In this document: piece by piece, positions 1 to 64,000 of the stretch
How the letters are laid out: each line of letters opens with the position of its first letter
Numbering within the stretch: position 1 is the stretch's first letter
The notes under the pieces: model-generated
Told to the model about the DNA's origin: nothing
Seen by the model: the letters and a program-made list of their open reading frames with translations, nothing else
Database searches by the model: none
From: an uncultured Alphaproteobacteria bacterium
GTDB taxonomy: Bacteria > Pseudomonadota > Alphaproteobacteria > HIMB59 > GCA-002718135
Assembly (NCBI GenBank): GCA_902576125.1
Contig: CACGUF010000001.1
Span: forward strand, 1 to 64,000
Direction: 5' to 3'
DNA: 64,000 nucleotides
Made by a program: the position numbers and the translations under genes

Positions 1-31
1 CTAAAGCAAATATTATTCCTAAAATATTCAT
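1..31 (-). CDS. Partial 5' end of a minus-strand gene running off the window (MNILGIIFAL...)
   Basis: Minus-strand ATG at 31 followed by an open hydrophobic frame to the window edge; only 10 codons visible. Confidence 0.3.
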   Translation of the reverse strand, partial: MNILGIIFAL

Positions 32-107
32 ATTATATTAATTTTTTTTTGACTATTGCTCTTATGACAGGTATTCACTCTACAACAACTAAAAAGTAAT
101 CAAATAA

Positions 108-1205
108 ATGAACTCAGTAACAGAAAAAACATTTGTAAAATTTGAGAAAATTGACAAAAGTTATGATGGTGAAGTACTCGTAGTTAAAAACTTGAATTTA
201 GATATTGCCAAAGGTGAATTTGTAACAATGCTAGGCCCTTCAGGTTCAGGTAAGACGACGACACTTATGATGCTTGCGGGTTTTGAAACCCCTACAAATG
301 GAGAAATCTATCTTGATGGAATGCCGATTAGTAAAATTCCTCCTTATGAAAGAGAGATAGGTATGGTTTTTCAAAATTATGCTCTCTTTCCTCATATGAC
401 CGTTCAAGAAAATTTAGCATTTCCACTTGAAGTTAGAAAAATGTCGAAAGTAGAAACAAAAGAAAAAGTTCAAAAAGCTCTTGATATGGTTGAACTTGGT
501 GAGTTTGGAACGCGTTTTCCTGCACAACTATCAGGAGGACAACAACAAAGAGTTGCACTTGCAAGAGCACTAGTATTTGAGCCAAGACTTGTCTTAATGG
601 ATGAACCTCTTGGTGCATTAGATAAAAATCTTAGAGAACAAATGCAATATGAAATTAAACATATTCATGACAGAATAGGTATTACCGTTGTTTATGTAAC
701 TCATGATCAAAGTGAAGCTCTAACAATGTCAAATAGAATTGCTGTTTTTAATGATGGCTTAGTTCAACAATTATCTACACCAGATATATTATATGAAAAA
801 CCTGAAAACTCTTTTGTTGCACAGTTTATTGGTGAGAATAATAGAATGACTGGAACAATAAAAAGTATGGAAAATAATTATTGTTCTGTCGAACTTGAAA
901 ATGGTGCTGGTACTGTAAAAGCTTTAAAAGTTAATGTAGGCGAAGTTGGAGAAAAAACTCAACTATCTGTAAGACCAGAAAGGGTATCTTTAGGGTCTGA
1001 GGGAAATGGAGAAAATGTTTTCACTGGTAAGGTTGAAGAACTTATTTATTTAGGTGATCATATCAGAGTTAGACTTGATGTTTGTGGTAATAATGAATTT
1101 ATTGTTAAGGTTCCTAATGAGGGTTCTTTCGATTATAATGAGGGTGACTCTATTAAATTAAATTGGAATCCCAATGATATTAGAGCTTTAGATCTACCAA
1201 ATTAG
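108..1205 (+). CDS. potA: ABC transporter ATP-binding protein, spermidine/putrescine (PotA) type
   Basis: Walker A GPSGSGKTT, signature LSGGQQQRVALARAL, Walker B LVLMDEP, C-terminal TOBE-like region; followed by SBP and two permeases. Confidence 0.9.
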   Translation: MNSVTEKTFVKFEKIDKSYDGEVLVVKNLNLDIAKGEFVTMLGPSGSGKTTTLMMLAGFETPTNGEIYLDGMPISKIPPYEREIGMVFQNYALFPHMTVQENLAFPLEVRKMSKVETKEKVQKALDMVELGEFGTRFPAQLSGGQQQRVALARALVFEPRLVLMDEPLGALDKNLREQMQYEIKHIHDRIGITVVYVTHDQSEALTMSNRIAVFNDGLVQQLSTPDILYEKPENSFVAQFIGENNRMTGTIKSMENNYCSVELENGAGTVKALKVNVGEVGEKTQLSVRPERVSLGSEGNGENVFTGKVEELIYLGDHIRVRLDVCGNNEFIVKVPNEGSFDYNEGDSIKLNWNPNDIRALDLPN

Positions 1206-1325
1206 AAGATTTTACCATTTTCTGCGGTATTTTTGCCCTTTTTTTTAATTTTTCTTCATGTTAATAGAAACCTATATATCGACATATAATCTTAAGATTA
1301 ATTAATTTAAAACAGGAGGAAACAT

Positions 1326-2429
1326 ATGTCAAAATTACTTAAAGTTTTCTTGATAGCGTCTTTCGCTGTTGCATCTTTTTCTGCAAAAGCAGTTACAGTT
1401 GCATCATGGGGTGGTGCTTATACAGAAAGTCAACAAAAAGCATATGCTGATACTTATACAGATCCCAGCTCAATTCAGTTTGAGAACTATAACGGTGGTC
1501 TTGGTGAAGTAAGAGCACAGGTTGAAAGTGGAAGTGTTACTTGGGACCTAGTAGACGCACTACCAGGTGATGCAATCACTGGTTGTGATGAAGGTTTGTT
1601 TGAAGACATAACTACTGAAATTGCTGAATTATCAACTCCAGGACCTGACGGTGAGTCAATGTTAGAAGATATGGAAAACAATGGCCTTGAATACCACTCT
1701 GGTTGGGATTGTTGTGTTCCACAAATTTTCTGGACTTATGTCGTATTCTACGACCCTGATGCTTTCCCTGGTGATAAACCATCTAGCATGGCTGATTTCT
1801 TTGATGTAGAAAAATTTCCAGGCAAAAGAGGAATTCACACTTGGGCAACAGGTATTGTTGAAAAAGCTATGGTTGCAGATGGTGTAAAGCCGAGTGCTGT
1901 TCCAACGGTTTTAAGAGACCAAACTGGTGCACTTGATAGAGCATTTGCAAAATTAGACACAATTAAAGATCATATTGTATTTTGGTCTTCAGGAGCTAAA
2001 CCACTTGAATTAGTTAAAAGTGGAGAGGTTGTTATGTCTATTGCTTATAATGGTAGAGTAGGTGCAGCTAATCTTGCAGAAGGTGAAAATTTTGAATATA
2101 TTTGGGAAGGTCAAGTTTTAGACCAAGAATATTTATGTTTAGTGGCTGGCGCTCCTAATAGAGACGCAGCTATTGATTTCATGATGCATGCTTCAACTCC
2201 TGAAGCACAAGCTGAACAAGCTAAATATATTACTTATGGACCTATGAGAGCGTCTGGTATTCCAATCATCCAAGCGGGTGAGCCTTGGGGACCAGGTGGT
2301 GTAGATATTATGCCTCATATGCCTAACACGCCTGAGCGTTTAAAAGTTTCTATCGTTAGTGATCCACAATGGTGGTCTGATAACGGAGCAGAAATTAATG
2401 AGCGTTATTCAGCGTGGATGGGTAACTAA
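1326..2429 (+). CDS. potD: Extracellular solute-binding protein, PotD-like polyamine family
   Basis: Signal peptide (LLKVFLIASFAVASFSAKA), SBP fold motifs (VASWGGAYTESQQKAY), AGGAGG ribosome-binding site at about 1315. Confidence 0.88.
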   Translation: MSKLLKVFLIASFAVASFSAKAVTVASWGGAYTESQQKAYADTYTDPSSIQFENYNGGLGEVRAQVESGSVTWDLVDALPGDAITGCDEGLFEDITTEIAELSTPGPDGESMLEDMENNGLEYHSGWDCCVPQIFWTYVVFYDPDAFPGDKPSSMADFFDVEKFPGKRGIHTWATGIVEKAMVADGVKPSAVPTVLRDQTGALDRAFAKLDTIKDHIVFWSSGAKPLELVKSGEVVMSIAYNGRVGAANLAEGENFEYIWEGQVLDQEYLCLVAGAPNRDAAIDFMMHASTPEAQAEQAKYITYGPMRASGIPIIQAGEPWGPGGVDIMPHMPNTPERLKVSIVSDPQWWSDNGAEINERYSAWMGN

Positions 2430-2460
2430 GCTTGATAAAGTAACTAAATTAATTTAATTT

Positions 2461-2490
2461 AAAGGCGAGATTTATCTCGCCTTTTTATTT
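2461..2490 (+). terminator. Hairpin AAAGGCGAGA-TTTA-TCTCGCCTTT followed by T-rich tract, between SBP and permease genes
   Basis: Perfect 10-bp inverted repeat followed by TTATTTTT. Confidence 0.8.
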
Positions 2491-3768
2491 TTGGAGGTTC
2501 CTATTTCTACTGCAGAATTATTGACAACTGACGGCGTACCTTTAAAGCAAAGTCTTAAGAAAGCAGAGCGTAAAAACAAAATAAGAGCTTTTCTTTTAGT
2601 TTTTCCTCTATTGCTATTTATTATTGTTACTTTTGTAATGCCAATTGGTGATATGTTATTAAGAAGTGTTGATGATACTCAAATTAATACAGTATTTCCT
2701 AATACATTTTCAGAATTCAAAAAATGGGATAAAGAAAAGGACGAACTTCCTCCTGAGGAAGTCTATAAAGCTTTATTTGAAGAATTAGCATACGGAGATA
2801 AAATTCAAGTTGGAAGAGCCCTAACGAGAATGAATTATTCTAAATCTGGATGGAAAAGTTTGATAAAAAATACATCCAGAGCAATTAAAAAAGCAGTAAA
2901 AAAAAATGAGTTTCCTGATTCTTACAAAGATTTTTTAATCAGTGCTAATGATAAGTGGGCAGACCCAACTTTTTGGTATGCTATGGGTCAAATGGTAAAC
3001 TATCAGACCCCTATTTATTACTATAATGCAATCGATATGACATATGATCAGAATCAAAATGTCATTAGGCAAGAGGAAAATAGAAGGGTGTATGTTCAAA
3101 CTTGGATTAAAACACTAAAGGTTAGTGTTTATGTAACTTTCTTCTGTTTAGTGTTAGGTTTCCCCGTTGCTCATCTTTTAGCAAATTTACCTCTTCGTTA
3201 CAGTAATCTCCTAATGATTTTTGTCTTACTTCCTTTTTGGACATCTCTACTTGTGAGAACAACTGCATGGATTGTAATGCTTCAACAACAAGGTGTAATT
3301 AATGGAATATTAGTATGGCTTGGTATTCTGAATGATGATGGAAGACTTTCAATGGTATATAATGAAACTGGAACGCTCATTGCTATGACTCAAATATTAT
3401 TACCTTTTATGATACTTCCTTTATATAGCGTGATGAGAGTAATACCAAAAAGTCATATGAGAGCAGCGCAAAACTTAGGTGCTAAACCAGCAACTGCATT
3501 TTGGAAAGTATATCTGCCACAAACTATACCTGGAATGAGTGCTGGCGGATTGTTAGTTTTTGTATTAGCAATTGGATATTTTATAACACCTGAATTGGTA
3601 GGTGGAAAAGATGGTAAATTGATAGGTAGTTGGATAGCCTATCATCTTAAAACAACTTTGAATTGGGGTCTATGTGCAGCTCTTGGAGCTATACTCCTTG
3701 GAGTAATGCTTGTTTTTTATTGGCTTTACAATAAAATTGTTGGCATAGATAATATTAAACTAGGATAG
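2491..3768 (+). CDS. potB: ABC transporter permease, PotB-like, with a large insert after TM1 (start codon uncertain)
   Basis: BPD permease motif (RAAQNLGAKPATAFWKVYLPQTIPG); tracked TTG start overlaps the GGAGG motif, so the true start may be ATT at 2503. Confidence 0.85.
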   Translation: MEVPISTAELLTTDGVPLKQSLKKAERKNKIRAFLLVFPLLLFIIVTFVMPIGDMLLRSVDDTQINTVFPNTFSEFKKWDKEKDELPPEEVYKALFEELAYGDKIQVGRALTRMNYSKSGWKSLIKNTSRAIKKAVKKNEFPDSYKDFLISANDKWADPTFWYAMGQMVNYQTPIYYYNAIDMTYDQNQNVIRQEENRRVYVQTWIKTLKVSVYVTFFCLVLGFPVAHLLANLPLRYSNLLMIFVLLPFWTSLLVRTTAWIVMLQQQGVINGILVWLGILNDDGRLSMVYNETGTLIAMTQILLPFMILPLYSVMRVIPKSHMRAAQNLGAKPATAFWKVYLPQTIPGMSAGGLLVFVLAIGYFITPELVGGKDGKLIGSWIAYHLKTTLNWGLCAALGAILLGVMLVFYWLYNKIVGIDNIKLG

Positions 3769-3770
3769 AT

Positions 3771-4667
3771 ATGGCATTACCAAGTTACGCATCACCTGTA
3801 CAAAGAACTTATTACTACGCATATTTATTTTTTTGTAGTGTTGTATTCTTTTTTCTAGTTGCACCTTTAATTGCAATTGTTCCTATTTCATTCAGTGTTT
3901 CTCCATTTATGGTGTTTACTGATGGTATGCTTTCATGGCCTCCAGATCCAGACGCATGGTCATTAAGATGGTACCAAAATATGATTGGTAACTGTAGTGC
4001 TGATGTAGTTTCTTCTACAGTACCATGTTCACATAAATGGATGACAGGAACAGTAAATAGTTTCTTCATAGGATTAACAGCAACATTTATTGCTACAACT
4101 CTAGGTACGATAGCTGCTCTTGGCCTTAGTAGACCACACATGCCATATAAAGGCTTAATAATGGCTATACTTATTTCTCCAATGATAGTTCCTTTGATCA
4201 TTACTGCTGCTGGGATGTTCTTTTTTTATGCTAGAATAAATCTTGTTTACACATTTACTGGTGTTATCCTTGCTCATGTAGCATTAGCCACTCCTTTTGT
4301 AGTAATTACTGTTACTGCAACTTTAGTTGGTTTTGATATGAATATGGTTAAAGCATCACAAAGTTTAGGAGCAAGACCTGTTAGAACTTTTTTTAAAGTA
4401 ATAATGCCTTTGATTTTACCTGGCATTATATCAGGTGCTTTATTTGCATTTATTACTTCGTTTGATGAAGTTGTAATAGTTATGTTTATGGCAAGCTTAG
4501 ATCAACTTACAATTCCAAAACAAATGTGGGCGGGAATTCGTCAAGAAATAAGCCCAGTAATTTTATGTATGGCAACTTGCTTAGTAGCACTATCTATTTT
4601 TTTATTAACTACAGTCGAATTATTAAGAAGACGATCAGAGCGATTACGCGGCATTAAATCAAGGTAA
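3771..4667 (+). CDS. potC: ABC transporter permease, PotC-like
   Basis: EAA-like motif KASQSLGARPVRTFFKVIMPLILPG; immediately downstream of the PotB-like gene. Confidence 0.87.
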   Translation: MALPSYASPVQRTYYYAYLFFCSVVFFFLVAPLIAIVPISFSVSPFMVFTDGMLSWPPDPDAWSLRWYQNMIGNCSADVVSSTVPCSHKWMTGTVNSFFIGLTATFIATTLGTIAALGLSRPHMPYKGLIMAILISPMIVPLIITAAGMFFFYARINLVYTFTGVILAHVALATPFVVITVTATLVGFDMNMVKASQSLGARPVRTFFKVIMPLILPGIISGALFAFITSFDEVVIVMFMASLDQLTIPKQMWAGIRQEISPVILCMATCLVALSIFLLTTVELLRRRSERLRGIKSR

Positions 4668-4673
4668 ATTAAA

Positions 4674-5909
4674 ATGACTAAACCGCATATTGCTGTGGTA
4701 GGTGCTGGGATAATTGGTATTTGTTCAGCATATTTTTTAAATAAATCTGGTTTTAAAGTAACATTAATTGATAAAAATGAACCAGGCTCTATGACAAGCT
4801 ACGGCCATGCTTGTACATTTGCTGATTATGCATGTATCCCCGTTAACTCACCAGATTTATTTAGAGATATCCCTTCAATGTTATTAAGAAGTGATGGCCC
4901 TTTAGCGGTTGATTTTTTATATACAATTAGAAACTTAAGTTGGGTGATGAAGTTTTTACAAAATTGTACAAACAAAAAGGTTAAATATATATCTAATTCT
5001 TTAGGAAATTTGCTTAATAATGCAAGCACAAGCTATGATGAAATATTTTCAGACGTAGATGTTTCTCAATATATTAAAAATGAAGAAGCTTTGTATTTGT
5101 TTGAAAATGAAAATGAATTTTTAAAAGCATCAATAACAAATAAAATAAGAGAAAGAAATGGTGTAAAGATAAAAAATCTTTCTAAAAATGAGATACTAGA
5201 ACTTGAACCTAATCTTGCACCAGTTTTTTTTAATGGTCAGCTTTTTATAGGTTCACGACATACTACTGATCCATTAGCAGTCAGTAAAAAAATTTTTGAG
5301 TCATTTATAAATAATGGAGGTAAATTTGTAAAAAATAATGTTGAAAATATTATTCCTAATGAATCTAAGGTTAATGTTAGTTATAATAATGAAAATTTTA
5401 GTTTTGATAAAGTTGTTATTTCTGCTGGCTCATGGTCAAAAAATTTAACAAGAAAATTTGGAGATGATTTTCCACTAGATACTGAAAGAGGTTATCATGT
5501 TTTGTTTAATAATTATCAATTGATAAACAGGCCATTAGGATGGTCTCAAAGTGGTTTTTATCTTGTCCAGTTGGTTGAAGGTTTAAGAGCTGCTGGAACT
5601 GTAGAAATAGCAGGTTTGTCAAAACCAGAAAATAAAAAAAGAACAAAAATGATAGAAAATCAGGCTAGAAAATTATTACCTCAACTTAATGAAGTTAAAA
5701 GTACTTGGTTGGGATTTAGACCTACTATGCCAGACTCTTTACCAGTTATTGGGCAATCGCAAAAAAATAAAAATATAGTTTATGGATTTGGTCATCAGCA
5801 TATAGGTTGGACGCTTGGTGCAGTAACTGGAAAAGTTATTAATTCAATATGCAATGATCGAATACCAAATATTAATATTAAACCTTTTAGTCCAAGTCGC
5901 TTTAATTAA
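4674..5909 (+). CDS. FAD-dependent oxidoreductase, D-amino acid dehydrogenase (DadA)-like
   Basis: N-terminal GAGIIGICSAYFL dinucleotide-binding motif; C-terminal WLGFRPTMPDSLPVIG. Confidence 0.85.
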   Translation: MTKPHIAVVGAGIIGICSAYFLNKSGFKVTLIDKNEPGSMTSYGHACTFADYACIPVNSPDLFRDIPSMLLRSDGPLAVDFLYTIRNLSWVMKFLQNCTNKKVKYISNSLGNLLNNASTSYDEIFSDVDVSQYIKNEEALYLFENENEFLKASITNKIRERNGVKIKNLSKNEILELEPNLAPVFFNGQLFIGSRHTTDPLAVSKKIFESFINNGGKFVKNNVENIIPNESKVNVSYNNENFSFDKVVISAGSWSKNLTRKFGDDFPLDTERGYHVLFNNYQLINRPLGWSQSGFYLVQLVEGLRAAGTVEIAGLSKPENKKRTKMIENQARKLLPQLNEVKSTWLGFRPTMPDSLPVIGQSQKNKNIVYGFGHQHIGWTLGAVTGKVINSICNDRIPNINIKPFSPSRFN

Positions 5910-7339
5910 TCTAAGCTTATTCCTACGTTTTTAACTTGTAGATAAGATTTCAATGCATCTACTCCTTTTTCCCTGCTGTACCCAGATTGTTTGTAGCCTC
6001 CAAATGGAGTTGCATGATTACCGGCGAACCATTTATTAACATAAACTTGGCCTGACTCTAATTTACTTGCAGTCCATGATGCTTTTTTCAAATCTTTGGT
6101 AAAGACTCCTGCACCTAATCCAAAATCAGTATCATTAGCAATATGAATTGCTTCATCATGATCTTCATATTCAAGAACAGATAAAACAGGACCAAATATT
6201 TCTTCTCGTGCTACAGACATGTTTTGTTTTGCATTATTTAAAACAGTAGCTTCCATGAAGTAGCCTTCACGGTCAGCTCTTTTACCACCATGAACAGCTT
6301 CAGCTCCCTGTTGAATTCCTGACCTCGCATAACCTTCTACTTTTTCAAGTTGTTTTTCAGAAATAATTGGTGTTAACCCAGTTCCTTCTTCATAGCCAGG
6401 ACCAACTTTAAGAGATTTACTCAAATCTACAAGCTTATCAATTAATTCATTCTTTACTGATTTATGAACAACTAATCGCGACATAGCTGTACAAATTTGA
6501 CCAGCAACTCCAAATATACCATGACGTGCACTTTCTATAACTTGATCAAGATCTGCATCTTCATAAACTATACCAGCTGACTTTCCACCAAGTTCAATAA
6601 CTGCGGGAATTGCTTTATCAGCACAAGAATGCAATATTTTTTTTCCTGTAGCTACAGAACCAGTAAAAACAACATGATTTACATCAGGATGTGATACTAA
6701 ATAAGAACCTGCTTCATTTCCATAGCCACAAATTATATTAACTATACCATTTGGGACGCCTGCATTTTCTATAGCTTTAGCAAAAAAAGTAGCAGATAGA
6801 GGAGTTAGTTCAGCTGTTTTTACAATTGTAGAATTTCCTGTTGCGAAAGAACATGCAAGAGATCTACCAACCATTGATATAGGAAAGTTCCATGGTACTA
6901 TATGCGCAGAAACACCAAAAGGTTCTAAAACAGTATAATCAAAAACTGTTGGTGAAACAGGAATTGTTTTTCCCTCTAGTTTATCTGTAAGGCCGGCATA
7001 GTAATCAAACATGTCAGCAACATCATTGAATTCCTTAATGGCTGAACCAAGCATTTTACCATTTTCATAGCAAAGTATCTTACCACCTTCATCAGCTATC
7101 TTTCTTGTTTCATCTGCAATTCTGTGCATTAGTTTTGCTCTTTCAAGTAAAGGCATGTCAACTAGGACTCTTGAATTAAAGGCTTTTTTTGCCGCAGATA
7201 CCGCAAGGTCTACTTCGTTCTTTTTAGCACATGAAATTTCTCCTATAATTTTACCTGTAGCTGGATCATCAACTTGAATAATATCTTTGGATTCACTTTC
7301 TAGCCATTTGCCGTCAATATAATTTTTATAAAGTTTCAT
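5906..7339 (-). CDS. Aldehyde dehydrogenase family protein
   Basis: ALDH motifs ELGGKSAGIV and GQICTAMSRLVV (catalytic Cys), PWNFP. Confidence 0.92.
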   Translation of the reverse strand: MKLYKNYIDGKWLESESKDIIQVDDPATGKIIGEISCAKKNEVDLAVSAAKKAFNSRVLVDMPLLERAKLMHRIADETRKIADEGGKILCYENGKMLGSAIKEFNDVADMFDYYAGLTDKLEGKTIPVSPTVFDYTVLEPFGVSAHIVPWNFPISMVGRSLACSFATGNSTIVKTAELTPLSATFFAKAIENAGVPNGIVNIICGYGNEAGSYLVSHPDVNHVVFTGSVATGKKILHSCADKAIPAVIELGGKSAGIVYEDADLDQVIESARHGIFGVAGQICTAMSRLVVHKSVKNELIDKLVDLSKSLKVGPGYEEGTGLTPIISEKQLEKVEGYARSGIQQGAEAVHGGKRADREGYFMEATVLNNAKQNMSVAREEIFGPVLSVLEYEDHDEAIHIANDTDFGLGAGVFTKDLKKASWTASKLESGQVYVNKWFAGNHATPFGGYKQSGYSREKGVDALKSYLQVKNVGISLD

Positions 7340-7391
7340 AATTCTTTGTTTGAAAATGTTTTGTTAATCTGTATTCTTTATCACAAAAAAC

Positions 7392-7904
7392 ATGCCAAAT
7401 ATAATTAAAAGTTACATAAAATTTATCGATTATATCAGCCTTAAAACTGGAAGGGCTACAATGTACCTTGTATTTGTCATGATGTTTATTTTAATTTTAT
7501 CATTCGTAACGCGTAATATTATTAACATACCTCTTATATGGATAATTGAAATGGCACAGTTTGTAATGACTGGATATTATCTTTTAGGAGGAGGCTATTC
7601 TCTTTTGTCAGATGATCATGTTAGAATGGATTTAATTTATAGTAGATTAAAAGAGAGAACTAAAGCTTTACTAGATACTTTAACTAGCGTTTTTTTAATT
7701 ACTTATCTAGTTATTTTATTAATTGGAGCTTACTCAAGTTTAGAATATACTATTCAAACTAAGCAAAGACTTTTTACAGCATGGGCTCCTTACGTATGGC
7801 CAATAAAATCAGTTATGTTATTTGGTATATTATTGATGTTGTTACAATCTATTTCAATATTTTTTAAAGATTTAGCAAAAACTTTAAATCTGGAAATTAA
7901 ATGA
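7392..7904 (+). CDS. TRAP transporter small permease (DctQ type)
   Basis: Four hydrophobic segments, 170 aa, overlaps the DctM-type gene by 4 nt. Confidence 0.85.
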   Translation: MPNIIKSYIKFIDYISLKTGRATMYLVFVMMFILILSFVTRNIINIPLIWIIEMAQFVMTGYYLLGGGYSLLSDDHVRMDLIYSRLKERTKALLDTLTSVFLITYLVILLIGAYSSLEYTIQTKQRLFTAWAPYVWPIKSVMLFGILLMLLQSISIFFKDLAKTLNLEIK

Positions 7905-9238
7905 TAGCAGATTTAGTTAGTTATGAAATGATTGCAATTACAATGTTTGCAACAATGTTGTTAATGCTCTTAACAGGCCAAAGAGTATTTGGTGCAATTG
8001 GTTTTGTAGCAGCCATGGCAGCTTTATTATTATGGGGTGATGGGGCTGTTGAAATGCCATACACAGCTTCATGGAAGTTATTTAAATGGTATCCAATGCT
8101 AACTTTACCTTTATTTATTTACATGGGTTATATGATATCTGAGTCAGGTATTGCAGATGACTTATATAAAATGTTCCATGTTTATTTTGGTGGCATAAAA
8201 GGTGGTTTAGCAATTGGAACAATGGGAATGATGGTTGCAATTTCTGCAATGAATGGGTTGAGTGTTGCAGGCATGGCTATAGGAGCAACCATTGCTCTCC
8301 CAGCAATGTTAAAACTAGGTTATGACAAAAGAATGATCACAGGCGTAGTCCAAGCTGGAAGTTCTCTTGGAATTTTAGTACCTCCAAGCGTTGTTCTAGT
8401 ACTTTATGGCATGATTGCAAGACAACCAGTAAGTAAATTATGGTTGGCCGGTATTCTTCCTGGAATAATGATGGCAACATTATTTATCTTATACATATAT
8501 ATTAGATGCAAACTTCAACCTGAATTAGGTCCCGCACTTCCAAAAGAAGAAAGACAAATTACAAGAGCTGAAAAATTTAAATTATTGCAAGCAGGATTAA
8601 TACCTTTTGCAATTTTCTTTTCTATGACTGGTTTATTTTTAATGGGCATAGCAAGCTTAGTTGAATGTTCAGCTGTAGGTGCATTTGGTGCAACATTAGC
8701 CGCTGTATTAAAAGGAAAACTTACTTGGAATGTTATTGAAAGCACTTTGAAAAAAACTTTAGGTGTATCATGTATGTTTATGTGGATTATTCTAGCAGCT
8801 TTAAGTTTTGGAGCTGTATTTGATGGTATTGGTGCCGTTAGGGCAATTGAAACTTTATTTATAGAAAGATGGAATCTGAGTCCTTGGGGTGTTTTAATAA
8901 TGATGCAACTTTCATATATTTTAATGGGCATGTTTTTAGATGATACAGCTATGCTTGTAATTGTAGCACCTTTATATGTTCCACTGATTATAGCATTAGG
9001 TTTTGATCCTATTTGGTATGGCGTCTTATATACAATCACATGTCAAATTGCATATATGACTCCTCCATTTGGTTACAATTTATTTTTAATGCGAGCAATG
9101 GCTCCAAAAGAAATTAATTTGATGGATATTTATAGATCTATTATTCCTTTTGTACTTGTAATGTGTTTGGGGTTAGCGATAGTTATGATTTTCCCTGAGA
9201 TAGCTACTTGGCTCCCAGAATATGTATCAAGAAAATAA
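7901..9238 (+). CDS. TRAP transporter large permease (DctM type)
   Basis: 445 aa polytopic protein with LGILVPPSVVLVLYG and FLDDTAMLVIVAPLYVPL motifs. Confidence 0.92.
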   Translation: MIADLVSYEMIAITMFATMLLMLLTGQRVFGAIGFVAAMAALLLWGDGAVEMPYTASWKLFKWYPMLTLPLFIYMGYMISESGIADDLYKMFHVYFGGIKGGLAIGTMGMMVAISAMNGLSVAGMAIGATIALPAMLKLGYDKRMITGVVQAGSSLGILVPPSVVLVLYGMIARQPVSKLWLAGILPGIMMATLFILYIYIRCKLQPELGPALPKEERQITRAEKFKLLQAGLIPFAIFFSMTGLFLMGIASLVECSAVGAFGATLAAVLKGKLTWNVIESTLKKTLGVSCMFMWIILAALSFGAVFDGIGAVRAIETLFIERWNLSPWGVLIMMQLSYILMGMFLDDTAMLVIVAPLYVPLIIALGFDPIWYGVLYTITCQIAYMTPPFGYNLFLMRAMAPKEINLMDIYRSIIPFVLVMCLGLAIVMIFPEIATWLPEYVSRK

Positions 9239-9330
9239 TTTTTTAAATTAGTTTATTTTCTTGATTTATATCTTTTTACATATCAAGATGTTCAAATTAT
9301 TTATTATTTAAAACTTTAGGAGGTAGTTAA

Positions 9331-10400
9331 ATGAAAAATAAAAAAATATCACTAAAAGACGTGAATTTTTAAAAAAAGCAGGTTTAGTATCTGCAGGCGC
9401 TATAGGTGCTTCAACATTAGCAGCACCATATGCATACGCAGCAACTAATCCTATAAAGTGGCGACTTCAGACTTATTCAGGCGCTCCTTTAGGTGCACAT
9501 GTTGTGCTTCCACAAATAGAAGCATTTAACAAAGCAGCTCATGGTGAGATGGAAATCGAACTTTATTATGCTGATCAATTAGTTCCAACTGATGAATTAT
9601 TCAGAGCGATGCAAGCTGGTACTATTGATGCTGTGCAAAGTGATGATGCAACAATGGGATCTCCAGTTGATATATCTGTATTTGGTGGATACTTTCCATT
9701 TGCAACTCGTTACAGTTTAGATGTTCCTGCAATGTTTAAGTATTATGGATTAGATAATATTTGGGCTGAAGCTTATGGTGAAGTAGATAATGTTACATGG
9801 CTTAGTACCAGTGCCTGGGATCCTTGTCATTTATTTACAGTTAACAAACCAGTTAGATCTCTCGCAGATATGAAAGGTCTTAGAGTTTTTGGCGTTCCAA
9901 CAGCTGGACGTTTCATGGCTAAGTATGGTTTAATTCCGGTTATTGTTCCTTGGGATGATGTTGAAGTAGCAATGCAAACTGGTGAGCTTGATGGAGTATG
10001 TTGGTGTGGATTCACAGAGGCATATGAAGTTGGCTGGGCTGATATATGCAACTATGCTCTAACTAATTCAGTTACAGGTGCTTGGTTTGGTTCATATTTT
10101 GCTAATTCAAAAAGTTGGAGTAAGCTTTCTCCAAAACTTCAAGAATTATTTAAAATGTCAATCGATCAATCACATTACTACAGACAAGTATGGTATTGGG
10201 GTGGAGAGGCAGATCTTCGTGTTAATGGTAAGAAGATGGAACTCACAAGCATACCTTCTAATGAGTGGAGTCAGGTTGTTAAGGATGCTTCAGGATTTTG
10301 GGATGAAGTTGCAAGTCAAAGTCCAAGAAGTGGAAAAGTTGTTGAAGCATTTAAATTATATGCTGCTACGATGGATAAAGCTGGATATCCTTATAGATAA
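9331..10400 (+). pseudogene. TRAP transporter solute-binding protein (DctP family) with Tat signal, frame-disrupted by an apparent 1-nt deletion in the A7 tract 9340-9346
   Basis: GGAGG then ATG at 9331; frame hits TAA at 9370. With one extra A the reading frame is MKNKKNITKRREFLKKAGLVSAGAIGASTLAAPYAYA-ATNPIKW..., continuous with the tracked ORF 9504-10400. Confidence 0.85.
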
Positions 10401-10419
10401 TTGATTTAAATTTTAATTG

Positions 10420-10444
10420 AAGCATCTCGTTAATCGAGATGCTT
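10420..10444. terminator. Hairpin AAGCATCTCG-TTAAT-CGAGATGCTT between convergent genes
   Basis: Perfect 10-bp inverted repeat in the convergent intergenic space; flanking T-tracts are weak. Confidence 0.65.
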
Positions 10445-11190
10445 TAAGGTTTTGCTTTTAAACCACCATCGACAATAATTTCTGTACCTGTAATAAAAGA
10501 GCTTTGCTCACTCAATAAAAATAAAACCACATTTGAAATGTTTTCCGGTTTACCAACTCTTTGAAGAGGAATTACTCTAGCTAAATTTTTTTTAGCAATA
10601 GGATTTTCCTCCCATCTTTTTTGCATTGGCGTGTCTATAGGACCTGGTAATACACTATTGGACCGAATATTTTTATTAGCATACTGAATTGCAATAGATT
10701 TTGATAATCTAATCATTGCAGCTTTAGAAGTTCCATATGCTTCTTGAGGTTTATCATCTCCACTTAAAGCATCTATGGATGATATATTAACTATTGAACC
10801 AAATTTATTTTTTTTCATTACTGGAAGTATTTTTTTTAAGACTAAAAACATAGATTTGAGATTAATTTCGAAAACTTTATCCCAGATACTTGTTTGAATT
10901 TTTTCAATTCCTAAATCTTTATCAAACCACAAGACTCCCGCAGCATTTATTAAATAATCTATTCTTTTTTGTTTTTTTATAAATTTATCTAACACTTGGT
11001 TTATTTCACTTTTGTTGCTTAAATCTACTTTTTCAAAATATATAAATTTATTTGCACTAAATTTAGGTTTATTAATATCAAGTATGAGAACCTTTATCTT
11101 TAATTTTGCAAGTTTTTTTGATAGATCTAGACCAATTCCTCCAGAACCACCCGTAACAACAGCTACTTTACCTTTAAACTTTAGTTTCAT
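10444..11190 (-). CDS. Short-chain dehydrogenase/reductase
   Basis: TGGSGGIG, NAAGVL, YGTSKAA motifs; ITGTEIIVDGG. Confidence 0.92.
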   Translation of the reverse strand: MKLKFKGKVAVVTGGSGGIGLDLSKKLAKLKIKVLILDINKPKFSANKFIYFEKVDLSNKSEINQVLDKFIKKQKRIDYLINAAGVLWFDKDLGIEKIQTSIWDKVFEINLKSMFLVLKKILPVMKKNKFGSIVNISSIDALSGDDKPQEAYGTSKAAMIRLSKSIAIQYANKNIRSNSVLPGPIDTPMQKRWEENPIAKKNLARVIPLQRVGKPENISNVVLFLLSEQSSFITGTEIIVDGGLKAKP

Positions 11191-11248
11191 CGCTTTAAAT
11201 TATAAAAAATTAATTGATTTAATATCTTAAAATCACTAAATCGTAAAC

Positions 11249-12628
11249 ATGCTTAAAACAATATCTCCAATAGACAATTCAGTTTTTGTAGAAAGACCAT
11301 ATGCAACCTCGAGCGAAATTGAGAATACTCTTCATTTATCAGAGCAAATAAAATTAAAATGGAAAAATACAAGTTTGCAAAAAAGAAAAGAGCTAATTTC
11401 TAAATTTGTAGAAGAATTTTTATCTAATCATAAAGAAATTGAAGAAGAATTATGTAAGCAGATGGGAAGACCTTTATCACAATGTGCAGGTGAAATGCGT
11501 GGTTTTGAAGAAAGAGCAAAATATATGATTGATAATGCAGATAAAGCATTACAAAAAGTTATTTCAAGGAAAGACAGTGAGTTTGATAATTTTATTGAAA
11601 AAGACCCTCTAGGAACAATATTTGTAATTGCACCTTGGAATTATCCTTATAATACATCTGTAAATTCAATAGTGCCAAGTTTGCTTGCTGGAAACTGTGT
11701 AATATTAAAACATTCTTCTCAAACACCTCTTTGTGCAGAACAGTTACTAAAGGCATCGGAAAAAGCTGGTTTACCTAAAAATGTTTTTCAAATTTTACAC
11801 TTAGATCATTCTTCTACTTCAAAAGTTATTGCTGATAGTCGTATTGACCACGTGTTATTTACAGGCTCTGTTTCAGGAGGTATAGAAGTTAAAAAAGCTA
11901 TTGGAACAAGATTTATTGGAGCAGGTTTAGAATTAGGGGGTAAAGATCCTGCGTATGTTAAGGCTGATTGTAATTTTGATAATGCAGTTGAAAATTTAGT
12001 CGATGGCTCCTATTATAATTCTGGTCAATCTTGCTGTGGCATTGAGAGAATTTATGTGGATGAAAAAATTTTTGATAACTTTGTTGATGCTTTTAAAGCA
12101 CAAACTGAGAAATATATCTTAAATAATCCATTAGATAATAATACTAACCTTGGTCCTGTAGTCAAATTAAGTGCTGCTAATAATATACGTAATCAAGTAT
12201 CAAAAGCTCTTAATAATGGTGCTAAAAATATAATTGATGGAACTAAGTTTAAAATTGATGACTTTGATAATTGTTATGTATCGCCATCAGCACTAATAAA
12301 TGTTGATCATAGTATGGAATTTATGATGGAAGAAACTTTTGGTCCCACTGTTGGTATAATGAAAGTTAAAAGTGACGATGAAGCTGAAAAATTAATGAAT
12401 GATAGTCCTTATGGCTTAACTGCTAGTATATGGACTTCAGATAAAGATTTTGCGTCTGAGTTTGGTAATAAAATTCAAACAGGTACGTTTTTTATGAACA
12501 GATGTGATTACTTAGATCCAGGGCTGGCTTGGACAGGAGTTAAAGATACTGGTATGGGTGTTACATTATCAGTATTGGGATTTGATCATTTAACTAGGGC
12601 AAAAAGTTATCATTTAAGGAAAGTATAG
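11249..12628 (+). CDS. Aldehyde dehydrogenase family protein
   Basis: APWNYPYN, ELGGKDPAYV, GQSCCGIERIYV motifs. Confidence 0.9.
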   Translation: MLKTISPIDNSVFVERPYATSSEIENTLHLSEQIKLKWKNTSLQKRKELISKFVEEFLSNHKEIEEELCKQMGRPLSQCAGEMRGFEERAKYMIDNADKALQKVISRKDSEFDNFIEKDPLGTIFVIAPWNYPYNTSVNSIVPSLLAGNCVILKHSSQTPLCAEQLLKASEKAGLPKNVFQILHLDHSSTSKVIADSRIDHVLFTGSVSGGIEVKKAIGTRFIGAGLELGGKDPAYVKADCNFDNAVENLVDGSYYNSGQSCCGIERIYVDEKIFDNFVDAFKAQTEKYILNNPLDNNTNLGPVVKLSAANNIRNQVSKALNNGAKNIIDGTKFKIDDFDNCYVSPSALINVDHSMEFMMEETFGPTVGIMKVKSDDEAEKLMNDSPYGLTASIWTSDKDFASEFGNKIQTGTFFMNRCDYLDPGLAWTGVKDTGMGVTLSVLGFDHLTRAKSYHLRKV

Positions 12629-12633
12629 TAGAT

Positions 12634-13782
12634 ATGATGTCAATGAATTGGAATTATCCAACGAGTATTTGGTTTGGCGAAAAAAGAATAAGAGAAATTC
12701 AAAAAGCTTGTGATAGCTTAAATATAAAAAATCCATTAATCGTAACAGATCCTGGCATCTTAAAAACAAATATAATTCAAAAAATAAATGACTCTCTAGC
12801 TAAGAAAGCTAATATTTTTAGTGATGTTCAATCAAACCCCACTGGAACAAATGTTGAAAAGGGCGTATTAAATTTTAATGCTAATTCTCATGATGGTGTA
12901 ATAGCTGTTGGTGGTGGTTCAGGTATGGATGTTGGTAAAGGAATAGCTTTTATGGCTGGACAAACTAGACAATTGTGGGATTTTGAAGATATTGGTGATT
13001 ATTGGATGAGAGCAAATAGCGATGTAATTAAACCAATAATAGCCATCCCAACTACAGCAGGTACTGGTTCTGAGACAGGACGAGCTGGAGTTTATACAAA
13101 TGAAACAACCAAGGAAAAAAAAATAATTTTTCATCCTAAAATGCTTCCATCACTAGTTATACTTGATCCTGAATTAACTTTACCCCTGCCTAAAAATCTT
13201 ACAGCTTTTACAGGAATGGATGCATTAGCTCATTGTCTTGAAGCTTATAGCTCGAATTTCTTTCATCCTTTGTCTCAAGGAATTGCCCTTGAGGGCATGA
13301 GTATTGTAAAAAATTTTTTAATCAGAGCTTATGAAGATGGAACAGATATAGAGGCAAGAGGAAATATGTTAGCAGCATCTTCAATGGGATCAATTGCTTT
13401 TCAAAAAGGTTTAGGGGCTATTCATTCATTGAGTCATCCAGTTGGCGCAATTTATAATACTCATCATGGATTAACTAATGCAGTTTTCATGCCTTACGTT
13501 TTGAAAAGAAATAAAAATGTTATTGAAGAAAAAATGATTTCTTTAGCTAGATATCTAAATTTAGAAGATCATTCCTTTGAAGGTATTATGAGTTGGATTT
13601 TAGAATTAAGAGAAAAATTATCAATTCCTCATACCCTAAAAGATCTGATTAATGATGACTCAAATTTTAAGAAAATGAGCATAATGGCAAAAGAAGATCC
13701 ATCTACAGGTGGCAACCCTGTAGAATTGGAAGTATCAGATTTTGAAAAACTATATCAAAACTCTTTTAGCGGCAAATTATAA
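12634..13782 (+). CDS. Iron-containing alcohol dehydrogenase
   Basis: GGGSGMDVGK, TTAGTGSE, FTGMDALAHCLEAYSS, HSLSHPVGA metal-site region. Confidence 0.92.
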   Translation: MMSMNWNYPTSIWFGEKRIREIQKACDSLNIKNPLIVTDPGILKTNIIQKINDSLAKKANIFSDVQSNPTGTNVEKGVLNFNANSHDGVIAVGGGSGMDVGKGIAFMAGQTRQLWDFEDIGDYWMRANSDVIKPIIAIPTTAGTGSETGRAGVYTNETTKEKKIIFHPKMLPSLVILDPELTLPLPKNLTAFTGMDALAHCLEAYSSNFFHPLSQGIALEGMSIVKNFLIRAYEDGTDIEARGNMLAASSMGSIAFQKGLGAIHSLSHPVGAIYNTHHGLTNAVFMPYVLKRNKNVIEEKMISLARYLNLEDHSFEGIMSWILELREKLSIPHTLKDLINDDSNFKKMSIMAKEDPSTGGNPVELEVSDFEKLYQNSFSGKL

Positions 13783-13793
13783 AAAACCTCATT

Positions 13794-14843
13794 ATGGTTG
13801 ATAAAAGAAAAATAGGTAAATTAGATCTTGAAGTAACTGAAATTGGACTAGGAACTGCCCCACTTGGTGGATGGCCTATTGAGGTCAATGAAGAAGTAGC
13901 ATTCAAAACTCTTGAAACAGCATGGAACAAAGGCATTAGATATTTTGATACTGCTCCACTTTATGGTTCGGGGATGGCAGAACTACGTGTTGGTAAATAT
14001 TTACAAAGTAAAAATAGAGATGACTTCGTAGTTTCAACTAAAGTAGGAAGATTAATAGTAGATACAGAAGAATCTAAGGCTGCACAAAAATTTCTTGGCT
14101 CACCTATAAATAAAGACTCACAATTTGATTTTTCTTATGATGGTGTAATGAAATCATTTGAGGATAGTTTAGAACGTTTAAAATTAGATAGAGTTGACAT
14201 TCTTCATTTACATGATCCTGATAATCATCCCGATCATTTTGAAGAAGCTAAAGAGGGTGCAATTAAAGCAATGATAAAGCTTAAGGCAGAGGGGCTTGTT
14301 AGTGCTTTAGGGTGTGGTTTAAATCAAAATGAAATGTTGGTTGAGTTTGCTAAAATGGGTTGCTTTGATTGTTTCTTATTAGCAGGAAGATATACTTTAC
14401 TTGATCAAACTAGCTTAGATGAGTTAATACCAATATGCGAAAAGAATAATATTTCATTAATTTTAGGCGGTGTTTTTAACAGTGGTATTTTAATTAATCC
14501 TTCACCAGAGTCATATTTTGATTATACAAAACTTGACTCTGATTGGTTTACAAACCTTGAAGATAGTTTAGTGCGAAAACCTAAATTATATGAAAGCGCA
14601 GATTATTGGTTGAATAAAGCCAATAAAATTAAATCCGTATGTGATAATTTTAATACAACTCTAAAAAAAGCTGCAATCCAATTTCCATATTTTAACGATA
14701 TAGTTTCATCTTGTGTGCTTGGAATGAATAACCCACAACAAGTTAATGAAAATATAACTGACTATAATAACAAATTATCAGATGAATTTTGGAAATTTTT
14801 ATATGATAATGAACTTATTGATAAAAAATCTAAATTAAAATAA
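13794..14843 (+). CDS. Aldo/keto reductase (aldose/L-fucose dehydrogenase-like)
   Basis: GLGTAPLGG, YFDTAPLYGSG, RVDILHLHDPD motifs. Confidence 0.88.
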   Translation: MVDKRKIGKLDLEVTEIGLGTAPLGGWPIEVNEEVAFKTLETAWNKGIRYFDTAPLYGSGMAELRVGKYLQSKNRDDFVVSTKVGRLIVDTEESKAAQKFLGSPINKDSQFDFSYDGVMKSFEDSLERLKLDRVDILHLHDPDNHPDHFEEAKEGAIKAMIKLKAEGLVSALGCGLNQNEMLVEFAKMGCFDCFLLAGRYTLLDQTSLDELIPICEKNNISLILGGVFNSGILINPSPESYFDYTKLDSDWFTNLEDSLVRKPKLYESADYWLNKANKIKSVCDNFNTTLKKAAIQFPYFNDIVSSCVLGMNNPQQVNENITDYNNKLSDEFWKFLYDNELIDKKSKLK

Positions 14844-14844
14844 T

Positions 14845-16341
14845 TTACATTGTAGCGCCAATAACCCATGGGTTAAATTCGTCATCACCATACTCATTAA
14901 TTTCGCTCTTTGTTTTTTTACCTGATGCTACCTCTATTAATTCATCAAAGATTTGTTTTCCTATTTCTTCAATTGAATTAATTCCATCCATAATAGTGCC
15001 TGCATTAATATCCATATCTTCTTTTAAATTATTATACATATTGGTGTTGGTCGCAATTTTTAAACTGGGTGCAGGTTTAAAACCAAAGCAAGATCCTCTT
15101 CCAGTTGTAAAGCAAATTAAATTTGATCCAGCTGCAACTTGTCCTGTTACAGAAACTGGATCATAACCAGGAGAATCCATGAAATGAAAACCACTTTTGG
15201 ATAATTTTTCTGCGTAATCAAGGACACCAACCATTACAGAATTTCCACCTTTAGCTACTGCACCAAGTGATTTTTCTAATATTGTTGTTAATCCACCCTT
15301 TTTATTTCCTGGTGAAGGATTATTATCTAGACTACCATCATTAACTTTTGTGTAATGTTTCCACCATTTAATTTGATCATTAAGTTTTGCAATATGTGAC
15401 TCTTCATAAGCTCTTTCAATTAAAAGATGCTCTGCTCCATAAATTTCTGGAGTTTCTGATAGGATAGTACTTCCTCCGTATTGAACTAACAAATCTGCAG
15501 CTATACCAAGTGCAGGATTCGCAGTGATTCCAGAGTATGAGTCAGAACCTCCACATTGTAATGCCAATGTTAATTTTGATAAGGGTGACTCTGATCTTTC
15601 TAATTTATTTATGTTAGGTAACTCTTCTGCAACTCTATTAAAAACTTTATTTATTATCTGTTTAGTTCCACCTTCATCTTGTATGTTTAGATATTCTACA
15701 TTATCTTTATTATTGTCTTTATATAATGAAATTTGAGCACATTCACATCCAAGACCAATTACAAATACTTTACCAAAATTTTGATGTGACTTAAATCCCT
15801 CAATTGTTCTATTAAAAACCTCCATACCTTTTCCTGATGTATTCATTCCACAACCTGAGGAGTGCTTTAGACAAACTGCACCATCAATATTTTTAAAATT
15901 TTTATCACTTAAATATTTATTTATTTTATCAGCTATTTTTTTTACAACTGTTGCTGAACAATTTACTGTACTAATTAAGCCAATATAATTTCTAGTACCA
16001 ACAGTTCCATTGTGTCTTTTATAGCCATAAAAAAATTTATCTTTTTTGTTATTTTGATTTAAATCTTTTTTTATAAATTTATAATTACGATCAAATTCAT
16101 GAAACATTAAGTTATGAGAATGAACATGTGATCCTTTCATTATTTCTTCAAAAGCTATTCCAATGATTTGACCATACTTATAAATCAAATCACCTTTTTT
16201 AATATCTACTAGGCTAATTTTATGACCAAATGGAATATCTGTCTGAGCCTTTAAACTAGAATTAATTTCTGAACCCGATGGAATATTCATCGGCGCTACA
16301 CCTATATTGTCTTTAGCATTTAATTTGATTATATTAAACAT
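14845..16341 (-). CDS. UxaA-family hydro-lyase (altronate dehydratase-like; SAF-like N-terminus)
   Basis: RHNGTVGTRNYIGLISTVNCSATV, HSSGCGM, LALQCGGSDSYSGITANPALG, FTTGRGSCFGF motifs. ORF track begins at 16368, but MFNIIKLNAKDNIGV at 16341 is the more likely start. Confidence 0.85.
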   Translation of the reverse strand: MFNIIKLNAKDNIGVAPMNIPSGSEINSSLKAQTDIPFGHKISLVDIKKGDLIYKYGQIIGIAFEEIMKGSHVHSHNLMFHEFDRNYKFIKKDLNQNNKKDKFFYGYKRHNGTVGTRNYIGLISTVNCSATVVKKIADKINKYLSDKNFKNIDGAVCLKHSSGCGMNTSGKGMEVFNRTIEGFKSHQNFGKVFVIGLGCECAQISLYKDNNKDNVEYLNIQDEGGTKQIINKVFNRVAEELPNINKLERSESPLSKLTLALQCGGSDSYSGITANPALGIAADLLVQYGGSTILSETPEIYGAEHLLIERAYEESHIAKLNDQIKWWKHYTKVNDGSLDNNPSPGNKKGGLTTILEKSLGAVAKGGNSVMVGVLDYAEKLSKSGFHFMDSPGYDPVSVTGQVAAGSNLICFTTGRGSCFGFKPAPSLKIATNTNMYNNLKEDMDINAGTIMDGINSIEEIGKQIFDELIEVASGKKTKSEINEYGDDEFNPWVIGATM

Positions 16342-16386
16342 TATGATAATTAGTAAACTAAAGTACATTGAAAAACAATTTAGATT

Positions 16387-17154
16387 ATGAATGAAATTGC
16401 AAATTATCCATCTTTAAATGATAAGCTTGTTATTGTAACGGGTGGAGCATCTGGAATAGGCGCTTGTATAGTTGAAAATTTTTTACAACAAGGATCTAAA
16501 GTTGCGTTTTTAGATAAAGAAGAAAATCTTGGAAAAAAGCTGGAAAAGAAATTAAGTCAATATAAACATAAGCCTGTTTTTAAATATTGTGATTTGACAA
16601 ATATTAAAAATTTACAAAAGGTTATAGGTGAAATTAAAAAAGAAATGGGTTTAATTTCAATATTAGTTAATAATGCAGCAAACGATGAAAGACATACATT
16701 AGAAAGCGTTACTGAAGAGTTTTGGGATGATAGAATGAATGTAAATCTTAAGCATTATTTTTTTGCCATACAGTCTGTTTATAAAGATATGAAAAAATTA
16801 GGTGATGGTAAAATTGTGAATATTGGAAGTTTTTCGTGGATGATGGGCCAAGGCAACATGCCAGGTTACACTACAGCAAAATCAGCTATTATGGGATTGA
16901 CTAGAACAATTGCTAGAGATTTAGGAAAGTTCAATATCAGAGTAAATTGTGTAGTGCCAGGCTGGATAATTACTGAGCGCCAAAAAAAACTATGGCTTAC
17001 TAAAAAAATAAAAAAAGAACAACTTGAAAGACAATGTATTAAAAGAATGCTTAATCCAAATGATATTGGAAAAACTGTTTTATTTTTTTCTTCTGATCAA
17101 AGCTCAGGTTGCACGGCGCAAAATTATGTAGTTGATGGTGGAATAGTTCATTAA
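16387..17154 (+). CDS. Short-chain dehydrogenase/reductase
   Basis: TGGASGIG, NNAANDE, YTTAKSA motifs; VDGGIVH C-terminus. Confidence 0.92.
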   Translation: MNEIANYPSLNDKLVIVTGGASGIGACIVENFLQQGSKVAFLDKEENLGKKLEKKLSQYKHKPVFKYCDLTNIKNLQKVIGEIKKEMGLISILVNNAANDERHTLESVTEEFWDDRMNVNLKHYFFAIQSVYKDMKKLGDGKIVNIGSFSWMMGQGNMPGYTTAKSAIMGLTRTIARDLGKFNIRVNCVVPGWIITERQKKLWLTKKIKKEQLERQCIKRMLNPNDIGKTVLFFSSDQSSGCTAQNYVVDGGIVH

Positions 17155-17156
17155 TT

Positions 17157-18344
17157 ATGAAAAAAGCAAAAACTCCTTTTGGTAAATTAAATCTTTTTAA
17201 AAATGATCAATTACACAATAGTAAAAAACTAAGAATAGGCTTTGTTGGAGGTGGACCTAACTCATTTATTGGTTATACTCATAGATTAGCAGCAAGATTT
17301 GATAATAGATATGAAATTGTAGCAGGTGTTTTTTCTAAAGATAAAAAAAAATCAGTACAATTTGGTAAGTCTCTCGGAATAGAGGAAGAAAGATGTTACA
17401 CTGATTACTGTGATATGGCTAAAAAAGAGTCTATTAGACTTGATGGCGTTCAAGTTGTTGGAGTTATGACTCCCTCTGGAGATCATTATAAGATTGTAAA
17501 AGAATTTGCAGAACTAAATGTCCACATAATTTGTGATAAACCATTAACTGCAAATTTGAATGAAGCAGAGGCATTAGAGAAAATAGTAAAAAAAACAAAA
17601 ATTTTTTTCGCACTAACACATAATTACTCAGCTTATCCGATGTTAAGAGAGGCAAAAAATTTAGTTCATAATAACAAAATAGGTAAAGTAAAATTAATTA
17701 ATGTTGAATATCCGCAAGGTTATACTGTGCCAGTAAAGAAAAAAGATGAAAGTAAAATTTTAAAATGGAGATTAAATAAAAAAATGTGTGGTCCTTCTAT
17801 GATATTATCTGAAATTGGTACTCACGCTTATCATTTAATGCGATATGTTACTGGCCTAGAAGTAAAGGAAATATCTGCTGAAGTCAGCTCTCTTTCAGAT
17901 GAAATTTCTGTTGATGACAATGCTTTTATAATTCTTAGAATGAATAATAAAGCCAGAGGATCTATTTGGGTTTCTTCAGCTGCAACTGGTGGAGAAAATG
18001 GACTAAAAATAAGAGTTTTTGGAACAAAAGGAGCTGTAGAATGGCTACAGGATGATCCAAATATTTTAAAATTTACTCGACTTAATAATCCTACTTCAAT
18101 AATTACAAGAGCTAGCAACTCTATATCAGATCTATCTATGAAATCATCAAGGGTCGCAGCAGGACATCCAGAGGGATTCTTTGAAGCTTTTGCTAACATA
18201 TATACTGAATTTGCAGATTCAATTACTAGATCAAAAAAATATCTAACTTCATTACCTAATATTGAAGATGGGGTAAAAGGCATAAAGTTTATTTACGCAG
18301 CTAAAGAGTCTTCAAATAAAAATTCAAAATGGATTAGGATATAG
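17157..18344 (+). CDS. Gfo/Idh/MocA family oxidoreductase
   Basis: N-terminal Rossmann motif GFVGGGPNSFIGYTH, CDKPLT motif. Confidence 0.88.
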   Translation: MKKAKTPFGKLNLFKNDQLHNSKKLRIGFVGGGPNSFIGYTHRLAARFDNRYEIVAGVFSKDKKKSVQFGKSLGIEEERCYTDYCDMAKKESIRLDGVQVVGVMTPSGDHYKIVKEFAELNVHIICDKPLTANLNEAEALEKIVKKTKIFFALTHNYSAYPMLREAKNLVHNNKIGKVKLINVEYPQGYTVPVKKKDESKILKWRLNKKMCGPSMILSEIGTHAYHLMRYVTGLEVKEISAEVSSLSDEISVDDNAFIILRMNNKARGSIWVSSAATGGENGLKIRVFGTKGAVEWLQDDPNILKFTRLNNPTSIITRASNSISDLSMKSSRVAAGHPEGFFEAFANIYTEFADSITRSKKYLTSLPNIEDGVKGIKFIYAAKESSNKNSKWIRI

Positions 18345-18430
18345 TGCTTTTATTTGACTTTATTTAGCTAAATTTAAATTTATAACAATTGCTTAATTGA
18401 TTATTTTTTAATAAATATTAATTAAAAATT

Positions 18431-18670
18431 ATGGAAAAAAAAATAATATTACCAAGACTCGGAGAAACAATGGAAATAGGAACCATTTCTAAATGGTTAA
18501 TAAATGAGGGAGATGAATTTAAAAGAGGTGATATAATTGCCGAAATTGAAAGTGATAAGACAACAGTTGAATTACCAGCTTTAGAGGATGGTAAACTAAT
18601 AAAATTACTTTACAGTCAAGGTGAAGAAATTGAAGTTGGGTCAGATATAGCTATTTTTGAAACAGTTTAA
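18431..18670 (+). CDS. Free-standing biotinyl/lipoyl attachment domain protein (79 aa)
   Basis: PRLGETMEIGTISKWLINEGDEFKRGDIIAEIESDKTTVELPA: E2-type lipoyl domain with ESDK site; stop codon directly after the domain. Confidence 0.88.
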   Translation: MEKKIILPRLGETMEIGTISKWLINEGDEFKRGDIIAEIESDKTTVELPALEDGKLIKLLYSQGEEIEVGSDIAIFETV

Positions 18671-18730
18671 TTTATTTTTATTTTCAATAGAATTATTTGT
18701 TCTTATAATTTTTAATTAATATATATAAAA

Positions 18731-19744
18731 ATGATGTCTAATACTTTATTGCCAGAACTCTATACTACAATGAAAAGAATTAGATCTTTTGAGGAGAGAG
18801 TTGGCGAATTATTTATTAAAGGTGAGTCTGCAGGAACTATGTTGCATCTTTCTACAGGTGAAGAAATTGGGCCGGCTTGTGTTGGTACCGCTATGAAAGA
18901 ACAAGATACTTTTACAACACATCATCGTGGACATGGTATATTTATTGCTAGAGGTGGAGATCCAAAGAAAATGCTAGCTGAAATTGCTGGTAAAAAAGAT
19001 GGTTACTGTAAAGGTAAGGGCGGATCTATGCATATTGCAGATATGAAATTAGGACACTTAGGTGCAAATGCTATTGTTGGAGGTGGCATTCCAACTGTTG
19101 TAGGTGCTGGTATTAGTTATAAATATTTAAAAGAAGAACGAGTTTCAGTTGCTTTTTTTGGAGATGGGGCCATGCAACAAGGTATTTTATATGAAAGTAT
19201 GAATATGGCTTCATTATGGAAACTACCAGTTGTATTTTGCTGCATTAATAATCAGTATGGTATGGGTACAAAAATTGATAATGCAGTTGGCTATAAAGAT
19301 TTTTCAAAAAGAGCTGAGTCTTTTGGATTAAAGACATTGCACATAAATGACTTAGATGTTGAAAATGCATACAACAAATCAAGAGAAATTATTGAGGATG
19401 CTAGAAAATTTCAACCAGGATTCATTGAGATTGAATGTTACAGATTTTATGGACATGCTAGAATGGATAAAAGCCCTTATAGAAATGATTTAGAAGAAAC
19501 AGAAATGAGAAAATTAGACCCAATTGATTATGCAAAAAAAGAGTTAATCAAAAACAATATGCTTAATAAAGAAGAAATTTCAGAAATTGATAAAAATATT
19601 TTAAATGAAATGGATGAAGCTATGGAATTTGCAATTAAATCACCAGTTAATGATGAAAATGAGATTTTTATAGATGTTTATAGTGAAAAAGATCCTTTAC
19701 CAATAAGTATTGATGAAAAAATAAATAAAATTTTATCAAATTAA
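18731..19744 (+). CDS. Thiamine-PP-dependent 2-oxoacid/acetoin dehydrogenase E1 alpha subunit
   Basis: HRGHGIFIARG, GGSMHIAD, TPP motif FFGDGAMQQGILYESMNMASLWKLPVVFCCINN. Confidence 0.9.
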   Translation: MMSNTLLPELYTTMKRIRSFEERVGELFIKGESAGTMLHLSTGEEIGPACVGTAMKEQDTFTTHHRGHGIFIARGGDPKKMLAEIAGKKDGYCKGKGGSMHIADMKLGHLGANAIVGGGIPTVVGAGISYKYLKEERVSVAFFGDGAMQQGILYESMNMASLWKLPVVFCCINNQYGMGTKIDNAVGYKDFSKRAESFGLKTLHINDLDVENAYNKSREIIEDARKFQPGFIEIECYRFYGHARMDKSPYRNDLEETEMRKLDPIDYAKKELIKNNMLNKEEISEIDKNILNEMDEAMEFAIKSPVNDENEIFIDVYSEKDPLPISIDEKINKILSN

Positions 19745-19745
19745 A

Positions 19746-20744
19746 ATGTCTGATTTAAATCAAAATTTTTTTGAAAAAATTACTTATAGAGATGCTCTTC
19801 GTTTAGCAATACATGATGCAATGATTGAAGATAAAAAAATAATTATAATTGGTGTTGATGTGGCAAACTATGGAGGAGCATACGGGGCGACAAAAGATTT
19901 ATTAAAAATATTTGGAAAAGAGAGAGTGATTGATGCGCCAATTTCTGAGCCAGCAATAGTAGGAGCTGCGGTTGGGGCGGCAATGACAGGTTTAAGACCT
20001 GTAGCAGAATTAATGTACGTTGATTTTTTTGGTATGTCTATGGATCAAATTGTAAATCAACTTGCAAAGGTTCGCTATATGTTTGGAGGTCAAATAAGTG
20101 CACCATTAGTTTTAAGAACCCAAGGTGGAACTGGAAGATCTGCGGGTGCACAACATTCTCAAAGCCTTGAGTCTTGGATAATGCATACTCCTGGCTTATT
20201 TTTATCCATGCCTTCAAAACCAAATGATGCATATCATCTACTTCGTCATGCGCTTAGAATAGATAATCCTACAATTTTTATTGAGCATAAGCTTTTATAT
20301 AATTCTACTGGTTATTTGGATAAACTAGATACTAATTTTTCTTTTGGAAAAGCAAATATAATTAGAGAAGGAGAGGATATAAGCATTATATCATACTCAA
20401 GAATGATTAATTTTGCAGAAAAAGCTGCAGAAATATTAAATCAAAATAATATAAATTCTGAAATTATAGATTTGAGAACTCTAAATCCTCTCGACTCAAA
20501 AACAATTATTAAATCTGTTAATAAAACTAAAAGAGCTCTAGTTTTAAGTGAGAGTAATTATACTTCTAGCGTACCAAGTGAAATAACATCAATTATTTTT
20601 GAAAATTGTTATAGAATTTTAAAAAAGCCAGTTATTAGGTATACTGCTGAGGATACACCGGTACCAGTAGCACCTAACCTTGAAAAGAATTATATTCCCA
20701 CTATAGAAAAGATAGTAGAATATTCAAAAAAGCTATGTAATTAA
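19746..20744 (+). CDS. Thiamine-PP-dependent 2-oxoacid/acetoin dehydrogenase E1 beta subunit
   Basis: YRDALRLAIHDAM, SEPAIVGAAVGAAMTGLRPVAELM, QGGTGRSAGAQHSQSLESW motifs. Confidence 0.9.
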   Translation: MSDLNQNFFEKITYRDALRLAIHDAMIEDKKIIIIGVDVANYGGAYGATKDLLKIFGKERVIDAPISEPAIVGAAVGAAMTGLRPVAELMYVDFFGMSMDQIVNQLAKVRYMFGGQISAPLVLRTQGGTGRSAGAQHSQSLESWIMHTPGLFLSMPSKPNDAYHLLRHALRIDNPTIFIEHKLLYNSTGYLDKLDTNFSFGKANIIREGEDISIISYSRMINFAEKAAEILNQNNINSEIIDLRTLNPLDSKTIIKSVNKTKRALVLSESNYTSSVPSEITSIIFENCYRILKKPVIRYTAEDTPVPVAPNLEKNYIPTIEKIVEYSKKLCN

Positions 20745-20835
20745 TTTATATTAAATATAATTTACAAAATAAAATGATTAAAAATAAAAAAATTAATTTA
20801 TTGCTTTTTTATTTTTATTCTGTTTTTACTTAAAT

Positions 20836-21840
20836 ATGTTTAACTTTGCTCTAATAGGTGCTGGCCGGATAGGTAAAATGCATGCTGAAATTATTAATGC
20901 TAACCCAGATACTAATCTTAAATTTGTATATGATCTAAACCCAGAGTTTGCAATTGAAGTAGCAAATAAATCAAATGCTGAAATAGCCCATTCTCCCGAA
21001 GATGCCATTAAATCTTCTGAAATAGATGCTGTTTTAATTGCTTCAGCAACACCAACACATATTCAGTTTATTAAAATGGCTGCAAGTGCTGGAAAACCAG
21101 TTTTTTGTGAAAAACCAATTGATTTAGATATTAACAAAGTAAATGAGTGCAAAAAAGAATTAAAGGATATTAAATCACCAATTCAAATTGGATTTAACAG
21201 AAGGTTTGATCTTAGTCACAGCAAAGCTCAGCAAGCAAGACTTAATAAAGAAATTGGTATTTTAGAAATGATTGTTATTACCAGCAGAGATCCTGCGGCT
21301 CCTGGTTTAGATTATTTAAATGCAGCTGGAGGTTTTTTTAGAGATACTACAATACATGATTTTGACTTATCTCGTTTTATTTTGGGTGATGATCCAATAT
21401 TAGAAGTTTCAGCATTTGGTGCAAACTTATTTGATGAAAATGCCAAGATTGCAAATGATTTTGATACTGCGATGTTTATCTTAAAATCAAAATCTGGTGT
21501 ATTAATTCATATAAATAATTCAAGAAGAGCTGTTTATGGTTATGATCAACGTGTTGAGATTTTTGGAAGCGAAGGAATGGTTATTTCAAATAATCAAACT
21601 ACAAATTCATTAGAAAGATACACTTCCACTTCAACTAGTTCAAAAGATTTGATACATTTCTTTTTTATTGAAAGATATCAACAAGCATATCGTGATCAAT
21701 TTAATAGTTTTGTTGAATGTATTAAAATGAATAAACCTCCAAAAGTTACATTTGAAGATGGAAGAAAAGCACTAATTATTGCAAATGCAGCTTACGAGTC
21801 ATTTGAAAATAAAAAAACTGTAGAAATAAAATATGATTAA
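20836..21840 (+). CDS. Gfo/Idh/MocA family oxidoreductase (inositol 2-dehydrogenase-like)
   Basis: FALIGAGRIGKMHAE, CEKPIDLD, GFNRRFD, RDTTIHDFDLSRFI motifs. Confidence 0.88.
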   Translation: MFNFALIGAGRIGKMHAEIINANPDTNLKFVYDLNPEFAIEVANKSNAEIAHSPEDAIKSSEIDAVLIASATPTHIQFIKMAASAGKPVFCEKPIDLDINKVNECKKELKDIKSPIQIGFNRRFDLSHSKAQQARLNKEIGILEMIVITSRDPAAPGLDYLNAAGGFFRDTTIHDFDLSRFILGDDPILEVSAFGANLFDENAKIANDFDTAMFILKSKSGVLIHINNSRRAVYGYDQRVEIFGSEGMVISNNQTTNSLERYTSTSTSSKDLIHFFFIERYQQAYRDQFNSFVECIKMNKPPKVTFEDGRKALIIANAAYESFENKKTVEIKYD

Positions 21841-22693
21841 AAAAAAGATTACAAAGGAGAATTTTAATGCTCAATTTAAAGGCAAAATCATTGTTGTGAC
21901 AGGCAGTACTCAAGGTAGCGGTGCAGAAACTGCAAAGCTCTTAGCAATACGTGGTGCTAAAGGAATTACAATTTGTGGTAGAAATGAAAAAAATGGCAAA
22001 AAAGTTAAAAAAGAAATTGAGTCTTTAGGGGCTAAATGTATATTTATAAAAGCAGACTTAGAAAACTTAAAAGATTGTAAAAAAATTATTTCTCAAACAG
22101 ATAAAAAATTTGGAACAATCAACTCTTTGATTAATTGTGCAGCATATACAGGACGTGGTACTATTTTAAGTACAACACCAAAAGAATTTGAAAGAATGTT
22201 TAATGTTAATACGAGAGCGCCATTTTTTTTAATGCAGGAAGCTATTAAAATTATGATTAGAGATAAAGTTAAAGGAACAATAGCTCATGTTCTCTCAGTA
22301 GCTGCTTATAGTGGAATGCCATTTTTAGCTGCTTATAGCCCTTCAAAAGCTGCACTTGGAATTATGATTAAAAACGTTGCGAATGCCGTTTCAGGTCATC
22401 AAATTAGAGTTAATGGAATGAATTTAGGATGGACAGATACACCTGCAGAACATGATGTACAAAAGAAATACCATAAAGGTACAAAAGATTGGCTAAAAAA
22501 AGCTGAAAAAAAAGTACCTTTTAAAAGATTAAACAAACCTATTGATGTTGCACGAATGCTTGCTTTTTTATGTGCAGAAGAATCTGGATTAATGACAGGG
22601 AGTTTAGTTGATTATGATCAAACTGTAGTAGGTTGGCATTCTTATTCGGCTTACGACACAAATATTCTTGATGATAGTCTTCTTGGAGAATAA
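21833..22693 (+). CDS. Short-chain dehydrogenase/reductase
   Basis: VTGSTQGSGAETAK, NCAAYTG, YSPSKAA motifs. Confidence 0.88.
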   Translation: MIKKKITKENFNAQFKGKIIVVTGSTQGSGAETAKLLAIRGAKGITICGRNEKNGKKVKKEIESLGAKCIFIKADLENLKDCKKIISQTDKKFGTINSLINCAAYTGRGTILSTTPKEFERMFNVNTRAPFFLMQEAIKIMIRDKVKGTIAHVLSVAAYSGMPFLAAYSPSKAALGIMIKNVANAVSGHQIRVNGMNLGWTDTPAEHDVQKKYHKGTKDWLKKAEKKVPFKRLNKPIDVARMLAFLCAEESGLMTGSLVDYDQTVVGWHSYSAYDTNILDDSLLGE

Positions 22694-22698
22694 CTTAA

Positions 22699-24756
22699 TT
22701 ATTCGATACCAAGTAACTTTTTTCTTTCATCAGCCCATGTTCTAATAAGATTATCAGCAGCTAAGCAGATAAATGAAACAAATATACCTAATGTTAAGCC
22801 AATGCCCGCTCCATTTGGTCTTGATAAACATCCCATAATTATTTGACCCAAATCTTCTGTTCCAATTAAAGCACCTAAAACTATCATCATTAATGCAAAA
22901 ATTAGAGTTTGGTTTATACCCAGCATAATATGAGGAAATGCTAATGGTAATTCAATAGATTTCCATCTTTGAAAATTAGATACCCCGGACATAGATGCAG
23001 CATCATGCAAAGAGGAAGGAACACTTCTTAGTCCTTCCACTGTATATCTTGTTGCTGGTACAGATGCATAAGCAATAGCAGCAATCATAACTGAAGTATC
23101 TGTAATTCCAAAAAGAAGAATAACAGGTATTAAGTAAATAAATGAAGGAAAAGTCTGAAAAAAATCACAAACACCAAGAATGAATTTAGCTGAAATTTCA
23201 TTGCGAGCACAAAGTGAGCCAGTTACAATACCAAGTATAGCAGATACACCTACTGCAAAAGTGGCCATATAAGCAGTAATTAAAGCTCTATTCCAATATT
23301 CTGATAATGCTATAAATAATATTAGAGCTCCAACTATTATACATGATCTTAACCCACCAATAATATATCCTGCACCCATAACTAAAACAAAAGTAGATAC
23401 TACAGGCATTCCAAGATAAGCATCTTTCATTACAAATAGAACATTAGTTATTAAAAATTTATTAAAAATATTTAAGTAATAGAAAAATGTTTCCCAAATC
23501 CAATCAACTCCTGCATCTAAAATTGGAGCAATTGTTAATCCTTCACCAAAAGGTATTAAGTATAAATAATTGAAACCTTTTTCAAAATAAAATGCACTAA
23601 AGTAAGCTATAACTCCTAAAATTGCTGTTAGTAAAATAAAATAAATTGTCGCTAGATTTTTTTTGTAAAAATTTAAATTTGCAAAATAATCTTTTTGTTT
23701 ATTTGCCCAAGCCAATGATAATTTATCTAACACAACTGCAATTATAACTACGCAAATACCAATTTCAGCAGCTTTGCCAATTTTAAGACCATTTAAAGCA
23801 ACTTTTAAATTAAATCCTAAACCTTTTGCACCAATAAAAGCTGCTATAGTTGTCATTGCAAGACATTGCATTATTACTTGATTTACTCCAATTAAAATAT
23901 CTCTTCTTGCTGTTGGAATTAAAACTCTAAATAATAACTGAAATCTATTACATCCACTCATCAAACCTGACTCAACAACTTCTGGAGATATTTTTTTTAA
24001 ACCAAGAATTGTTAGGCGAATCATAGGAGGAGTGGCAAATATGATTGTTGCAACAGCACCTGCATGATCACCAATTCCAAATAATACCAAAATTGGCACA
24101 AGATAAGAAAAGTGTGGCATTGTTTGTGCAATATTTAAGATTGGTTGGAGAGTTTTTTCAACTTTTTTACTCAAATATCCTAATATTCCTAAAGATAACC
24201 CTAATATAAAACAAATTGGAGCGGTAACTAAAACTAGTGATAAAGTTTCCATTGTTGGCTCCCATTGCCCAAATATGGAGACATAAAAAAAACCTATACT
24301 TGCAATAAAAGCTAAACCTAATCCTTGTAATCTATAGCCAAGAATAAATAATCCTATTACAACTGCAGTCCATGGAACAGCAGGAAGATAAAGCCATTTC
24401 AATTCTTTGAAAGCACCACCAGTAATTGATCCTATTGTTTGAAGTCCACCTAGAAATATTTCTCTTATAAATATAATTAAAAATAATAGAAAATCTGCAA
24501 TAGATCTTGTTATTATTCTAAAAACGGGTTTGTCTTCATACATTTGCCAATCTGGATCATAAACTGGAACAGTAAGCCATTTAAACATTAGATTATCTAG
24601 TAAAGTATTAATTAATAATGGAATATCTTTTAAGAGTGGTGGCAATCTCCATAAAAAACTATTTTCATCCTCAGGTACTAGAAAATATAAAAGTAAAAAA
24701 ACAATAAATAAAAAACTAAATTGTTGTGGTCTGGAATTTTTAAAATTTGTTAACAT
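22699..24756 (-). CDS. tmoV: ABC permease with two fused transport domains, betaine/TMAO (TmoV) type
   Basis: 685 aa with two ProW-like halves (ESGLMSGCNRFQLLFRVLIPTARRDI and DAASMSGVSNFQRWKSIELPLAFPHI); lies in a transporter unit divergent from tmm. Confidence 0.78.
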   Translation of the reverse strand: MLTNFKNSRPQQFSFLFIVFLLLYFLVPEDENSFLWRLPPLLKDIPLLINTLLDNLMFKWLTVPVYDPDWQMYEDKPVFRIITRSIADFLLFLIIFIREIFLGGLQTIGSITGGAFKELKWLYLPAVPWTAVVIGLFILGYRLQGLGLAFIASIGFFYVSIFGQWEPTMETLSLVLVTAPICFILGLSLGILGYLSKKVEKTLQPILNIAQTMPHFSYLVPILVLFGIGDHAGAVATIIFATPPMIRLTILGLKKISPEVVESGLMSGCNRFQLLFRVLIPTARRDILIGVNQVIMQCLAMTTIAAFIGAKGLGFNLKVALNGLKIGKAAEIGICVVIIAVVLDKLSLAWANKQKDYFANLNFYKKNLATIYFILLTAILGVIAYFSAFYFEKGFNYLYLIPFGEGLTIAPILDAGVDWIWETFFYYLNIFNKFLITNVLFVMKDAYLGMPVVSTFVLVMGAGYIIGGLRSCIIVGALILFIALSEYWNRALITAYMATFAVGVSAILGIVTGSLCARNEISAKFILGVCDFFQTFPSFIYLIPVILLFGITDTSVMIAAIAYASVPATRYTVEGLRSVPSSLHDAASMSGVSNFQRWKSIELPLAFPHIMLGINQTLIFALMMIVLGALIGTEDLGQIIMGCLSRPNGAGIGLTLGIFVSFICLAADNLIRTWADERKKLLGIE

Positions 24757-24768
24757 TTTATATTATAT

Positions 24769-25809
24769 TTATTTTCCGAAAATCACTTTTATTACTTTAG
24801 CAGGATTTAACGAACCGACAATTTCATTATTATTATCAACTACAGTTAATATTTCTTTGCTGTTAAGGATTGACTCAGCTAATGTTTCAATAATAGCATC
24901 TTTAGATACTTTAGTAGAACTTGAATTATTTGAATCATAAGCATCCATAATAGATTCAATTTTAAGAACTTTTTCTCTAGGTACATCTTCAGTAAATTTT
25001 TTTACATATTCAGTTGCTGGATTCAATACAATATTATCAGGAGTGTCTAATTGTTCTATTATTCCATCTTTCATAATTGCAATACGATCTGCTAAGCGAA
25101 GAGCTTCATCGAAATCATGTGTAACAAACATAATTGTTTTATTTAAAACTGCTTGTAATCTTAAAAACTCATCCTGCATTTCTTTTCGTATGAGGGGATC
25201 AAGAGCTGAAAACGGTTCGTCTAAAAACCAAATATCAGGTTCTACTGCTAGTGAACGTGCAATTCCTACTCTTTGTTGCTGCCCTCCTGAAAGTTCTCTT
25301 GGAAAATAATTTTCTCTACCTTTTAATCCTACTAACTCAACCATCTCTAAAGCTTTTGCCATACTTTCTCTTGTATTGGTGCCCTTGACTTGAAGAGGAA
25401 AAGCAATATTTTCAATAACAGTTTTGTGAGGTAGAAGAGCAAAACTTTGAAAGACCATTCCCATTTTATTTCTTCTTAATTCGATTAATTGTCTGCTATT
25501 CATTGATAACAAATCTTCACCATCAATAAATATTTTTCCAGCAGTGGCATCTGTAAGTCTTGATATGCATCGAAGTAATGTTGACTTTCCTGAGCCTGAT
25601 AATCCCATGACTACCATCATTTCACCTTTTTGAACTCCAAAAGAGGCGTTATTTACGCCTACTATACAACCAGCTTCTTGAAAAGTTTTTGCATCAACTT
25701 GTCCATTTGAATTTTCAAGAAGTTTAAAAGCATTACTTCCAAAAATTTTATAAACAGATTCACACTTAATTACCGGTGTATTACTAGAGTTATCTGATGA
25801 TTGAGACAT
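24769..25809 (-). CDS. tmoW: ABC ATP-binding protein, ProV/TmoW type
   Basis: GLSGSGKSTLLRCI, LSGGQQQRVGIARSL, DEPFSALDPLIR; C-terminal CBS-like region. Confidence 0.8.
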   Translation of the reverse strand: MSQSSDNSSNTPVIKCESVYKIFGSNAFKLLENSNGQVDAKTFQEAGCIVGVNNASFGVQKGEMMVVMGLSGSGKSTLLRCISRLTDATAGKIFIDGEDLLSMNSRQLIELRRNKMGMVFQSFALLPHKTVIENIAFPLQVKGTNTRESMAKALEMVELVGLKGRENYFPRELSGGQQQRVGIARSLAVEPDIWFLDEPFSALDPLIRKEMQDEFLRLQAVLNKTIMFVTHDFDEALRLADRIAIMKDGIIEQLDTPDNIVLNPATEYVKKFTEDVPREKVLKIESIMDAYDSNNSSSTKVSKDAIIETLAESILNSKEILTVVDNNNEIVGSLNPAKVIKVIFGK

Positions 25810-25845
25810 TTTTGAACAATATTCTATTTTAAACCTAAATAAAAT

Positions 25846-25880
25846 AAAAAAATCCCCCCTTTATTAGGGGGGGATTTTTT
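25846..25880 (-). terminator. Hairpin with C6/G7 stem and flanking A/T tracts between SBP and ATPase genes
   Basis: aaaaaaatcccccct-ttatt-aggggggga-tttttt. Confidence 0.82.
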
Positions 25881-25895
25881 ATAAATTAAAATTTT

Positions 25896-26837
25896 CTAGT
25901 TTTTCCAAAGATCAATAAGATCTCTATGTTGAGCAATAAATTCTGTTGCAGCAGCAGCATGATCCATGCCTTGGCTATCAACTAAATCTGCCATCAGACC
26001 AATTTGTGGAGCTGTGAATGACATTTTTGTATAAAATTTATATGCATCTGGATGTGTTATAGGAAATTTGATGTGAGCAGCTTTTTTAAGCCAACCTTTT
26101 GGAGAACCACAACCTGTAGTTTCAAGAGTTCCTCCATTTTCCAATCTGCATCCTTCAAAGTATGGTGGAAAATCAATAAATGTAAATCCAGCTGCATCAG
26201 TAAAGTTCGGAGACCAGTTGAATATAACTGTTCCACGACCTTCTGCTTTTGCTGCTTTTAATTCTGCCCATAATGCATCCGCACTACCAGCAAATTTAAC
26301 AGTCCACAAATCATCAATTCCTAGACCTTTAAGTCTGTTTGGCATAACTTCAGTATGCCACTCATAAGGTCCTTCTAACCAACGACCTTTTCCATCAGAG
26401 TCAGCTGTAGCAAAATTAGCTGCACATTCAGGTGACTTTAATGCTTCCCAATTAGGTAATCCAGGACATAGACCTTCATCAATTACCCAGTTAGGTACAC
26501 CCATTTCCTCAAAAGTGATTAAGTTATGACTACCCGCATCAATTAAACCACCTTTATCCATTGCAGCATAAAAAGGAAGAGCCATAGTTGACTCCCATGT
26601 TTCGTGTGCAACGTGTAGATCGCCAATTCTTACTGCTTCATATCTTGAAGCTGACTCAGCTGGAACTAGTTCAGCTGTATGACCCATTTCTTCAAATACT
26701 TGAGCCATAACATTTGCCATAACTATTTGACTTGACCAGTTTAAAACTGGTATTCTAATTGGATCAGCTGCTTTAGCAACACTACTAAAAACGAATAGCG
26801 ATGCAATAACAGAGATCTTTATAATAAATTTTAACAT
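25896..26837 (-). CDS. tmoX: OpuAC/ProX-family SBP, probable TMAO-binding TmoX
   Basis: Signal peptide, ProX-like sequence; divergent neighbour of tmm and upstream of TmoW/TmoV-like genes. Confidence 0.75.
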   Translation of the reverse strand: MLKFIIKISVIASLFVFSSVAKAADPIRIPVLNWSSQIVMANVMAQVFEEMGHTAELVPAESASRYEAVRIGDLHVAHETWESTMALPFYAAMDKGGLIDAGSHNLITFEEMGVPNWVIDEGLCPGLPNWEALKSPECAANFATADSDGKGRWLEGPYEWHTEVMPNRLKGLGIDDLWTVKFAGSADALWAELKAAKAEGRGTVIFNWSPNFTDAAGFTFIDFPPYFEGCRLENGGTLETTGCGSPKGWLKKAAHIKFPITHPDAYKFYTKMSFTAPQIGLMADLVDSQGMDHAAAATEFIAQHRDLIDLWKN

Positions 26838-26912
26838 GTTTCCTCCATATGGGTTTTGTTAAATATATATTTAGCTAACAACTAAAGGGTCTAATAGATA
26901 AAGCAACGCTTT

Positions 26913-26931
26913 TGTTTCATATTTTGAAATA
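26913..26931. promoter_or_regulatory. Candidate operator TGTTTCA-TATTT-TGAAATA between divergent tmoX and tmm
   Basis: Near-palindrome; 13 of 14 arm positions match the perfect palindrome at 32844-32862. Confidence 0.4.
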
Positions 26932-26989
26932 ACTTTTTTCTTTAAAAATTTAATTATTTAAGAGATAATCAATTTTTATTGGAGGATAC

Positions 26990-28324
26990 ATGACAAAAGT
27001 AGCAATTATTGGATCAGGACCATGTGGATTATCAATATTAAGAGCTTTTCAGCATGCAGAGGAAAAAGGCAATGAAATTCCAGAGATTGTTTGTTTTGAA
27101 AAACAAGAAGATTGGGGAGGTTTATGGAACTATAGTTGGAGAACTGGATCTGATGAATTTGGGGATACAGTGCCAAATAGTATGTACCGATATCTTTGGT
27201 CGAATGGTCCAAAAGAATGTTTAGAATTTGCCGATTATTCATTTGATGAGCACTTTAAACAACCAATACCATCCTTTCCTCCGCGAGAAGTTTTATATGA
27301 TTATATTTTAGGTCGTGCAAAAAAAGCTAATGTAAAAAAATATATAAAATTTAATACTGTTGTAAGTAATGCTGTTTTTACGAGAAATAAATTTGAAATT
27401 ACTTCAGTCAATAAAAAAGAAAATAAAACTACAAAAGAAGATTTTGATTATCTGGTTGTTGCTACAGGACATTTTTCAGTTCCATACATACCATACTATG
27501 AAGGAATGAATTCTTTTCCTGGAAGAATATTACACGGACATGATTTTAGGGATGCTGAAGAGTTTAGAGATAAAGATATTGTAGTATTAGGTAGTAGTTA
27601 TTCAGCTGAGGATATAGCTCTTCAATGTTATAAGTATGGCGCGAAGTCAGTAACCATTGGTTATCGAAATAATCCCATGGGTTTTAAGTGGCCTAAAGGA
27701 ATGAAAGAAGTTCATTATCTAGATAGATTAGATGGTAAAAAGGCAATATTTAAAGATGGGCATGAGCAAAATACTGATGCAATTATTTTGTGTAGTGGTT
27801 ACCTCCATCACTTTCCTTATCTTGAGGATGCTTTAAAACTTAAAACAGGCAATAGATTGTACCCACCTCAACTTTACAAAGGTGTTGTTTGGCAAGATAA
27901 TCACAAAATGATGTATCTAGGTATGCAAGATCAATTTCATACTTTTAATATGTTTGATTGCCAGGCTTGGTTTGCTAGGGATGTAATTATGGGTAAAATT
28001 AAAATGCCTAGTGATCAAGATATTGAAAAAGATATTAATAAATGGGTATTAGAAGAAGAGGCTTTAGAAGATCCAATTCAAATGATAGATTTTCAAACTG
28101 AATACACTAAAGATTTACATTTAGCATCTGATTATCCTGAAATTGATTTTGAGTTAATTAGAAAGCATTTCAAGGATTGGGAACATCATAAAGAAGAAGA
28201 TATTATGACTTACAGAAATAATTCATTCTCTTCAGCTGTAACAGGAACAGTGGCTCCAATACACCATACACCTTGGGCAGAGGCGATGGATGACTCAATG
28301 AAAACATTTATGAAATCTAAATAA
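26990..28324 (+). CDS. tmm: Trimethylamine monooxygenase (flavin-containing monooxygenase)
   Basis: GSGPCGLSILRAFQ FAD motif, FEKQEDWGGLWNYSWRTG, MYRYLWSNGPKE, LGSSYSAEDIALQ NADPH motif, GTVAPIHHTPW; strongly resembles described marine Tmm. Confidence 0.93.
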   Translation: MTKVAIIGSGPCGLSILRAFQHAEEKGNEIPEIVCFEKQEDWGGLWNYSWRTGSDEFGDTVPNSMYRYLWSNGPKECLEFADYSFDEHFKQPIPSFPPREVLYDYILGRAKKANVKKYIKFNTVVSNAVFTRNKFEITSVNKKENKTTKEDFDYLVVATGHFSVPYIPYYEGMNSFPGRILHGHDFRDAEEFRDKDIVVLGSSYSAEDIALQCYKYGAKSVTIGYRNNPMGFKWPKGMKEVHYLDRLDGKKAIFKDGHEQNTDAIILCSGYLHHFPYLEDALKLKTGNRLYPPQLYKGVVWQDNHKMMYLGMQDQFHTFNMFDCQAWFARDVIMGKIKMPSDQDIEKDINKWVLEEEALEDPIQMIDFQTEYTKDLHLASDYPEIDFELIRKHFKDWEHHKEEDIMTYRNNSFSSAVTGTVAPIHHTPWAEAMDDSMKTFMKSK

Positions 28325-28326
28325 AC

Positions 28327-28692
28327 TTAGTTATCTGAATAAATATATTTTCCTCGATGTGTTACAACGCTAGTACATCCACTTTTAGTTGTGCTGTAAT
28401 GTGAAGATCCTGAAGAAAGTTGAACAAAATCTCCTTTCTTATAAATATATCCATCGGAGTCAGTTAAGTCACCTTCTATAATAAAAAATTCTTCTGGACC
28501 TGTGTGCTCATGAGCTTTTGATTTAGTATTTGGTTCCATTTTATAGAGGTAGGAACCTTCCCCCTTAGTATGATCATAACTTAAATTAAACCAATAAATA
28601 TTACCTGGCTGATCTTTTGATTCATCTTCAAGCAATTCCCATTTTAAGCTTTGAATATTAAATACTTTTCTTAAGTCTGACAAATTATTCAT
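28327..28692 (-). CDS. Cupin-domain protein
   Basis: AHEHTGPEEFFIIEGDLTDSDGYIYKKGDFV cupin motif; 15 nt downstream of tdm. Confidence 0.8.
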   Translation of the reverse strand: MNNLSDLRKVFNIQSLKWELLEDESKDQPGNIYWFNLSYDHTKGEGSYLYKMEPNTKSKAHEHTGPEEFFIIEGDLTDSDGYIYKKGDFVQLSSGSSHYSTTKSGCTSVVTHRGKYIYSDN

Positions 28693-28707
28693 TTAAATTA
28701 ATTCTAG

Positions 28708-31065
28708 TTAAGCTCTAACTTTACTTTTTGTAGGGTCATAAAAAGGAAAAGGCACAACTTTAGCTGATATTCTTTTTTGATGACCATCAAGCTTACCAAT
28801 TTCAAGCTTTGTATCAAGCTCTGATGAACGAACATCAATTCTGCATAAGGCAATATTTTTATTTAAAGTTGGAGAAATTGTTCCACTTGTTATAATTCCA
28901 ACTTGAGCTCTGCCACTATGCACACAATCACCATGATTAACTTTTTCATTACCTTCAATTTCTAACCCAACTAATTTTCTATGAGGATGTGCTTTTCTCT
29001 CAATTAAAGCATCTTTACCTATAAAATTTTGCTCTTTAGTTTTAAGAGGAACCGTAAAGCTTATCCCAGCTTCAAAAGGATCTGTTTCATCACTAAATTC
29101 ATTGCCTCCTAGAATTAAACCTGCTTCAATTCTAAGTATATCAAGCGCTTCAAATCCCATTGGTGAAATATTAAATTCTTTTCCTGCATTCCATACTGCA
29201 TCCCAAACTTTAGGCGCATCATTAGGGTGGCAGTATATTTCAAAGCCTAGCTCACCTGTGTATCCAGTTCGTGATAACATAATTGGAATTCCTTTATGAT
29301 CTCCAATTCTACTAATAGTAAAATGAAACCATTCTAAATTATTAACATCTGGGTGAGCAGGAGGAGTCCATATAATTTTGGATAACACTTTTCTACTGTT
29401 TGGTCCTTGCACTGAAATATTATGTAGGTGATCTGTTGAGGACTTAATATTTGTATGGAGTTTTAATTCTTCACTTAATTGAGTGAGCCATTCTCCTGAA
29501 TAATCACTACCGCAAATCCATCTAAAATTATGATCCCCTAATTTGTAGAGTGTACCATCATCAATCATAGTTCCATTCTCGTAACACATTGCTGAATATA
29601 CTACTTGACCAACTGCTAGTTTTTTTATGTTTCTTGTAAGTGCTACATTAAGTAATTCTTCAGCATCAGGTCCAAGAACTTCAAACTTTCTCAATGATGA
29701 TAAGTCCATCATGACTACATTATTTCTACATTCAGTGTATTCTCTAATAGTTCCAAAATTATTAAATTTATTAGGAATCCAAAAACCTGAAGAGTCCATC
29801 ATATCATTTGTTAGTCTAGATGTTCTTGGATGAAAACCTGTTTCCTTTGTTAGCATAAAATCACTTCCAGCATTTTTTCTATAACCAATAGATTTTGCAA
29901 ATCTATTTTTTTCTGAATAAACTCTAACGTATATGTCTGTAGGGTTCCAGTCATTTGCAGTATCAATATCATCAGGGCATGATGATGACACACATACAAG
30001 ATCTTTCTGTGCTTGAAAAAGCACGTAATCTCCGGGACGTGACCATGGCATGTCAGAAAAAATTACATTGTTCGCATCTATCCCAGTATTAAAAAATAAA
30101 TTAATAGCCGCCCAACCATTTCTTTTTTCAACTCCATATTTATCAAGTGCGAAATTAAAATTATCTGAGCAATTTATATGACCAAAATATCCTTGATCTT
30201 CATATAATTTTCTTGTGCAAGCTGTTCCAAAAGTGTCATGCCTACCAATAGTGTCTTGCACTACCTCGACCAGAGGTTCTAGATTTTTATCAAAATATTT
30301 TGAGTGTAAACCAGGCATTGCATACGAACCACCTAAAATAGCTCTACTTGCTGTAGTATCAATTGATAGTTCATTACCACTTTGAAGTGCATTACTATCA
30401 AAGGCCATGAAGTCTGAGCACTGTCTTCCAAATAAATCAATAATTTGAATATAGTCTCCTTTTTTAATTTCATAGGCATTTGCAGAACTATCTTTTATTA
30501 AAATTTCTTCTTTAGGCGAAGCTAGAGGTTCAGGTAAAATTCTCTCTAATTTATTATTTTTTGGATTTATTCTTTTAACTATTACTTCGATATCAGAAGG
30601 TGGATTTTGATTTCCAACAATCATATTTTCGCCAGGACACGCTAAGACAATAAAACAATTTTCATTTATTGTGATATTTTCACTATCATTTCTTTTAGAA
30701 TTTTCATTAAAATACAAAGATGAACTAAATTTATTAAGATTAATTTTTTTATTCTTTAATTTTTGAATCAAAAATAATTTATCAGAACTGCTATTTAAAA
30801 TTTCTTTAAAAAAAGAATTTTCTATTTCAGGTTTTTTATTAATAATATTTTGATTATTATTTCCTTCACTATCAAAAATAGTTATTTCACAAATTTGATT
30901 ACCTTCTAAATTTTTAAGATATAAATTATCACCCTTATCTAAGTCTATACCAATTAAACCTTGTCCTTTGATAATATATCTCTCCGTATCTTCAGGAAGT
31001 CCGTAAGAATCTAAGACAATAGGATTTGATCTTCTTACTGGATATTTGTTAATATCAATATTCAT
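28708..31065 (-). CDS. tdm: Trimethylamine-N-oxide demethylase (DUF1989 + GcvT/aminomethyltransferase fusion)
   Basis: N-terminal DUF1989-like region (CSDFMAFD, GTACTRKLYEDQGYFGHINCSDNF, CVSSSCPDD) fused to a THF-binding GcvT half (MLSRTGYTGELGFEIYC); next to tmm. Confidence 0.9.
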   Translation of the reverse strand: MNIDINKYPVRRSNPIVLDSYGLPEDTERYIIKGQGLIGIDLDKGDNLYLKNLEGNQICEITIFDSEGNNNQNIINKKPEIENSFFKEILNSSSDKLFLIQKLKNKKINLNKFSSSLYFNENSKRNDSENITINENCFIVLACPGENMIVGNQNPPSDIEVIVKRINPKNNKLERILPEPLASPKEEILIKDSSANAYEIKKGDYIQIIDLFGRQCSDFMAFDSNALQSGNELSIDTTASRAILGGSYAMPGLHSKYFDKNLEPLVEVVQDTIGRHDTFGTACTRKLYEDQGYFGHINCSDNFNFALDKYGVEKRNGWAAINLFFNTGIDANNVIFSDMPWSRPGDYVLFQAQKDLVCVSSSCPDDIDTANDWNPTDIYVRVYSEKNRFAKSIGYRKNAGSDFMLTKETGFHPRTSRLTNDMMDSSGFWIPNKFNNFGTIREYTECRNNVVMMDLSSLRKFEVLGPDAEELLNVALTRNIKKLAVGQVVYSAMCYENGTMIDDGTLYKLGDHNFRWICGSDYSGEWLTQLSEELKLHTNIKSSTDHLHNISVQGPNSRKVLSKIIWTPPAHPDVNNLEWFHFTISRIGDHKGIPIMLSRTGYTGELGFEIYCHPNDAPKVWDAVWNAGKEFNISPMGFEALDILRIEAGLILGGNEFSDETDPFEAGISFTVPLKTKEQNFIGKDALIERKAHPHRKLVGLEIEGNEKVNHGDCVHSGRAQVGIITSGTISPTLNKNIALCRIDVRSSELDTKLEIGKLDGHQKRISAKVVPFPFYDPTKSKVRA

Positions 31066-31130
31066 AATTTAATTTGCTTTTTTTATTAATTCAAATAGTG
31101 AAATTTATCTTAATATATCTCAAATAAACT

Positions 31131-32006
31131 TCAATTTATTTTGAATTCTTCATCAAAAGACTCATTAAATTTTGTTAAATTTTCCGCAGTATAACTCTTA
31201 TAATCAAATTCAATATTGGAGGTAATCTCAGAAACCATACTCCACATAGTTTCTCTCAACAAGGAAGCAGATTTAATAGCTTTATATTTTATAAGTAATT
31301 CTGTTGATAATTTTTTTTCAAAATAATTTTCAAGTAAATATTTTTCTTCATTTTCATTAAAATCATTATTAGAAGCTAGTCCACCAAGGTCAAACAATGG
31401 TGTATTAAATCCTGCATATTCCCAATCAATCAACCATATTTTTTCTTTATCTTGAATAAAATTTGCTGGAAGCAGATCATTATGGCTAAACACTATTTCA
31501 AAAGGAGACGATATATTTTCTAATTTAAGAGCTTTATTTAGAAGATCTGGAAGAATTTTTATGTATGAACTTTTATGTTCATCTAAAAAATTTTTATAAT
31601 TTTTTATTACATGAAAAACCCAAAAAATAACGGATTGACCTATAAGTTGATCAGGGATTTTGGTATGAACTTTCTTTATAAGTTTTGTTATATTATCTAA
31701 ATTTTTTTTAATATCTTCAGAGTCAAAAGTTTTACCCTCAATATAGTTAAAAACTTGAATTGATTTCTCGTTAAATAATAATTTTGGACAAATACCAATT
31801 TTGGAGGCAGCCTTGCTTGCTTGTACTTCATTTGATCTAAAAACTAAATGCTCTGGTATATCATCACCTATTCTTACAAAATATTTTTTAGATCCATCAT
31901 CAACAAGAAAGTTTTTATTTGTAATCCCTCCTTTAATGGAAGAAATATTTACTTTACCCTTCCAGAAATTGATATTAGAAATTAATTGAATGCTATTTTT
32001 ATCCAT
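31131..32006 (-). CDS. Choline kinase/aminoglycoside phosphotransferase-family protein (LicA-like)
   Basis: Kinase motifs FSHNDLLPANFI and LIDWEYAGFNTPLFDLG. Confidence 0.82.
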   Translation of the reverse strand: MDKNSIQLISNINFWKGKVNISSIKGGITNKNFLVDDGSKKYFVRIGDDIPEHLVFRSNEVQASKAASKIGICPKLLFNEKSIQVFNYIEGKTFDSEDIKKNLDNITKLIKKVHTKIPDQLIGQSVIFWVFHVIKNYKNFLDEHKSSYIKILPDLLNKALKLENISSPFEIVFSHNDLLPANFIQDKEKIWLIDWEYAGFNTPLFDLGGLASNNDFNENEEKYLLENYFEKKLSTELLIKYKAIKSASLLRETMWSMVSEITSNIEFDYKSYTAENLTKFNESFDEEFKIN

Positions 32007-32079
32007 AAATTATAATTTATATTACATTTAAAATAATTTATTTACTATTAATCATATATATTTTGAATATAAATTTATT

Positions 32080-32841
32080 ATGACTCGTAATTATTTAAGT
32101 GGCTCAATAAAAAAAGCTTTAGCTATAATAGAATGTGTTGGAAAATCACCAAAACCTCTAAAAGCAAGCCAAGTTTCCTTAATGACTAAGTTAGATAGAG
32201 CAACTGCATTTAGGATTTTAACTTATTTAACCAGCCTAGGTTATATTTTTAAAGATACCTCTAATAATCTATACTCTTTAGGTCATAAAATTTTTGAGTT
32301 TGGTGATAAATCTGATTTTCTTAAAACATTGACAACTTTATGCTTTGAGCACATTAAAAATTTATCACATGAAACTAATCACATAACTTATCTTGCAGTT
32401 TTAGAAGGTCCGCATATTGTTTATTGTGATAAAGTTGATCCACAAGGTGAAAATGCTCCAAGAGCTTTTAGAATGAGGTTAGACGCTCACAGTTGTGCAC
32501 TTGGAAAAGCAATTCTTGCTTATAAATCAAGAGATGAATTAAGGGAAATTTATAAAAGTTATACTCTTCATAAACATACTTCAAACACCATTACTTCTTT
32601 AGACAAGCTCTATCTAAATTTAGAAAAAGTAAGAAAAAAAGGCTATAGTTTAAATGAAGCAGAAACATTTGATTATGTTTATGGCATAGGGGCCCCAATA
32701 ATGGATTCTCAAAAAAGAGCCATTGCAGGAATTTCAATCTCTGGAACCAAAGGAAGCATAAATGTTAAAACTGTGGAAGATTTGGCGCACAGGGTGACAG
32801 ATACAGCGAAATTGATATCAAAAAAATTGATTGAAAACTAA
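32080..32841 (+). CDS. IclR-family transcriptional regulator
   Basis: N-terminal wHTH (SIKKALAIIECVGKSPKPLKASQVSLMTKLDRATAFRILTYL), effector domain HSCALGKAILAY, GIGAPIMDSQKRAIAGISISG. Confidence 0.9.
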   Translation: MTRNYLSGSIKKALAIIECVGKSPKPLKASQVSLMTKLDRATAFRILTYLTSLGYIFKDTSNNLYSLGHKIFEFGDKSDFLKTLTTLCFEHIKNLSHETNHITYLAVLEGPHIVYCDKVDPQGENAPRAFRMRLDAHSCALGKAILAYKSRDELREIYKSYTLHKHTSNTITSLDKLYLNLEKVRKKGYSLNEAETFDYVYGIGAPIMDSQKRAIAGISISGTKGSINVKTVEDLAHRVTDTAKLISKKLIEN

Positions 32842-32843
32842 GA

Positions 32844-32862
32844 TGTTTCAGTGCTTGAAACA
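32844..32862. promoter_or_regulatory. Perfect palindrome TGTTTCA-GTGCT-TGAAACA, 2 nt after the iclR stop (operator or hairpin)
   Basis: 7-bp perfect inverted repeat, 5-nt spacer, no T-run after it. Confidence 0.45.
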
Positions 32863-32929
32863 ATTACTTTAAGCTATATAGAGTTTAAAATAAACCTTCA
32901 AAATTAAAAAATTATAGGAAAATAAACAT

Positions 32930-34276
32930 ATGGCTTTCCCGGAAAAAGTAGATTACGCAATTATAGGTGCAGGAATTCATGGTCTAAGCACTGCTTGGCA
33001 TTTAGCTGCCAAATTAAAAGCTAAAGGTAAAGGTGATGGCTCTAAAATAGTTGTAATTGATAAAGACTCAATTGCTGCAGGTGCGAGTGGTGTTGCTTGT
33101 GGAGTGGTTCGTAATAATTATTATCAACCTGCTATGAGGGAGTTAATGGCAATGTGTGTTGAAGTTTGGGAGAGTGATGCAAAAAAATTTCATTATCATG
33201 ATGTAGGTTATATGCAGATAAGTCCTGAGTGTATGGAAAATGATGTTGCTGAAATTTATGCTCAACAAAAAAATATTGGATACGAATCAGTTTTTATACA
33301 GGGTGAAAAAGACTCAGAAAACTATATGAAAAAAATGTTTGGTGATTGGCAAGCAAAAGGAATCACAAGTGTTTTGCATGAAAAAAGAGGTGGATACGCA
33401 AATAATACATCAGCTATTTATGGTTTAGCAGATAAAGCTGAAGCAGAAGGTGTTCGTATTTTAACAGGTACAACAGTAAAGGGTTTTCAATATGGTTCTA
33501 ATTCATCTGCTGTTACGGGAATTGAAACTGATAAGGGTTTAATAAAGTGTGATCAAGTAATAGTCGGACCAGGGCCATGGGCAAAGTCTTTTTGGGATAT
33601 GTTAGATTTGCCAAACAAAATTTCAATTAAAGGTAAAGATGGAATCATTCATAAAGATTATCCAATGTGGCATTATTGGATGCTAACTGAAGGAGTTCTA
33701 AGAGTTGATCCTAATTTTCTAAAAACTGATGACGGCAATATGCCTCCAGTTATTCATGTTGATACCGATGCACCTCTTTATTCAGACAGTGATAAGCAAC
33801 ATCTTATTACAGATAAGTTGTGGGGAATATATTATAAGCCAGATTTTCATTTTGGTGGCATACAAGGCGGATCATCTCCTTATAAAGTTGGAGAACCCGG
33901 AGGAGAAGGGGTTAATGTTGATCCTTATGGAAATAAATCAGAAGATTTTGTTATCACTGATGAATTTGCCGATATGTGGAGTTCAGCTTTGGCTTTTTGT
34001 CATAAAAGATTTGAAGGAAAATCACACCTATTCAAAAAAGATGGGGGAGGCTTAGGTTGTTTTACCCCTGATTGCTTTCCTGTTTTTGATCAATTCAGAG
34101 AAAATGTATATTTAATTGCTGACTCTAATCATGGTTATAAAATGATTGGTGTGGGTAAATTAGTAGCTGACGAAGTTTTAGGTGAAAAAAGCTCATTATT
34201 AGAACCTTTTAGGTTCTCAAGATATGAGCAAGGAAAATTACATCCAACATCAAATAGTCCTTTTCCTTGGAGTTAA
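32930..34276 (+). CDS. FAD-dependent oxidoreductase, sarcosine/dimethylglycine/N-methylglutamate dehydrogenase-like (DadA/SoxB superfamily)
   Basis: DYAIIGAGIHGLSTAWHLA FAD motif; CFTPDCFPVFDQF...NHGYKMIGVGKLVADEVLG C-terminus; upstream of GS/Mgs genes. Confidence 0.8.
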   Translation: MAFPEKVDYAIIGAGIHGLSTAWHLAAKLKAKGKGDGSKIVVIDKDSIAAGASGVACGVVRNNYYQPAMRELMAMCVEVWESDAKKFHYHDVGYMQISPECMENDVAEIYAQQKNIGYESVFIQGEKDSENYMKKMFGDWQAKGITSVLHEKRGGYANNTSAIYGLADKAEAEGVRILTGTTVKGFQYGSNSSAVTGIETDKGLIKCDQVIVGPGPWAKSFWDMLDLPNKISIKGKDGIIHKDYPMWHYWMLTEGVLRVDPNFLKTDDGNMPPVIHVDTDAPLYSDSDKQHLITDKLWGIYYKPDFHFGGIQGGSSPYKVGEPGGEGVNVDPYGNKSEDFVITDEFADMWSSALAFCHKRFEGKSHLFKKDGGGLGCFTPDCFPVFDQFRENVYLIADSNHGYKMIGVGKLVADEVLGEKSSLLEPFRFSRYEQGKLHPTSNSPFPWS

Positions 34277-34320
34277 TATGATGTTGTATAGTTTTTATAA
34301 TTCAATTGGGGGGATATAAT

Positions 34321-35793
34321 ATGAGTGATTTAGAAAATTTTGTAAATCAACCAGGCAGAGATAAGTTAGTTAAAGATGTAAGAAATAAAATAAAAGAATT
34401 AGGGATTACTTATATCTATTATCAATTTGTTTCTGTAACAGGAAGAATTGTTGGTAAAGGTGTGCCTGCAGATCATTGGGAAACTTTAGCAGCAAAAGGA
34501 TTTCAATTAGTTTACGGTGCTACAGCTAATTTATTTGTGGACAGACATGGTGAATATATTGGATATGGACCTGAATCATCTGAGCTGGTAGGCATTCCAG
34601 AACCTGATACATTTGTGCAATTACCATGGGATAAAAGAGTTGCTCGTGTTTGGTGTACTTGTTTTAGAAACAGAGAAGAAGAAGAAAATCCAGGAGGACA
34701 TTTAACATCTGATTGTCGCGGTAATTTAAAAATTTTCCAAGATCAATTTCAAGAAAAATTTGGAATGAATATGCGTGCTGGTACTGAGCCAGAAATGATG
34801 TGGTTGACTAAGAAAGATAATGGAGAGCCAACAGGAGATGGATTTTCAAGACCTTATTGTTATCACATTGATCAATTTGAATCTCTAAGACCTGTTTATA
34901 TGAAAGTAATTGAATATTGCCGTGCTATGGGTCTTGATGTTATCCAAGGAGATCATGAGGATGCACCTGGTCAATTAGAATTAAATTTCATGTACGATGA
35001 TGTTTTAAGGAATGCTGATAGACTTACAACTTATCGACAAATTTGTGCTCAAGTTGCAAGAGAATTTAATTTAATCGCATGCTTTATGAGTAAGCCATTT
35101 ATGGGTGTTTCTGCTAATGGATGTCATACAAACGTTTCACTTTGGAAAGGTGGGGAATTAAAATCGACACCTATTGGCAACAATCCATTACCAGGTATGG
35201 ATCAAGTTTTTACCCACATTTCAGGAGGTGAAAATATGTTTATGCCTGATCCAAAAATAGATCCAGTTAAGCCAGGTCCTGTTGGATTAAATAGTATTGC
35301 TGGTTTATTAAAACATTTACCTGCTTTAACTTGTTTAGGATCACCAACAGTTAATTCTTATAGAAGACTTTGGGATACAGGTTTCTGGGCACCAGTATAT
35401 GCAGATTGGGGATATCAAAACAGAACTTGTAGTGTTCGTGTTTCTGCCCCTGGTCGAGTAGAATACAGATCAGTAGATTCATCTCATAACCCATATCTAA
35501 TGGGAGCTGGAATTTTAAAAGCTTTTGAAGATGGCCTAGATAATAAAATGGATCCAGGAGAACCTGAGAAAAAAAATATTTATGATGCAATGAAAGAAGG
35601 CAAAACAGTTGATAAACTTCCTTTAACTTTAGGCGAAGCTATTGATCGATTAGATAGTGATAAAGTGGTTAAAGCCGCATTGCCTGAAGATATGCTTCGA
35701 GTATTTATGCATTATAAAAAAGATGAGTGGGAAAAATTCCTTTCTGCAGTTACGCAATGGGATGTTGATACTTACTTGGACGTATTGCCATAA
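34321..35793 (+). CDS. Glutamine synthetase-family protein (GlnT/GSIII-like)
   Basis: RAGTEPEMMW, QGDHEDAPGQLELNF, SANGCHTNVSLW; start placed at 34321 after a GGGGGG motif rather than tracked 34306. Confidence 0.85.
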   Translation: MSDLENFVNQPGRDKLVKDVRNKIKELGITYIYYQFVSVTGRIVGKGVPADHWETLAAKGFQLVYGATANLFVDRHGEYIGYGPESSELVGIPEPDTFVQLPWDKRVARVWCTCFRNREEEENPGGHLTSDCRGNLKIFQDQFQEKFGMNMRAGTEPEMMWLTKKDNGEPTGDGFSRPYCYHIDQFESLRPVYMKVIEYCRAMGLDVIQGDHEDAPGQLELNFMYDDVLRNADRLTTYRQICAQVAREFNLIACFMSKPFMGVSANGCHTNVSLWKGGELKSTPIGNNPLPGMDQVFTHISGGENMFMPDPKIDPVKPGPVGLNSIAGLLKHLPALTCLGSPTVNSYRRLWDTGFWAPVYADWGYQNRTCSVRVSAPGRVEYRSVDSSHNPYLMGAGILKAFEDGLDNKMDPGEPEKKNIYDAMKEGKTVDKLPLTLGEAIDRLDSDKVVKAALPEDMLRVFMHYKKDEWEKFLSAVTQWDVDTYLDVLP

Positions 35794-35813
35794 TCTAAGA
35801 AAGGATAAATAGT

Positions 35814-36755
35814 ATGTGCGGAATTGCTGGAATAATTCACAAAGGTAAATCTACAAACGTAGGTGGAGAAATGCAAAAAATGCTGCAATCTCTAAAACAT
35901 CGAGGACCAGACTCAACTGGCTATGCTTTATATGGAAATGGTGAGTCGAATAATTATATTTTAAGGTTTAAGGTTGGTGAAAATGTCAAAGAAGGCAGTT
36001 CTGCAGTAATGGAGGATGAAAGTGTCTATCAAGAAAGGGTAGAACAGGTAAATACAAAAATATCTACTTCAGGTGCAACTCTTCATAAAGAAGAGCAGAT
36101 CACCCCATATTCTTATAGATATGTAATTTCTTATGATGGAGATTTACTTGATTTAGCAAAACAAATTGAATCAGTTGAAATGACAGAAATTTTATCTCTA
36201 GGTAAGTCACTGGAATTAATAAAAGATATCGGTGATGCTTCAGTTGTTGCTAACCAATATGAGCTCAGTGATTTTGCCGGTACTCATGGCATTGGGCACA
36301 CTAGAATGGCAACTGAATCTGGTGTGGATATTCGTTCTGCTCATCCATATTGGGCGTATCCATTTAGCGATGTATCCGTTGTTCATAATGGTCAATTAAC
36401 AAATTATTGGAATAATCGAAGAGCTCTTGAAAAAAAAGGGATGCGTTTTATGTCTACATGTGACTCTGAGCTAATTGCAGTTTATCTTGCTGATAAAATA
36501 CGTAATGGAATAGATTTAGAAGAAGCGATGAGAGGATCCTTAGATGACTTGGACGGCGTGTTTACATATTTAGTCGCAACGAAAGATAAATTAGGAATGG
36601 CCAAAGATCATATGGCTGCTAAACCAATGGTATTGTACGAAAGTGATGATTTGGTAGCACTTGCTTCTGAGGAAGTTGCGATAAGAACCGTTCTTCCTGA
36701 AGAGATAGACACTTATGATCCTTATGAAGGAGAGGTAAAAGTATGGCAAGCATAA
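35814..36755 (+). CDS. mgsA: N-methylglutamate synthase-type subunit A (Ntn glutamine amidotransferase domain), copy 1
   Basis: MCGIAGIIHKG with Cys2, GHTRMATESG, HNGQLTNYWNNR. Confidence 0.83.
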   Translation: MCGIAGIIHKGKSTNVGGEMQKMLQSLKHRGPDSTGYALYGNGESNNYILRFKVGENVKEGSSAVMEDESVYQERVEQVNTKISTSGATLHKEEQITPYSYRYVISYDGDLLDLAKQIESVEMTEILSLGKSLELIKDIGDASVVANQYELSDFAGTHGIGHTRMATESGVDIRSAHPYWAYPFSDVSVVHNGQLTNYWNNRRALEKKGMRFMSTCDSELIAVYLADKIRNGIDLEEAMRGSLDDLDGVFTYLVATKDKLGMAKDHMAAKPMVLYESDDLVALASEEVAIRTVLPEEIDTYDPYEGEVKVWQA

Positions 36756-37585
36756 AAAAACATAAATCTACTGAAATGGGTTTGCATGATGAAGTTTTAA
36801 CAGGCCGTACCCAACAAGTTTTTTTTAATCCAGAAGAGACCGAAAATTTCTTTTATCATGACGCCCACAAAGTTGACTTTAATAAAAGAACAGAAATTGA
36901 TGCAAATAATTTAGAATGTATTGATATCAATAGAAAAATAAACGAACTAATGACTAAAGGTTATGGAACAATTGTCATAAAAAATCCTGGATCAAAACAT
37001 AGTATAGGTGTTGGAATTTTAAATAAATTAAACTTAATCATAGAAGGTAGTCTTGGATATTTTGGAATAGGTTCAGTTGACGGGCCTGTTGTAAGAATAT
37101 CTGGAAGAGTTGGCTGGTCTTGCGCTGAAAATATGATGGCTGGTAAAGTTGTTGTAGAAAAAAATGCTGGATCTTGTTTTGGAGCAGCGATTAGAGGTGG
37201 AGATTTAATTTGCAAAGGAAGTGTCGGCGCTAGATCAGGTATTGATATGAAAGGTGGGACTATTATAGTTGGTGGAGATGCTGGAGCTTTTACAGGATTT
37301 ATGATGCAACGAGGAAGAATAGTAATTCTGGGTGATGTTGGTCCTAATTTAGGTGACTCACTTTATGATGGCACTATTTTTGTTGGAGGTTCAATTAAAT
37401 CATTGGGTGCTGATGCCGTTGAGGCAGAGCTAACTGATTTAGATATAGCTTGGTTAAAAAGAAAAATAAAAGTTTCTGAAATTGATAAAAAAATTGATTA
37501 TAAAAAAATCACAAAAATTGTTTCAGGAAAAAAATTATGGAATTACGATAATTTAGAACCAACTGAGAGAAAAGGTGCAATTTAG
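36743..37585 (+). CDS. mgsB: N-methylglutamate synthase-type subunit B (GltB GXGXG domain), copy 1
   Basis: Repeating GXXXG beta-helix (GGDLICKGSVGARSGIDMKGGTIIVGGDAGAFTG); overlaps the A gene by 13 nt. Confidence 0.83.
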   Translation: MASIKKHKSTEMGLHDEVLTGRTQQVFFNPEETENFFYHDAHKVDFNKRTEIDANNLECIDINRKINELMTKGYGTIVIKNPGSKHSIGVGILNKLNLIIEGSLGYFGIGSVDGPVVRISGRVGWSCAENMMAGKVVVEKNAGSCFGAAIRGGDLICKGSVGARSGIDMKGGTIIVGGDAGAFTGFMMQRGRIVILGDVGPNLGDSLYDGTIFVGGSIKSLGADAVEAELTDLDIAWLKRKIKVSEIDKKIDYKKITKIVSGKKLWNYDNLEPTERKGAI

Positions 37586-37598
37586 AAAGGATTGAATA

Positions 37599-38957
37599 AT
37601 GGCTAAAAAAAATAAAAAAAATAAAAAAAATACAGATAAAAGTATATTAGGTCGTAATTCAATTTTTACACCTGACGTTATAAACGATATTCATATTAAG
37701 TCGCAGCTAGGCAGATACCGTATGCGTGGTATGGCTCTTATGAAAAAAATACCTCACTGGGATGATTTAACATTCTTACCTGGCACTCTTACTAGATTTG
37801 TAATTGAAGGATATAGAGAGAAATGTGAAACAAAGACTGTGATTGGTCCGAGATGTAAAAACCCAATAGAGTTAGATATTCCAGTTTATATAACTTCAAT
37901 GAGCTTTGGCGCTTTATCTTATGAAGCAAAAACTGCACTTGCAAGAGGAGCAACAATGGCTGGAAGCGCAACATGTTCAGGTGAAGGTGGAATGATTCCA
38001 GATGAAAGAAGATATTCTCACAAGTGGTATTATCAATGTATTCAATCTCGATATGGATTTAATCCGCACCATGCCCAATTAGCGGATGGAATAGAAGTAT
38101 TTATAGGACAAGGTCAGAAAGTTGGAATGGGTGGACACTTAATGGGACAAAAAGTTACTGACCAAGTTGCTGAAATGAGATCTTTACCCGCAGGTATTGA
38201 TCAGAGATCGCCAGCTAGACATCCTGACTGGTTAGGACCAGATGATCTGGCATTAAAAGTTCAGGAACTTAGAGAATTAACTGATAACCAAGTACCGATT
38301 CAATTAAAACTTGGTGCAGCTAAAGTTTATGATGATGTTAGAATGGCAGCTAAATGTGATCCAGACTCAATTTATTTGGATTGTATGGAAGGCTCAACTG
38401 GTGCAGGCCCTCATATTGCTGCAGCTAATACAGGTATTCCTGGTATAGCGGCGGTAAGAGAGGCAAGAAGAGCATTAGATGATGTAGGAAAATCAGGAGA
38501 CGTTACTTTAATTTTTGCAGGTGGACTTAGAGATGGGGCAGATATGGCAAAAGCTTTAGCGCTAGGCGCTGATTGTATTTCTGTTGGTACAGGTGCATTA
38601 GTTGCACTTAATTGTAATAAAGATATTCCAGAAGCTGATTTTGAAAAAGAATTAGGAGTAGAAGCAGGGTACTGTTATCATTGTCATACAGGAAGATGTC
38701 CGGTAGGTGTTGCAACACAAGATCCTGAATTAAGAAAAAGATTGAATCCAGATGATGCAGCGCTAAGGGTTTATAACTATTTACATGCGATGACCTTAGA
38801 GGCTCAACTTTTAGCAAGAGCATGTGGTAAAACTAACATTCATTCATTAGAACCAGAAGATCTTGCTGCATTGACTATGGAAGCATCTGCACTTGCAAAA
38901 GTACCACTTGCAGGAACAGATCATACTGTAGGCGTTGACAACTTCCATTCAATTTAG
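37599..38957 (+). CDS. mgsC: N-methylglutamate synthase-type subunit C (glutamate synthase FMN domain), copy 1, with 3Fe-4S Cys motif
   Basis: KLGAAKVYDDVRMA, DCMEGSTGAGPH, FAGGLRDGADMAKALALGADCISVGTG, CYHCHTGRCPVGVATQDP. Confidence 0.85.
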   Translation: MAKKNKKNKKNTDKSILGRNSIFTPDVINDIHIKSQLGRYRMRGMALMKKIPHWDDLTFLPGTLTRFVIEGYREKCETKTVIGPRCKNPIELDIPVYITSMSFGALSYEAKTALARGATMAGSATCSGEGGMIPDERRYSHKWYYQCIQSRYGFNPHHAQLADGIEVFIGQGQKVGMGGHLMGQKVTDQVAEMRSLPAGIDQRSPARHPDWLGPDDLALKVQELRELTDNQVPIQLKLGAAKVYDDVRMAAKCDPDSIYLDCMEGSTGAGPHIAAANTGIPGIAAVREARRALDDVGKSGDVTLIFAGGLRDGADMAKALALGADCISVGTGALVALNCNKDIPEADFEKELGVEAGYCYHCHTGRCPVGVATQDPELRKRLNPDDAALRVYNYLHAMTLEAQLLARACGKTNIHSLEPEDLAALTMEASALAKVPLAGTDHTVGVDNFHSI

Positions 38958-38966
38958 GAGATACAT

Positions 38967-39383
38967 ATGGTTAAGAAAAAAAATAAAAAAACTATAAAAA
39001 AGAAAGTAAAATCTTCTAAACAAAAAGATAAAGGTATTAAAACTGCTAGAGAAAAAATGATAGGTCAACATATTGGCTATCGCTATGATGTTAATCTATT
39101 ACCTGATTATAATCGATTAACTCCCTTTTTAAAAAAATATATTGAACACATGGGTTGGGATGATCTAAACTGGCTTGAAGATGTTCATATGGGTTATGAA
39201 AATGGTAAACCTGCTGTATTTGATAGAAATATAAATGGATGGGTTACAACTCCGCCAAAATTAAAATTGCCAAAAGATCAACAAGATCGAGATATGATAG
39301 CAAGAGAATTATTAATTAAATTTCAAATGTCTTCAAATCACCCTCTTGTGGTATTAAAGAAGGCATATAAAAAATTTAATTAA
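38967..39383 (+). CDS. Conserved-looking hypothetical protein (138 aa, Lys-rich N-terminus)
   Basis: Full ORF 10 nt after mgsC copy 1 with GGAG-like RBS; no family recognised. Confidence 0.7.
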   Translation: MVKKKNKKTIKKKVKSSKQKDKGIKTAREKMIGQHIGYRYDVNLLPDYNRLTPFLKKYIEHMGWDDLNWLEDVHMGYENGKPAVFDRNINGWVTTPPKLKLPKDQQDRDMIARELLIKFQMSSNHPLVVLKKAYKKFN

Positions 39384-39480
39384 AATTTTTGAAAGTTAAT
39401 ACTAAAATTTTTTATATTTAGCTCTTGCTTTTATAAGATTATATATATTTATGTATTGAGTTATTTTAATTTATAATTTT

Positions 39481-40368
39481 ATGTGCGGTATAGTAGGTTT
39501 ATATTTAAAAAAGAAAAAATTGCATAATAAACTTGGGTTTTATTTAAGTGGTATGCTTGATAATATGTCATCAAGAGGACCGGACTCTGCAGGTTTTGCA
39601 ATATATAATAATAAAGTATCAAAAAAATATTATAAATATTCCCTTTGTTTAAATAGCACTTCATTGAGTGAATTTGAGCAAGTTGTTAAACAAAAATTTA
39701 AAGATATAACAATAAAAAATATTTCAGATCATATAGTTGTTCAAACATCAACTACGCCTAAAAAATTTATTTCTTATATTCATAGAAATTTTAGTCAAAT
39801 TTCATTAGTAGGTTATGGAAGATCAATCGAAATTTTTAAACAAGTTGGAAATCCATCAGAAATCGTTAAAAAATTTAAGCTAGAAAATTTTTCTGGCTCA
39901 CATGCTATCGGTCATACTAGAATGGCAACTGAAAGTGCAATAACAGTTGATGGATCACATCCTTATTCAACTGGAGAAGATGAATGCTTAGTTCATAATG
40001 GCTCTTTATCTAATCACAACAATCTAAGAAGACAATTAATTAAAAAAGGTAAAACATTTGATTCTTTAAATGATACTGAAGTAGCTGCAGGTTATATCAG
40101 TCAAAAATTATCAGAAAATAAATCAATGAAGAACACTTTAACAGAATCTCTTACAGATTTAGATGGTTTTTATACTTTTATTGCTGGCACTAATAAAGGA
40201 TTTGCTGTCTTAAGAGATGAAATTGCCTGCAAACCTGCTGTCATAGCAGAAAACAATGACTATGTTGCTGTAGCTTCTGAATTTCAGGCTATGGCTCATC
40301 TTCCTTATGTCAATAAATCTAATATTTATGAACCAAAACCTGGAGTTGTATATACATGGGGAAAATAG
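39481..40368 (+). CDS. N-methylglutamate synthase-type subunit A, copy 2
   Basis: MCGIVGLYLKK Ntn Cys2, GHTRMATESA, HNGSLSNHNNLR. Confidence 0.82.
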   Translation: MCGIVGLYLKKKKLHNKLGFYLSGMLDNMSSRGPDSAGFAIYNNKVSKKYYKYSLCLNSTSLSEFEQVVKQKFKDITIKNISDHIVVQTSTTPKKFISYIHRNFSQISLVGYGRSIEIFKQVGNPSEIVKKFKLENFSGSHAIGHTRMATESAITVDGSHPYSTGEDECLVHNGSLSNHNNLRRQLIKKGKTFDSLNDTEVAAGYISQKLSENKSMKNTLTESLTDLDGFYTFIAGTNKGFAVLRDEIACKPAVIAENNDYVAVASEFQAMAHLPYVNKSNIYEPKPGVVYTWGK

Positions 40369-41051
40369 AAAATTTAGATTTTAAAAAAAACACTTTAAGA
40401 AAAATAAATAATTATCTTCAAAATATTAGTTATAAAAATAACAAAAGAGAATTTACTGTAAAAAATCCAAGTGGTCATCATGCTATATGCGCAGGCTTAA
40501 CTGAAAACATATCCGTAAAAATAAATGGACATGTAGGATATTATTGTGGCGGGATGAATCAAAAAGCACATATTACTATTAACGGTAATGCTGGGACTGG
40601 CTTAGGTGAAAATATGATGTCTGGCTTAATTCATGTAAAAGGTAATGCTTCGCAGTCTGCTGGCGCTACTGCTCATGGTGGTACAATCATTATAGATGGT
40701 GACACTAGCTCTCGCTGTGGTATTTCAATGAAAGGTATTGATATAATTGTTAAAGGGTCTGTAGGTCATATGTCGGGATTCATGGCTCAATCAGGAACAT
40801 TGCTTATTTGTGGTGATGCTGGTGAAGCACTTGGTGACAGTATCTATGAGACTGTTATCTATTTAGCAGGAAAACCAAAGAGTTTAGGTGTGGACTGTGT
40901 TGAAAAAAAAATAAACAAAAAAGATATAAAAAAAATTGAAGATTTATTGGAAACTGGAAAGATAAAAAAATTTAAAGTAAAAGATTTTAAAAAATTTGGA
41001 TCTCAGAGAAAACTATATAATTTTAATATAGATAACATCTCTGATTATTAG
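40356..41051 (+). CDS. N-methylglutamate synthase-type subunit B (GXGXG domain), copy 2
   Basis: NGNAGTGLGENMMSGLIHVKGNASQSAGATAHGGTIIIDGD; 13-nt overlap with the A gene as in copy 1. Confidence 0.82.
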   Translation: MGKIENLDFKKNTLRKINNYLQNISYKNNKREFTVKNPSGHHAICAGLTENISVKINGHVGYYCGGMNQKAHITINGNAGTGLGENMMSGLIHVKGNASQSAGATAHGGTIIIDGDTSSRCGISMKGIDIIVKGSVGHMSGFMAQSGTLLICGDAGEALGDSIYETVIYLAGKPKSLGVDCVEKKINKKDIKKIEDLLETGKIKKFKVKDFKKFGSQRKLYNFNIDNISDY

Positions 41052-41052
41052 T

Positions 41053-42384
41053 ATGGCAAAAAAGAAAAAAAAAATATTCACAACTCCACGTAAATCATGG
41101 ACTTTTGATGATTATACAAATTCAGAAATAAGAAGAGCAGCTGCAACAGGTATTTATGATATTCGTGGTGGTGGCTCAAAAAGAAAACTACCTCATTTTG
41201 ATGACCTGCTTTTTTTAGGAGCCTCTATGTCTCGGTATCCACTTGAGGGTTATAGAGAAAAATGTTTAACGAATGTTGTTTTAGGATCACGTTATGCAAA
41301 AAAGCCTTTAGAACTTGATATTCCAATAACAATTGCAGGTATGAGTTTTGGAGCATTATCTGGTCCGGCTAAAGAAGCTTTAGGCAGGGGCGCATCTATA
41401 GCTGGAACCTCAACTACAACTGGAGATGGAGGGATGACCAAAGAAGAGAGAGGTCAATCTAAAACACTTGTTTACCAACTTCTTCCTTCTCGTTATGGAA
41501 TGAATCCTGATGATTTGAGAAAAGCTGATGCTATTGAAGTTGTTATTGGTCAAGGAGCAAAACCTGGTGGTGGAGGTATGTTATTAGGTCAAAAAATTAG
41601 TGACCGTGTGGCAGAAATGAGAGATCTGCCTAAAGGGATCGATCAAAGATCAGCATGCCGACATCCTGATTGGACAGGCCCTGATGATCTAGCGATAAAA
41701 ATTACAGAATTGAGAGAAATAACAAAATGGAAAGTGCCAATCTTTGTTAAAATTGCAGGAGCTAGACCGTACTACGATACTGCCTTAGCTATAAAAGCGG
41801 GAGCTGATGTAGTTGTGCTTGATGGTATGCAGGGTGGAACAGCAGCTACACAGGAAGTTTTTATTGAAAATGTTGGACAGCCTACATTAGCTTGTATACG
41901 TCCCGCAGTCGATGCTCTTCAAGATTTAAATATGCATCGAAAAGTGCAACTTATAATTTCCGGAGGCATTCGAAATGGAGCCGATGTTTCTAAGGCACTT
42001 GCTTTAGGTGCAGACGCTGTATCAATTGGGTCAGCAGCGATGATAGCAATTGGAGATAATGATCCTAAATGGGAAAAAGAATATAAAAAACTTGGAAGTG
42101 TATCCGGAGCATATGACGATTGGCATGAAGGTAATGACCCAGCAGGTATATCTACGCAAGATAAAAAATTAATGAAAAGATTAGACCCCATTAAAGCAGG
42201 TAAAAAATTATCTAATTATTTAAAAGTGATGACTTTAGAAGCACAAACAATAGCACGAGCGTGTGGTAAAAATAATTTGCATAATTTAGAACCTGAGGAT
42301 CTGTGTGCTTTAACGGTTGAATCTGCAGCTATGGCCCGAGTTCCTTTAGCAGGCACGAATTGGATACCAGGTTTTGATAAATAA
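41053..42384 (+). CDS. N-methylglutamate synthase-type subunit C (glutamate synthase FMN domain), copy 2, lacking the Fe-S cysteines
   Basis: KIAGARPYYDTALAIKAGADVVVLDGMQGGTAAT, ISGGIRNGADVSKALALGADAVSIGSA; DDWHEGNDPAGISTQD replaces the Cys motif. Confidence 0.84.
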   Translation: MAKKKKKIFTTPRKSWTFDDYTNSEIRRAAATGIYDIRGGGSKRKLPHFDDLLFLGASMSRYPLEGYREKCLTNVVLGSRYAKKPLELDIPITIAGMSFGALSGPAKEALGRGASIAGTSTTTGDGGMTKEERGQSKTLVYQLLPSRYGMNPDDLRKADAIEVVIGQGAKPGGGGMLLGQKISDRVAEMRDLPKGIDQRSACRHPDWTGPDDLAIKITELREITKWKVPIFVKIAGARPYYDTALAIKAGADVVVLDGMQGGTAATQEVFIENVGQPTLACIRPAVDALQDLNMHRKVQLIISGGIRNGADVSKALALGADAVSIGSAAMIAIGDNDPKWEKEYKKLGSVSGAYDDWHEGNDPAGISTQDKKLMKRLDPIKAGKKLSNYLKVMTLEAQTIARACGKNNLHNLEPEDLCALTVESAAMARVPLAGTNWIPGFDK

Positions 42385-42408
42385 TTTTTAATTTATTATA
42401 ACTTAAAT

Positions 42409-42954
42409 CTAAATAATTTTTTTTAATTCAGTTTTTATTGGACTAAAGTGAATTATTTCGATGTTTTCATTTAAATTAGGATTAAAGAAAAAATTATGAA
42501 AAAAAGTATATTTCCATTTTGCATCATTTTTTTTTAATTTATTAATATTAACTGGAAAATAAAAACCAGTCTCTCTTTCAAAAAATTGTGTATTTAATTT
42601 TTTTTTCTTAATTATTTTTTTATATAATTCTGAATTAACATCAAAAGTGGCAGTAAAGGAACCATCAAAGTTAGCGGGAGTATTATAATATTCTGATGAA
42701 AGAAATTTTACAATTTTATCAAATCTTATTTCAGGTTCATTTGTTTGTTTAATCATAAATTCAAACATTTTAGCTGTATCATTGCAGTTTTTTTCAAGCA
42801 GTACTGATCTAATACTACAAAGCTCTTTGTTTGATTTAATTTCTGATAGATTAGCTACTGTTCCTTCAGATGGTTTTCCACTAAACATCCTGAAATTACG
42901 TTGTCGAATACTACACTGCCAAACAACAAAATTACTCCAACCAATCTTTGACAT
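42409..42954 (-). CDS. Hypothetical protein (181 aa) downstream of GmaS
   Basis: Complete ORF, same strand and 15 nt downstream of gmaS; no domain recognised. Confidence 0.7.
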   Translation of the reverse strand: MSKIGWSNFVVWQCSIRQRNFRMFSGKPSEGTVANLSEIKSNKELCSIRSVLLEKNCNDTAKMFEFMIKQTNEPEIRFDKIVKFLSSEYYNTPANFDGSFTATFDVNSELYKKIIKKKKLNTQFFERETGFYFPVNINKLKKNDAKWKYTFFHNFFFNPNLNENIEIIHFSPIKTELKKII

Positions 42955-42969
42955 GTTTAATTTATAAAT

Positions 42970-44325
42970 TTAACAATCTAAAGTATTGTCTCTTTCCCAT
43001 TGAGTAATTATGTTAGATTTATTTGATTTTGATTTTTTGAAGCCAATTCTCTTTTCTTGAGATGAATTATACTTTTTAATTTCTCTATTTTTTAACGTTA
43101 TGTAGGAATTAATAACATCTTTACCAAAAGCAGACTTAAGAACTTTGCTTTTATTTAGATTACTTAATGCCTGATTTAAACTTAATGGTAATTTTTTTGC
43201 ACCTTTAACCTTATGAGCTTCCTCATACATATTTACGTTAATAGGTTTACCTGGGTTTCTTTTTTTATCTAAACCATCTAATCCTGCTGCAATAATTCCA
43301 GCTTGTAATAAATAAGGATTAGTTGCTCCATCCATTAACCTTAATTCAAATCTACCTGATCCGGGAACACGTATCATATGAGTTCTATTATTACCAGAAT
43401 AGGTAATAGTGTTAGGAGACCAAGTAGCTCCAGAATCAGTAACAGGAGCATTAATTCTTTTATAACTATTAATGGTTGGATTAAACCACGCAGTTAAAGC
43501 TTCAGCTGAGTTCATAATTCCACCCATAAAATGGTAAGCAGTTTTTGATAAGCCTAATTGATCTTTTTTATCTAAAAATAAATTCTTACCTTTTTTATTC
43601 CAGATTGATAGGTGCGCATGACACCCATTTCCAGTTTTATCTATAAAGGGTTTTGGCATAAAGGTAGCTCTTAAACCTACTTTTTCTGCTAAAGTTCTAA
43701 CCATAAATTTAAAAAAAACATGACGGTCAGCTGTTTGTAGGCAGTCTGAAAAATCCCAATTCATTTCAAATTGTCCATTAGCATCTTCATGATCATTTTG
43801 GTACGGACCCCAACCAAGCATAATCATTGAATCACATATACCTCTAATTAAATCATACTGACGCATCAATGCAGATTGATCATAACAAGGTTTATCAGCA
43901 ATATCTTTTTGATCTGCAATAGAATCACCACTTGGAGAAATTAAAAAATATTCGCATTCAACACCACTTTTTAAGTGCATATTTTTCTTTGCTAATTTAT
44001 TAATTTGATTACGTAACATAACACGAGGAGAGGCATCTACTGGTTTACCATCCATCCATAAATCTGCTGCTAACCAACCAACATCCATTTGCCATGGAAG
44101 TTGTATAAAACTATTCGGATCAGGTATTGCTGCCATATCTGGGTCAGATGGAGACATATCTAAGTAAGTAGAAAAACCCGCAAATCCTGCACCTTCTTTT
44201 TGCATTTCTTTTATAGATTGAGCAGGGACTAATTTAGATCTAAGTACTCCAAAAAAATCTACATAACTTATTAAAAAGTATTTTATTTTTTTCTTTTTTG
44301 CGACCTCCGCCAGATTTATAGCCAT
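42970..44325 (-). CDS. gmaS: Gamma-glutamylmethylamide synthetase (GS family)
   Basis: KYFLISYVDFFGVLRSKLVP, GAGFAGFSTYLDMSPSDPDM, QNDHEDANGQFEMNW, TGNGCHAHLSIW; closely resembles GmaS of methylated-amine-utilising Alphaproteobacteria. Confidence 0.88.
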   Translation of the reverse strand: MAINLAEVAKKKKIKYFLISYVDFFGVLRSKLVPAQSIKEMQKEGAGFAGFSTYLDMSPSDPDMAAIPDPNSFIQLPWQMDVGWLAADLWMDGKPVDASPRVMLRNQINKLAKKNMHLKSGVECEYFLISPSGDSIADQKDIADKPCYDQSALMRQYDLIRGICDSMIMLGWGPYQNDHEDANGQFEMNWDFSDCLQTADRHVFFKFMVRTLAEKVGLRATFMPKPFIDKTGNGCHAHLSIWNKKGKNLFLDKKDQLGLSKTAYHFMGGIMNSAEALTAWFNPTINSYKRINAPVTDSGATWSPNTITYSGNNRTHMIRVPGSGRFELRLMDGATNPYLLQAGIIAAGLDGLDKKRNPGKPINVNMYEEAHKVKGAKKLPLSLNQALSNLNKSKVLKSAFGKDVINSYITLKNREIKKYNSSQEKRIGFKKSKSNKSNIITQWERDNTLDC

Positions 44326-44442
44326 TTTATCTCCTTAAATATTTAAATAACAGATTATTAACCCTCAAATAATAATTAATAAATACATTTTTTATAAAAC
44401 ATTTAATAACTAATCAACAATACTTTTTCTATAAATATCCAA

Positions 44443-45288
44443 ATGAAAGCAATTATATTAAATCTTATAGCTTGGGGCACACTACCCATAATGGACGGTA
44501 TGGCAAAATATTTAAGTACTGAGATGCATTTTGTAGAAGTTGTATGGGCAAGATATTTTTTTATGGTTGCCATGAGTCTTCCAATCACATTTTTCTTTTT
44601 TAGAAAATATCTTACATGGCCACGTAATTTCTTACTTCAAATGTCTAGAAGTATTTTTTTATTTTTATCAACTATTTGTTTTTTTTATGCCATTTCTGTT
44701 ATTTCTTTAGCAAAATCCCTTACCTTAGCTTTTGTTGCTCCAATCTTTGTTACAATTTTATCTGCTTTGTTATTAAAAGAAAAAGTTGGGATTCATCGAT
44801 GGGCTGCAGTATTTGTAGGATTTATTGGAGCACTTATTATTATTCAGCCTGGTATTATCAAAATTAACTTAGCATCAATTGCAAGTCTTGGAGCAGGAAT
44901 ATCCTATGCATTTTATGTAATTTCAACTAGAAAACTTTCATCTTTTGACAACCCCTATCTAACATTAATATTTACTGGTGTAGTTGGCGCTATTATAATT
45001 AGTGTTATTGTTCCATATTTTTGGACAACGCCAACTATTAATCAATGGCTTTTAATGATTGGTTTAGCGGCTGTTGGAATGTTTGCTCATTTTTGTTTAA
45101 TCTTATCATTAAACTATGCTGAAGCATCTAAGCTTGCACCTTTGGCTTATTTTGAAATAGTTAATAATATTTTAATTGGTTATTATTTCTTTGGCGACTT
45201 TCCAAACAAATGGTTATGGTTAGGTTTATTTTTTATTGTATCAAGTGGAATTTATATTTCAATAAGAGAAATAAAAAAATTAAATTAA
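44443..45288 (+). CDS. DMT superfamily (EamA) transporter
   Basis: About 10 TM segments in two EamA halves, 281 aa. Confidence 0.85.
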   Translation: MKAIILNLIAWGTLPIMDGMAKYLSTEMHFVEVVWARYFFMVAMSLPITFFFFRKYLTWPRNFLLQMSRSIFLFLSTICFFYAISVISLAKSLTLAFVAPIFVTILSALLLKEKVGIHRWAAVFVGFIGALIIIQPGIIKINLASIASLGAGISYAFYVISTRKLSSFDNPYLTLIFTGVVGAIIISVIVPYFWTTPTINQWLLMIGLAAVGMFAHFCLILSLNYAEASKLAPLAYFEIVNNILIGYYFFGDFPNKWLWLGLFFIVSSGIYISIREIKKLN

Positions 45289-45295
45289 TAAAATA

Positions 45296-46183
45296 ATGAA
45301 TTTAACAGATAAACAAAAAGGAATTTTTCTATCTTTATTTGGTGTGCTAATTATTACTCCAGATTCTTTATTTATTCGTCTAATCAATATTCCGTCTTGG
45401 GAGTTACTTTTTTATAGAGGACTAATCCCTTCCTTTTGCTTATTTATTTTCTTATTCCTTTATTATAAAAAAAATTTTTTTCATGCTTTATTAATAACAG
45501 GACTGCCTGGTTTATTATATGCTGTCTTAATTGCATTAGGTAACACTGCATTTGTACTATCCATTCAAAATACAAATGTAGCAAATACACTAATCATGAT
45601 TGCATTAACTCCTTTTGCAACCGCCATACTAAGCTCAATATTTATAAAAGAATATCCGAGTAAAAGAATGTGGTTAACAATTATCGCTTGTTTTGCGACT
45701 ATATTATTTATTTTTTATGAGTCTTATCAAGGGGGGCGTCTTTTTGGAGATTTTTTTGGATTGCTAACAGCTATTTTTATGGGTGGTGGTGCTGTTGTTA
45801 TTCGCTATAGTAAGTCATTTGATTTTCTTCCTTCACTTTTAATAGCTAAATTATTTACTATTTTAATAGCGTTTGCATTTATTGACTCATTTCCTGGATC
45901 TCTTTTAGTTAGTTCAGATCAATTATTCTTTATAATTATAATGGGATTATTTTTACTTATCCCATTAGCATGTATAACTATTGCCCCAAGATATATTCCA
46001 GCATATGAAGTTGAAATATTTTTTATTCTAGAGACTATTCTTGGACCAATTTGGGTATGGCTAGTTATTCATGAACAGCCTTCATCAAAAACAATAATTG
46101 GAGGAATTGTCATAATATTAATTATTTTTACCCATACTTTTTTTGAGCTTAGAGAAAATAAAAAAAATACTCAAAATATATAA
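45296..46183 (+). CDS. DMT superfamily (EamA) transporter
   Basis: About 10 TM segments, NTNVANTLIMIALTPFATAILS, 295 aa; 7 nt downstream of the previous EamA gene. Confidence 0.83.
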   Translation: MNLTDKQKGIFLSLFGVLIITPDSLFIRLINIPSWELLFYRGLIPSFCLFIFLFLYYKKNFFHALLITGLPGLLYAVLIALGNTAFVLSIQNTNVANTLIMIALTPFATAILSSIFIKEYPSKRMWLTIIACFATILFIFYESYQGGRLFGDFFGLLTAIFMGGGAVVIRYSKSFDFLPSLLIAKLFTILIAFAFIDSFPGSLLVSSDQLFFIIIMGLFLLIPLACITIAPRYIPAYEVEIFFILETILGPIWVWLVIHEQPSSKTIIGGIVIILIIFTHTFFELRENKKNTQNI

Positions 46184-46284
46184 AAATGGCCAAAATTTAG
46201 GAAAAATATACCCATAATTCACTTAAAAAAACAATAATTTACTGTTGAATCTCATAATAAAGGTCTAGATAGAACTCGTAATTT

Positions 46285-46340
46285 ATCGTTCATCTCATTA
46301 ATTGAGTGAGACGGAAGTAGGTAAGATCCGAAGGAACGCA
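46285..46340 (+). ncRNA. Probable glutamine (glnA-type) riboswitch aptamer
   Basis: ATCGTTCATCTCA...TGAGACGGAAGTAGGTAAGATCCGAAGGAACGCA: P1 CGTTC 46287-46291/GAACG 46334-46338, P2 TCTCA/TGAGA, conserved GACGGAAGTAGG and CCGAAGGAACGC. Confidence 0.78.
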
Positions 46341-46378
46341 GTTCATTTGATTTTTCTTTTTACTTCTTTTTTTTTGAT

Positions 46379-46407
46379 GAGTTAAACGGTTATTTTGAAT
46401 TTAACTC
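46379..46407 (+). promoter_or_regulatory. Possible riboswitch expression-platform hairpin adjacent to the amtB ribosome-binding site
   Basis: GAGTTAAA 46379-46386 / TTTAACTC 46400-46407, 3 nt before AGGAGG 46411-46416. Confidence 0.55.
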
Positions 46408-46420
46408 GTAAGGAGGCAAA

Positions 46421-47701
46421 ATGACGTTGGAAGAATTAAATGTTTTTGTCACCACACAAGCAAACGTAGGCATGGAAGCTTACTATTGGTGGTGTACTGG
46501 ACTTATGATTATTATTCACGTTGGTTTCTTAATGTATGAAGTAGGCGCTACAAGAATGCAAAACGCTGTTTCTTCAGGTGTTAAAAATTTATTAGCATTT
46601 GCATTTATGATTCCAACATTTTGGCTATTTGGATGGTGGATCTATTTAGCTTTTCCTGGAGGATTTGTACCTATTGATTTAGAAGGATACGGAGCTCCTT
46701 GGAATGTTTCTATGGGACCAATGCTAAGTGACCAGGCTACTGGTGTATTCTGGGCTGCATTTACTCTATTTGCTTGTACTACTGCTTCAATTTTTTCTGG
46801 AGCTGTAATTGAAAGAATTAGAATTAGTGCATTTGTGTTCCTAGCAGTTGTATTAGGATCTGTCGTTTGGATTTTAGCAGCTTCTTGGGGATGGCATCCA
46901 GATGGATGGCTTGTAACTGGATGGGGATTCCATGATGTAGCGGCCGCAGGGTGTGTTCACACTGTTGCAGGATTATTTGCATTTGGGGTGCTTTTAAACC
47001 TTGGACCAAGAGTAGGAAAATATAATGATGATGGCTCTATGAATGATCTTGAAGGTCATAGCTTAGTTCTATCTTTTGTTGGCTTATTAACTTTGATAGT
47101 AGGTTTCTTTGGATTCCTAGGAGCTTGTTTAATTTGGGCAGGATCAGATTTTGGAGGTTGGATAAATATTTATGGTGCACCAGCTACATTATCTTCTTTT
47201 GCATTCAATACTTTGATGGGTCTAGCTGGAGGCATGATCGGTGCTTTCTGGTGGAGTAAAGGAAATCCTTTCTGGATGATGTCAGGTGGACTAGCAGGTA
47301 TATTCATATGTGCTGGTGGTCTTGATATTTGGTATCCTGGGTTCGCATTTATTCTTGGAACAGTTGCAGGATGTGTAATTATTCCAGCAAACAATTGGCT
47401 TCATAACACTTTTAAAATAGATGACTGTGTAGGAGCAGTATCAATTCACGGTGTTTGTGGTATCTTAGGTATGTTGTGTGTAGGACTTTTTGCTTCTGGA
47501 TTTCCAGCAGCAGGAGATATTCCAGCTTCAAATCTAACAGGTCAAATTGTTGGTGCTATTGTAATGGCTTTAACTGGATTTGTGCCGGGCTATGTTATTT
47601 CATATATTATGAAATTGGCTGGCTGGTTACGTGTACCAGATCACATTCAAAAAGCAGGTATTGATAAGGCTGAGCTTGGATTACAAGCTTATAACCAGTA
47701 A
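46421..47701 (+). CDS. amtB: Ammonium transporter
   Basis: Amt family motifs (VAAAGCVHTVAGLFAFG, DDCVGAVSIHGVCGILG), 426 aa polytopic. Confidence 0.93.
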   Translation: MTLEELNVFVTTQANVGMEAYYWWCTGLMIIIHVGFLMYEVGATRMQNAVSSGVKNLLAFAFMIPTFWLFGWWIYLAFPGGFVPIDLEGYGAPWNVSMGPMLSDQATGVFWAAFTLFACTTASIFSGAVIERIRISAFVFLAVVLGSVVWILAASWGWHPDGWLVTGWGFHDVAAAGCVHTVAGLFAFGVLLNLGPRVGKYNDDGSMNDLEGHSLVLSFVGLLTLIVGFFGFLGACLIWAGSDFGGWINIYGAPATLSSFAFNTLMGLAGGMIGAFWWSKGNPFWMMSGGLAGIFICAGGLDIWYPGFAFILGTVAGCVIIPANNWLHNTFKIDDCVGAVSIHGVCGILGMLCVGLFASGFPAAGDIPASNLTGQIVGAIVMALTGFVPGYVISYIMKLAGWLRVPDHIQKAGIDKAELGLQAYNQ

Positions 47702-47721
47702 CAGATAGAAAGGAACATATT

Positions 47722-47895
47722 ATGAATACATTTCCTGGAGAATCAGCAAGTTGGGAAGGTGTAGATGCTTATTTTACATGGGCAGGCTCATCAGGCATGC
47801 TTGTTCTGTTTACTTTAGTTGCAGCAGCTATATGCTTAGGTGTAATTATTGCAGCGGCAAGACATGAATCTGAAATAGCTGATAATAACAAGTAA
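47722..47895 (+). CDS. Small single-TM protein (57 aa) downstream of amtB
   Basis: MNTFPGESASWEGVDAYFTWAGSSGMLVLFTLVAAAICLGVIIAAARHESEIADNNK; AAAGGAAC RBS; below the ORF-track length cutoff. Confidence 0.75.
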   Translation: MNTFPGESASWEGVDAYFTWAGSSGMLVLFTLVAAAICLGVIIAAARHESEIADNNK

Positions 47896-47911
47896 ATTTA
47901 TTTTATAAATT

Positions 47912-47943
47912 AAAAGGGCAGTATTTTTTACTGCCCTTTTTTT
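47912..47943 (+). terminator. Intrinsic terminator of the amtB unit
   Basis: AAAAGGGCAGTA-loop-TACTGCCCTTTT followed by T-run. Confidence 0.9.
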
Positions 47944-47972
47944 ATTTATGAATATAAGATCAGTAACTTAAT

Positions 47973-48143
47973 ATGAATTATAAAATTATTGAAAATTTCT
48001 TAAGCAATATTTATCAATTAGGTTTTGAATATAAAATAATTGTAATTATTTTATGGATTGTCATAATGTTTATCTTACTTAGAAAGTTAGCAAAAAAAGA
48101 TAATGAATTTTATTTAAAAGATTTTTTTAAAAAGAAAAAATAA
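47973..48143 (+). CDS. Putative small single-TM protein (56 aa)
   Basis: MNYKIIENFLSNIYQLGFEYKIIVIILWIVIMFILLRKLAKKDNEFYLKDFFKKKK; one hydrophobic segment; no strong RBS. Confidence 0.45.
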   Translation: MNYKIIENFLSNIYQLGFEYKIIVIILWIVIMFILLRKLAKKDNEFYLKDFFKKKK

Positions 48144-48154
48144 TTAAAATTTAT

Positions 48155-48403
48155 TTATTGTTTAGATACAGTTACAATAGATATTAATATTAATAAAATA
48201 AAACTTATTATTCCACAAAAAACTGATCCAAATAAAATAAAAGAAAGAGTAAGCATAAAGTTACCACTATCTATTTTATTAAAAAAAAATGGTGTTTGTA
48301 AAGTTTGGTCTATAAGGCATAAAAAACACAAAACCATTAAGCCGGTAAAAAAACCTCTTTTATAAAATTTAATCCACTTTTCTTTAATTAATTTTATATT
48401 CAT
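48155..48403 (-). CDS. Small membrane protein (82 aa), hypothetical
   Basis: Two hydrophobic segments; last gene of the minus-strand unit beginning at 52840. Confidence 0.55.
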   Translation of the reverse strand: MNIKLIKEKWIKFYKRGFFTGLMVLCFLCLIDQTLQTPFFFNKIDSGNFMLTLSFILFGSVFCGIISFILLILISIVTVSKQ

Positions 48404-48436
48404 TTAGTTATATTACACGAAATTGAATTTAAATCA

Positions 48437-49453
48437 TTATTCTAAAAGATCATTAACTGCCTGATCTAAAGCAGTTTCAAAACCTTTATCGTTTCCTGGA
48501 TTAGCAACACAATGCCCCCAGACCGAGTTGTAAGTTCTCAATTCAGCGTTTTTAATATGTTTTGCTTCAAATTCATTATCTTCAGGTGGAAAATATAAAT
48601 CATTACTGCATGGTATAATAATAGTTTTTGCTTTTATATTTTTTAAAGCCTCTATAAAATTACCATTATATTGTTTTCCAATAGAGATATCTCCTTTTTG
48701 CCATGTTAAAAGTTTTGTTAAAAGATTATTTGCATCCCAATTTTTGATGTGATCATTTTCCCAATCAACTAACAATTCTTCCACATTTTGATAACCTAAA
48801 TTTTTATATTTTTGTTCTCTAAAGAATGTTTGTGAAAAAGCCCAACCTGCATAGACTCTTCCAAAGGCTTTTAGTCCTCTAACTGGAGGCGATGTATAAT
48901 CACCATTATTCCAGGCAGGATCAGCGCAAAGAGCAGCTTTTACACCTTCTAAAAAAACAAAATTATGCTCCGATGTTTTAGCTGAAGCACAAAAAGGTAA
49001 AATAGCATTCACCATATCTGGGTATTGAGCAGCCCATTGATAGGATTGACAGCCTGCCATTGACCATCCAGCAACTAAAGCAATTTTGCTAATGTTAAGA
49101 TGTTCTGTTAATAATTTATATTGGCAAGCAATATTATCAAATAAAGATATTGTTGGAAATTTGGATCCTTTTTGATCTATTTCTGCATTGCTAGGAGATG
49201 TAGATAAGCCATTACCAAATAAGTTTACAGATATAATAAAATGCTTTTCTGGATTTATAGCCCTATTAGTTCCAAAGAAACCTTCGTTTCTATTATGAGT
49301 ACCAGTATAAAAAGTAGGTAAAATAATTACATTACTTTTATCTGAATTTAATGAACCGTATGTTTTATATGCAAGTTTAGCTGAAAGTAAAATTTCACCT
49401 GATAAAAGCTCTACATTGCCAAGGTTATAAATTTCATAGTCAATATTATTCAT
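48437..49453 (-). CDS. Alpha/beta hydrolase, homoserine O-acetyltransferase (MetX)-like
   Basis: Nucleophile elbow VAGWSMAGCQSYQWAAQYP; HCVANPGNDKGFE catalytic His region. Confidence 0.83.
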   Translation of the reverse strand: MNNIDYEIYNLGNVELLSGEILLSAKLAYKTYGSLNSDKSNVIILPTFYTGTHNRNEGFFGTNRAINPEKHFIISVNLFGNGLSTSPSNAEIDQKGSKFPTISLFDNIACQYKLLTEHLNISKIALVAGWSMAGCQSYQWAAQYPDMVNAILPFCASAKTSEHNFVFLEGVKAALCADPAWNNGDYTSPPVRGLKAFGRVYAGWAFSQTFFREQKYKNLGYQNVEELLVDWENDHIKNWDANNLLTKLLTWQKGDISIGKQYNGNFIEALKNIKAKTIIIPCSNDLYFPPEDNEFEAKHIKNAELRTYNSVWGHCVANPGNDKGFETALDQAVNDLLE

Positions 49454-49483
49454 TATAATAAAATATAATCTATTTTATATGTT

Positions 49484-50899
49484 TTAATATAACCTTAGAT
49501 ATTCTTTGAGTTCCCAATCTGTAACAGCTTGATGATATCTTTCCCATTCATCATTTTTATATTGAACATAGGAATTTAACATCACTTTACCCATTACTTT
49601 TTCTGCAATTTTATTTTTTTGTAAAGCTTCAGTAGCTTGAAGTAAATTTCTTGGAAGACGTCTTATGCCAAGCTTTTTCATATCTTCAGGTTTTAAAGCG
49701 TAGAGATCAAAATCAGATGGTTTTCCAGGATCAGTTTTATTTTGAATACCATCTATTGCAGCTGATATAGTCATACCAAGTGCTAAGTAAACATTCATTG
49801 TTAAATCAGCCGCACGGTTTTCTATACAGTATCTATTTTGTGGTAATCGAAATTGTGCTGAGCGATTATTATGACCATACGTAATATTAGTTGGTGCCCA
49901 CGTATGAACTCCACCCTCAAAACCACCTACAGTCGGTACTAACCCATTATATGAATTTACTGTTGGACAAGTAATTGCAGTGATAGCTTCTGAATGTTCA
50001 AGCAATCCACCAACTGCATGCATTGCATCTTGTGACCATTTATCACCATCTTTAAAAACATTTGTATTTTTCTTTATGTCATTAAGTGAAAAATTTATAT
50101 GCCCTCCTGACCGCCAATCACCTATAGTTGGTTTTGGCATGAAGGTGACAAACATATCATGTTTTTTCGCTACTTCTTTTAAAAGTATTTTTAAAAATAC
50201 TAATCTATCTGCCATTTGTAGAAGATCAGTATAATGAAAATCTAATTCAAATTGAGAATAAGCACCTTCAGCAACAACATCGTGTAAGTCCCATCCTAAC
50301 TCACCTAATATATCCATCATTTCTTTTAAAAAATGCATTGAATCTAAAGAATATTCAACATCATAGCCAAATGCTTGTCTTCTTGGTTGAATGCCATGAG
50401 GAGGATCATTATCTATTGCCTTAACAGGCTCACCTTTTTCATTGTATTTCATTACAATGAACTCAGGCTCTATGCCTGCAAAACCTTGATACCCTTGTTC
50501 TTGTTTTTCTTGAATAATTTTTTTAAGAGCTTGTCTTGGACAAACATTGTAGGGAGCGCCTTCCCAAAACAAATCAGCAAATATTATTGCTGTTGTTTTA
50601 TCCCACGGACAAACATATACAGCATTAAGATCAGGAAGCATTATTTGATCAGGATCAGCTGGTGTTAATTCAGGAACAAAAGATACTGAATGAACTGCAA
50701 ATTGTGGACCTTTACCCATACATAAAGCTTCAAAATCACTCATAGGAACAGGTTTAGTTTTTGGTATCCCGTGCATATCAATCCAACTAGATAAAACATA
50801 TTTAACCCCTGCATCTTCAAGTCTTTTTTTGGTCGATGCTATTTCAGGTTTATTTCTTTCTATAGCCTCGCTTAAGCTTTCATAATAAATTTTGCTCAT
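49484..50899 (-). CDS. Glutamine synthetase-family ligase (type III / gamma-glutamyl-amide synthetase-like)
   Basis: GIEPEFIVM, AEGAYSQFELDFHY, RSGGHINFSL, NNRSAQFRLPQ motifs; diverged from GmaS and GlnT-like paralogs in the window. Confidence 0.84.
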   Translation of the reverse strand: MSKIYYESLSEAIERNKPEIASTKKRLEDAGVKYVLSSWIDMHGIPKTKPVPMSDFEALCMGKGPQFAVHSVSFVPELTPADPDQIMLPDLNAVYVCPWDKTTAIIFADLFWEGAPYNVCPRQALKKIIQEKQEQGYQGFAGIEPEFIVMKYNEKGEPVKAIDNDPPHGIQPRRQAFGYDVEYSLDSMHFLKEMMDILGELGWDLHDVVAEGAYSQFELDFHYTDLLQMADRLVFLKILLKEVAKKHDMFVTFMPKPTIGDWRSGGHINFSLNDIKKNTNVFKDGDKWSQDAMHAVGGLLEHSEAITAITCPTVNSYNGLVPTVGGFEGGVHTWAPTNITYGHNNRSAQFRLPQNRYCIENRAADLTMNVYLALGMTISAAIDGIQNKTDPGKPSDFDLYALKPEDMKKLGIRRLPRNLLQATEALQKNKIAEKVMGKVMLNSYVQYKNDEWERYHQAVTDWELKEYLRLY

Positions 50900-50921
50900 T
50901 AGTTATCCTTCCTATAATTTT

Positions 50922-51320
50922 TTATTCTATACCCATATCTTCAGGATCAATCCCTGGCACATGTGTAAGTCCAGCTTTCTTTTTCCAATCATGAGGATAG
51001 GCTGCGTAGAAAATCACACATGTTTCATCACATTCATATGCAATATGATTGTCTTTTGGTACATATAAAACGTCTCCTGGATTACAAACATATGATTCTC
51101 CATCACAAGTAAGTCTGAATGAACCTTTCATACAATAAATAATTTCATCACATGTTAAATCCCATGGTACTGATATTTTGTTTAGAAAATTTAAACCTCC
51201 ACACATGGTGTCACTGACTTTTGATGTTACAAAGGGCTTAATATAAGTTTGACCCGGCTCAAGTGTATGTAATCGGTGTTCTATATCTGAAAATTTGTAT
51301 AATTGAGGTTTGTTACCCAT
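50922..51320 (-). CDS. Cupin-domain protein (EutQ-like annotation possible)
   Basis: EIIYCMKGSFRLTCDGESYVCNPGDVLYVPKDNHIAYECDE. Confidence 0.8.
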   Translation of the reverse strand: MGNKPQLYKFSDIEHRLHTLEPGQTYIKPFVTSKVSDTMCGGLNFLNKISVPWDLTCDEIIYCMKGSFRLTCDGESYVCNPGDVLYVPKDNHIAYECDETCVIFYAAYPHDWKKKAGLTHVPGIDPEDMGIE

Positions 51321-51333
51321 GATCTACCTTTCT

Positions 51334-51756
51334 TTATGATGTTTGTATTTTTTCATTGAGTTCTACTTTGTAACCATCCGGATCTTCACAAAATGCTATT
51401 ACTCTAGTTCCGTGTTTCATTGGTCCTGGCGGTCTTGTAATTTTTATTCCTGCTGCTGATAAACTTTCACAGGCTTTGTATACATCTGGTGTTTCAACAC
51501 AAATGTGCCCCCAACCATTACCCTTTTCATAAGGTTCTGCTTGATCCCAATTATAAGTTAATTCTAGAGTTGGGTATTCTGTTTCTGGACCATAACCAAT
51601 AAAAGTATTTGTAAATTTTCCGTCTGGATAATCAGTTTTACGTAAAACTTTCATGCCTAATATGTCACAATAAAATTTTAATGATAATTCGAGATTTTGA
51701 ACACGCATCATAGTATGCGCTAGTCTAAAACCAGAGGAAATTTCATTATCTGTCAT
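51334..51756 (-). CDS. VOC/glyoxalase-family protein (lactoylglutathione lyase-like)
   Basis: HTMMRVQNLELSLKFYCDILGMKVLRKTDYPDGKFTNTFIGYG, VIAFCEDPDGYKVELNE. Confidence 0.88.
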   Translation of the reverse strand: MTDNEISSGFRLAHTMMRVQNLELSLKFYCDILGMKVLRKTDYPDGKFTNTFIGYGPETEYPTLELTYNWDQAEPYEKGNGWGHICVETPDVYKACESLSAAGIKITRPPGPMKHGTRVIAFCEDPDGYKVELNEKIQTS

Positions 51757-52840
51757 TTTTAACCTTTTTTTTATTTTTTTTTGTTTTGCCCATAGATTTA
51801 ATCATAATTTGTTGAAATGCGCGAACACTATTTTCCCAATGAGGGGATAATAATCCACCATTTTTAGAGACGGGGGACGATCTACCTAACTGAAGTCTCT
51901 CACATATCTCATGATCTTCTTTATGAACTTTCCACCAAAGATCCTTAACACTTTTGATTTGATTTTTTGTAAGGTTATTACCTTCAGTAGTATAAATAAT
52001 TCTTTTTTGATGAGTAATGCCAGGTTCAACTGGTAGATTTAAATGAACACCGATTTGTCCAGGATAATATGTCCCGATAATAAAATTTGGAAATAAAGAC
52101 AAATATTTTGAACTTACCGCCAAGCTGTCTGCAGAAGTATTTTCATTTTTTAAATCAACAGCACTTCCATAACATCTTCCATCAACTAAAGTATAATGAT
52201 CTTTAAGAGGTTGACTTGTAGTTGTTTTATGCACAAATTGAACGTGATAAGGCTCTATAAAATTTTCAATTAAAAATTTCCAATTTGTATACACTTTTCC
52301 AAAATCTAATGTTGCAACTTGTTTTATTTTTTTTAAATTAAAATCTTTAAGTTGCTTAATTAATGGTGAAGCATATTTTTCAAACGGCAATGCATTGTTA
52401 TTTAAATTGATAAAAATCCAATCATTCCAGATTTTAATTCTTATAGATTTTAATCCATTATTTTCATTTTTAAAACCTTTTGGTGTATGATTATTTGTTC
52501 CTCCAAAATGAGGTGCTCTAATGAGATTGCCATTTAAGTCATATAGCCATGCATGATATGGACAGCTTATATATTTTCCAAGATTCTTATTTTCATCAAC
52601 TAATTTTAAACATCGATGACTGCATACATTGTGGAAGGCGACAATTTCATTTTCATTATTTTTTAAAATTAGAATTGGTTTATGGGCAATAGTTAGAGTT
52701 ACAGCATCACCAACAGATTTTAGTTCATGAGCAAAACCAACGAACATCCAATTATCAGAAAATACTGTTTCGCCTTCTTTTATCCAAAAATTATTGTCAG
52801 TATAAGATTCTGATGGAAGTCCTCTAAAAATAGTACTCAA
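51746..52840 (-). CDS. Rieske [2Fe-2S] ring-hydroxylating-type oxygenase alpha subunit
   Basis: Rieske motif CSHRCLKLVDENKNLGKYISCPYHAW; mononuclear iron region NFIEPYHVQFVHK. Confidence 0.88.
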   Translation of the reverse strand: MSTIFRGLPSESYTDNNFWIKEGETVFSDNWMFVGFAHELKSVGDAVTLTIAHKPILILKNNENEIVAFHNVCSHRCLKLVDENKNLGKYISCPYHAWLYDLNGNLIRAPHFGGTNNHTPKGFKNENNGLKSIRIKIWNDWIFINLNNNALPFEKYASPLIKQLKDFNLKKIKQVATLDFGKVYTNWKFLIENFIEPYHVQFVHKTTTSQPLKDHYTLVDGRCYGSAVDLKNENTSADSLAVSSKYLSLFPNFIIGTYYPGQIGVHLNLPVEPGITHQKRIIYTTEGNNLTKNQIKSVKDLWWKVHKEDHEICERLQLGRSSPVSKNGGLLSPHWENSVRAFQQIMIKSMGKTKKNKKKVKNDR

Positions 52841-53052
52841 TTTATTCTCAAATGTTAAAAATTTTTATGATTAATTTTGAAAATCTTATCATTATCAACA
52901 AAAAAAAACTATAAAATTAGTGCATTTACTTAAATGTATTGCTGACTATATATTCAATTTCTCCACATCTACTTATGTAGCTCAAATATTAATGAATGCC
53001 ATTCTAAGCATTTTGAATTATAAAAAATAAATTTTAAAATATACAAAAATAT

Positions 53053-54147
53053 ATGACTAAAGCTGAAATAGATAAGAATAATTGCTTAGTTATTTATGAA
53101 GATCAATTTAGCAATTATCATTTACACCCTTTATGGCTACGTGAGAGAGTAACTGACCCTGAGTTTTTGGATAGTAATAATTATCAAAGGTTATATGAAC
53201 CATCTTTAATAACTCAAAATATAACAATCAAAAATTTTTCTATAGAGAAAGAAATTTTAAAAATAAAGTTCTCAGATGAGGTTGAAGGATCATTTTTATT
53301 AAATGTTTTAATAAATGAATTAAAGCAAAAGGATATAATTCCTGATAAAAAACCTTGGAAAAATGAATTTGAAAATTTACCGATTTATGATTTTAATTCT
53401 TTGAATGAAGCTAAAGTTTTTCTAGATTTACTTTCTGATTTTCAAGAATTAGGTTTTGTAATAGTTAAAAATACATCAACAGAAGAGGGGACAGTAATAA
53501 AATTTGCTGAAATGTTTGGTCCTGTTAGAACAACAAATTTTGGTAAGCATTTTGATGTGGTCTCAAAACCTGAAGCTAATGATTTAGCTTATACAAGTCT
53601 AGGCATTAAGGCTCACACAGATAATCCTTATAGAAAACCTATGCCAGGAATTCAAATACTACATTGTATATCTAATGAAGCAAAAGGTGGAGATTCATCC
53701 TTGGTTGATGGGTATGCAGTTGCCGAATATTTAAAGATAAATGAGCCAGAAATGTTTGAAATTCTAACAACTACAGATGTATTATTTAAATTTGTTGATA
53801 AGGATATTATTCTTGAGAATTATGGCAAGTTGATTGAACTTGATCATAATGGAAAATATTTACAAAGTAGATTTAGTGGTAGACTTGATTATGTTCCGTA
53901 TTTAGAACCATCACAATTGGAAAAATTTTATTCTGCTCGAAAAAAATTATTTCATTTATATGAATCAGAAGAGTTTGAGTTAAACTTTCGTTTAGATAGT
54001 GGTATGCTGATGATGTTTGATAACATCCGAGTTTTACATGGAAGAACTGAATATGATGTTAATACTGGTTTCAGACATCTGCAAGGTTGTTATATTGATC
54101 ACGACTCAACAGAGGGTAAGTTGAGAAGATTAAAGTCTAATTTGTAA
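53053..54147 (+). CDS. Fe(II)/2-oxoglutarate dioxygenase, gamma-butyrobetaine hydroxylase/TauD family
   Basis: LHPLWLRERV N-terminal motif, AHTDNPYRKPMPGIQILHC (HXD), LHGRTEYD distal His/Arg region. Confidence 0.83.
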   Translation: MTKAEIDKNNCLVIYEDQFSNYHLHPLWLRERVTDPEFLDSNNYQRLYEPSLITQNITIKNFSIEKEILKIKFSDEVEGSFLLNVLINELKQKDIIPDKKPWKNEFENLPIYDFNSLNEAKVFLDLLSDFQELGFVIVKNTSTEEGTVIKFAEMFGPVRTTNFGKHFDVVSKPEANDLAYTSLGIKAHTDNPYRKPMPGIQILHCISNEAKGGDSSLVDGYAVAEYLKINEPEMFEILTTTDVLFKFVDKDIILENYGKLIELDHNGKYLQSRFSGRLDYVPYLEPSQLEKFYSARKKLFHLYESEEFELNFRLDSGMLMMFDNIRVLHGRTEYDVNTGFRHLQGCYIDHDSTEGKLRRLKSNL

Positions 54148-54149
54148 AT

Positions 54150-55322
54150 TTATTTTATTATTGGAATTTCTTTCGGGGCTCTTTTAGTAATTAATTCAGC
54201 CCCATCTTTGTTAATTATAATATTCTCTTCATGTACAATCATTTTACCAGGGGCATATTCCAATCCAGGCTCAATAGTTAAAACCATATTTTCTTTTATT
54301 ACCGTTTTATCTTCACCTCGATGCGAGGGCGGTTCAGTTAATTGTAAGCCAAGTCCATGCCCTAATCTACCTACATTATTTCCTGCAATACTCACTTCAC
54401 TAATAACTTTATTCATTGCGTTAAATACATCAAAAGTAGTAGCTCCTGGAATTGCAGTATTAATGCCTATTTCTGTAGCTTTCCATAAAACTTCATATAC
54501 TTTTTCTACTTCACTACTAGCTTTTCCAAATGCAAAATTTCTATCAAAATCACAAAAATAACCATCGAATGTAGAGCCAGTATCTATAAAGAGAATATCG
54601 CCATCTTTTAATATGCGATTTGTTGGACCGCAGACAATTTGTGATACACCTCCTACACCAGATATACCTGGCATAAACGGAACACTGTCAGCTCCTCTAC
54701 TAAGCATATCAATTTTTAATTTATTAACTGCTTCTCTTTCAGTATCACCTATAGAAAGTTTTGAGGGCAGAGAATTATAAGCATCACTTGCAATCGAACA
54801 AATAAATTTAATTCTTTTAATTTCCTCTTCTGTTTTAATCATTCGGATATCCCAAATCGCATCAGAGCCATCAACAAGATTAGTATTAACTATTTCCTTT
54901 AATTTAAAAAGATCTCTAACAGGCATCCTTATAGCCATTTCTTTCCCAAACTCTGCTCCAATTTTACCAAAAGTTTTTTTAATATTTTCTAAAGTTGATT
55001 TTAATAAAGTAATCCCCTCATCTTCAGGTTGAGGTGAGGGCCAGGATTTGATTTCATCTAGCCATGTTTTTTGAAATTCAGACTCACCAATTTCTGGAAC
55101 AATTGCTATGGGTTTACCTGATAGAGGAACAATAACAAACCAAGGTCGTGTTGGGCTCTCCCAAAATTGAGAGTCATATCCAGTAAAGTATCTAATATTT
55201 TGTGGGGTAGTTAATAAGATACCATCTAACTGATAATTATGCATGATTTTTTGAGCTTGAATTAGCCGTTTTTCAAATTCTTTATTTGAAAAGCCTCTTT
55301 CATTATTGAGTTTAGTATTCAT
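54150..55322 (-). CDS. M24-family Xaa-Pro peptidase/creatinase-like hydrolase
   Basis: YFTGYDSQFWESP, LFIDTGSTFDGYFCDFDRNF, GHGLGLQLTEPPSH, LTIEPGLEYAPGKMIVHEEN metal-site motifs. Confidence 0.85.
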   Translation of the reverse strand: MNTKLNNERGFSNKEFEKRLIQAQKIMHNYQLDGILLTTPQNIRYFTGYDSQFWESPTRPWFVIVPLSGKPIAIVPEIGESEFQKTWLDEIKSWPSPQPEDEGITLLKSTLENIKKTFGKIGAEFGKEMAIRMPVRDLFKLKEIVNTNLVDGSDAIWDIRMIKTEEEIKRIKFICSIASDAYNSLPSKLSIGDTEREAVNKLKIDMLSRGADSVPFMPGISGVGGVSQIVCGPTNRILKDGDILFIDTGSTFDGYFCDFDRNFAFGKASSEVEKVYEVLWKATEIGINTAIPGATTFDVFNAMNKVISEVSIAGNNVGRLGHGLGLQLTEPPSHRGEDKTVIKENMVLTIEPGLEYAPGKMIVHEENIIINKDGAELITKRAPKEIPIIK

Positions 55323-55325
55323 TGG

Positions 55326-56801
55326 TTATCGAATGTTAAATGGATCACTTAAAGGTTCAGTTGAAGTGCTAATCCATGTAGTTTTTGTATTGGAATAATC
55401 TTTCATTACCTCTAATCCTGACTCTCTTCCATACCCGCTATTTTTAAAGCCACCAAATGGAGCAACTGGAGAAATTAATCGATAAGTATTAACAAATACA
55501 ATTCCTGCTTGAACAGCTTTTGAGACTCTCATTGCTATTCCATTATTTTCAGTAAAAATTCCTGCAGCAAGCCCAAAACTATTATCATTCATCAATTGAA
55601 TTGCATTTGCTTCATCTTTAAATCTCATTACAGATAAAACTGGACCAAATAATTCATTCTCTGCAACAGGCAAATTATGATTAGCACACTCAATTATTGT
55701 AGGCTCAAAATAATAACCATGTTTAAATTCACTAACCTTATTTCCTCCAGTAATTATTTTACCACCTTGTTCTATTGTTTGTTTAATCTTTTCTTCAATA
55801 TTTTGTAATTGGGTTAAAGTAGCGAGGGGTCCTAGTTGAGTTGTAGTTGATAAAGGGTCACCAATTCGAATTCCCTCAACTCTACTTTTTAATTCCTCTA
55901 AATATTCATTATAAATATCTTCTTGCAAATAAAGTCTGGAACCAGCAATACAACTTTGACCACTGGCTCCAAATATACTTGCCATAATTCCATTAATTGC
56001 ATTATCTTTACGAGCATCTTTAAAAACAACCACAGGACTTTTTCCACCAAGCTCTAGAGATATTTGCGATAAATTTTCTGCAGAGTTTCTAACAATATGT
56101 TTTGCTGTATTGACACCTCCTGTAAATGCTATTTTATTAATTTTTGGATGGGAAGTAAGCAACTTACTACAAGTATCTGCAAAACCAGTTATTATATTTA
56201 CAACACCTTTTGGTATTCCAACTTTATCAATAATTTTAGCAAATTCTAATAATGGAGTAGGGGCAATCTCTGATGCCTTAATAATAATAGTATTACCCAT
56301 TGCTAAAGCTGGAGCAAGTTTGACTGCAGTGAGAAACATTTGTGAGTTCCAAGGTATTATTGCAGCAACAACTCCAACTGGAACTCTGGTGGTGAATACA
56401 TGCATATCTTCTTTGTCTATTGGAAGCGTTGAGCCCTCAATTTTGTCGACTAATCCAGCATAGTAATAATAATATTCAGCGATATAATTTGCCTGCAATT
56501 TTGTTTCTTTAAATAATTTCCCAGTATCTTTTGTCTCAATCGTTCCAAGTAATTCTGCTTTTTCTTTAAGCTGATCTCCAATCGCTCTTAAATATTGTGC
56601 TCTTTTACTAGGAAGAATTTTTGACCATTCTCCATAAAATGCATTATGAGCTGATTCTACGGCTAAGTTTACTTCATACTCTTCTGCGAGGGAAATTTCT
56701 GCAAATTCCTTTTCAGTTGATGGATCAATAGACTTTAAAGATTTACCAGATTTACATTCTGTGAATTCTCCATTTATATAATTTTTAAATTTTTGCATCA
56801 A
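55326..56801 (-). CDS. Aldehyde dehydrogenase (betaine-aldehyde-dehydrogenase-like)
   Basis: IPWNSQMF, ELGGKSPVVV, GQSCIAGSRLYL, PFGGFKNSGYGRE. Confidence 0.9.
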   Translation of the reverse strand: MMQKFKNYINGEFTECKSGKSLKSIDPSTEKEFAEISLAEEYEVNLAVESAHNAFYGEWSKILPSKRAQYLRAIGDQLKEKAELLGTIETKDTGKLFKETKLQANYIAEYYYYYAGLVDKIEGSTLPIDKEDMHVFTTRVPVGVVAAIIPWNSQMFLTAVKLAPALAMGNTIIIKASEIAPTPLLEFAKIIDKVGIPKGVVNIITGFADTCSKLLTSHPKINKIAFTGGVNTAKHIVRNSAENLSQISLELGGKSPVVVFKDARKDNAINGIMASIFGASGQSCIAGSRLYLQEDIYNEYLEELKSRVEGIRIGDPLSTTTQLGPLATLTQLQNIEEKIKQTIEQGGKIITGGNKVSEFKHGYYFEPTIIECANHNLPVAENELFGPVLSVMRFKDEANAIQLMNDNSFGLAAGIFTENNGIAMRVSKAVQAGIVFVNTYRLISPVAPFGGFKNSGYGRESGLEVMKDYSNTKTTWISTSTEPLSDPFNIR

Positions 56802-57865
56802 ACCTCAAATATATTTTTATTATCATAATATTTGTGCATATTTTTTTGCCATTCATCATAGTTGTTTTTATGTATTAGCGAAACTGTAAATCCTCCAAAT
56901 CCTCCACCGGTTAATCTTGCTCCCTCTGCTCCAGATATTTTTGATCTTTCAACAATCAAATCAACATCTTCAGTTGAGGCTTCAAAATCTTTAGCATATG
57001 ATTGGTGGCTTTCATTCATTAACTTTCCAAATGATTTAATATCTTTATTTAATATATATTTCTTTGCTTCTAGGACCCTAGCATTTTCAGTAATCACATG
57101 TCTTGCTCTTTTTAAAATTAATTCATCATTTATTTTATTTTCATCAAATTGCTCTGGTTTAATTGAACCTAGATATTCTGCACCAAGATATTCTTCAGCT
57201 TTCTTAAGTTGGCTATATCTTTCATTATATGCGCTATCTCTAAGATTTCTTTGAACTGCAGAGTCAACTAAGCAAAAAACCCAATTATCTGGAAGGTCTA
57301 TCAATTCAAATTTCAAACTTAAACAATCTAAGAAGAAAGCTTTTCTATGAATGCCAATTGAGGAAACCATTTGATCCATGATCCCTCCTGAAACACCTAT
57401 ATAATCACGTTCAACTTTTTGCGCTAAGATTGCAATATGTTTTTCTGCGTATTCAGTTTTAAAAAAATTATTTAATGCTTTTAAAACAGCAACGCAAAGA
57501 GCTGATGAAGATGAAATACCGCGACCCATTGGAATAGTTGAGGATATAAAAATATTTAAATGAGTATTGGGTATATGTTTATTTTCATCGTAAAATACAA
57601 ATAAACAACCTTTTACATAGTCAGCCCATTCATTATTTTTTGACTTAATAAAGTCAGTAAAATTCATTTGTTCATTAAAATGCTCAGAATAAACTTGATA
57701 TTTTTTATTCTCATTTTTTGAGATTTGAATAGTTGTTTTGAAATTCAGAAGTGATGGTAAAACATAACCTCCTGTATAATCAGTATGTTCGCCAATTAAA
57801 TTAACTCTTGCATGTGCGCTGTTAACAACTGAAAAATCAGTATGAAATATATCTTTAAAACCCAT
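56798..57865 (-). CDS. galK: Galactokinase-family GHMP kinase
   Basis: ARVNLIGEHTDYTGGYVLP signature, IPMGRGISSSSALCVAVL, GARLTGGGFGGFTVSLI. Confidence 0.87.
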   Translation of the reverse strand: MGFKDIFHTDFSVVNSAHARVNLIGEHTDYTGGYVLPSLLNFKTTIQISKNENKKYQVYSEHFNEQMNFTDFIKSKNNEWADYVKGCLFVFYDENKHIPNTHLNIFISSTIPMGRGISSSSALCVAVLKALNNFFKTEYAEKHIAILAQKVERDYIGVSGGIMDQMVSSIGIHRKAFFLDCLSLKFELIDLPDNWVFCLVDSAVQRNLRDSAYNERYSQLKKAEEYLGAEYLGSIKPEQFDENKINDELILKRARHVITENARVLEAKKYILNKDIKSFGKLMNESHQSYAKDFEASTEDVDLIVERSKISGAEGARLTGGGFGGFTVSLIHKNNYDEWQKNMHKYYDNKNIFEV

Positions 57866-57893
57866 GATAAACTAAATATATAAATTATTGATA

Positions 57894-59756
57894 ATGGAAA
57901 TACACTTAATTTTTACAAAAAATAATAAATTAAAATTCTCTATCTTAAATAATCAATATCGTCATGGAGATTTTAAAATTTGTTTTTCTCTTGTTTATTC
58001 TATTCAAGAAATTGATGGTGGAATAATTTCAAAAAAAGTTGGCAGATATTATGAAATTCATTCTGAAAAAGATGAATTAATTTTTACACTACAGGAACCA
58101 AGGATAGGCTCTTATAATCTCTCATGTGGTCCAGAGGGATTATTTGTTATAGGAAAAAATAATCAAATTATTGAGTGTGAAATTAGTTCTCTTGAATTTG
58201 AAAATCCTATACCGCAAATTTCATATTCTGATGACTATGATAATATATTTGATCCAGTAATCCCGCTTCCTAATATTTTAAAATTAGAAAAAGAAACTAT
58301 TCACGTTAAAAATTTAGATTTTAAAATATCTCCTGAAGAAAAAGATTTTTTTAAAAATTTTGATAATTTATTAAAAGTATCTGATATAAAATTTAATGTA
58401 TCAACAGGACATTCTATATTTTTTATAAAACAAAATTTAAGATCTGAAGAATATAAAATTAACATTAAGAAAGATTCAATTTTGATTGAGTATTCTGATT
58501 ATGGAGGAAAGTTTTATTCAATAATAACTCTGATACAGCTTATAAATTTTTATAATTCAAATTTACCTCTTGGTATAATTGAAGACAGACCCTCTTTAAA
58601 TTGGAGAGGTATGCATTTAGATTGTGCAAGACAATTTTATACAATTGATGAAATAAAAAGACTTATGAACTATATGTGCTTTTTTAAATTAAATCGTTTC
58701 CATTGGCATTTAACAGATAATGAAGCTTGGAGAGTTGAATTAGATTGTTATCCAAATTTAACTAAAGTGGGTGCTTTCAGAGGCTATGATCATACAATTC
58801 CACCTTTCTATGGAACTGGTTATAATAAAACAGGAGGTTATTATTCTCGAAGTCAAATCAATGAGCTAATTGAGTATGCAAGACAAAGAAATATTGAAAT
58901 CATGCCTGAGATTGATTTACCAGCACACTCTTGGACATTGCTTCAAGTTATGCCCGAGTTAAGAGACTCAAGCTCTAATATTATTTCAGAGGATGTAGGT
59001 AATTATACTGATAATACAATTAATCCTGCAGTAGAAGAGACAAATATTTTTTTAAAAAATATTTTGGAAGAATTAAGTGAAATTTTTTTATTTAACATAA
59101 TTCATGTTGGAGTTGATGAGAGGCCAAAAGAGTCATGGGAAGGATCGCCCAAAGTAATTGAATATATGAAAAAAAACAAAATTGAATCGTTCGATGAATT
59201 GCAAGATGATTATATGAATAATATCATTAGTATTTTAAAAAATTCAAATAAGCTAACTGCGGCTTGGAATGAAGCAGCACTACCTCCTCATAATGATATA
59301 GGCTCTGCTGGTAGCGCAGGAAAAGTTGATAAAAATTGTATTATCTTTGCCTGGGAGCATCCTGATGTCGGATTGATGTCAGCAAAAAAAGGTTTTCAAA
59401 CAGTTCTTTGCCCAGGTCACAAAACATACTTTGATATGGCTTACAATAATTCTACTTTTGAAAGAGGAATTTGTTGGGCTTCCACAATAGAAGTAAAAGA
59501 AGTTTTTGATTGGAAGCCTCTTAAAGATTATGAAACTGATGATTTAAAAAATGTACTAGGTATACAAGGTCAACTGTGGTCAGAAACTATAACAAATAAA
59601 GATTATTTTGATAAAATGATTAATCCTCGTCTAGCTGCACTAGCAGAAATTGCTTGGTGCACAAAAGCAAAAAGATCATGGCATCAGTTTAGATCTTCAT
59701 TATTAAATAATTTAGAATATTTATCAAAATTGGGGTGGAAGTTTCATAATTTTTAG
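57894..59756 (+). CDS. Beta-N-acetylhexosaminidase, GH20, apparently cytoplasmic
   Basis: RGMHLDCARQFYTIDEIKRLMNYMCFFKLNRFHWHLTDNEAWRVE, EIMPEIDLPAHSW, IIHVGVDERP catalytic DE; no signal peptide. ATG at 57894 preferred over tracked TTG at 57888. Confidence 0.9.
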   Translation: MEIHLIFTKNNKLKFSILNNQYRHGDFKICFSLVYSIQEIDGGIISKKVGRYYEIHSEKDELIFTLQEPRIGSYNLSCGPEGLFVIGKNNQIIECEISSLEFENPIPQISYSDDYDNIFDPVIPLPNILKLEKETIHVKNLDFKISPEEKDFFKNFDNLLKVSDIKFNVSTGHSIFFIKQNLRSEEYKINIKKDSILIEYSDYGGKFYSIITLIQLINFYNSNLPLGIIEDRPSLNWRGMHLDCARQFYTIDEIKRLMNYMCFFKLNRFHWHLTDNEAWRVELDCYPNLTKVGAFRGYDHTIPPFYGTGYNKTGGYYSRSQINELIEYARQRNIEIMPEIDLPAHSWTLLQVMPELRDSSSNIISEDVGNYTDNTINPAVEETNIFLKNILEELSEIFLFNIIHVGVDERPKESWEGSPKVIEYMKKNKIESFDELQDDYMNNIISILKNSNKLTAAWNEAALPPHNDIGSAGSAGKVDKNCIIFAWEHPDVGLMSAKKGFQTVLCPGHKTYFDMAYNNSTFERGICWASTIEVKEVFDWKPLKDYETDDLKNVLGIQGQLWSETITNKDYFDKMINPRLAALAEIAWCTKAKRSWHQFRSSLLNNLEYLSKLGWKFHNF

Positions 59757-59785
59757 TATTATGATTGTTATTTTAGGATGAAAAA

Positions 59786-60934
59786 ATGAAAATCGGAGCA
59801 GTAGGACTAGGAAACAGAATAGCACACGTTTATCATGAATTATCTCAAATAAATAAAGATGCAGAATTAATTGCGTATGTTGACCCTCTACCGATAGGTA
59901 GGGAATATGCAGAAAAAAATGAATTTTTTCCAAGAAAAGAATATTCCACATTAAACGAAATGTTATCTAATGAAAAACTAGATCTTCTAATGATAGGGTC
60001 CCCAAACCACCTTCATCTAGAGCATATAAAAATTGGACTCAATTCAGGTATTAAAATATTTGCTGAAAAACCAATTGTTGTTAATGAAAATCAATCTTTT
60101 GAATTAGCAAGGTTGCTAGGTGAGTTTGGTCAAGATCAAGTCTTGGTAGGTTTGGTTTTGAGATATTCCCAGCATGCTAGATCAGTTAGAGATTTAATAA
60201 ATAAAAATGTTTTGGGCAATATTGTTTCTATTGAAGCTTCAGAACATATTATGCCGTGGCACGGTGGTTTTTTTATGCGTAATTGGCGTCGAAAAGAAAA
60301 ATTTTCTGGCGGATTTATGTTAGAAAAGTGTTGTCATGATATAGATTTTTATAACATGATAGCGGGATGTAGAGTTAAAAGAGTTGCAAGTTTTGGAGGT
60401 AGAAGTTCATTTATTCCTCAAAATAAACCAAAAGAAAATTTAGAAGAGTTTTCAAAATATAATTTGTTTGGATGGGAGACAAAAGAAAATGTATTTGATA
60501 GTGATGCTGACATTGTTGATCACCAAGTAGCAATAATTGAATATGAAAATGGAGCGACTTTAGCTTTTCACACAAACATGCGCGTGCCCGATGAGTTTAG
60601 ACGCTTTGCTGTCATGGGAACAAATGGAATGGTAGAAGGTGATTTTGTTAGGGGTTTTTTAAAAGCACACGATCAACAAAATAATATTATTTTAGATGAA
60701 GATTATGGTGCAGCGTTTGGAATGGTAAAAGGTCATTATGGTGCAGATAATCTGATGTTAAAAGATATTAACCAACATTTAACCAATTCTGATAAAATAA
60801 ATTTACCTGTAGGTGTCAAAGATTGTATTGAAGCAGGTGTTGTTGCTATGAAGTTAGATGAATCAAGAAAGACAGGTAAAATTATTGATTTAACAACTAG
60901 TTGGAATAGGTTAGACAAGGAAATGAAAAAGTAA
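59786..60934 (+). CDS. Gfo/Idh/MocA family protein
   Basis: KIGAVGLGNRIAHVYHEL, AEKPIVV, GGFMLEKCCHDIDFYNMI. Confidence 0.87.
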   Translation: MKIGAVGLGNRIAHVYHELSQINKDAELIAYVDPLPIGREYAEKNEFFPRKEYSTLNEMLSNEKLDLLMIGSPNHLHLEHIKIGLNSGIKIFAEKPIVVNENQSFELARLLGEFGQDQVLVGLVLRYSQHARSVRDLINKNVLGNIVSIEASEHIMPWHGGFFMRNWRRKEKFSGGFMLEKCCHDIDFYNMIAGCRVKRVASFGGRSSFIPQNKPKENLEEFSKYNLFGWETKENVFDSDADIVDHQVAIIEYENGATLAFHTNMRVPDEFRRFAVMGTNGMVEGDFVRGFLKAHDQQNNIILDEDYGAAFGMVKGHYGADNLMLKDINQHLTNSDKINLPVGVKDCIEAGVVAMKLDESRKTGKIIDLTTSWNRLDKEMKK

Positions 60935-60936
60935 TA

Positions 60937-61836
60937 ATGAATAAAAAACTAAGATCTTTTAATTCTCCTACATTTTTAGCTTACGCACTAATAGCTCCTG
61001 CAGCCATTTATATTCTGTTAATTGTTGCGTGGCCAGTTCTTGAAACAATAAGACTATCTTTTACAAACTCTAGTTTAGCTGGAGAGGATTATGTTGGTTT
61101 TGAAAATTATGAAAAAATGCTCTCAAGTAAAAAGTTTAATAAAATTGTTACAAGAACTTTTGTTTGGATGTTTTTCTCAGTAAGTTTGAAGTTAATTATC
61201 GGTTTAATTGGAGCAATTTTATTGAATGCTAACTTAAGAGGCCGATCTATGTTTAGGGTTTTAATAATGCCTCCATGGGTGGTTCCAATTGCTATAGGTA
61301 TGCTTGGATGGCTTTGGCTATATAATGGTTATTTTGGCATTATTGCTGGTGTAGGAATGCATACAGGTATTTTGGATGGCCCCTTTGGTTTTCTTGCATA
61401 CAAGCAAAGCGCATTTATTTCTACAATTGTAGCTGACGTATGGGTTGGGACTCCTATGGTAACAGTTTTTTTCTTAGCAGCAATGCAAGGAGTTCCGAGA
61501 GATTTATATGAAGCTGCTTATTGCGATGGAGCTTCCAGATGGGACAGATTTTTTAAAATTACACTTCCTCAAATTACACCTGTTATTATTACTATGTCTA
61601 TATTATCGGCAATTTGGACTTTCAATTCTTTTGAAATAATTTGGATTTTGACTGAAGGAGGGCCAAGAGGTGCAACAACCACTTTAATTATCGATACATA
61701 TAAGCAGGCGTTAGGTAACTATAAGTTTGGAAGAGGTGCAGCTAGAGCAGTTGTTGTAATGATTTTATTAACTTTATTTGCAGGTTTTTACCTAGCGCTT
61801 CTAGCTAGAATTAACAAAAAGATTTCACATGGATAG
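60937..61836 (+). CDS. Carbohydrate ABC transporter permease (MalF/UgpA type)
   Basis: EAA motif EAAYCDGASRWDRFFKITLPQITPVI, 299 aa. Confidence 0.9.
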   Translation: MNKKLRSFNSPTFLAYALIAPAAIYILLIVAWPVLETIRLSFTNSSLAGEDYVGFENYEKMLSSKKFNKIVTRTFVWMFFSVSLKLIIGLIGAILLNANLRGRSMFRVLIMPPWVVPIAIGMLGWLWLYNGYFGIIAGVGMHTGILDGPFGFLAYKQSAFISTIVADVWVGTPMVTVFFLAAMQGVPRDLYEAAYCDGASRWDRFFKITLPQITPVIITMSILSAIWTFNSFEIIWILTEGGPRGATTTLIIDTYKQALGNYKFGRGAARAVVVMILLTLFAGFYLALLARINKKISHG

Positions 61837-62668
61837 ATATACATTTTTAGAAAAGTTTTTTATTTATTCTGCAATCTTTATTTTTATGACCTTTATTCTC
61901 TTACCTTTTGTGGAGATGTTTTATGCATCTCTTCGACCATTAGACCATTTATTTAGATCACCCTATCAATTCTATTCAGATGATTTATCATTCTGGGCTT
62001 ACAGAGAAATGTGGAACACTGTACCTATGTTAGGACGATATATATTCAATAGTTTTTTCCTGGCATCATCTGTAGCAATTTTAACTTTACTTTTTGTCAT
62101 TCCTGCAGCTTATTCATATGCACGATTTAATTTTCCTTTTAAAAATTCTTCTTTGTATATTTTACTAGCAATTAATATGTTCTCTGGAGCTGTTTTATTA
62201 ATTCCTTTATATAAAGTACTTAGAACATTTGGACTTTTGAACAGTTATCAAGCGATGATTGTTCCTGGAGTTGCTTTTTTAATACCCACATCAATATGGT
62301 TATTAAAATCTTATTTTGAAAAAATACCTGTAGATCTTGAAGAAGCAGCTTTTGTTGACGGTGCTTCAAGAGTTCAAATTTTAAGACATATTATAGCTCC
62401 TTTAAGTACTCCAGGATTAGTTGTTGTTGGTATCTATGCATTCATAGGTGCTTATGCTCAACAATTCTTATTTGCTATCACTTTTAACCAAAAAAAAGAA
62501 TACATGCCTATTCCATCCGGATTATATGAGTTTATTGGTTATACTACGGTAAAATGGAATGAAATGATGGCAGCATCACTTGTAGGAATAGCCCCTGTTT
62601 TAATTGTCTTTTTATTTCTTCAAAAATATATTGTGGAAGGATTAACCTCAGGAGCGGTAAAAAACTAG
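61829..62668 (+). CDS. Carbohydrate ABC transporter permease (MalG/UgpE type)
   Basis: EAA motif EAAFVDGASRVQILRHIIAPLSTPG, 279 aa; 8-nt overlap with the preceding gene. Confidence 0.9.
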   Translation: MDRYTFLEKFFIYSAIFIFMTFILLPFVEMFYASLRPLDHLFRSPYQFYSDDLSFWAYREMWNTVPMLGRYIFNSFFLASSVAILTLLFVIPAAYSYARFNFPFKNSSLYILLAINMFSGAVLLIPLYKVLRTFGLLNSYQAMIVPGVAFLIPTSIWLLKSYFEKIPVDLEEAAFVDGASRVQILRHIIAPLSTPGLVVVGIYAFIGAYAQQFLFAITFNQKKEYMPIPSGLYEFIGYTTVKWNEMMAASLVGIAPVLIVFLFLQKYIVEGLTSGAVKN

Positions 62669-62740
62669 CCTTAAACAGTAAAACAACCTTGATCAGTATT
62701 ACAACTTAATGTTAAGTGTTTTATAAATAATGGAGGAAAT

Positions 62741-63952
62741 ATGAATTTAAAAAAACTATCTTCATTTCTTATAATTTCAATATTTTCACTTACTGGTTTT
62801 AAATCTTTTGCAGCTGATGTGCATGGGGTTTTTTGTGGTAGTGATCTTAGACCTAATTACGTAGAAATAGCTGATGAGTATATGAAAAACAATCCTGGCG
62901 TTAATGTAACATTAGAGGCTGTTCCTTGGGGTACTTGTCAGGATAAAGTAATAAATCTTGCAATTGCAGGAGATCCAGTTGCATTTTCTTATGTAGGCTC
63001 AAGAACTTTAAAAGGCCTTGCAGAGAATGGACATATTTTAGAAACAAATATCCCTGCCTCTCAACAAGCAATGTATCAACCAGGTATTTTAAATACAGTT
63101 ACTCATATGGGCAAAACTTGGGGTTTCCCTCACGCATTTTCAACTAAAGCTCTTTTCATGAATTGTGGTTTACTAGAGCAAGCAGGTGTTGCATGTGAAG
63201 GGCCTCAAACATGGGATGAATTATATTCAATGGCTGAAGCTGTTACAAATAATGTTGCTGGAGTTGCTGGTATTGGTTTAGCAGGTAAAGATTTTGATAA
63301 TACAATGCACCAATTCTTAAACTATCTTTATAGTAATGGAGGACAAGTTATTGATCCTTTAAGTAATGAGATAACTCTTGATTCATCTAACACAGTTGAA
63401 GCTCTAGAGTTTTATGGAAAACTTGCAAATGTAGCTCAAGAAGGTCCATTAGCTTGGGAGAGATCTCAACTTACTGAATTATTTAATGATGAAAAAATTG
63501 CTATGTATATTAATGGCCCTTGGGGAAGAGGTCAGCATAAGGAAGGATTAGATGTAAGTACAGTTAGAATTCCTGCCGGACCACAAGGTAGTCAAGGTAC
63601 TTTATTAATCACAGATAGTATTGCTGTTTTCAACAATACTGGCGTTGAAGATCATGCAATGGCATTAGCAAGTATAATTTCATCAGGTGATTCTCAATAC
63701 AGCTTAGATACTGATTGGGGCTTAACTCCAATCATGCAGTATCCACAAATTGGAAAAGTTGCACCATACAATGAGGATTATTGGATGATGTTTATTGATG
63801 CAATTGGTGATGGTGGTCCTGAGCCGCTATTTGTAGATTATAAAGCTTTCCAAGCTGTTATGAATTCAATGATCCAAGGAGCAATTCTTGAAGAAGGTGA
63901 TCCTGCAGATTTAGTTGCTGAAGCAGCTGAAGAATTGGAAGAATATAAATAA
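62741..63952 (+). CDS. Carbohydrate ABC transporter substrate-binding protein (family 1)
   Basis: Signal peptide then NPGVNVTLEAVPWGTCQDKVINLAIAGDP, AMYINGPWGRGQH; GGAGG RBS. Confidence 0.9.
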   Translation: MNLKKLSSFLIISIFSLTGFKSFAADVHGVFCGSDLRPNYVEIADEYMKNNPGVNVTLEAVPWGTCQDKVINLAIAGDPVAFSYVGSRTLKGLAENGHILETNIPASQQAMYQPGILNTVTHMGKTWGFPHAFSTKALFMNCGLLEQAGVACEGPQTWDELYSMAEAVTNNVAGVAGIGLAGKDFDNTMHQFLNYLYSNGGQVIDPLSNEITLDSSNTVEALEFYGKLANVAQEGPLAWERSQLTELFNDEKIAMYINGPWGRGQHKEGLDVSTVRIPAGPQGSQGTLLITDSIAVFNNTGVEDHAMALASIISSGDSQYSLDTDWGLTPIMQYPQIGKVAPYNEDYWMMFIDAIGDGGPEPLFVDYKAFQAVMNSMIQGAILEEGDPADLVAEAAEELEEYK

Positions 63953-63962
63953 ACTATATAAA

Positions 63963-63987
63963 TGCTGGGGCATTAGAAGCCCCAGCA
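63963..63987 (+). terminator. Hairpin TGCTGGGGC-loop-GCCCCAGCA 10 nt after the sugar SBP
   Basis: Perfect 9-bp GC-rich inverted repeat; no T-run visible before the window end. Confidence 0.65.
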
Positions 63988-64000
63988 GACTCTCCAACTT

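Follow-up and report, generated by a model that had tools for sequence, protein, structure and literature searches.

The ammonium transporter gene amtB1 in the window (the whole 64,000-nucleotide stretch of DNA that was analysed) is preceded by a new member of the known glutamine riboswitch class, type 1 (glnA), for which glutamine binding is predicted from the sequence. In comparative folding models of the leader this riboswitch probably controls AmtB1 translation as an OFF switch (rough probability 0.6), the reading that was preferred because the modelled accessibility of the Shine-Dalgarno sequence (SD) falls once the aptamer forms. From class membership and the modelled folds we infer glutamine binding by this aptamer, the direction of control and the translational level.

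Identification of the aptamer

The window was compared with 4227 Rfam families using cmscan. RF01739 (Glutamine/glnA riboswitch) was the sole family above its gathering score and matched 46285-46342 of the forward strand over the full length of the model (1-53 of 53), scoring 62.4 bits where the cut-off is 35; over all 64 kb of the window this gives E = 2.1e-11. A glutamine riboswitch upstream of amtB had been proposed in a sequence-only reading of this DNA, with a covariance-model search as the check; the strong match and the Amt gene just downstream bear this out, the aptamer sequence quoted there was found at 46287-46339, and the P1 pairing given there was recovered (Table 1). In the Rfam alignment a three-way junction P1-P2-P3 with the conserved core CGGAAGUA and GAAGGAACGCA was found; P2 is formed by TCTCA (46293-46297) and TGAGA (46307-46311), and P3 is short (GG 46320-46321 with CC 46328-46329), its third pair being non-canonical, which leaves two canonical pairs. 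The aptamer sits in the 5' leader of a nitrogen gene on the same strand, about 78 nt before the Amt ATG. In an alignment of 14 orthologous amtB1 leaders (A1) P1 and P2 were paired in 97-100% of cells, and the aptamer is not regarded as a chance match because its core is invariant in these leaders while the flanks diverge. Membership of the Downstream-peptide/Glutamine-II family (type 2, RF01704) was rejected at 15.4 bits against a cut-off of 33; the match was limited to the shared 5' part (the CGUUCA start and P2 are common to both).

Table 1. Features of the amtB1 unit and aptamer sites in the genome of the window (C, contig coordinates)
Feature	Position	Strand	Evidence
Glutamine (glnA, type 1) riboswitch aptamer, single copy upstream of amtB1	46285..46342	+	RF01739 62.4 bits; core invariant in 14 orthologs
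P1 closing helix, CGTTC 46287-46291 / GAACG 46334-46338	46287..46338	+	Rfam alignment; 97% of cells paired in A1
Pyrimidine toggle strand (strand one) TACTTCTTT	46361..46369	+	predicted free and bound folds
Second toggle strand (strand two) ATGAGTTAAACGGT	46377..46390	+	92.8% of cells pair with aptamer 5' strand
SD-adjacent hairpin, GAGTTAAA 46379-46386 / TTTAACTC 46400-46407	46379..46407	+	90% of ortholog cells paired
Shine-Dalgarno AAGGAGG	46410..46416	+	sequence; conserved in orthologs
Ammonium transporter gene amtB1, 426 aa	46421..47701	+	PF00909 200.4 bits; TIGR00836 203 bits, below cut-off 343
Small membrane-protein ORF, 57 aa	47722..47895	+	sequence; intrinsic terminator follows
Intrinsic terminator closing the amtB1 unit	47912..47940	+	12-pair stem with T tail
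Tandem aptamers between glnB and glnA	C1:123411-123532	-	
Tandem aptamers upstream of second amt	C35:913-1032		

Leader between aptamer and start codon

A T-rich run and a second hairpin downstream of the aptamer, both named in the sequence-only reading, are present, the former at 46346-46375 and the latter ending 3 nt before AGGAGG (46411-46416). Besides the aptamer, two downstream strands persist in the 14 aligned leaders. Strand one (TACTTCTTT) is complementary to the aptamer core GAAGTA (46314-46319) and also to the SD; its motif reads TACTTC in the window and ACTTCC in several relatives, complementary to core GGAAGTA and SD AAGGAGG. At 12 of 14 positions strand two (ATGAGTTAAACGGT) can pair with the aptamer 5' strand ATCGTTCATCTCAT (46285-46298); its GAGTTAAA portion is also complementary to TTTAACTC, which lies immediately 5' of the SD. 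The hairpin adjacent to the ribosome binding site (RBS) by itself leaves the SD uncovered; it is the pyrimidine element a little upstream (46363-46369) that covers the SD, and this element can alternatively pair with the aptamer core. These mutually exclusive complementarities (aptamer versus SD side) are conserved in the orthologs. A U run after strand one is confined to the closest relatives: it was found only in the window and in L034, partially in L056, and is absent from the remaining orthologs; the core-pairing strand persists in orthologs without it.

Proposed mechanism

Without glutamine, the linker UACUUC (46361-46366) would pair with the aptamer core GAAGUA, and in most orthologs the aptamer 5' strand AUCGUUCAUCUCAU would be bound by AUGAG..AACGGU as well, a pairing that is not in the predicted fold of the window. 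In this ligand-free state the SD would be more accessible and the transporter would be made. With glutamine bound, core and 5' strand would return to the aptamer; the linker strands set free in this way would form the hairpin beside the SD, and CUUCUUU would cover AAGGAGG, so that importer synthesis would stop. OFF polarity fits the physiology, ammonium uptake being off when glutamine is ample. In the loci read, the aptamer precedes nitrogen genes: glnA, amt genes of three paralog groups and the CP-ATP-grasp operon.

Comparative tests of the proposed expression platform

The proportion of A1 cells in which strand two pairs with the aptamer 5' strand (Table 1) compares with 21-47% for slid partners, and that for the SD hairpin with 9-43% when slid. 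Strand two showed 7 additional pair types, all one-sided; most substitutions in this 3' strand keep the pair intact (G/A opposite U, C/T opposite G), and both of its mismatches become pairs in L036. The fixed aptamer strand leaves no two-sided covariation in the 14 leaders, so that only changes on one side could count.

Ensemble folding was performed on the 14 leaders with an energy model that ignores glutamine and tertiary contacts, and the same leaders with dinucleotide-shuffled linkers served as control. Pairing of the aptamer 5' strand into the linker was 0.43 versus 0.056 ± 0.030 in shuffles, and mean core-to-linker pairing was 0.71 versus 0.30 ± 0.065 in shuffles. When the aptamer was enforced, SD accessibility went down by 0.17 on average versus 0.04 ± 0.04 in shuffles (0 of 100 shuffles as high); the 14 leaders are related, so these shuffle statistics are not 14 independent tests. 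Accessibility was evaluated in the 13 leaders that were parsed (L039 was left out) and fell in 12 of them, modestly in some, with a modelled change of about zero in L037 and L044; for the window the modelled values were 0.37 free and 0.14 bound. The ensemble of the window itself gave a predicted core pairing of 0.76 and a 5'-strand pairing of only 0.01, and the strand-one switch alone is predicted there because the stronger SD hairpin of the window out-competes strand two. With the core-linker hairpin, 46285-46376 folds at -20.6 kcal/mol versus -12.1 kcal/mol for the aptamer alone. Because the ligand is missing from the energy model, the P1 probability was close to zero in all leaders, and this value was left unused; the minimum free energy of the whole leader alone was uninformative (z = -1.3). 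Control of AmtB translation at the RBS, which the sequence-only reading attributed to glutamine, is supported at the level of modelling by this comparative folding.

Alternative explanations

The same core-linker hairpin could instead belong to an ON switch at the level of transcription. In the ligand-free RNA, GAAGUAGGU..AAGA of the core would pair with UCUU..ACUUC and form, with the U9 directly after it (46367-46375), an intrinsic terminator; glutamine would free the core and allow read-through into amtB1. The folding energy of 46285-46376 and the position of the U run immediately after the hairpin agree with this, as do the tested glutamine riboswitches, which are ON switches (PMC6316151). 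It is nevertheless unlikely, given that the U run has the narrow distribution described above while the core-pairing strand persists elsewhere, that a terminator scan calls none in the 46367-46375 region, and that a glutamine-induced ammonium importer makes little physiological sense. An intrinsic terminator was rejected as the main platform on the grounds of the unconserved U run and the scan; a terminator-like reading restricted to the window and L034 is possible. A translational ON switch, in which glutamine binding would expose the SD, has the polarity of cyanobacterial gifB and of Prochlorococcus type 2 (PMC6316151), but the modelled SD accessibility moves the opposite way in 12 of 13 parsed leaders (slightly in some) and the physiology again speaks against it, which makes it improbable.

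Two further explanations concern the RNA elements themselves. Chance complementarity is common between an AT- and pyrimidine-rich linker such as this one and purine-rich SDs, and the orthologs are related; the downstream pairing elements might then be low-complexity coincidences and the aptamer might act by another route, for which we see little likelihood in view of the controls with dinucleotide-keeping shuffles and slid partners. A relic aptamer, or one with a different ligand, is very improbable: several relatives have no aptamer (L040-L043, L047, L055) and ligand binding is a prediction, but the 62-bit match is full-length with an invariant core and the identical aptamer class is found on glnA and other amt genes throughout the genus.

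The amtB1 transcription unit and its neighbours

Against TIGR03644, the amt-2 protein of the window's genome scores above the cut-off and amtB1 fails to reach it. The 57-aa ORF, for which no Pfam match was found, is probably co-transcribed with amtB1. Two glutamine-synthetase-like genes flank the amtB1 region, at 42970-44325 (-), a type III glutamine synthetase (GS) by NCBIfam (627.7 bits), and at 49484-50899 (-), which is below every curated cut-off; the Rfam scan of the window placed no glutamine aptamer at either gene. A TGTTGAATCT-like stretch (46245-46270) recurs 5' of the aptamer in several orthologs (L034, L038, L044, L046) and is a possible promoter or operator.

Distribution and regulon

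The aptamer was found in 100 of 102 genomes of the host alphaproteobacterial genus; a sister family of the same order, sampled with 24 genomes, had none. A sample of 338 alphaproteobacteria yielded it only from two genomes of the host genus and four of one other family. The closest relatives of amtB1 come from marine single-cell and metagenome-assembled genomes labelled uncultured Alphaproteobacteria, Pelagibacteraceae or MarineAlpha5, and the order appears to include the HIMB59 lineage as well. The genome of the window carries five aptamer copies at three sites (Table 1). Among the relatives fetched, distinct tandem sites numbered 27 at glnA, 16 and 15 at two marine-subtype amt groups, and 17 at a CP-ATP-grasp gene (sites in the class that matched none of the reference proteins), the last with one additional single copy near a contig end; the amtB1 aptamer, where present, is always single (13 distinct). 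Across the genus the regulon comprises glnA, as many as three amt genes and a CP-ATP-grasp/Alpha-E/transglutaminase operon, each with the aptamer upstream.

This operon, a predicted peptide-synthesis system, is preceded by a tandem aptamer in the host genus, and a clearly similar protein in another alphaproteobacterial family by a single aptamer with a 42-nt leader (loci L194:2679-5874, genome G111, and L183-L186). Finding one gene behind two different leader designs suggests that the CP-ATP-grasp system belongs to nitrogen metabolism. Among the papers searched, none names both a glutamine riboswitch and the CP-ATP-grasp/Alpha-E/transglutaminase system.

Nitrogen control proteins

Operons of the glnK-amtB type are under NtrBC control. 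Nitrogen-dependent control of amtB is common to those systems and the present one; here, however, amtB1 is without an adjacent PII gene and the protein cascade was missing from the host genus, with GlnD in 0 of 102 genomes and GlnE in 0 of 28 of the more complete ones (E. coli and Caulobacter as positive controls for both), and with no gene of the genus reaching the NtrC cut-off. Sub-threshold NtrC-type matches are probably NtrX or other regulators. The genomes are 53-96% complete, so absence in one genome means little and absence in all is meaningful. A single P-II gene was found in 24 of the 28 genomes. The window holds no glnK or glnB, as the sequence-only reading had rightly stated; the one PII gene of the genome lies at C1:123595-123915 (-), 77 kb from amtB1 on the same contig and directly upstream of glnA, with the tandem glutamine aptamer between the two.

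We tentatively consider, with more doubt than for the amtB1 switch, that in this marine genus glutamine RNA switches might govern the uptake of ammonium, the synthesis of glutamine and the CP-ATP-grasp/Alpha-E/transglutaminase operon, a putative peptide-ligase system, as OFF switches at least for amtB1, and might replace the GlnD-GlnE-NtrBC cascade, the single PII being left without known modifying enzymes. This would be a testable RNA-based answer to nitrogen regulation in streamlined alphaproteobacteria without GlnD, GlnE or NtrC.

Relation to known glutamine riboswitches

The class was reported from metagenomes in 2010 with links to ammonium transporters, GS and PII and with tandem copies (PMC2864571). 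The amtB1 leader shares with this RF01739 type 1 description (Weinberg 2010) the aptamer fold, the core letters and the association with nitrogen genes including ammonium transporters, and tandem copies occur in the genome of the window at sites other than amtB1; the hosts reported were cyanobacteria and marine metagenomes, whereas here the host is an alphaproteobacterial genus. In a 2018 review glutamine riboswitches were described as restricted to cyanobacteria, and the links to GS, PII and ammonium transporters as documented solely in environmental sequences from uncultured strains (PMC6316151); at least part of these orphan links gain a host in the marine alphaproteobacterial genus. The experimentally tested cyanobacterial riboswitches activate expression on glutamine (PMC6316151), and the polarity predicted by the amtB1 folding model is opposite to these cases tested so far. 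The aptamer class is identical to that of the Synechocystis gifB riboswitch (type 1; Klahn 2018 as reviewed in PMC6316151), which controls the glutamine synthetase inactivating factor and is ON, whereas here the predicted target is an ammonium transporter and the predicted polarity is OFF. The platform model thereby gives a defined OFF-polarity prediction. The host genus, the regulon, the missing cascade and the proposed expression platform are what is added here; a literature search, mostly without subscription papers, turned up no previous account of them.

Aptamer-less leaders and tandem sites

The amtB1 leaders L040:3850-4000, L041:100-235 and L055:3850-4000 contain remnants (a ATCGTTCAT-like start and GAACTCGTAAGGAGG) and seem to have lost the aptamer core; L041 gave no Rfam match. 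In the aptamer-less amtB leader L053 of a related lineage, no other riboswitch was found above the Rfam cut-off. Tandem sites were compared before glnA, amt and ATP-grasp genes (L001, L002, L006, L130 and 68 other tandem sites) and share a near-invariant linker GCATGCAAAGTTATNAAATCGTTC and a downstream element CATAGCTAAGCATGA (before glnA, CATAACTAGAGCATGA). GCATGCAAAGTTATNAAATCGTTC and CATAGCTAAGCATGA can pair around the second aptamer (CAUGC with GCAUG, AGUUAU with AUARCU), and the length of the internal loop differs on both sides together; conservation of both elements is too high to reveal covariation. Together the two could belong to the tandem element as a component not described before.
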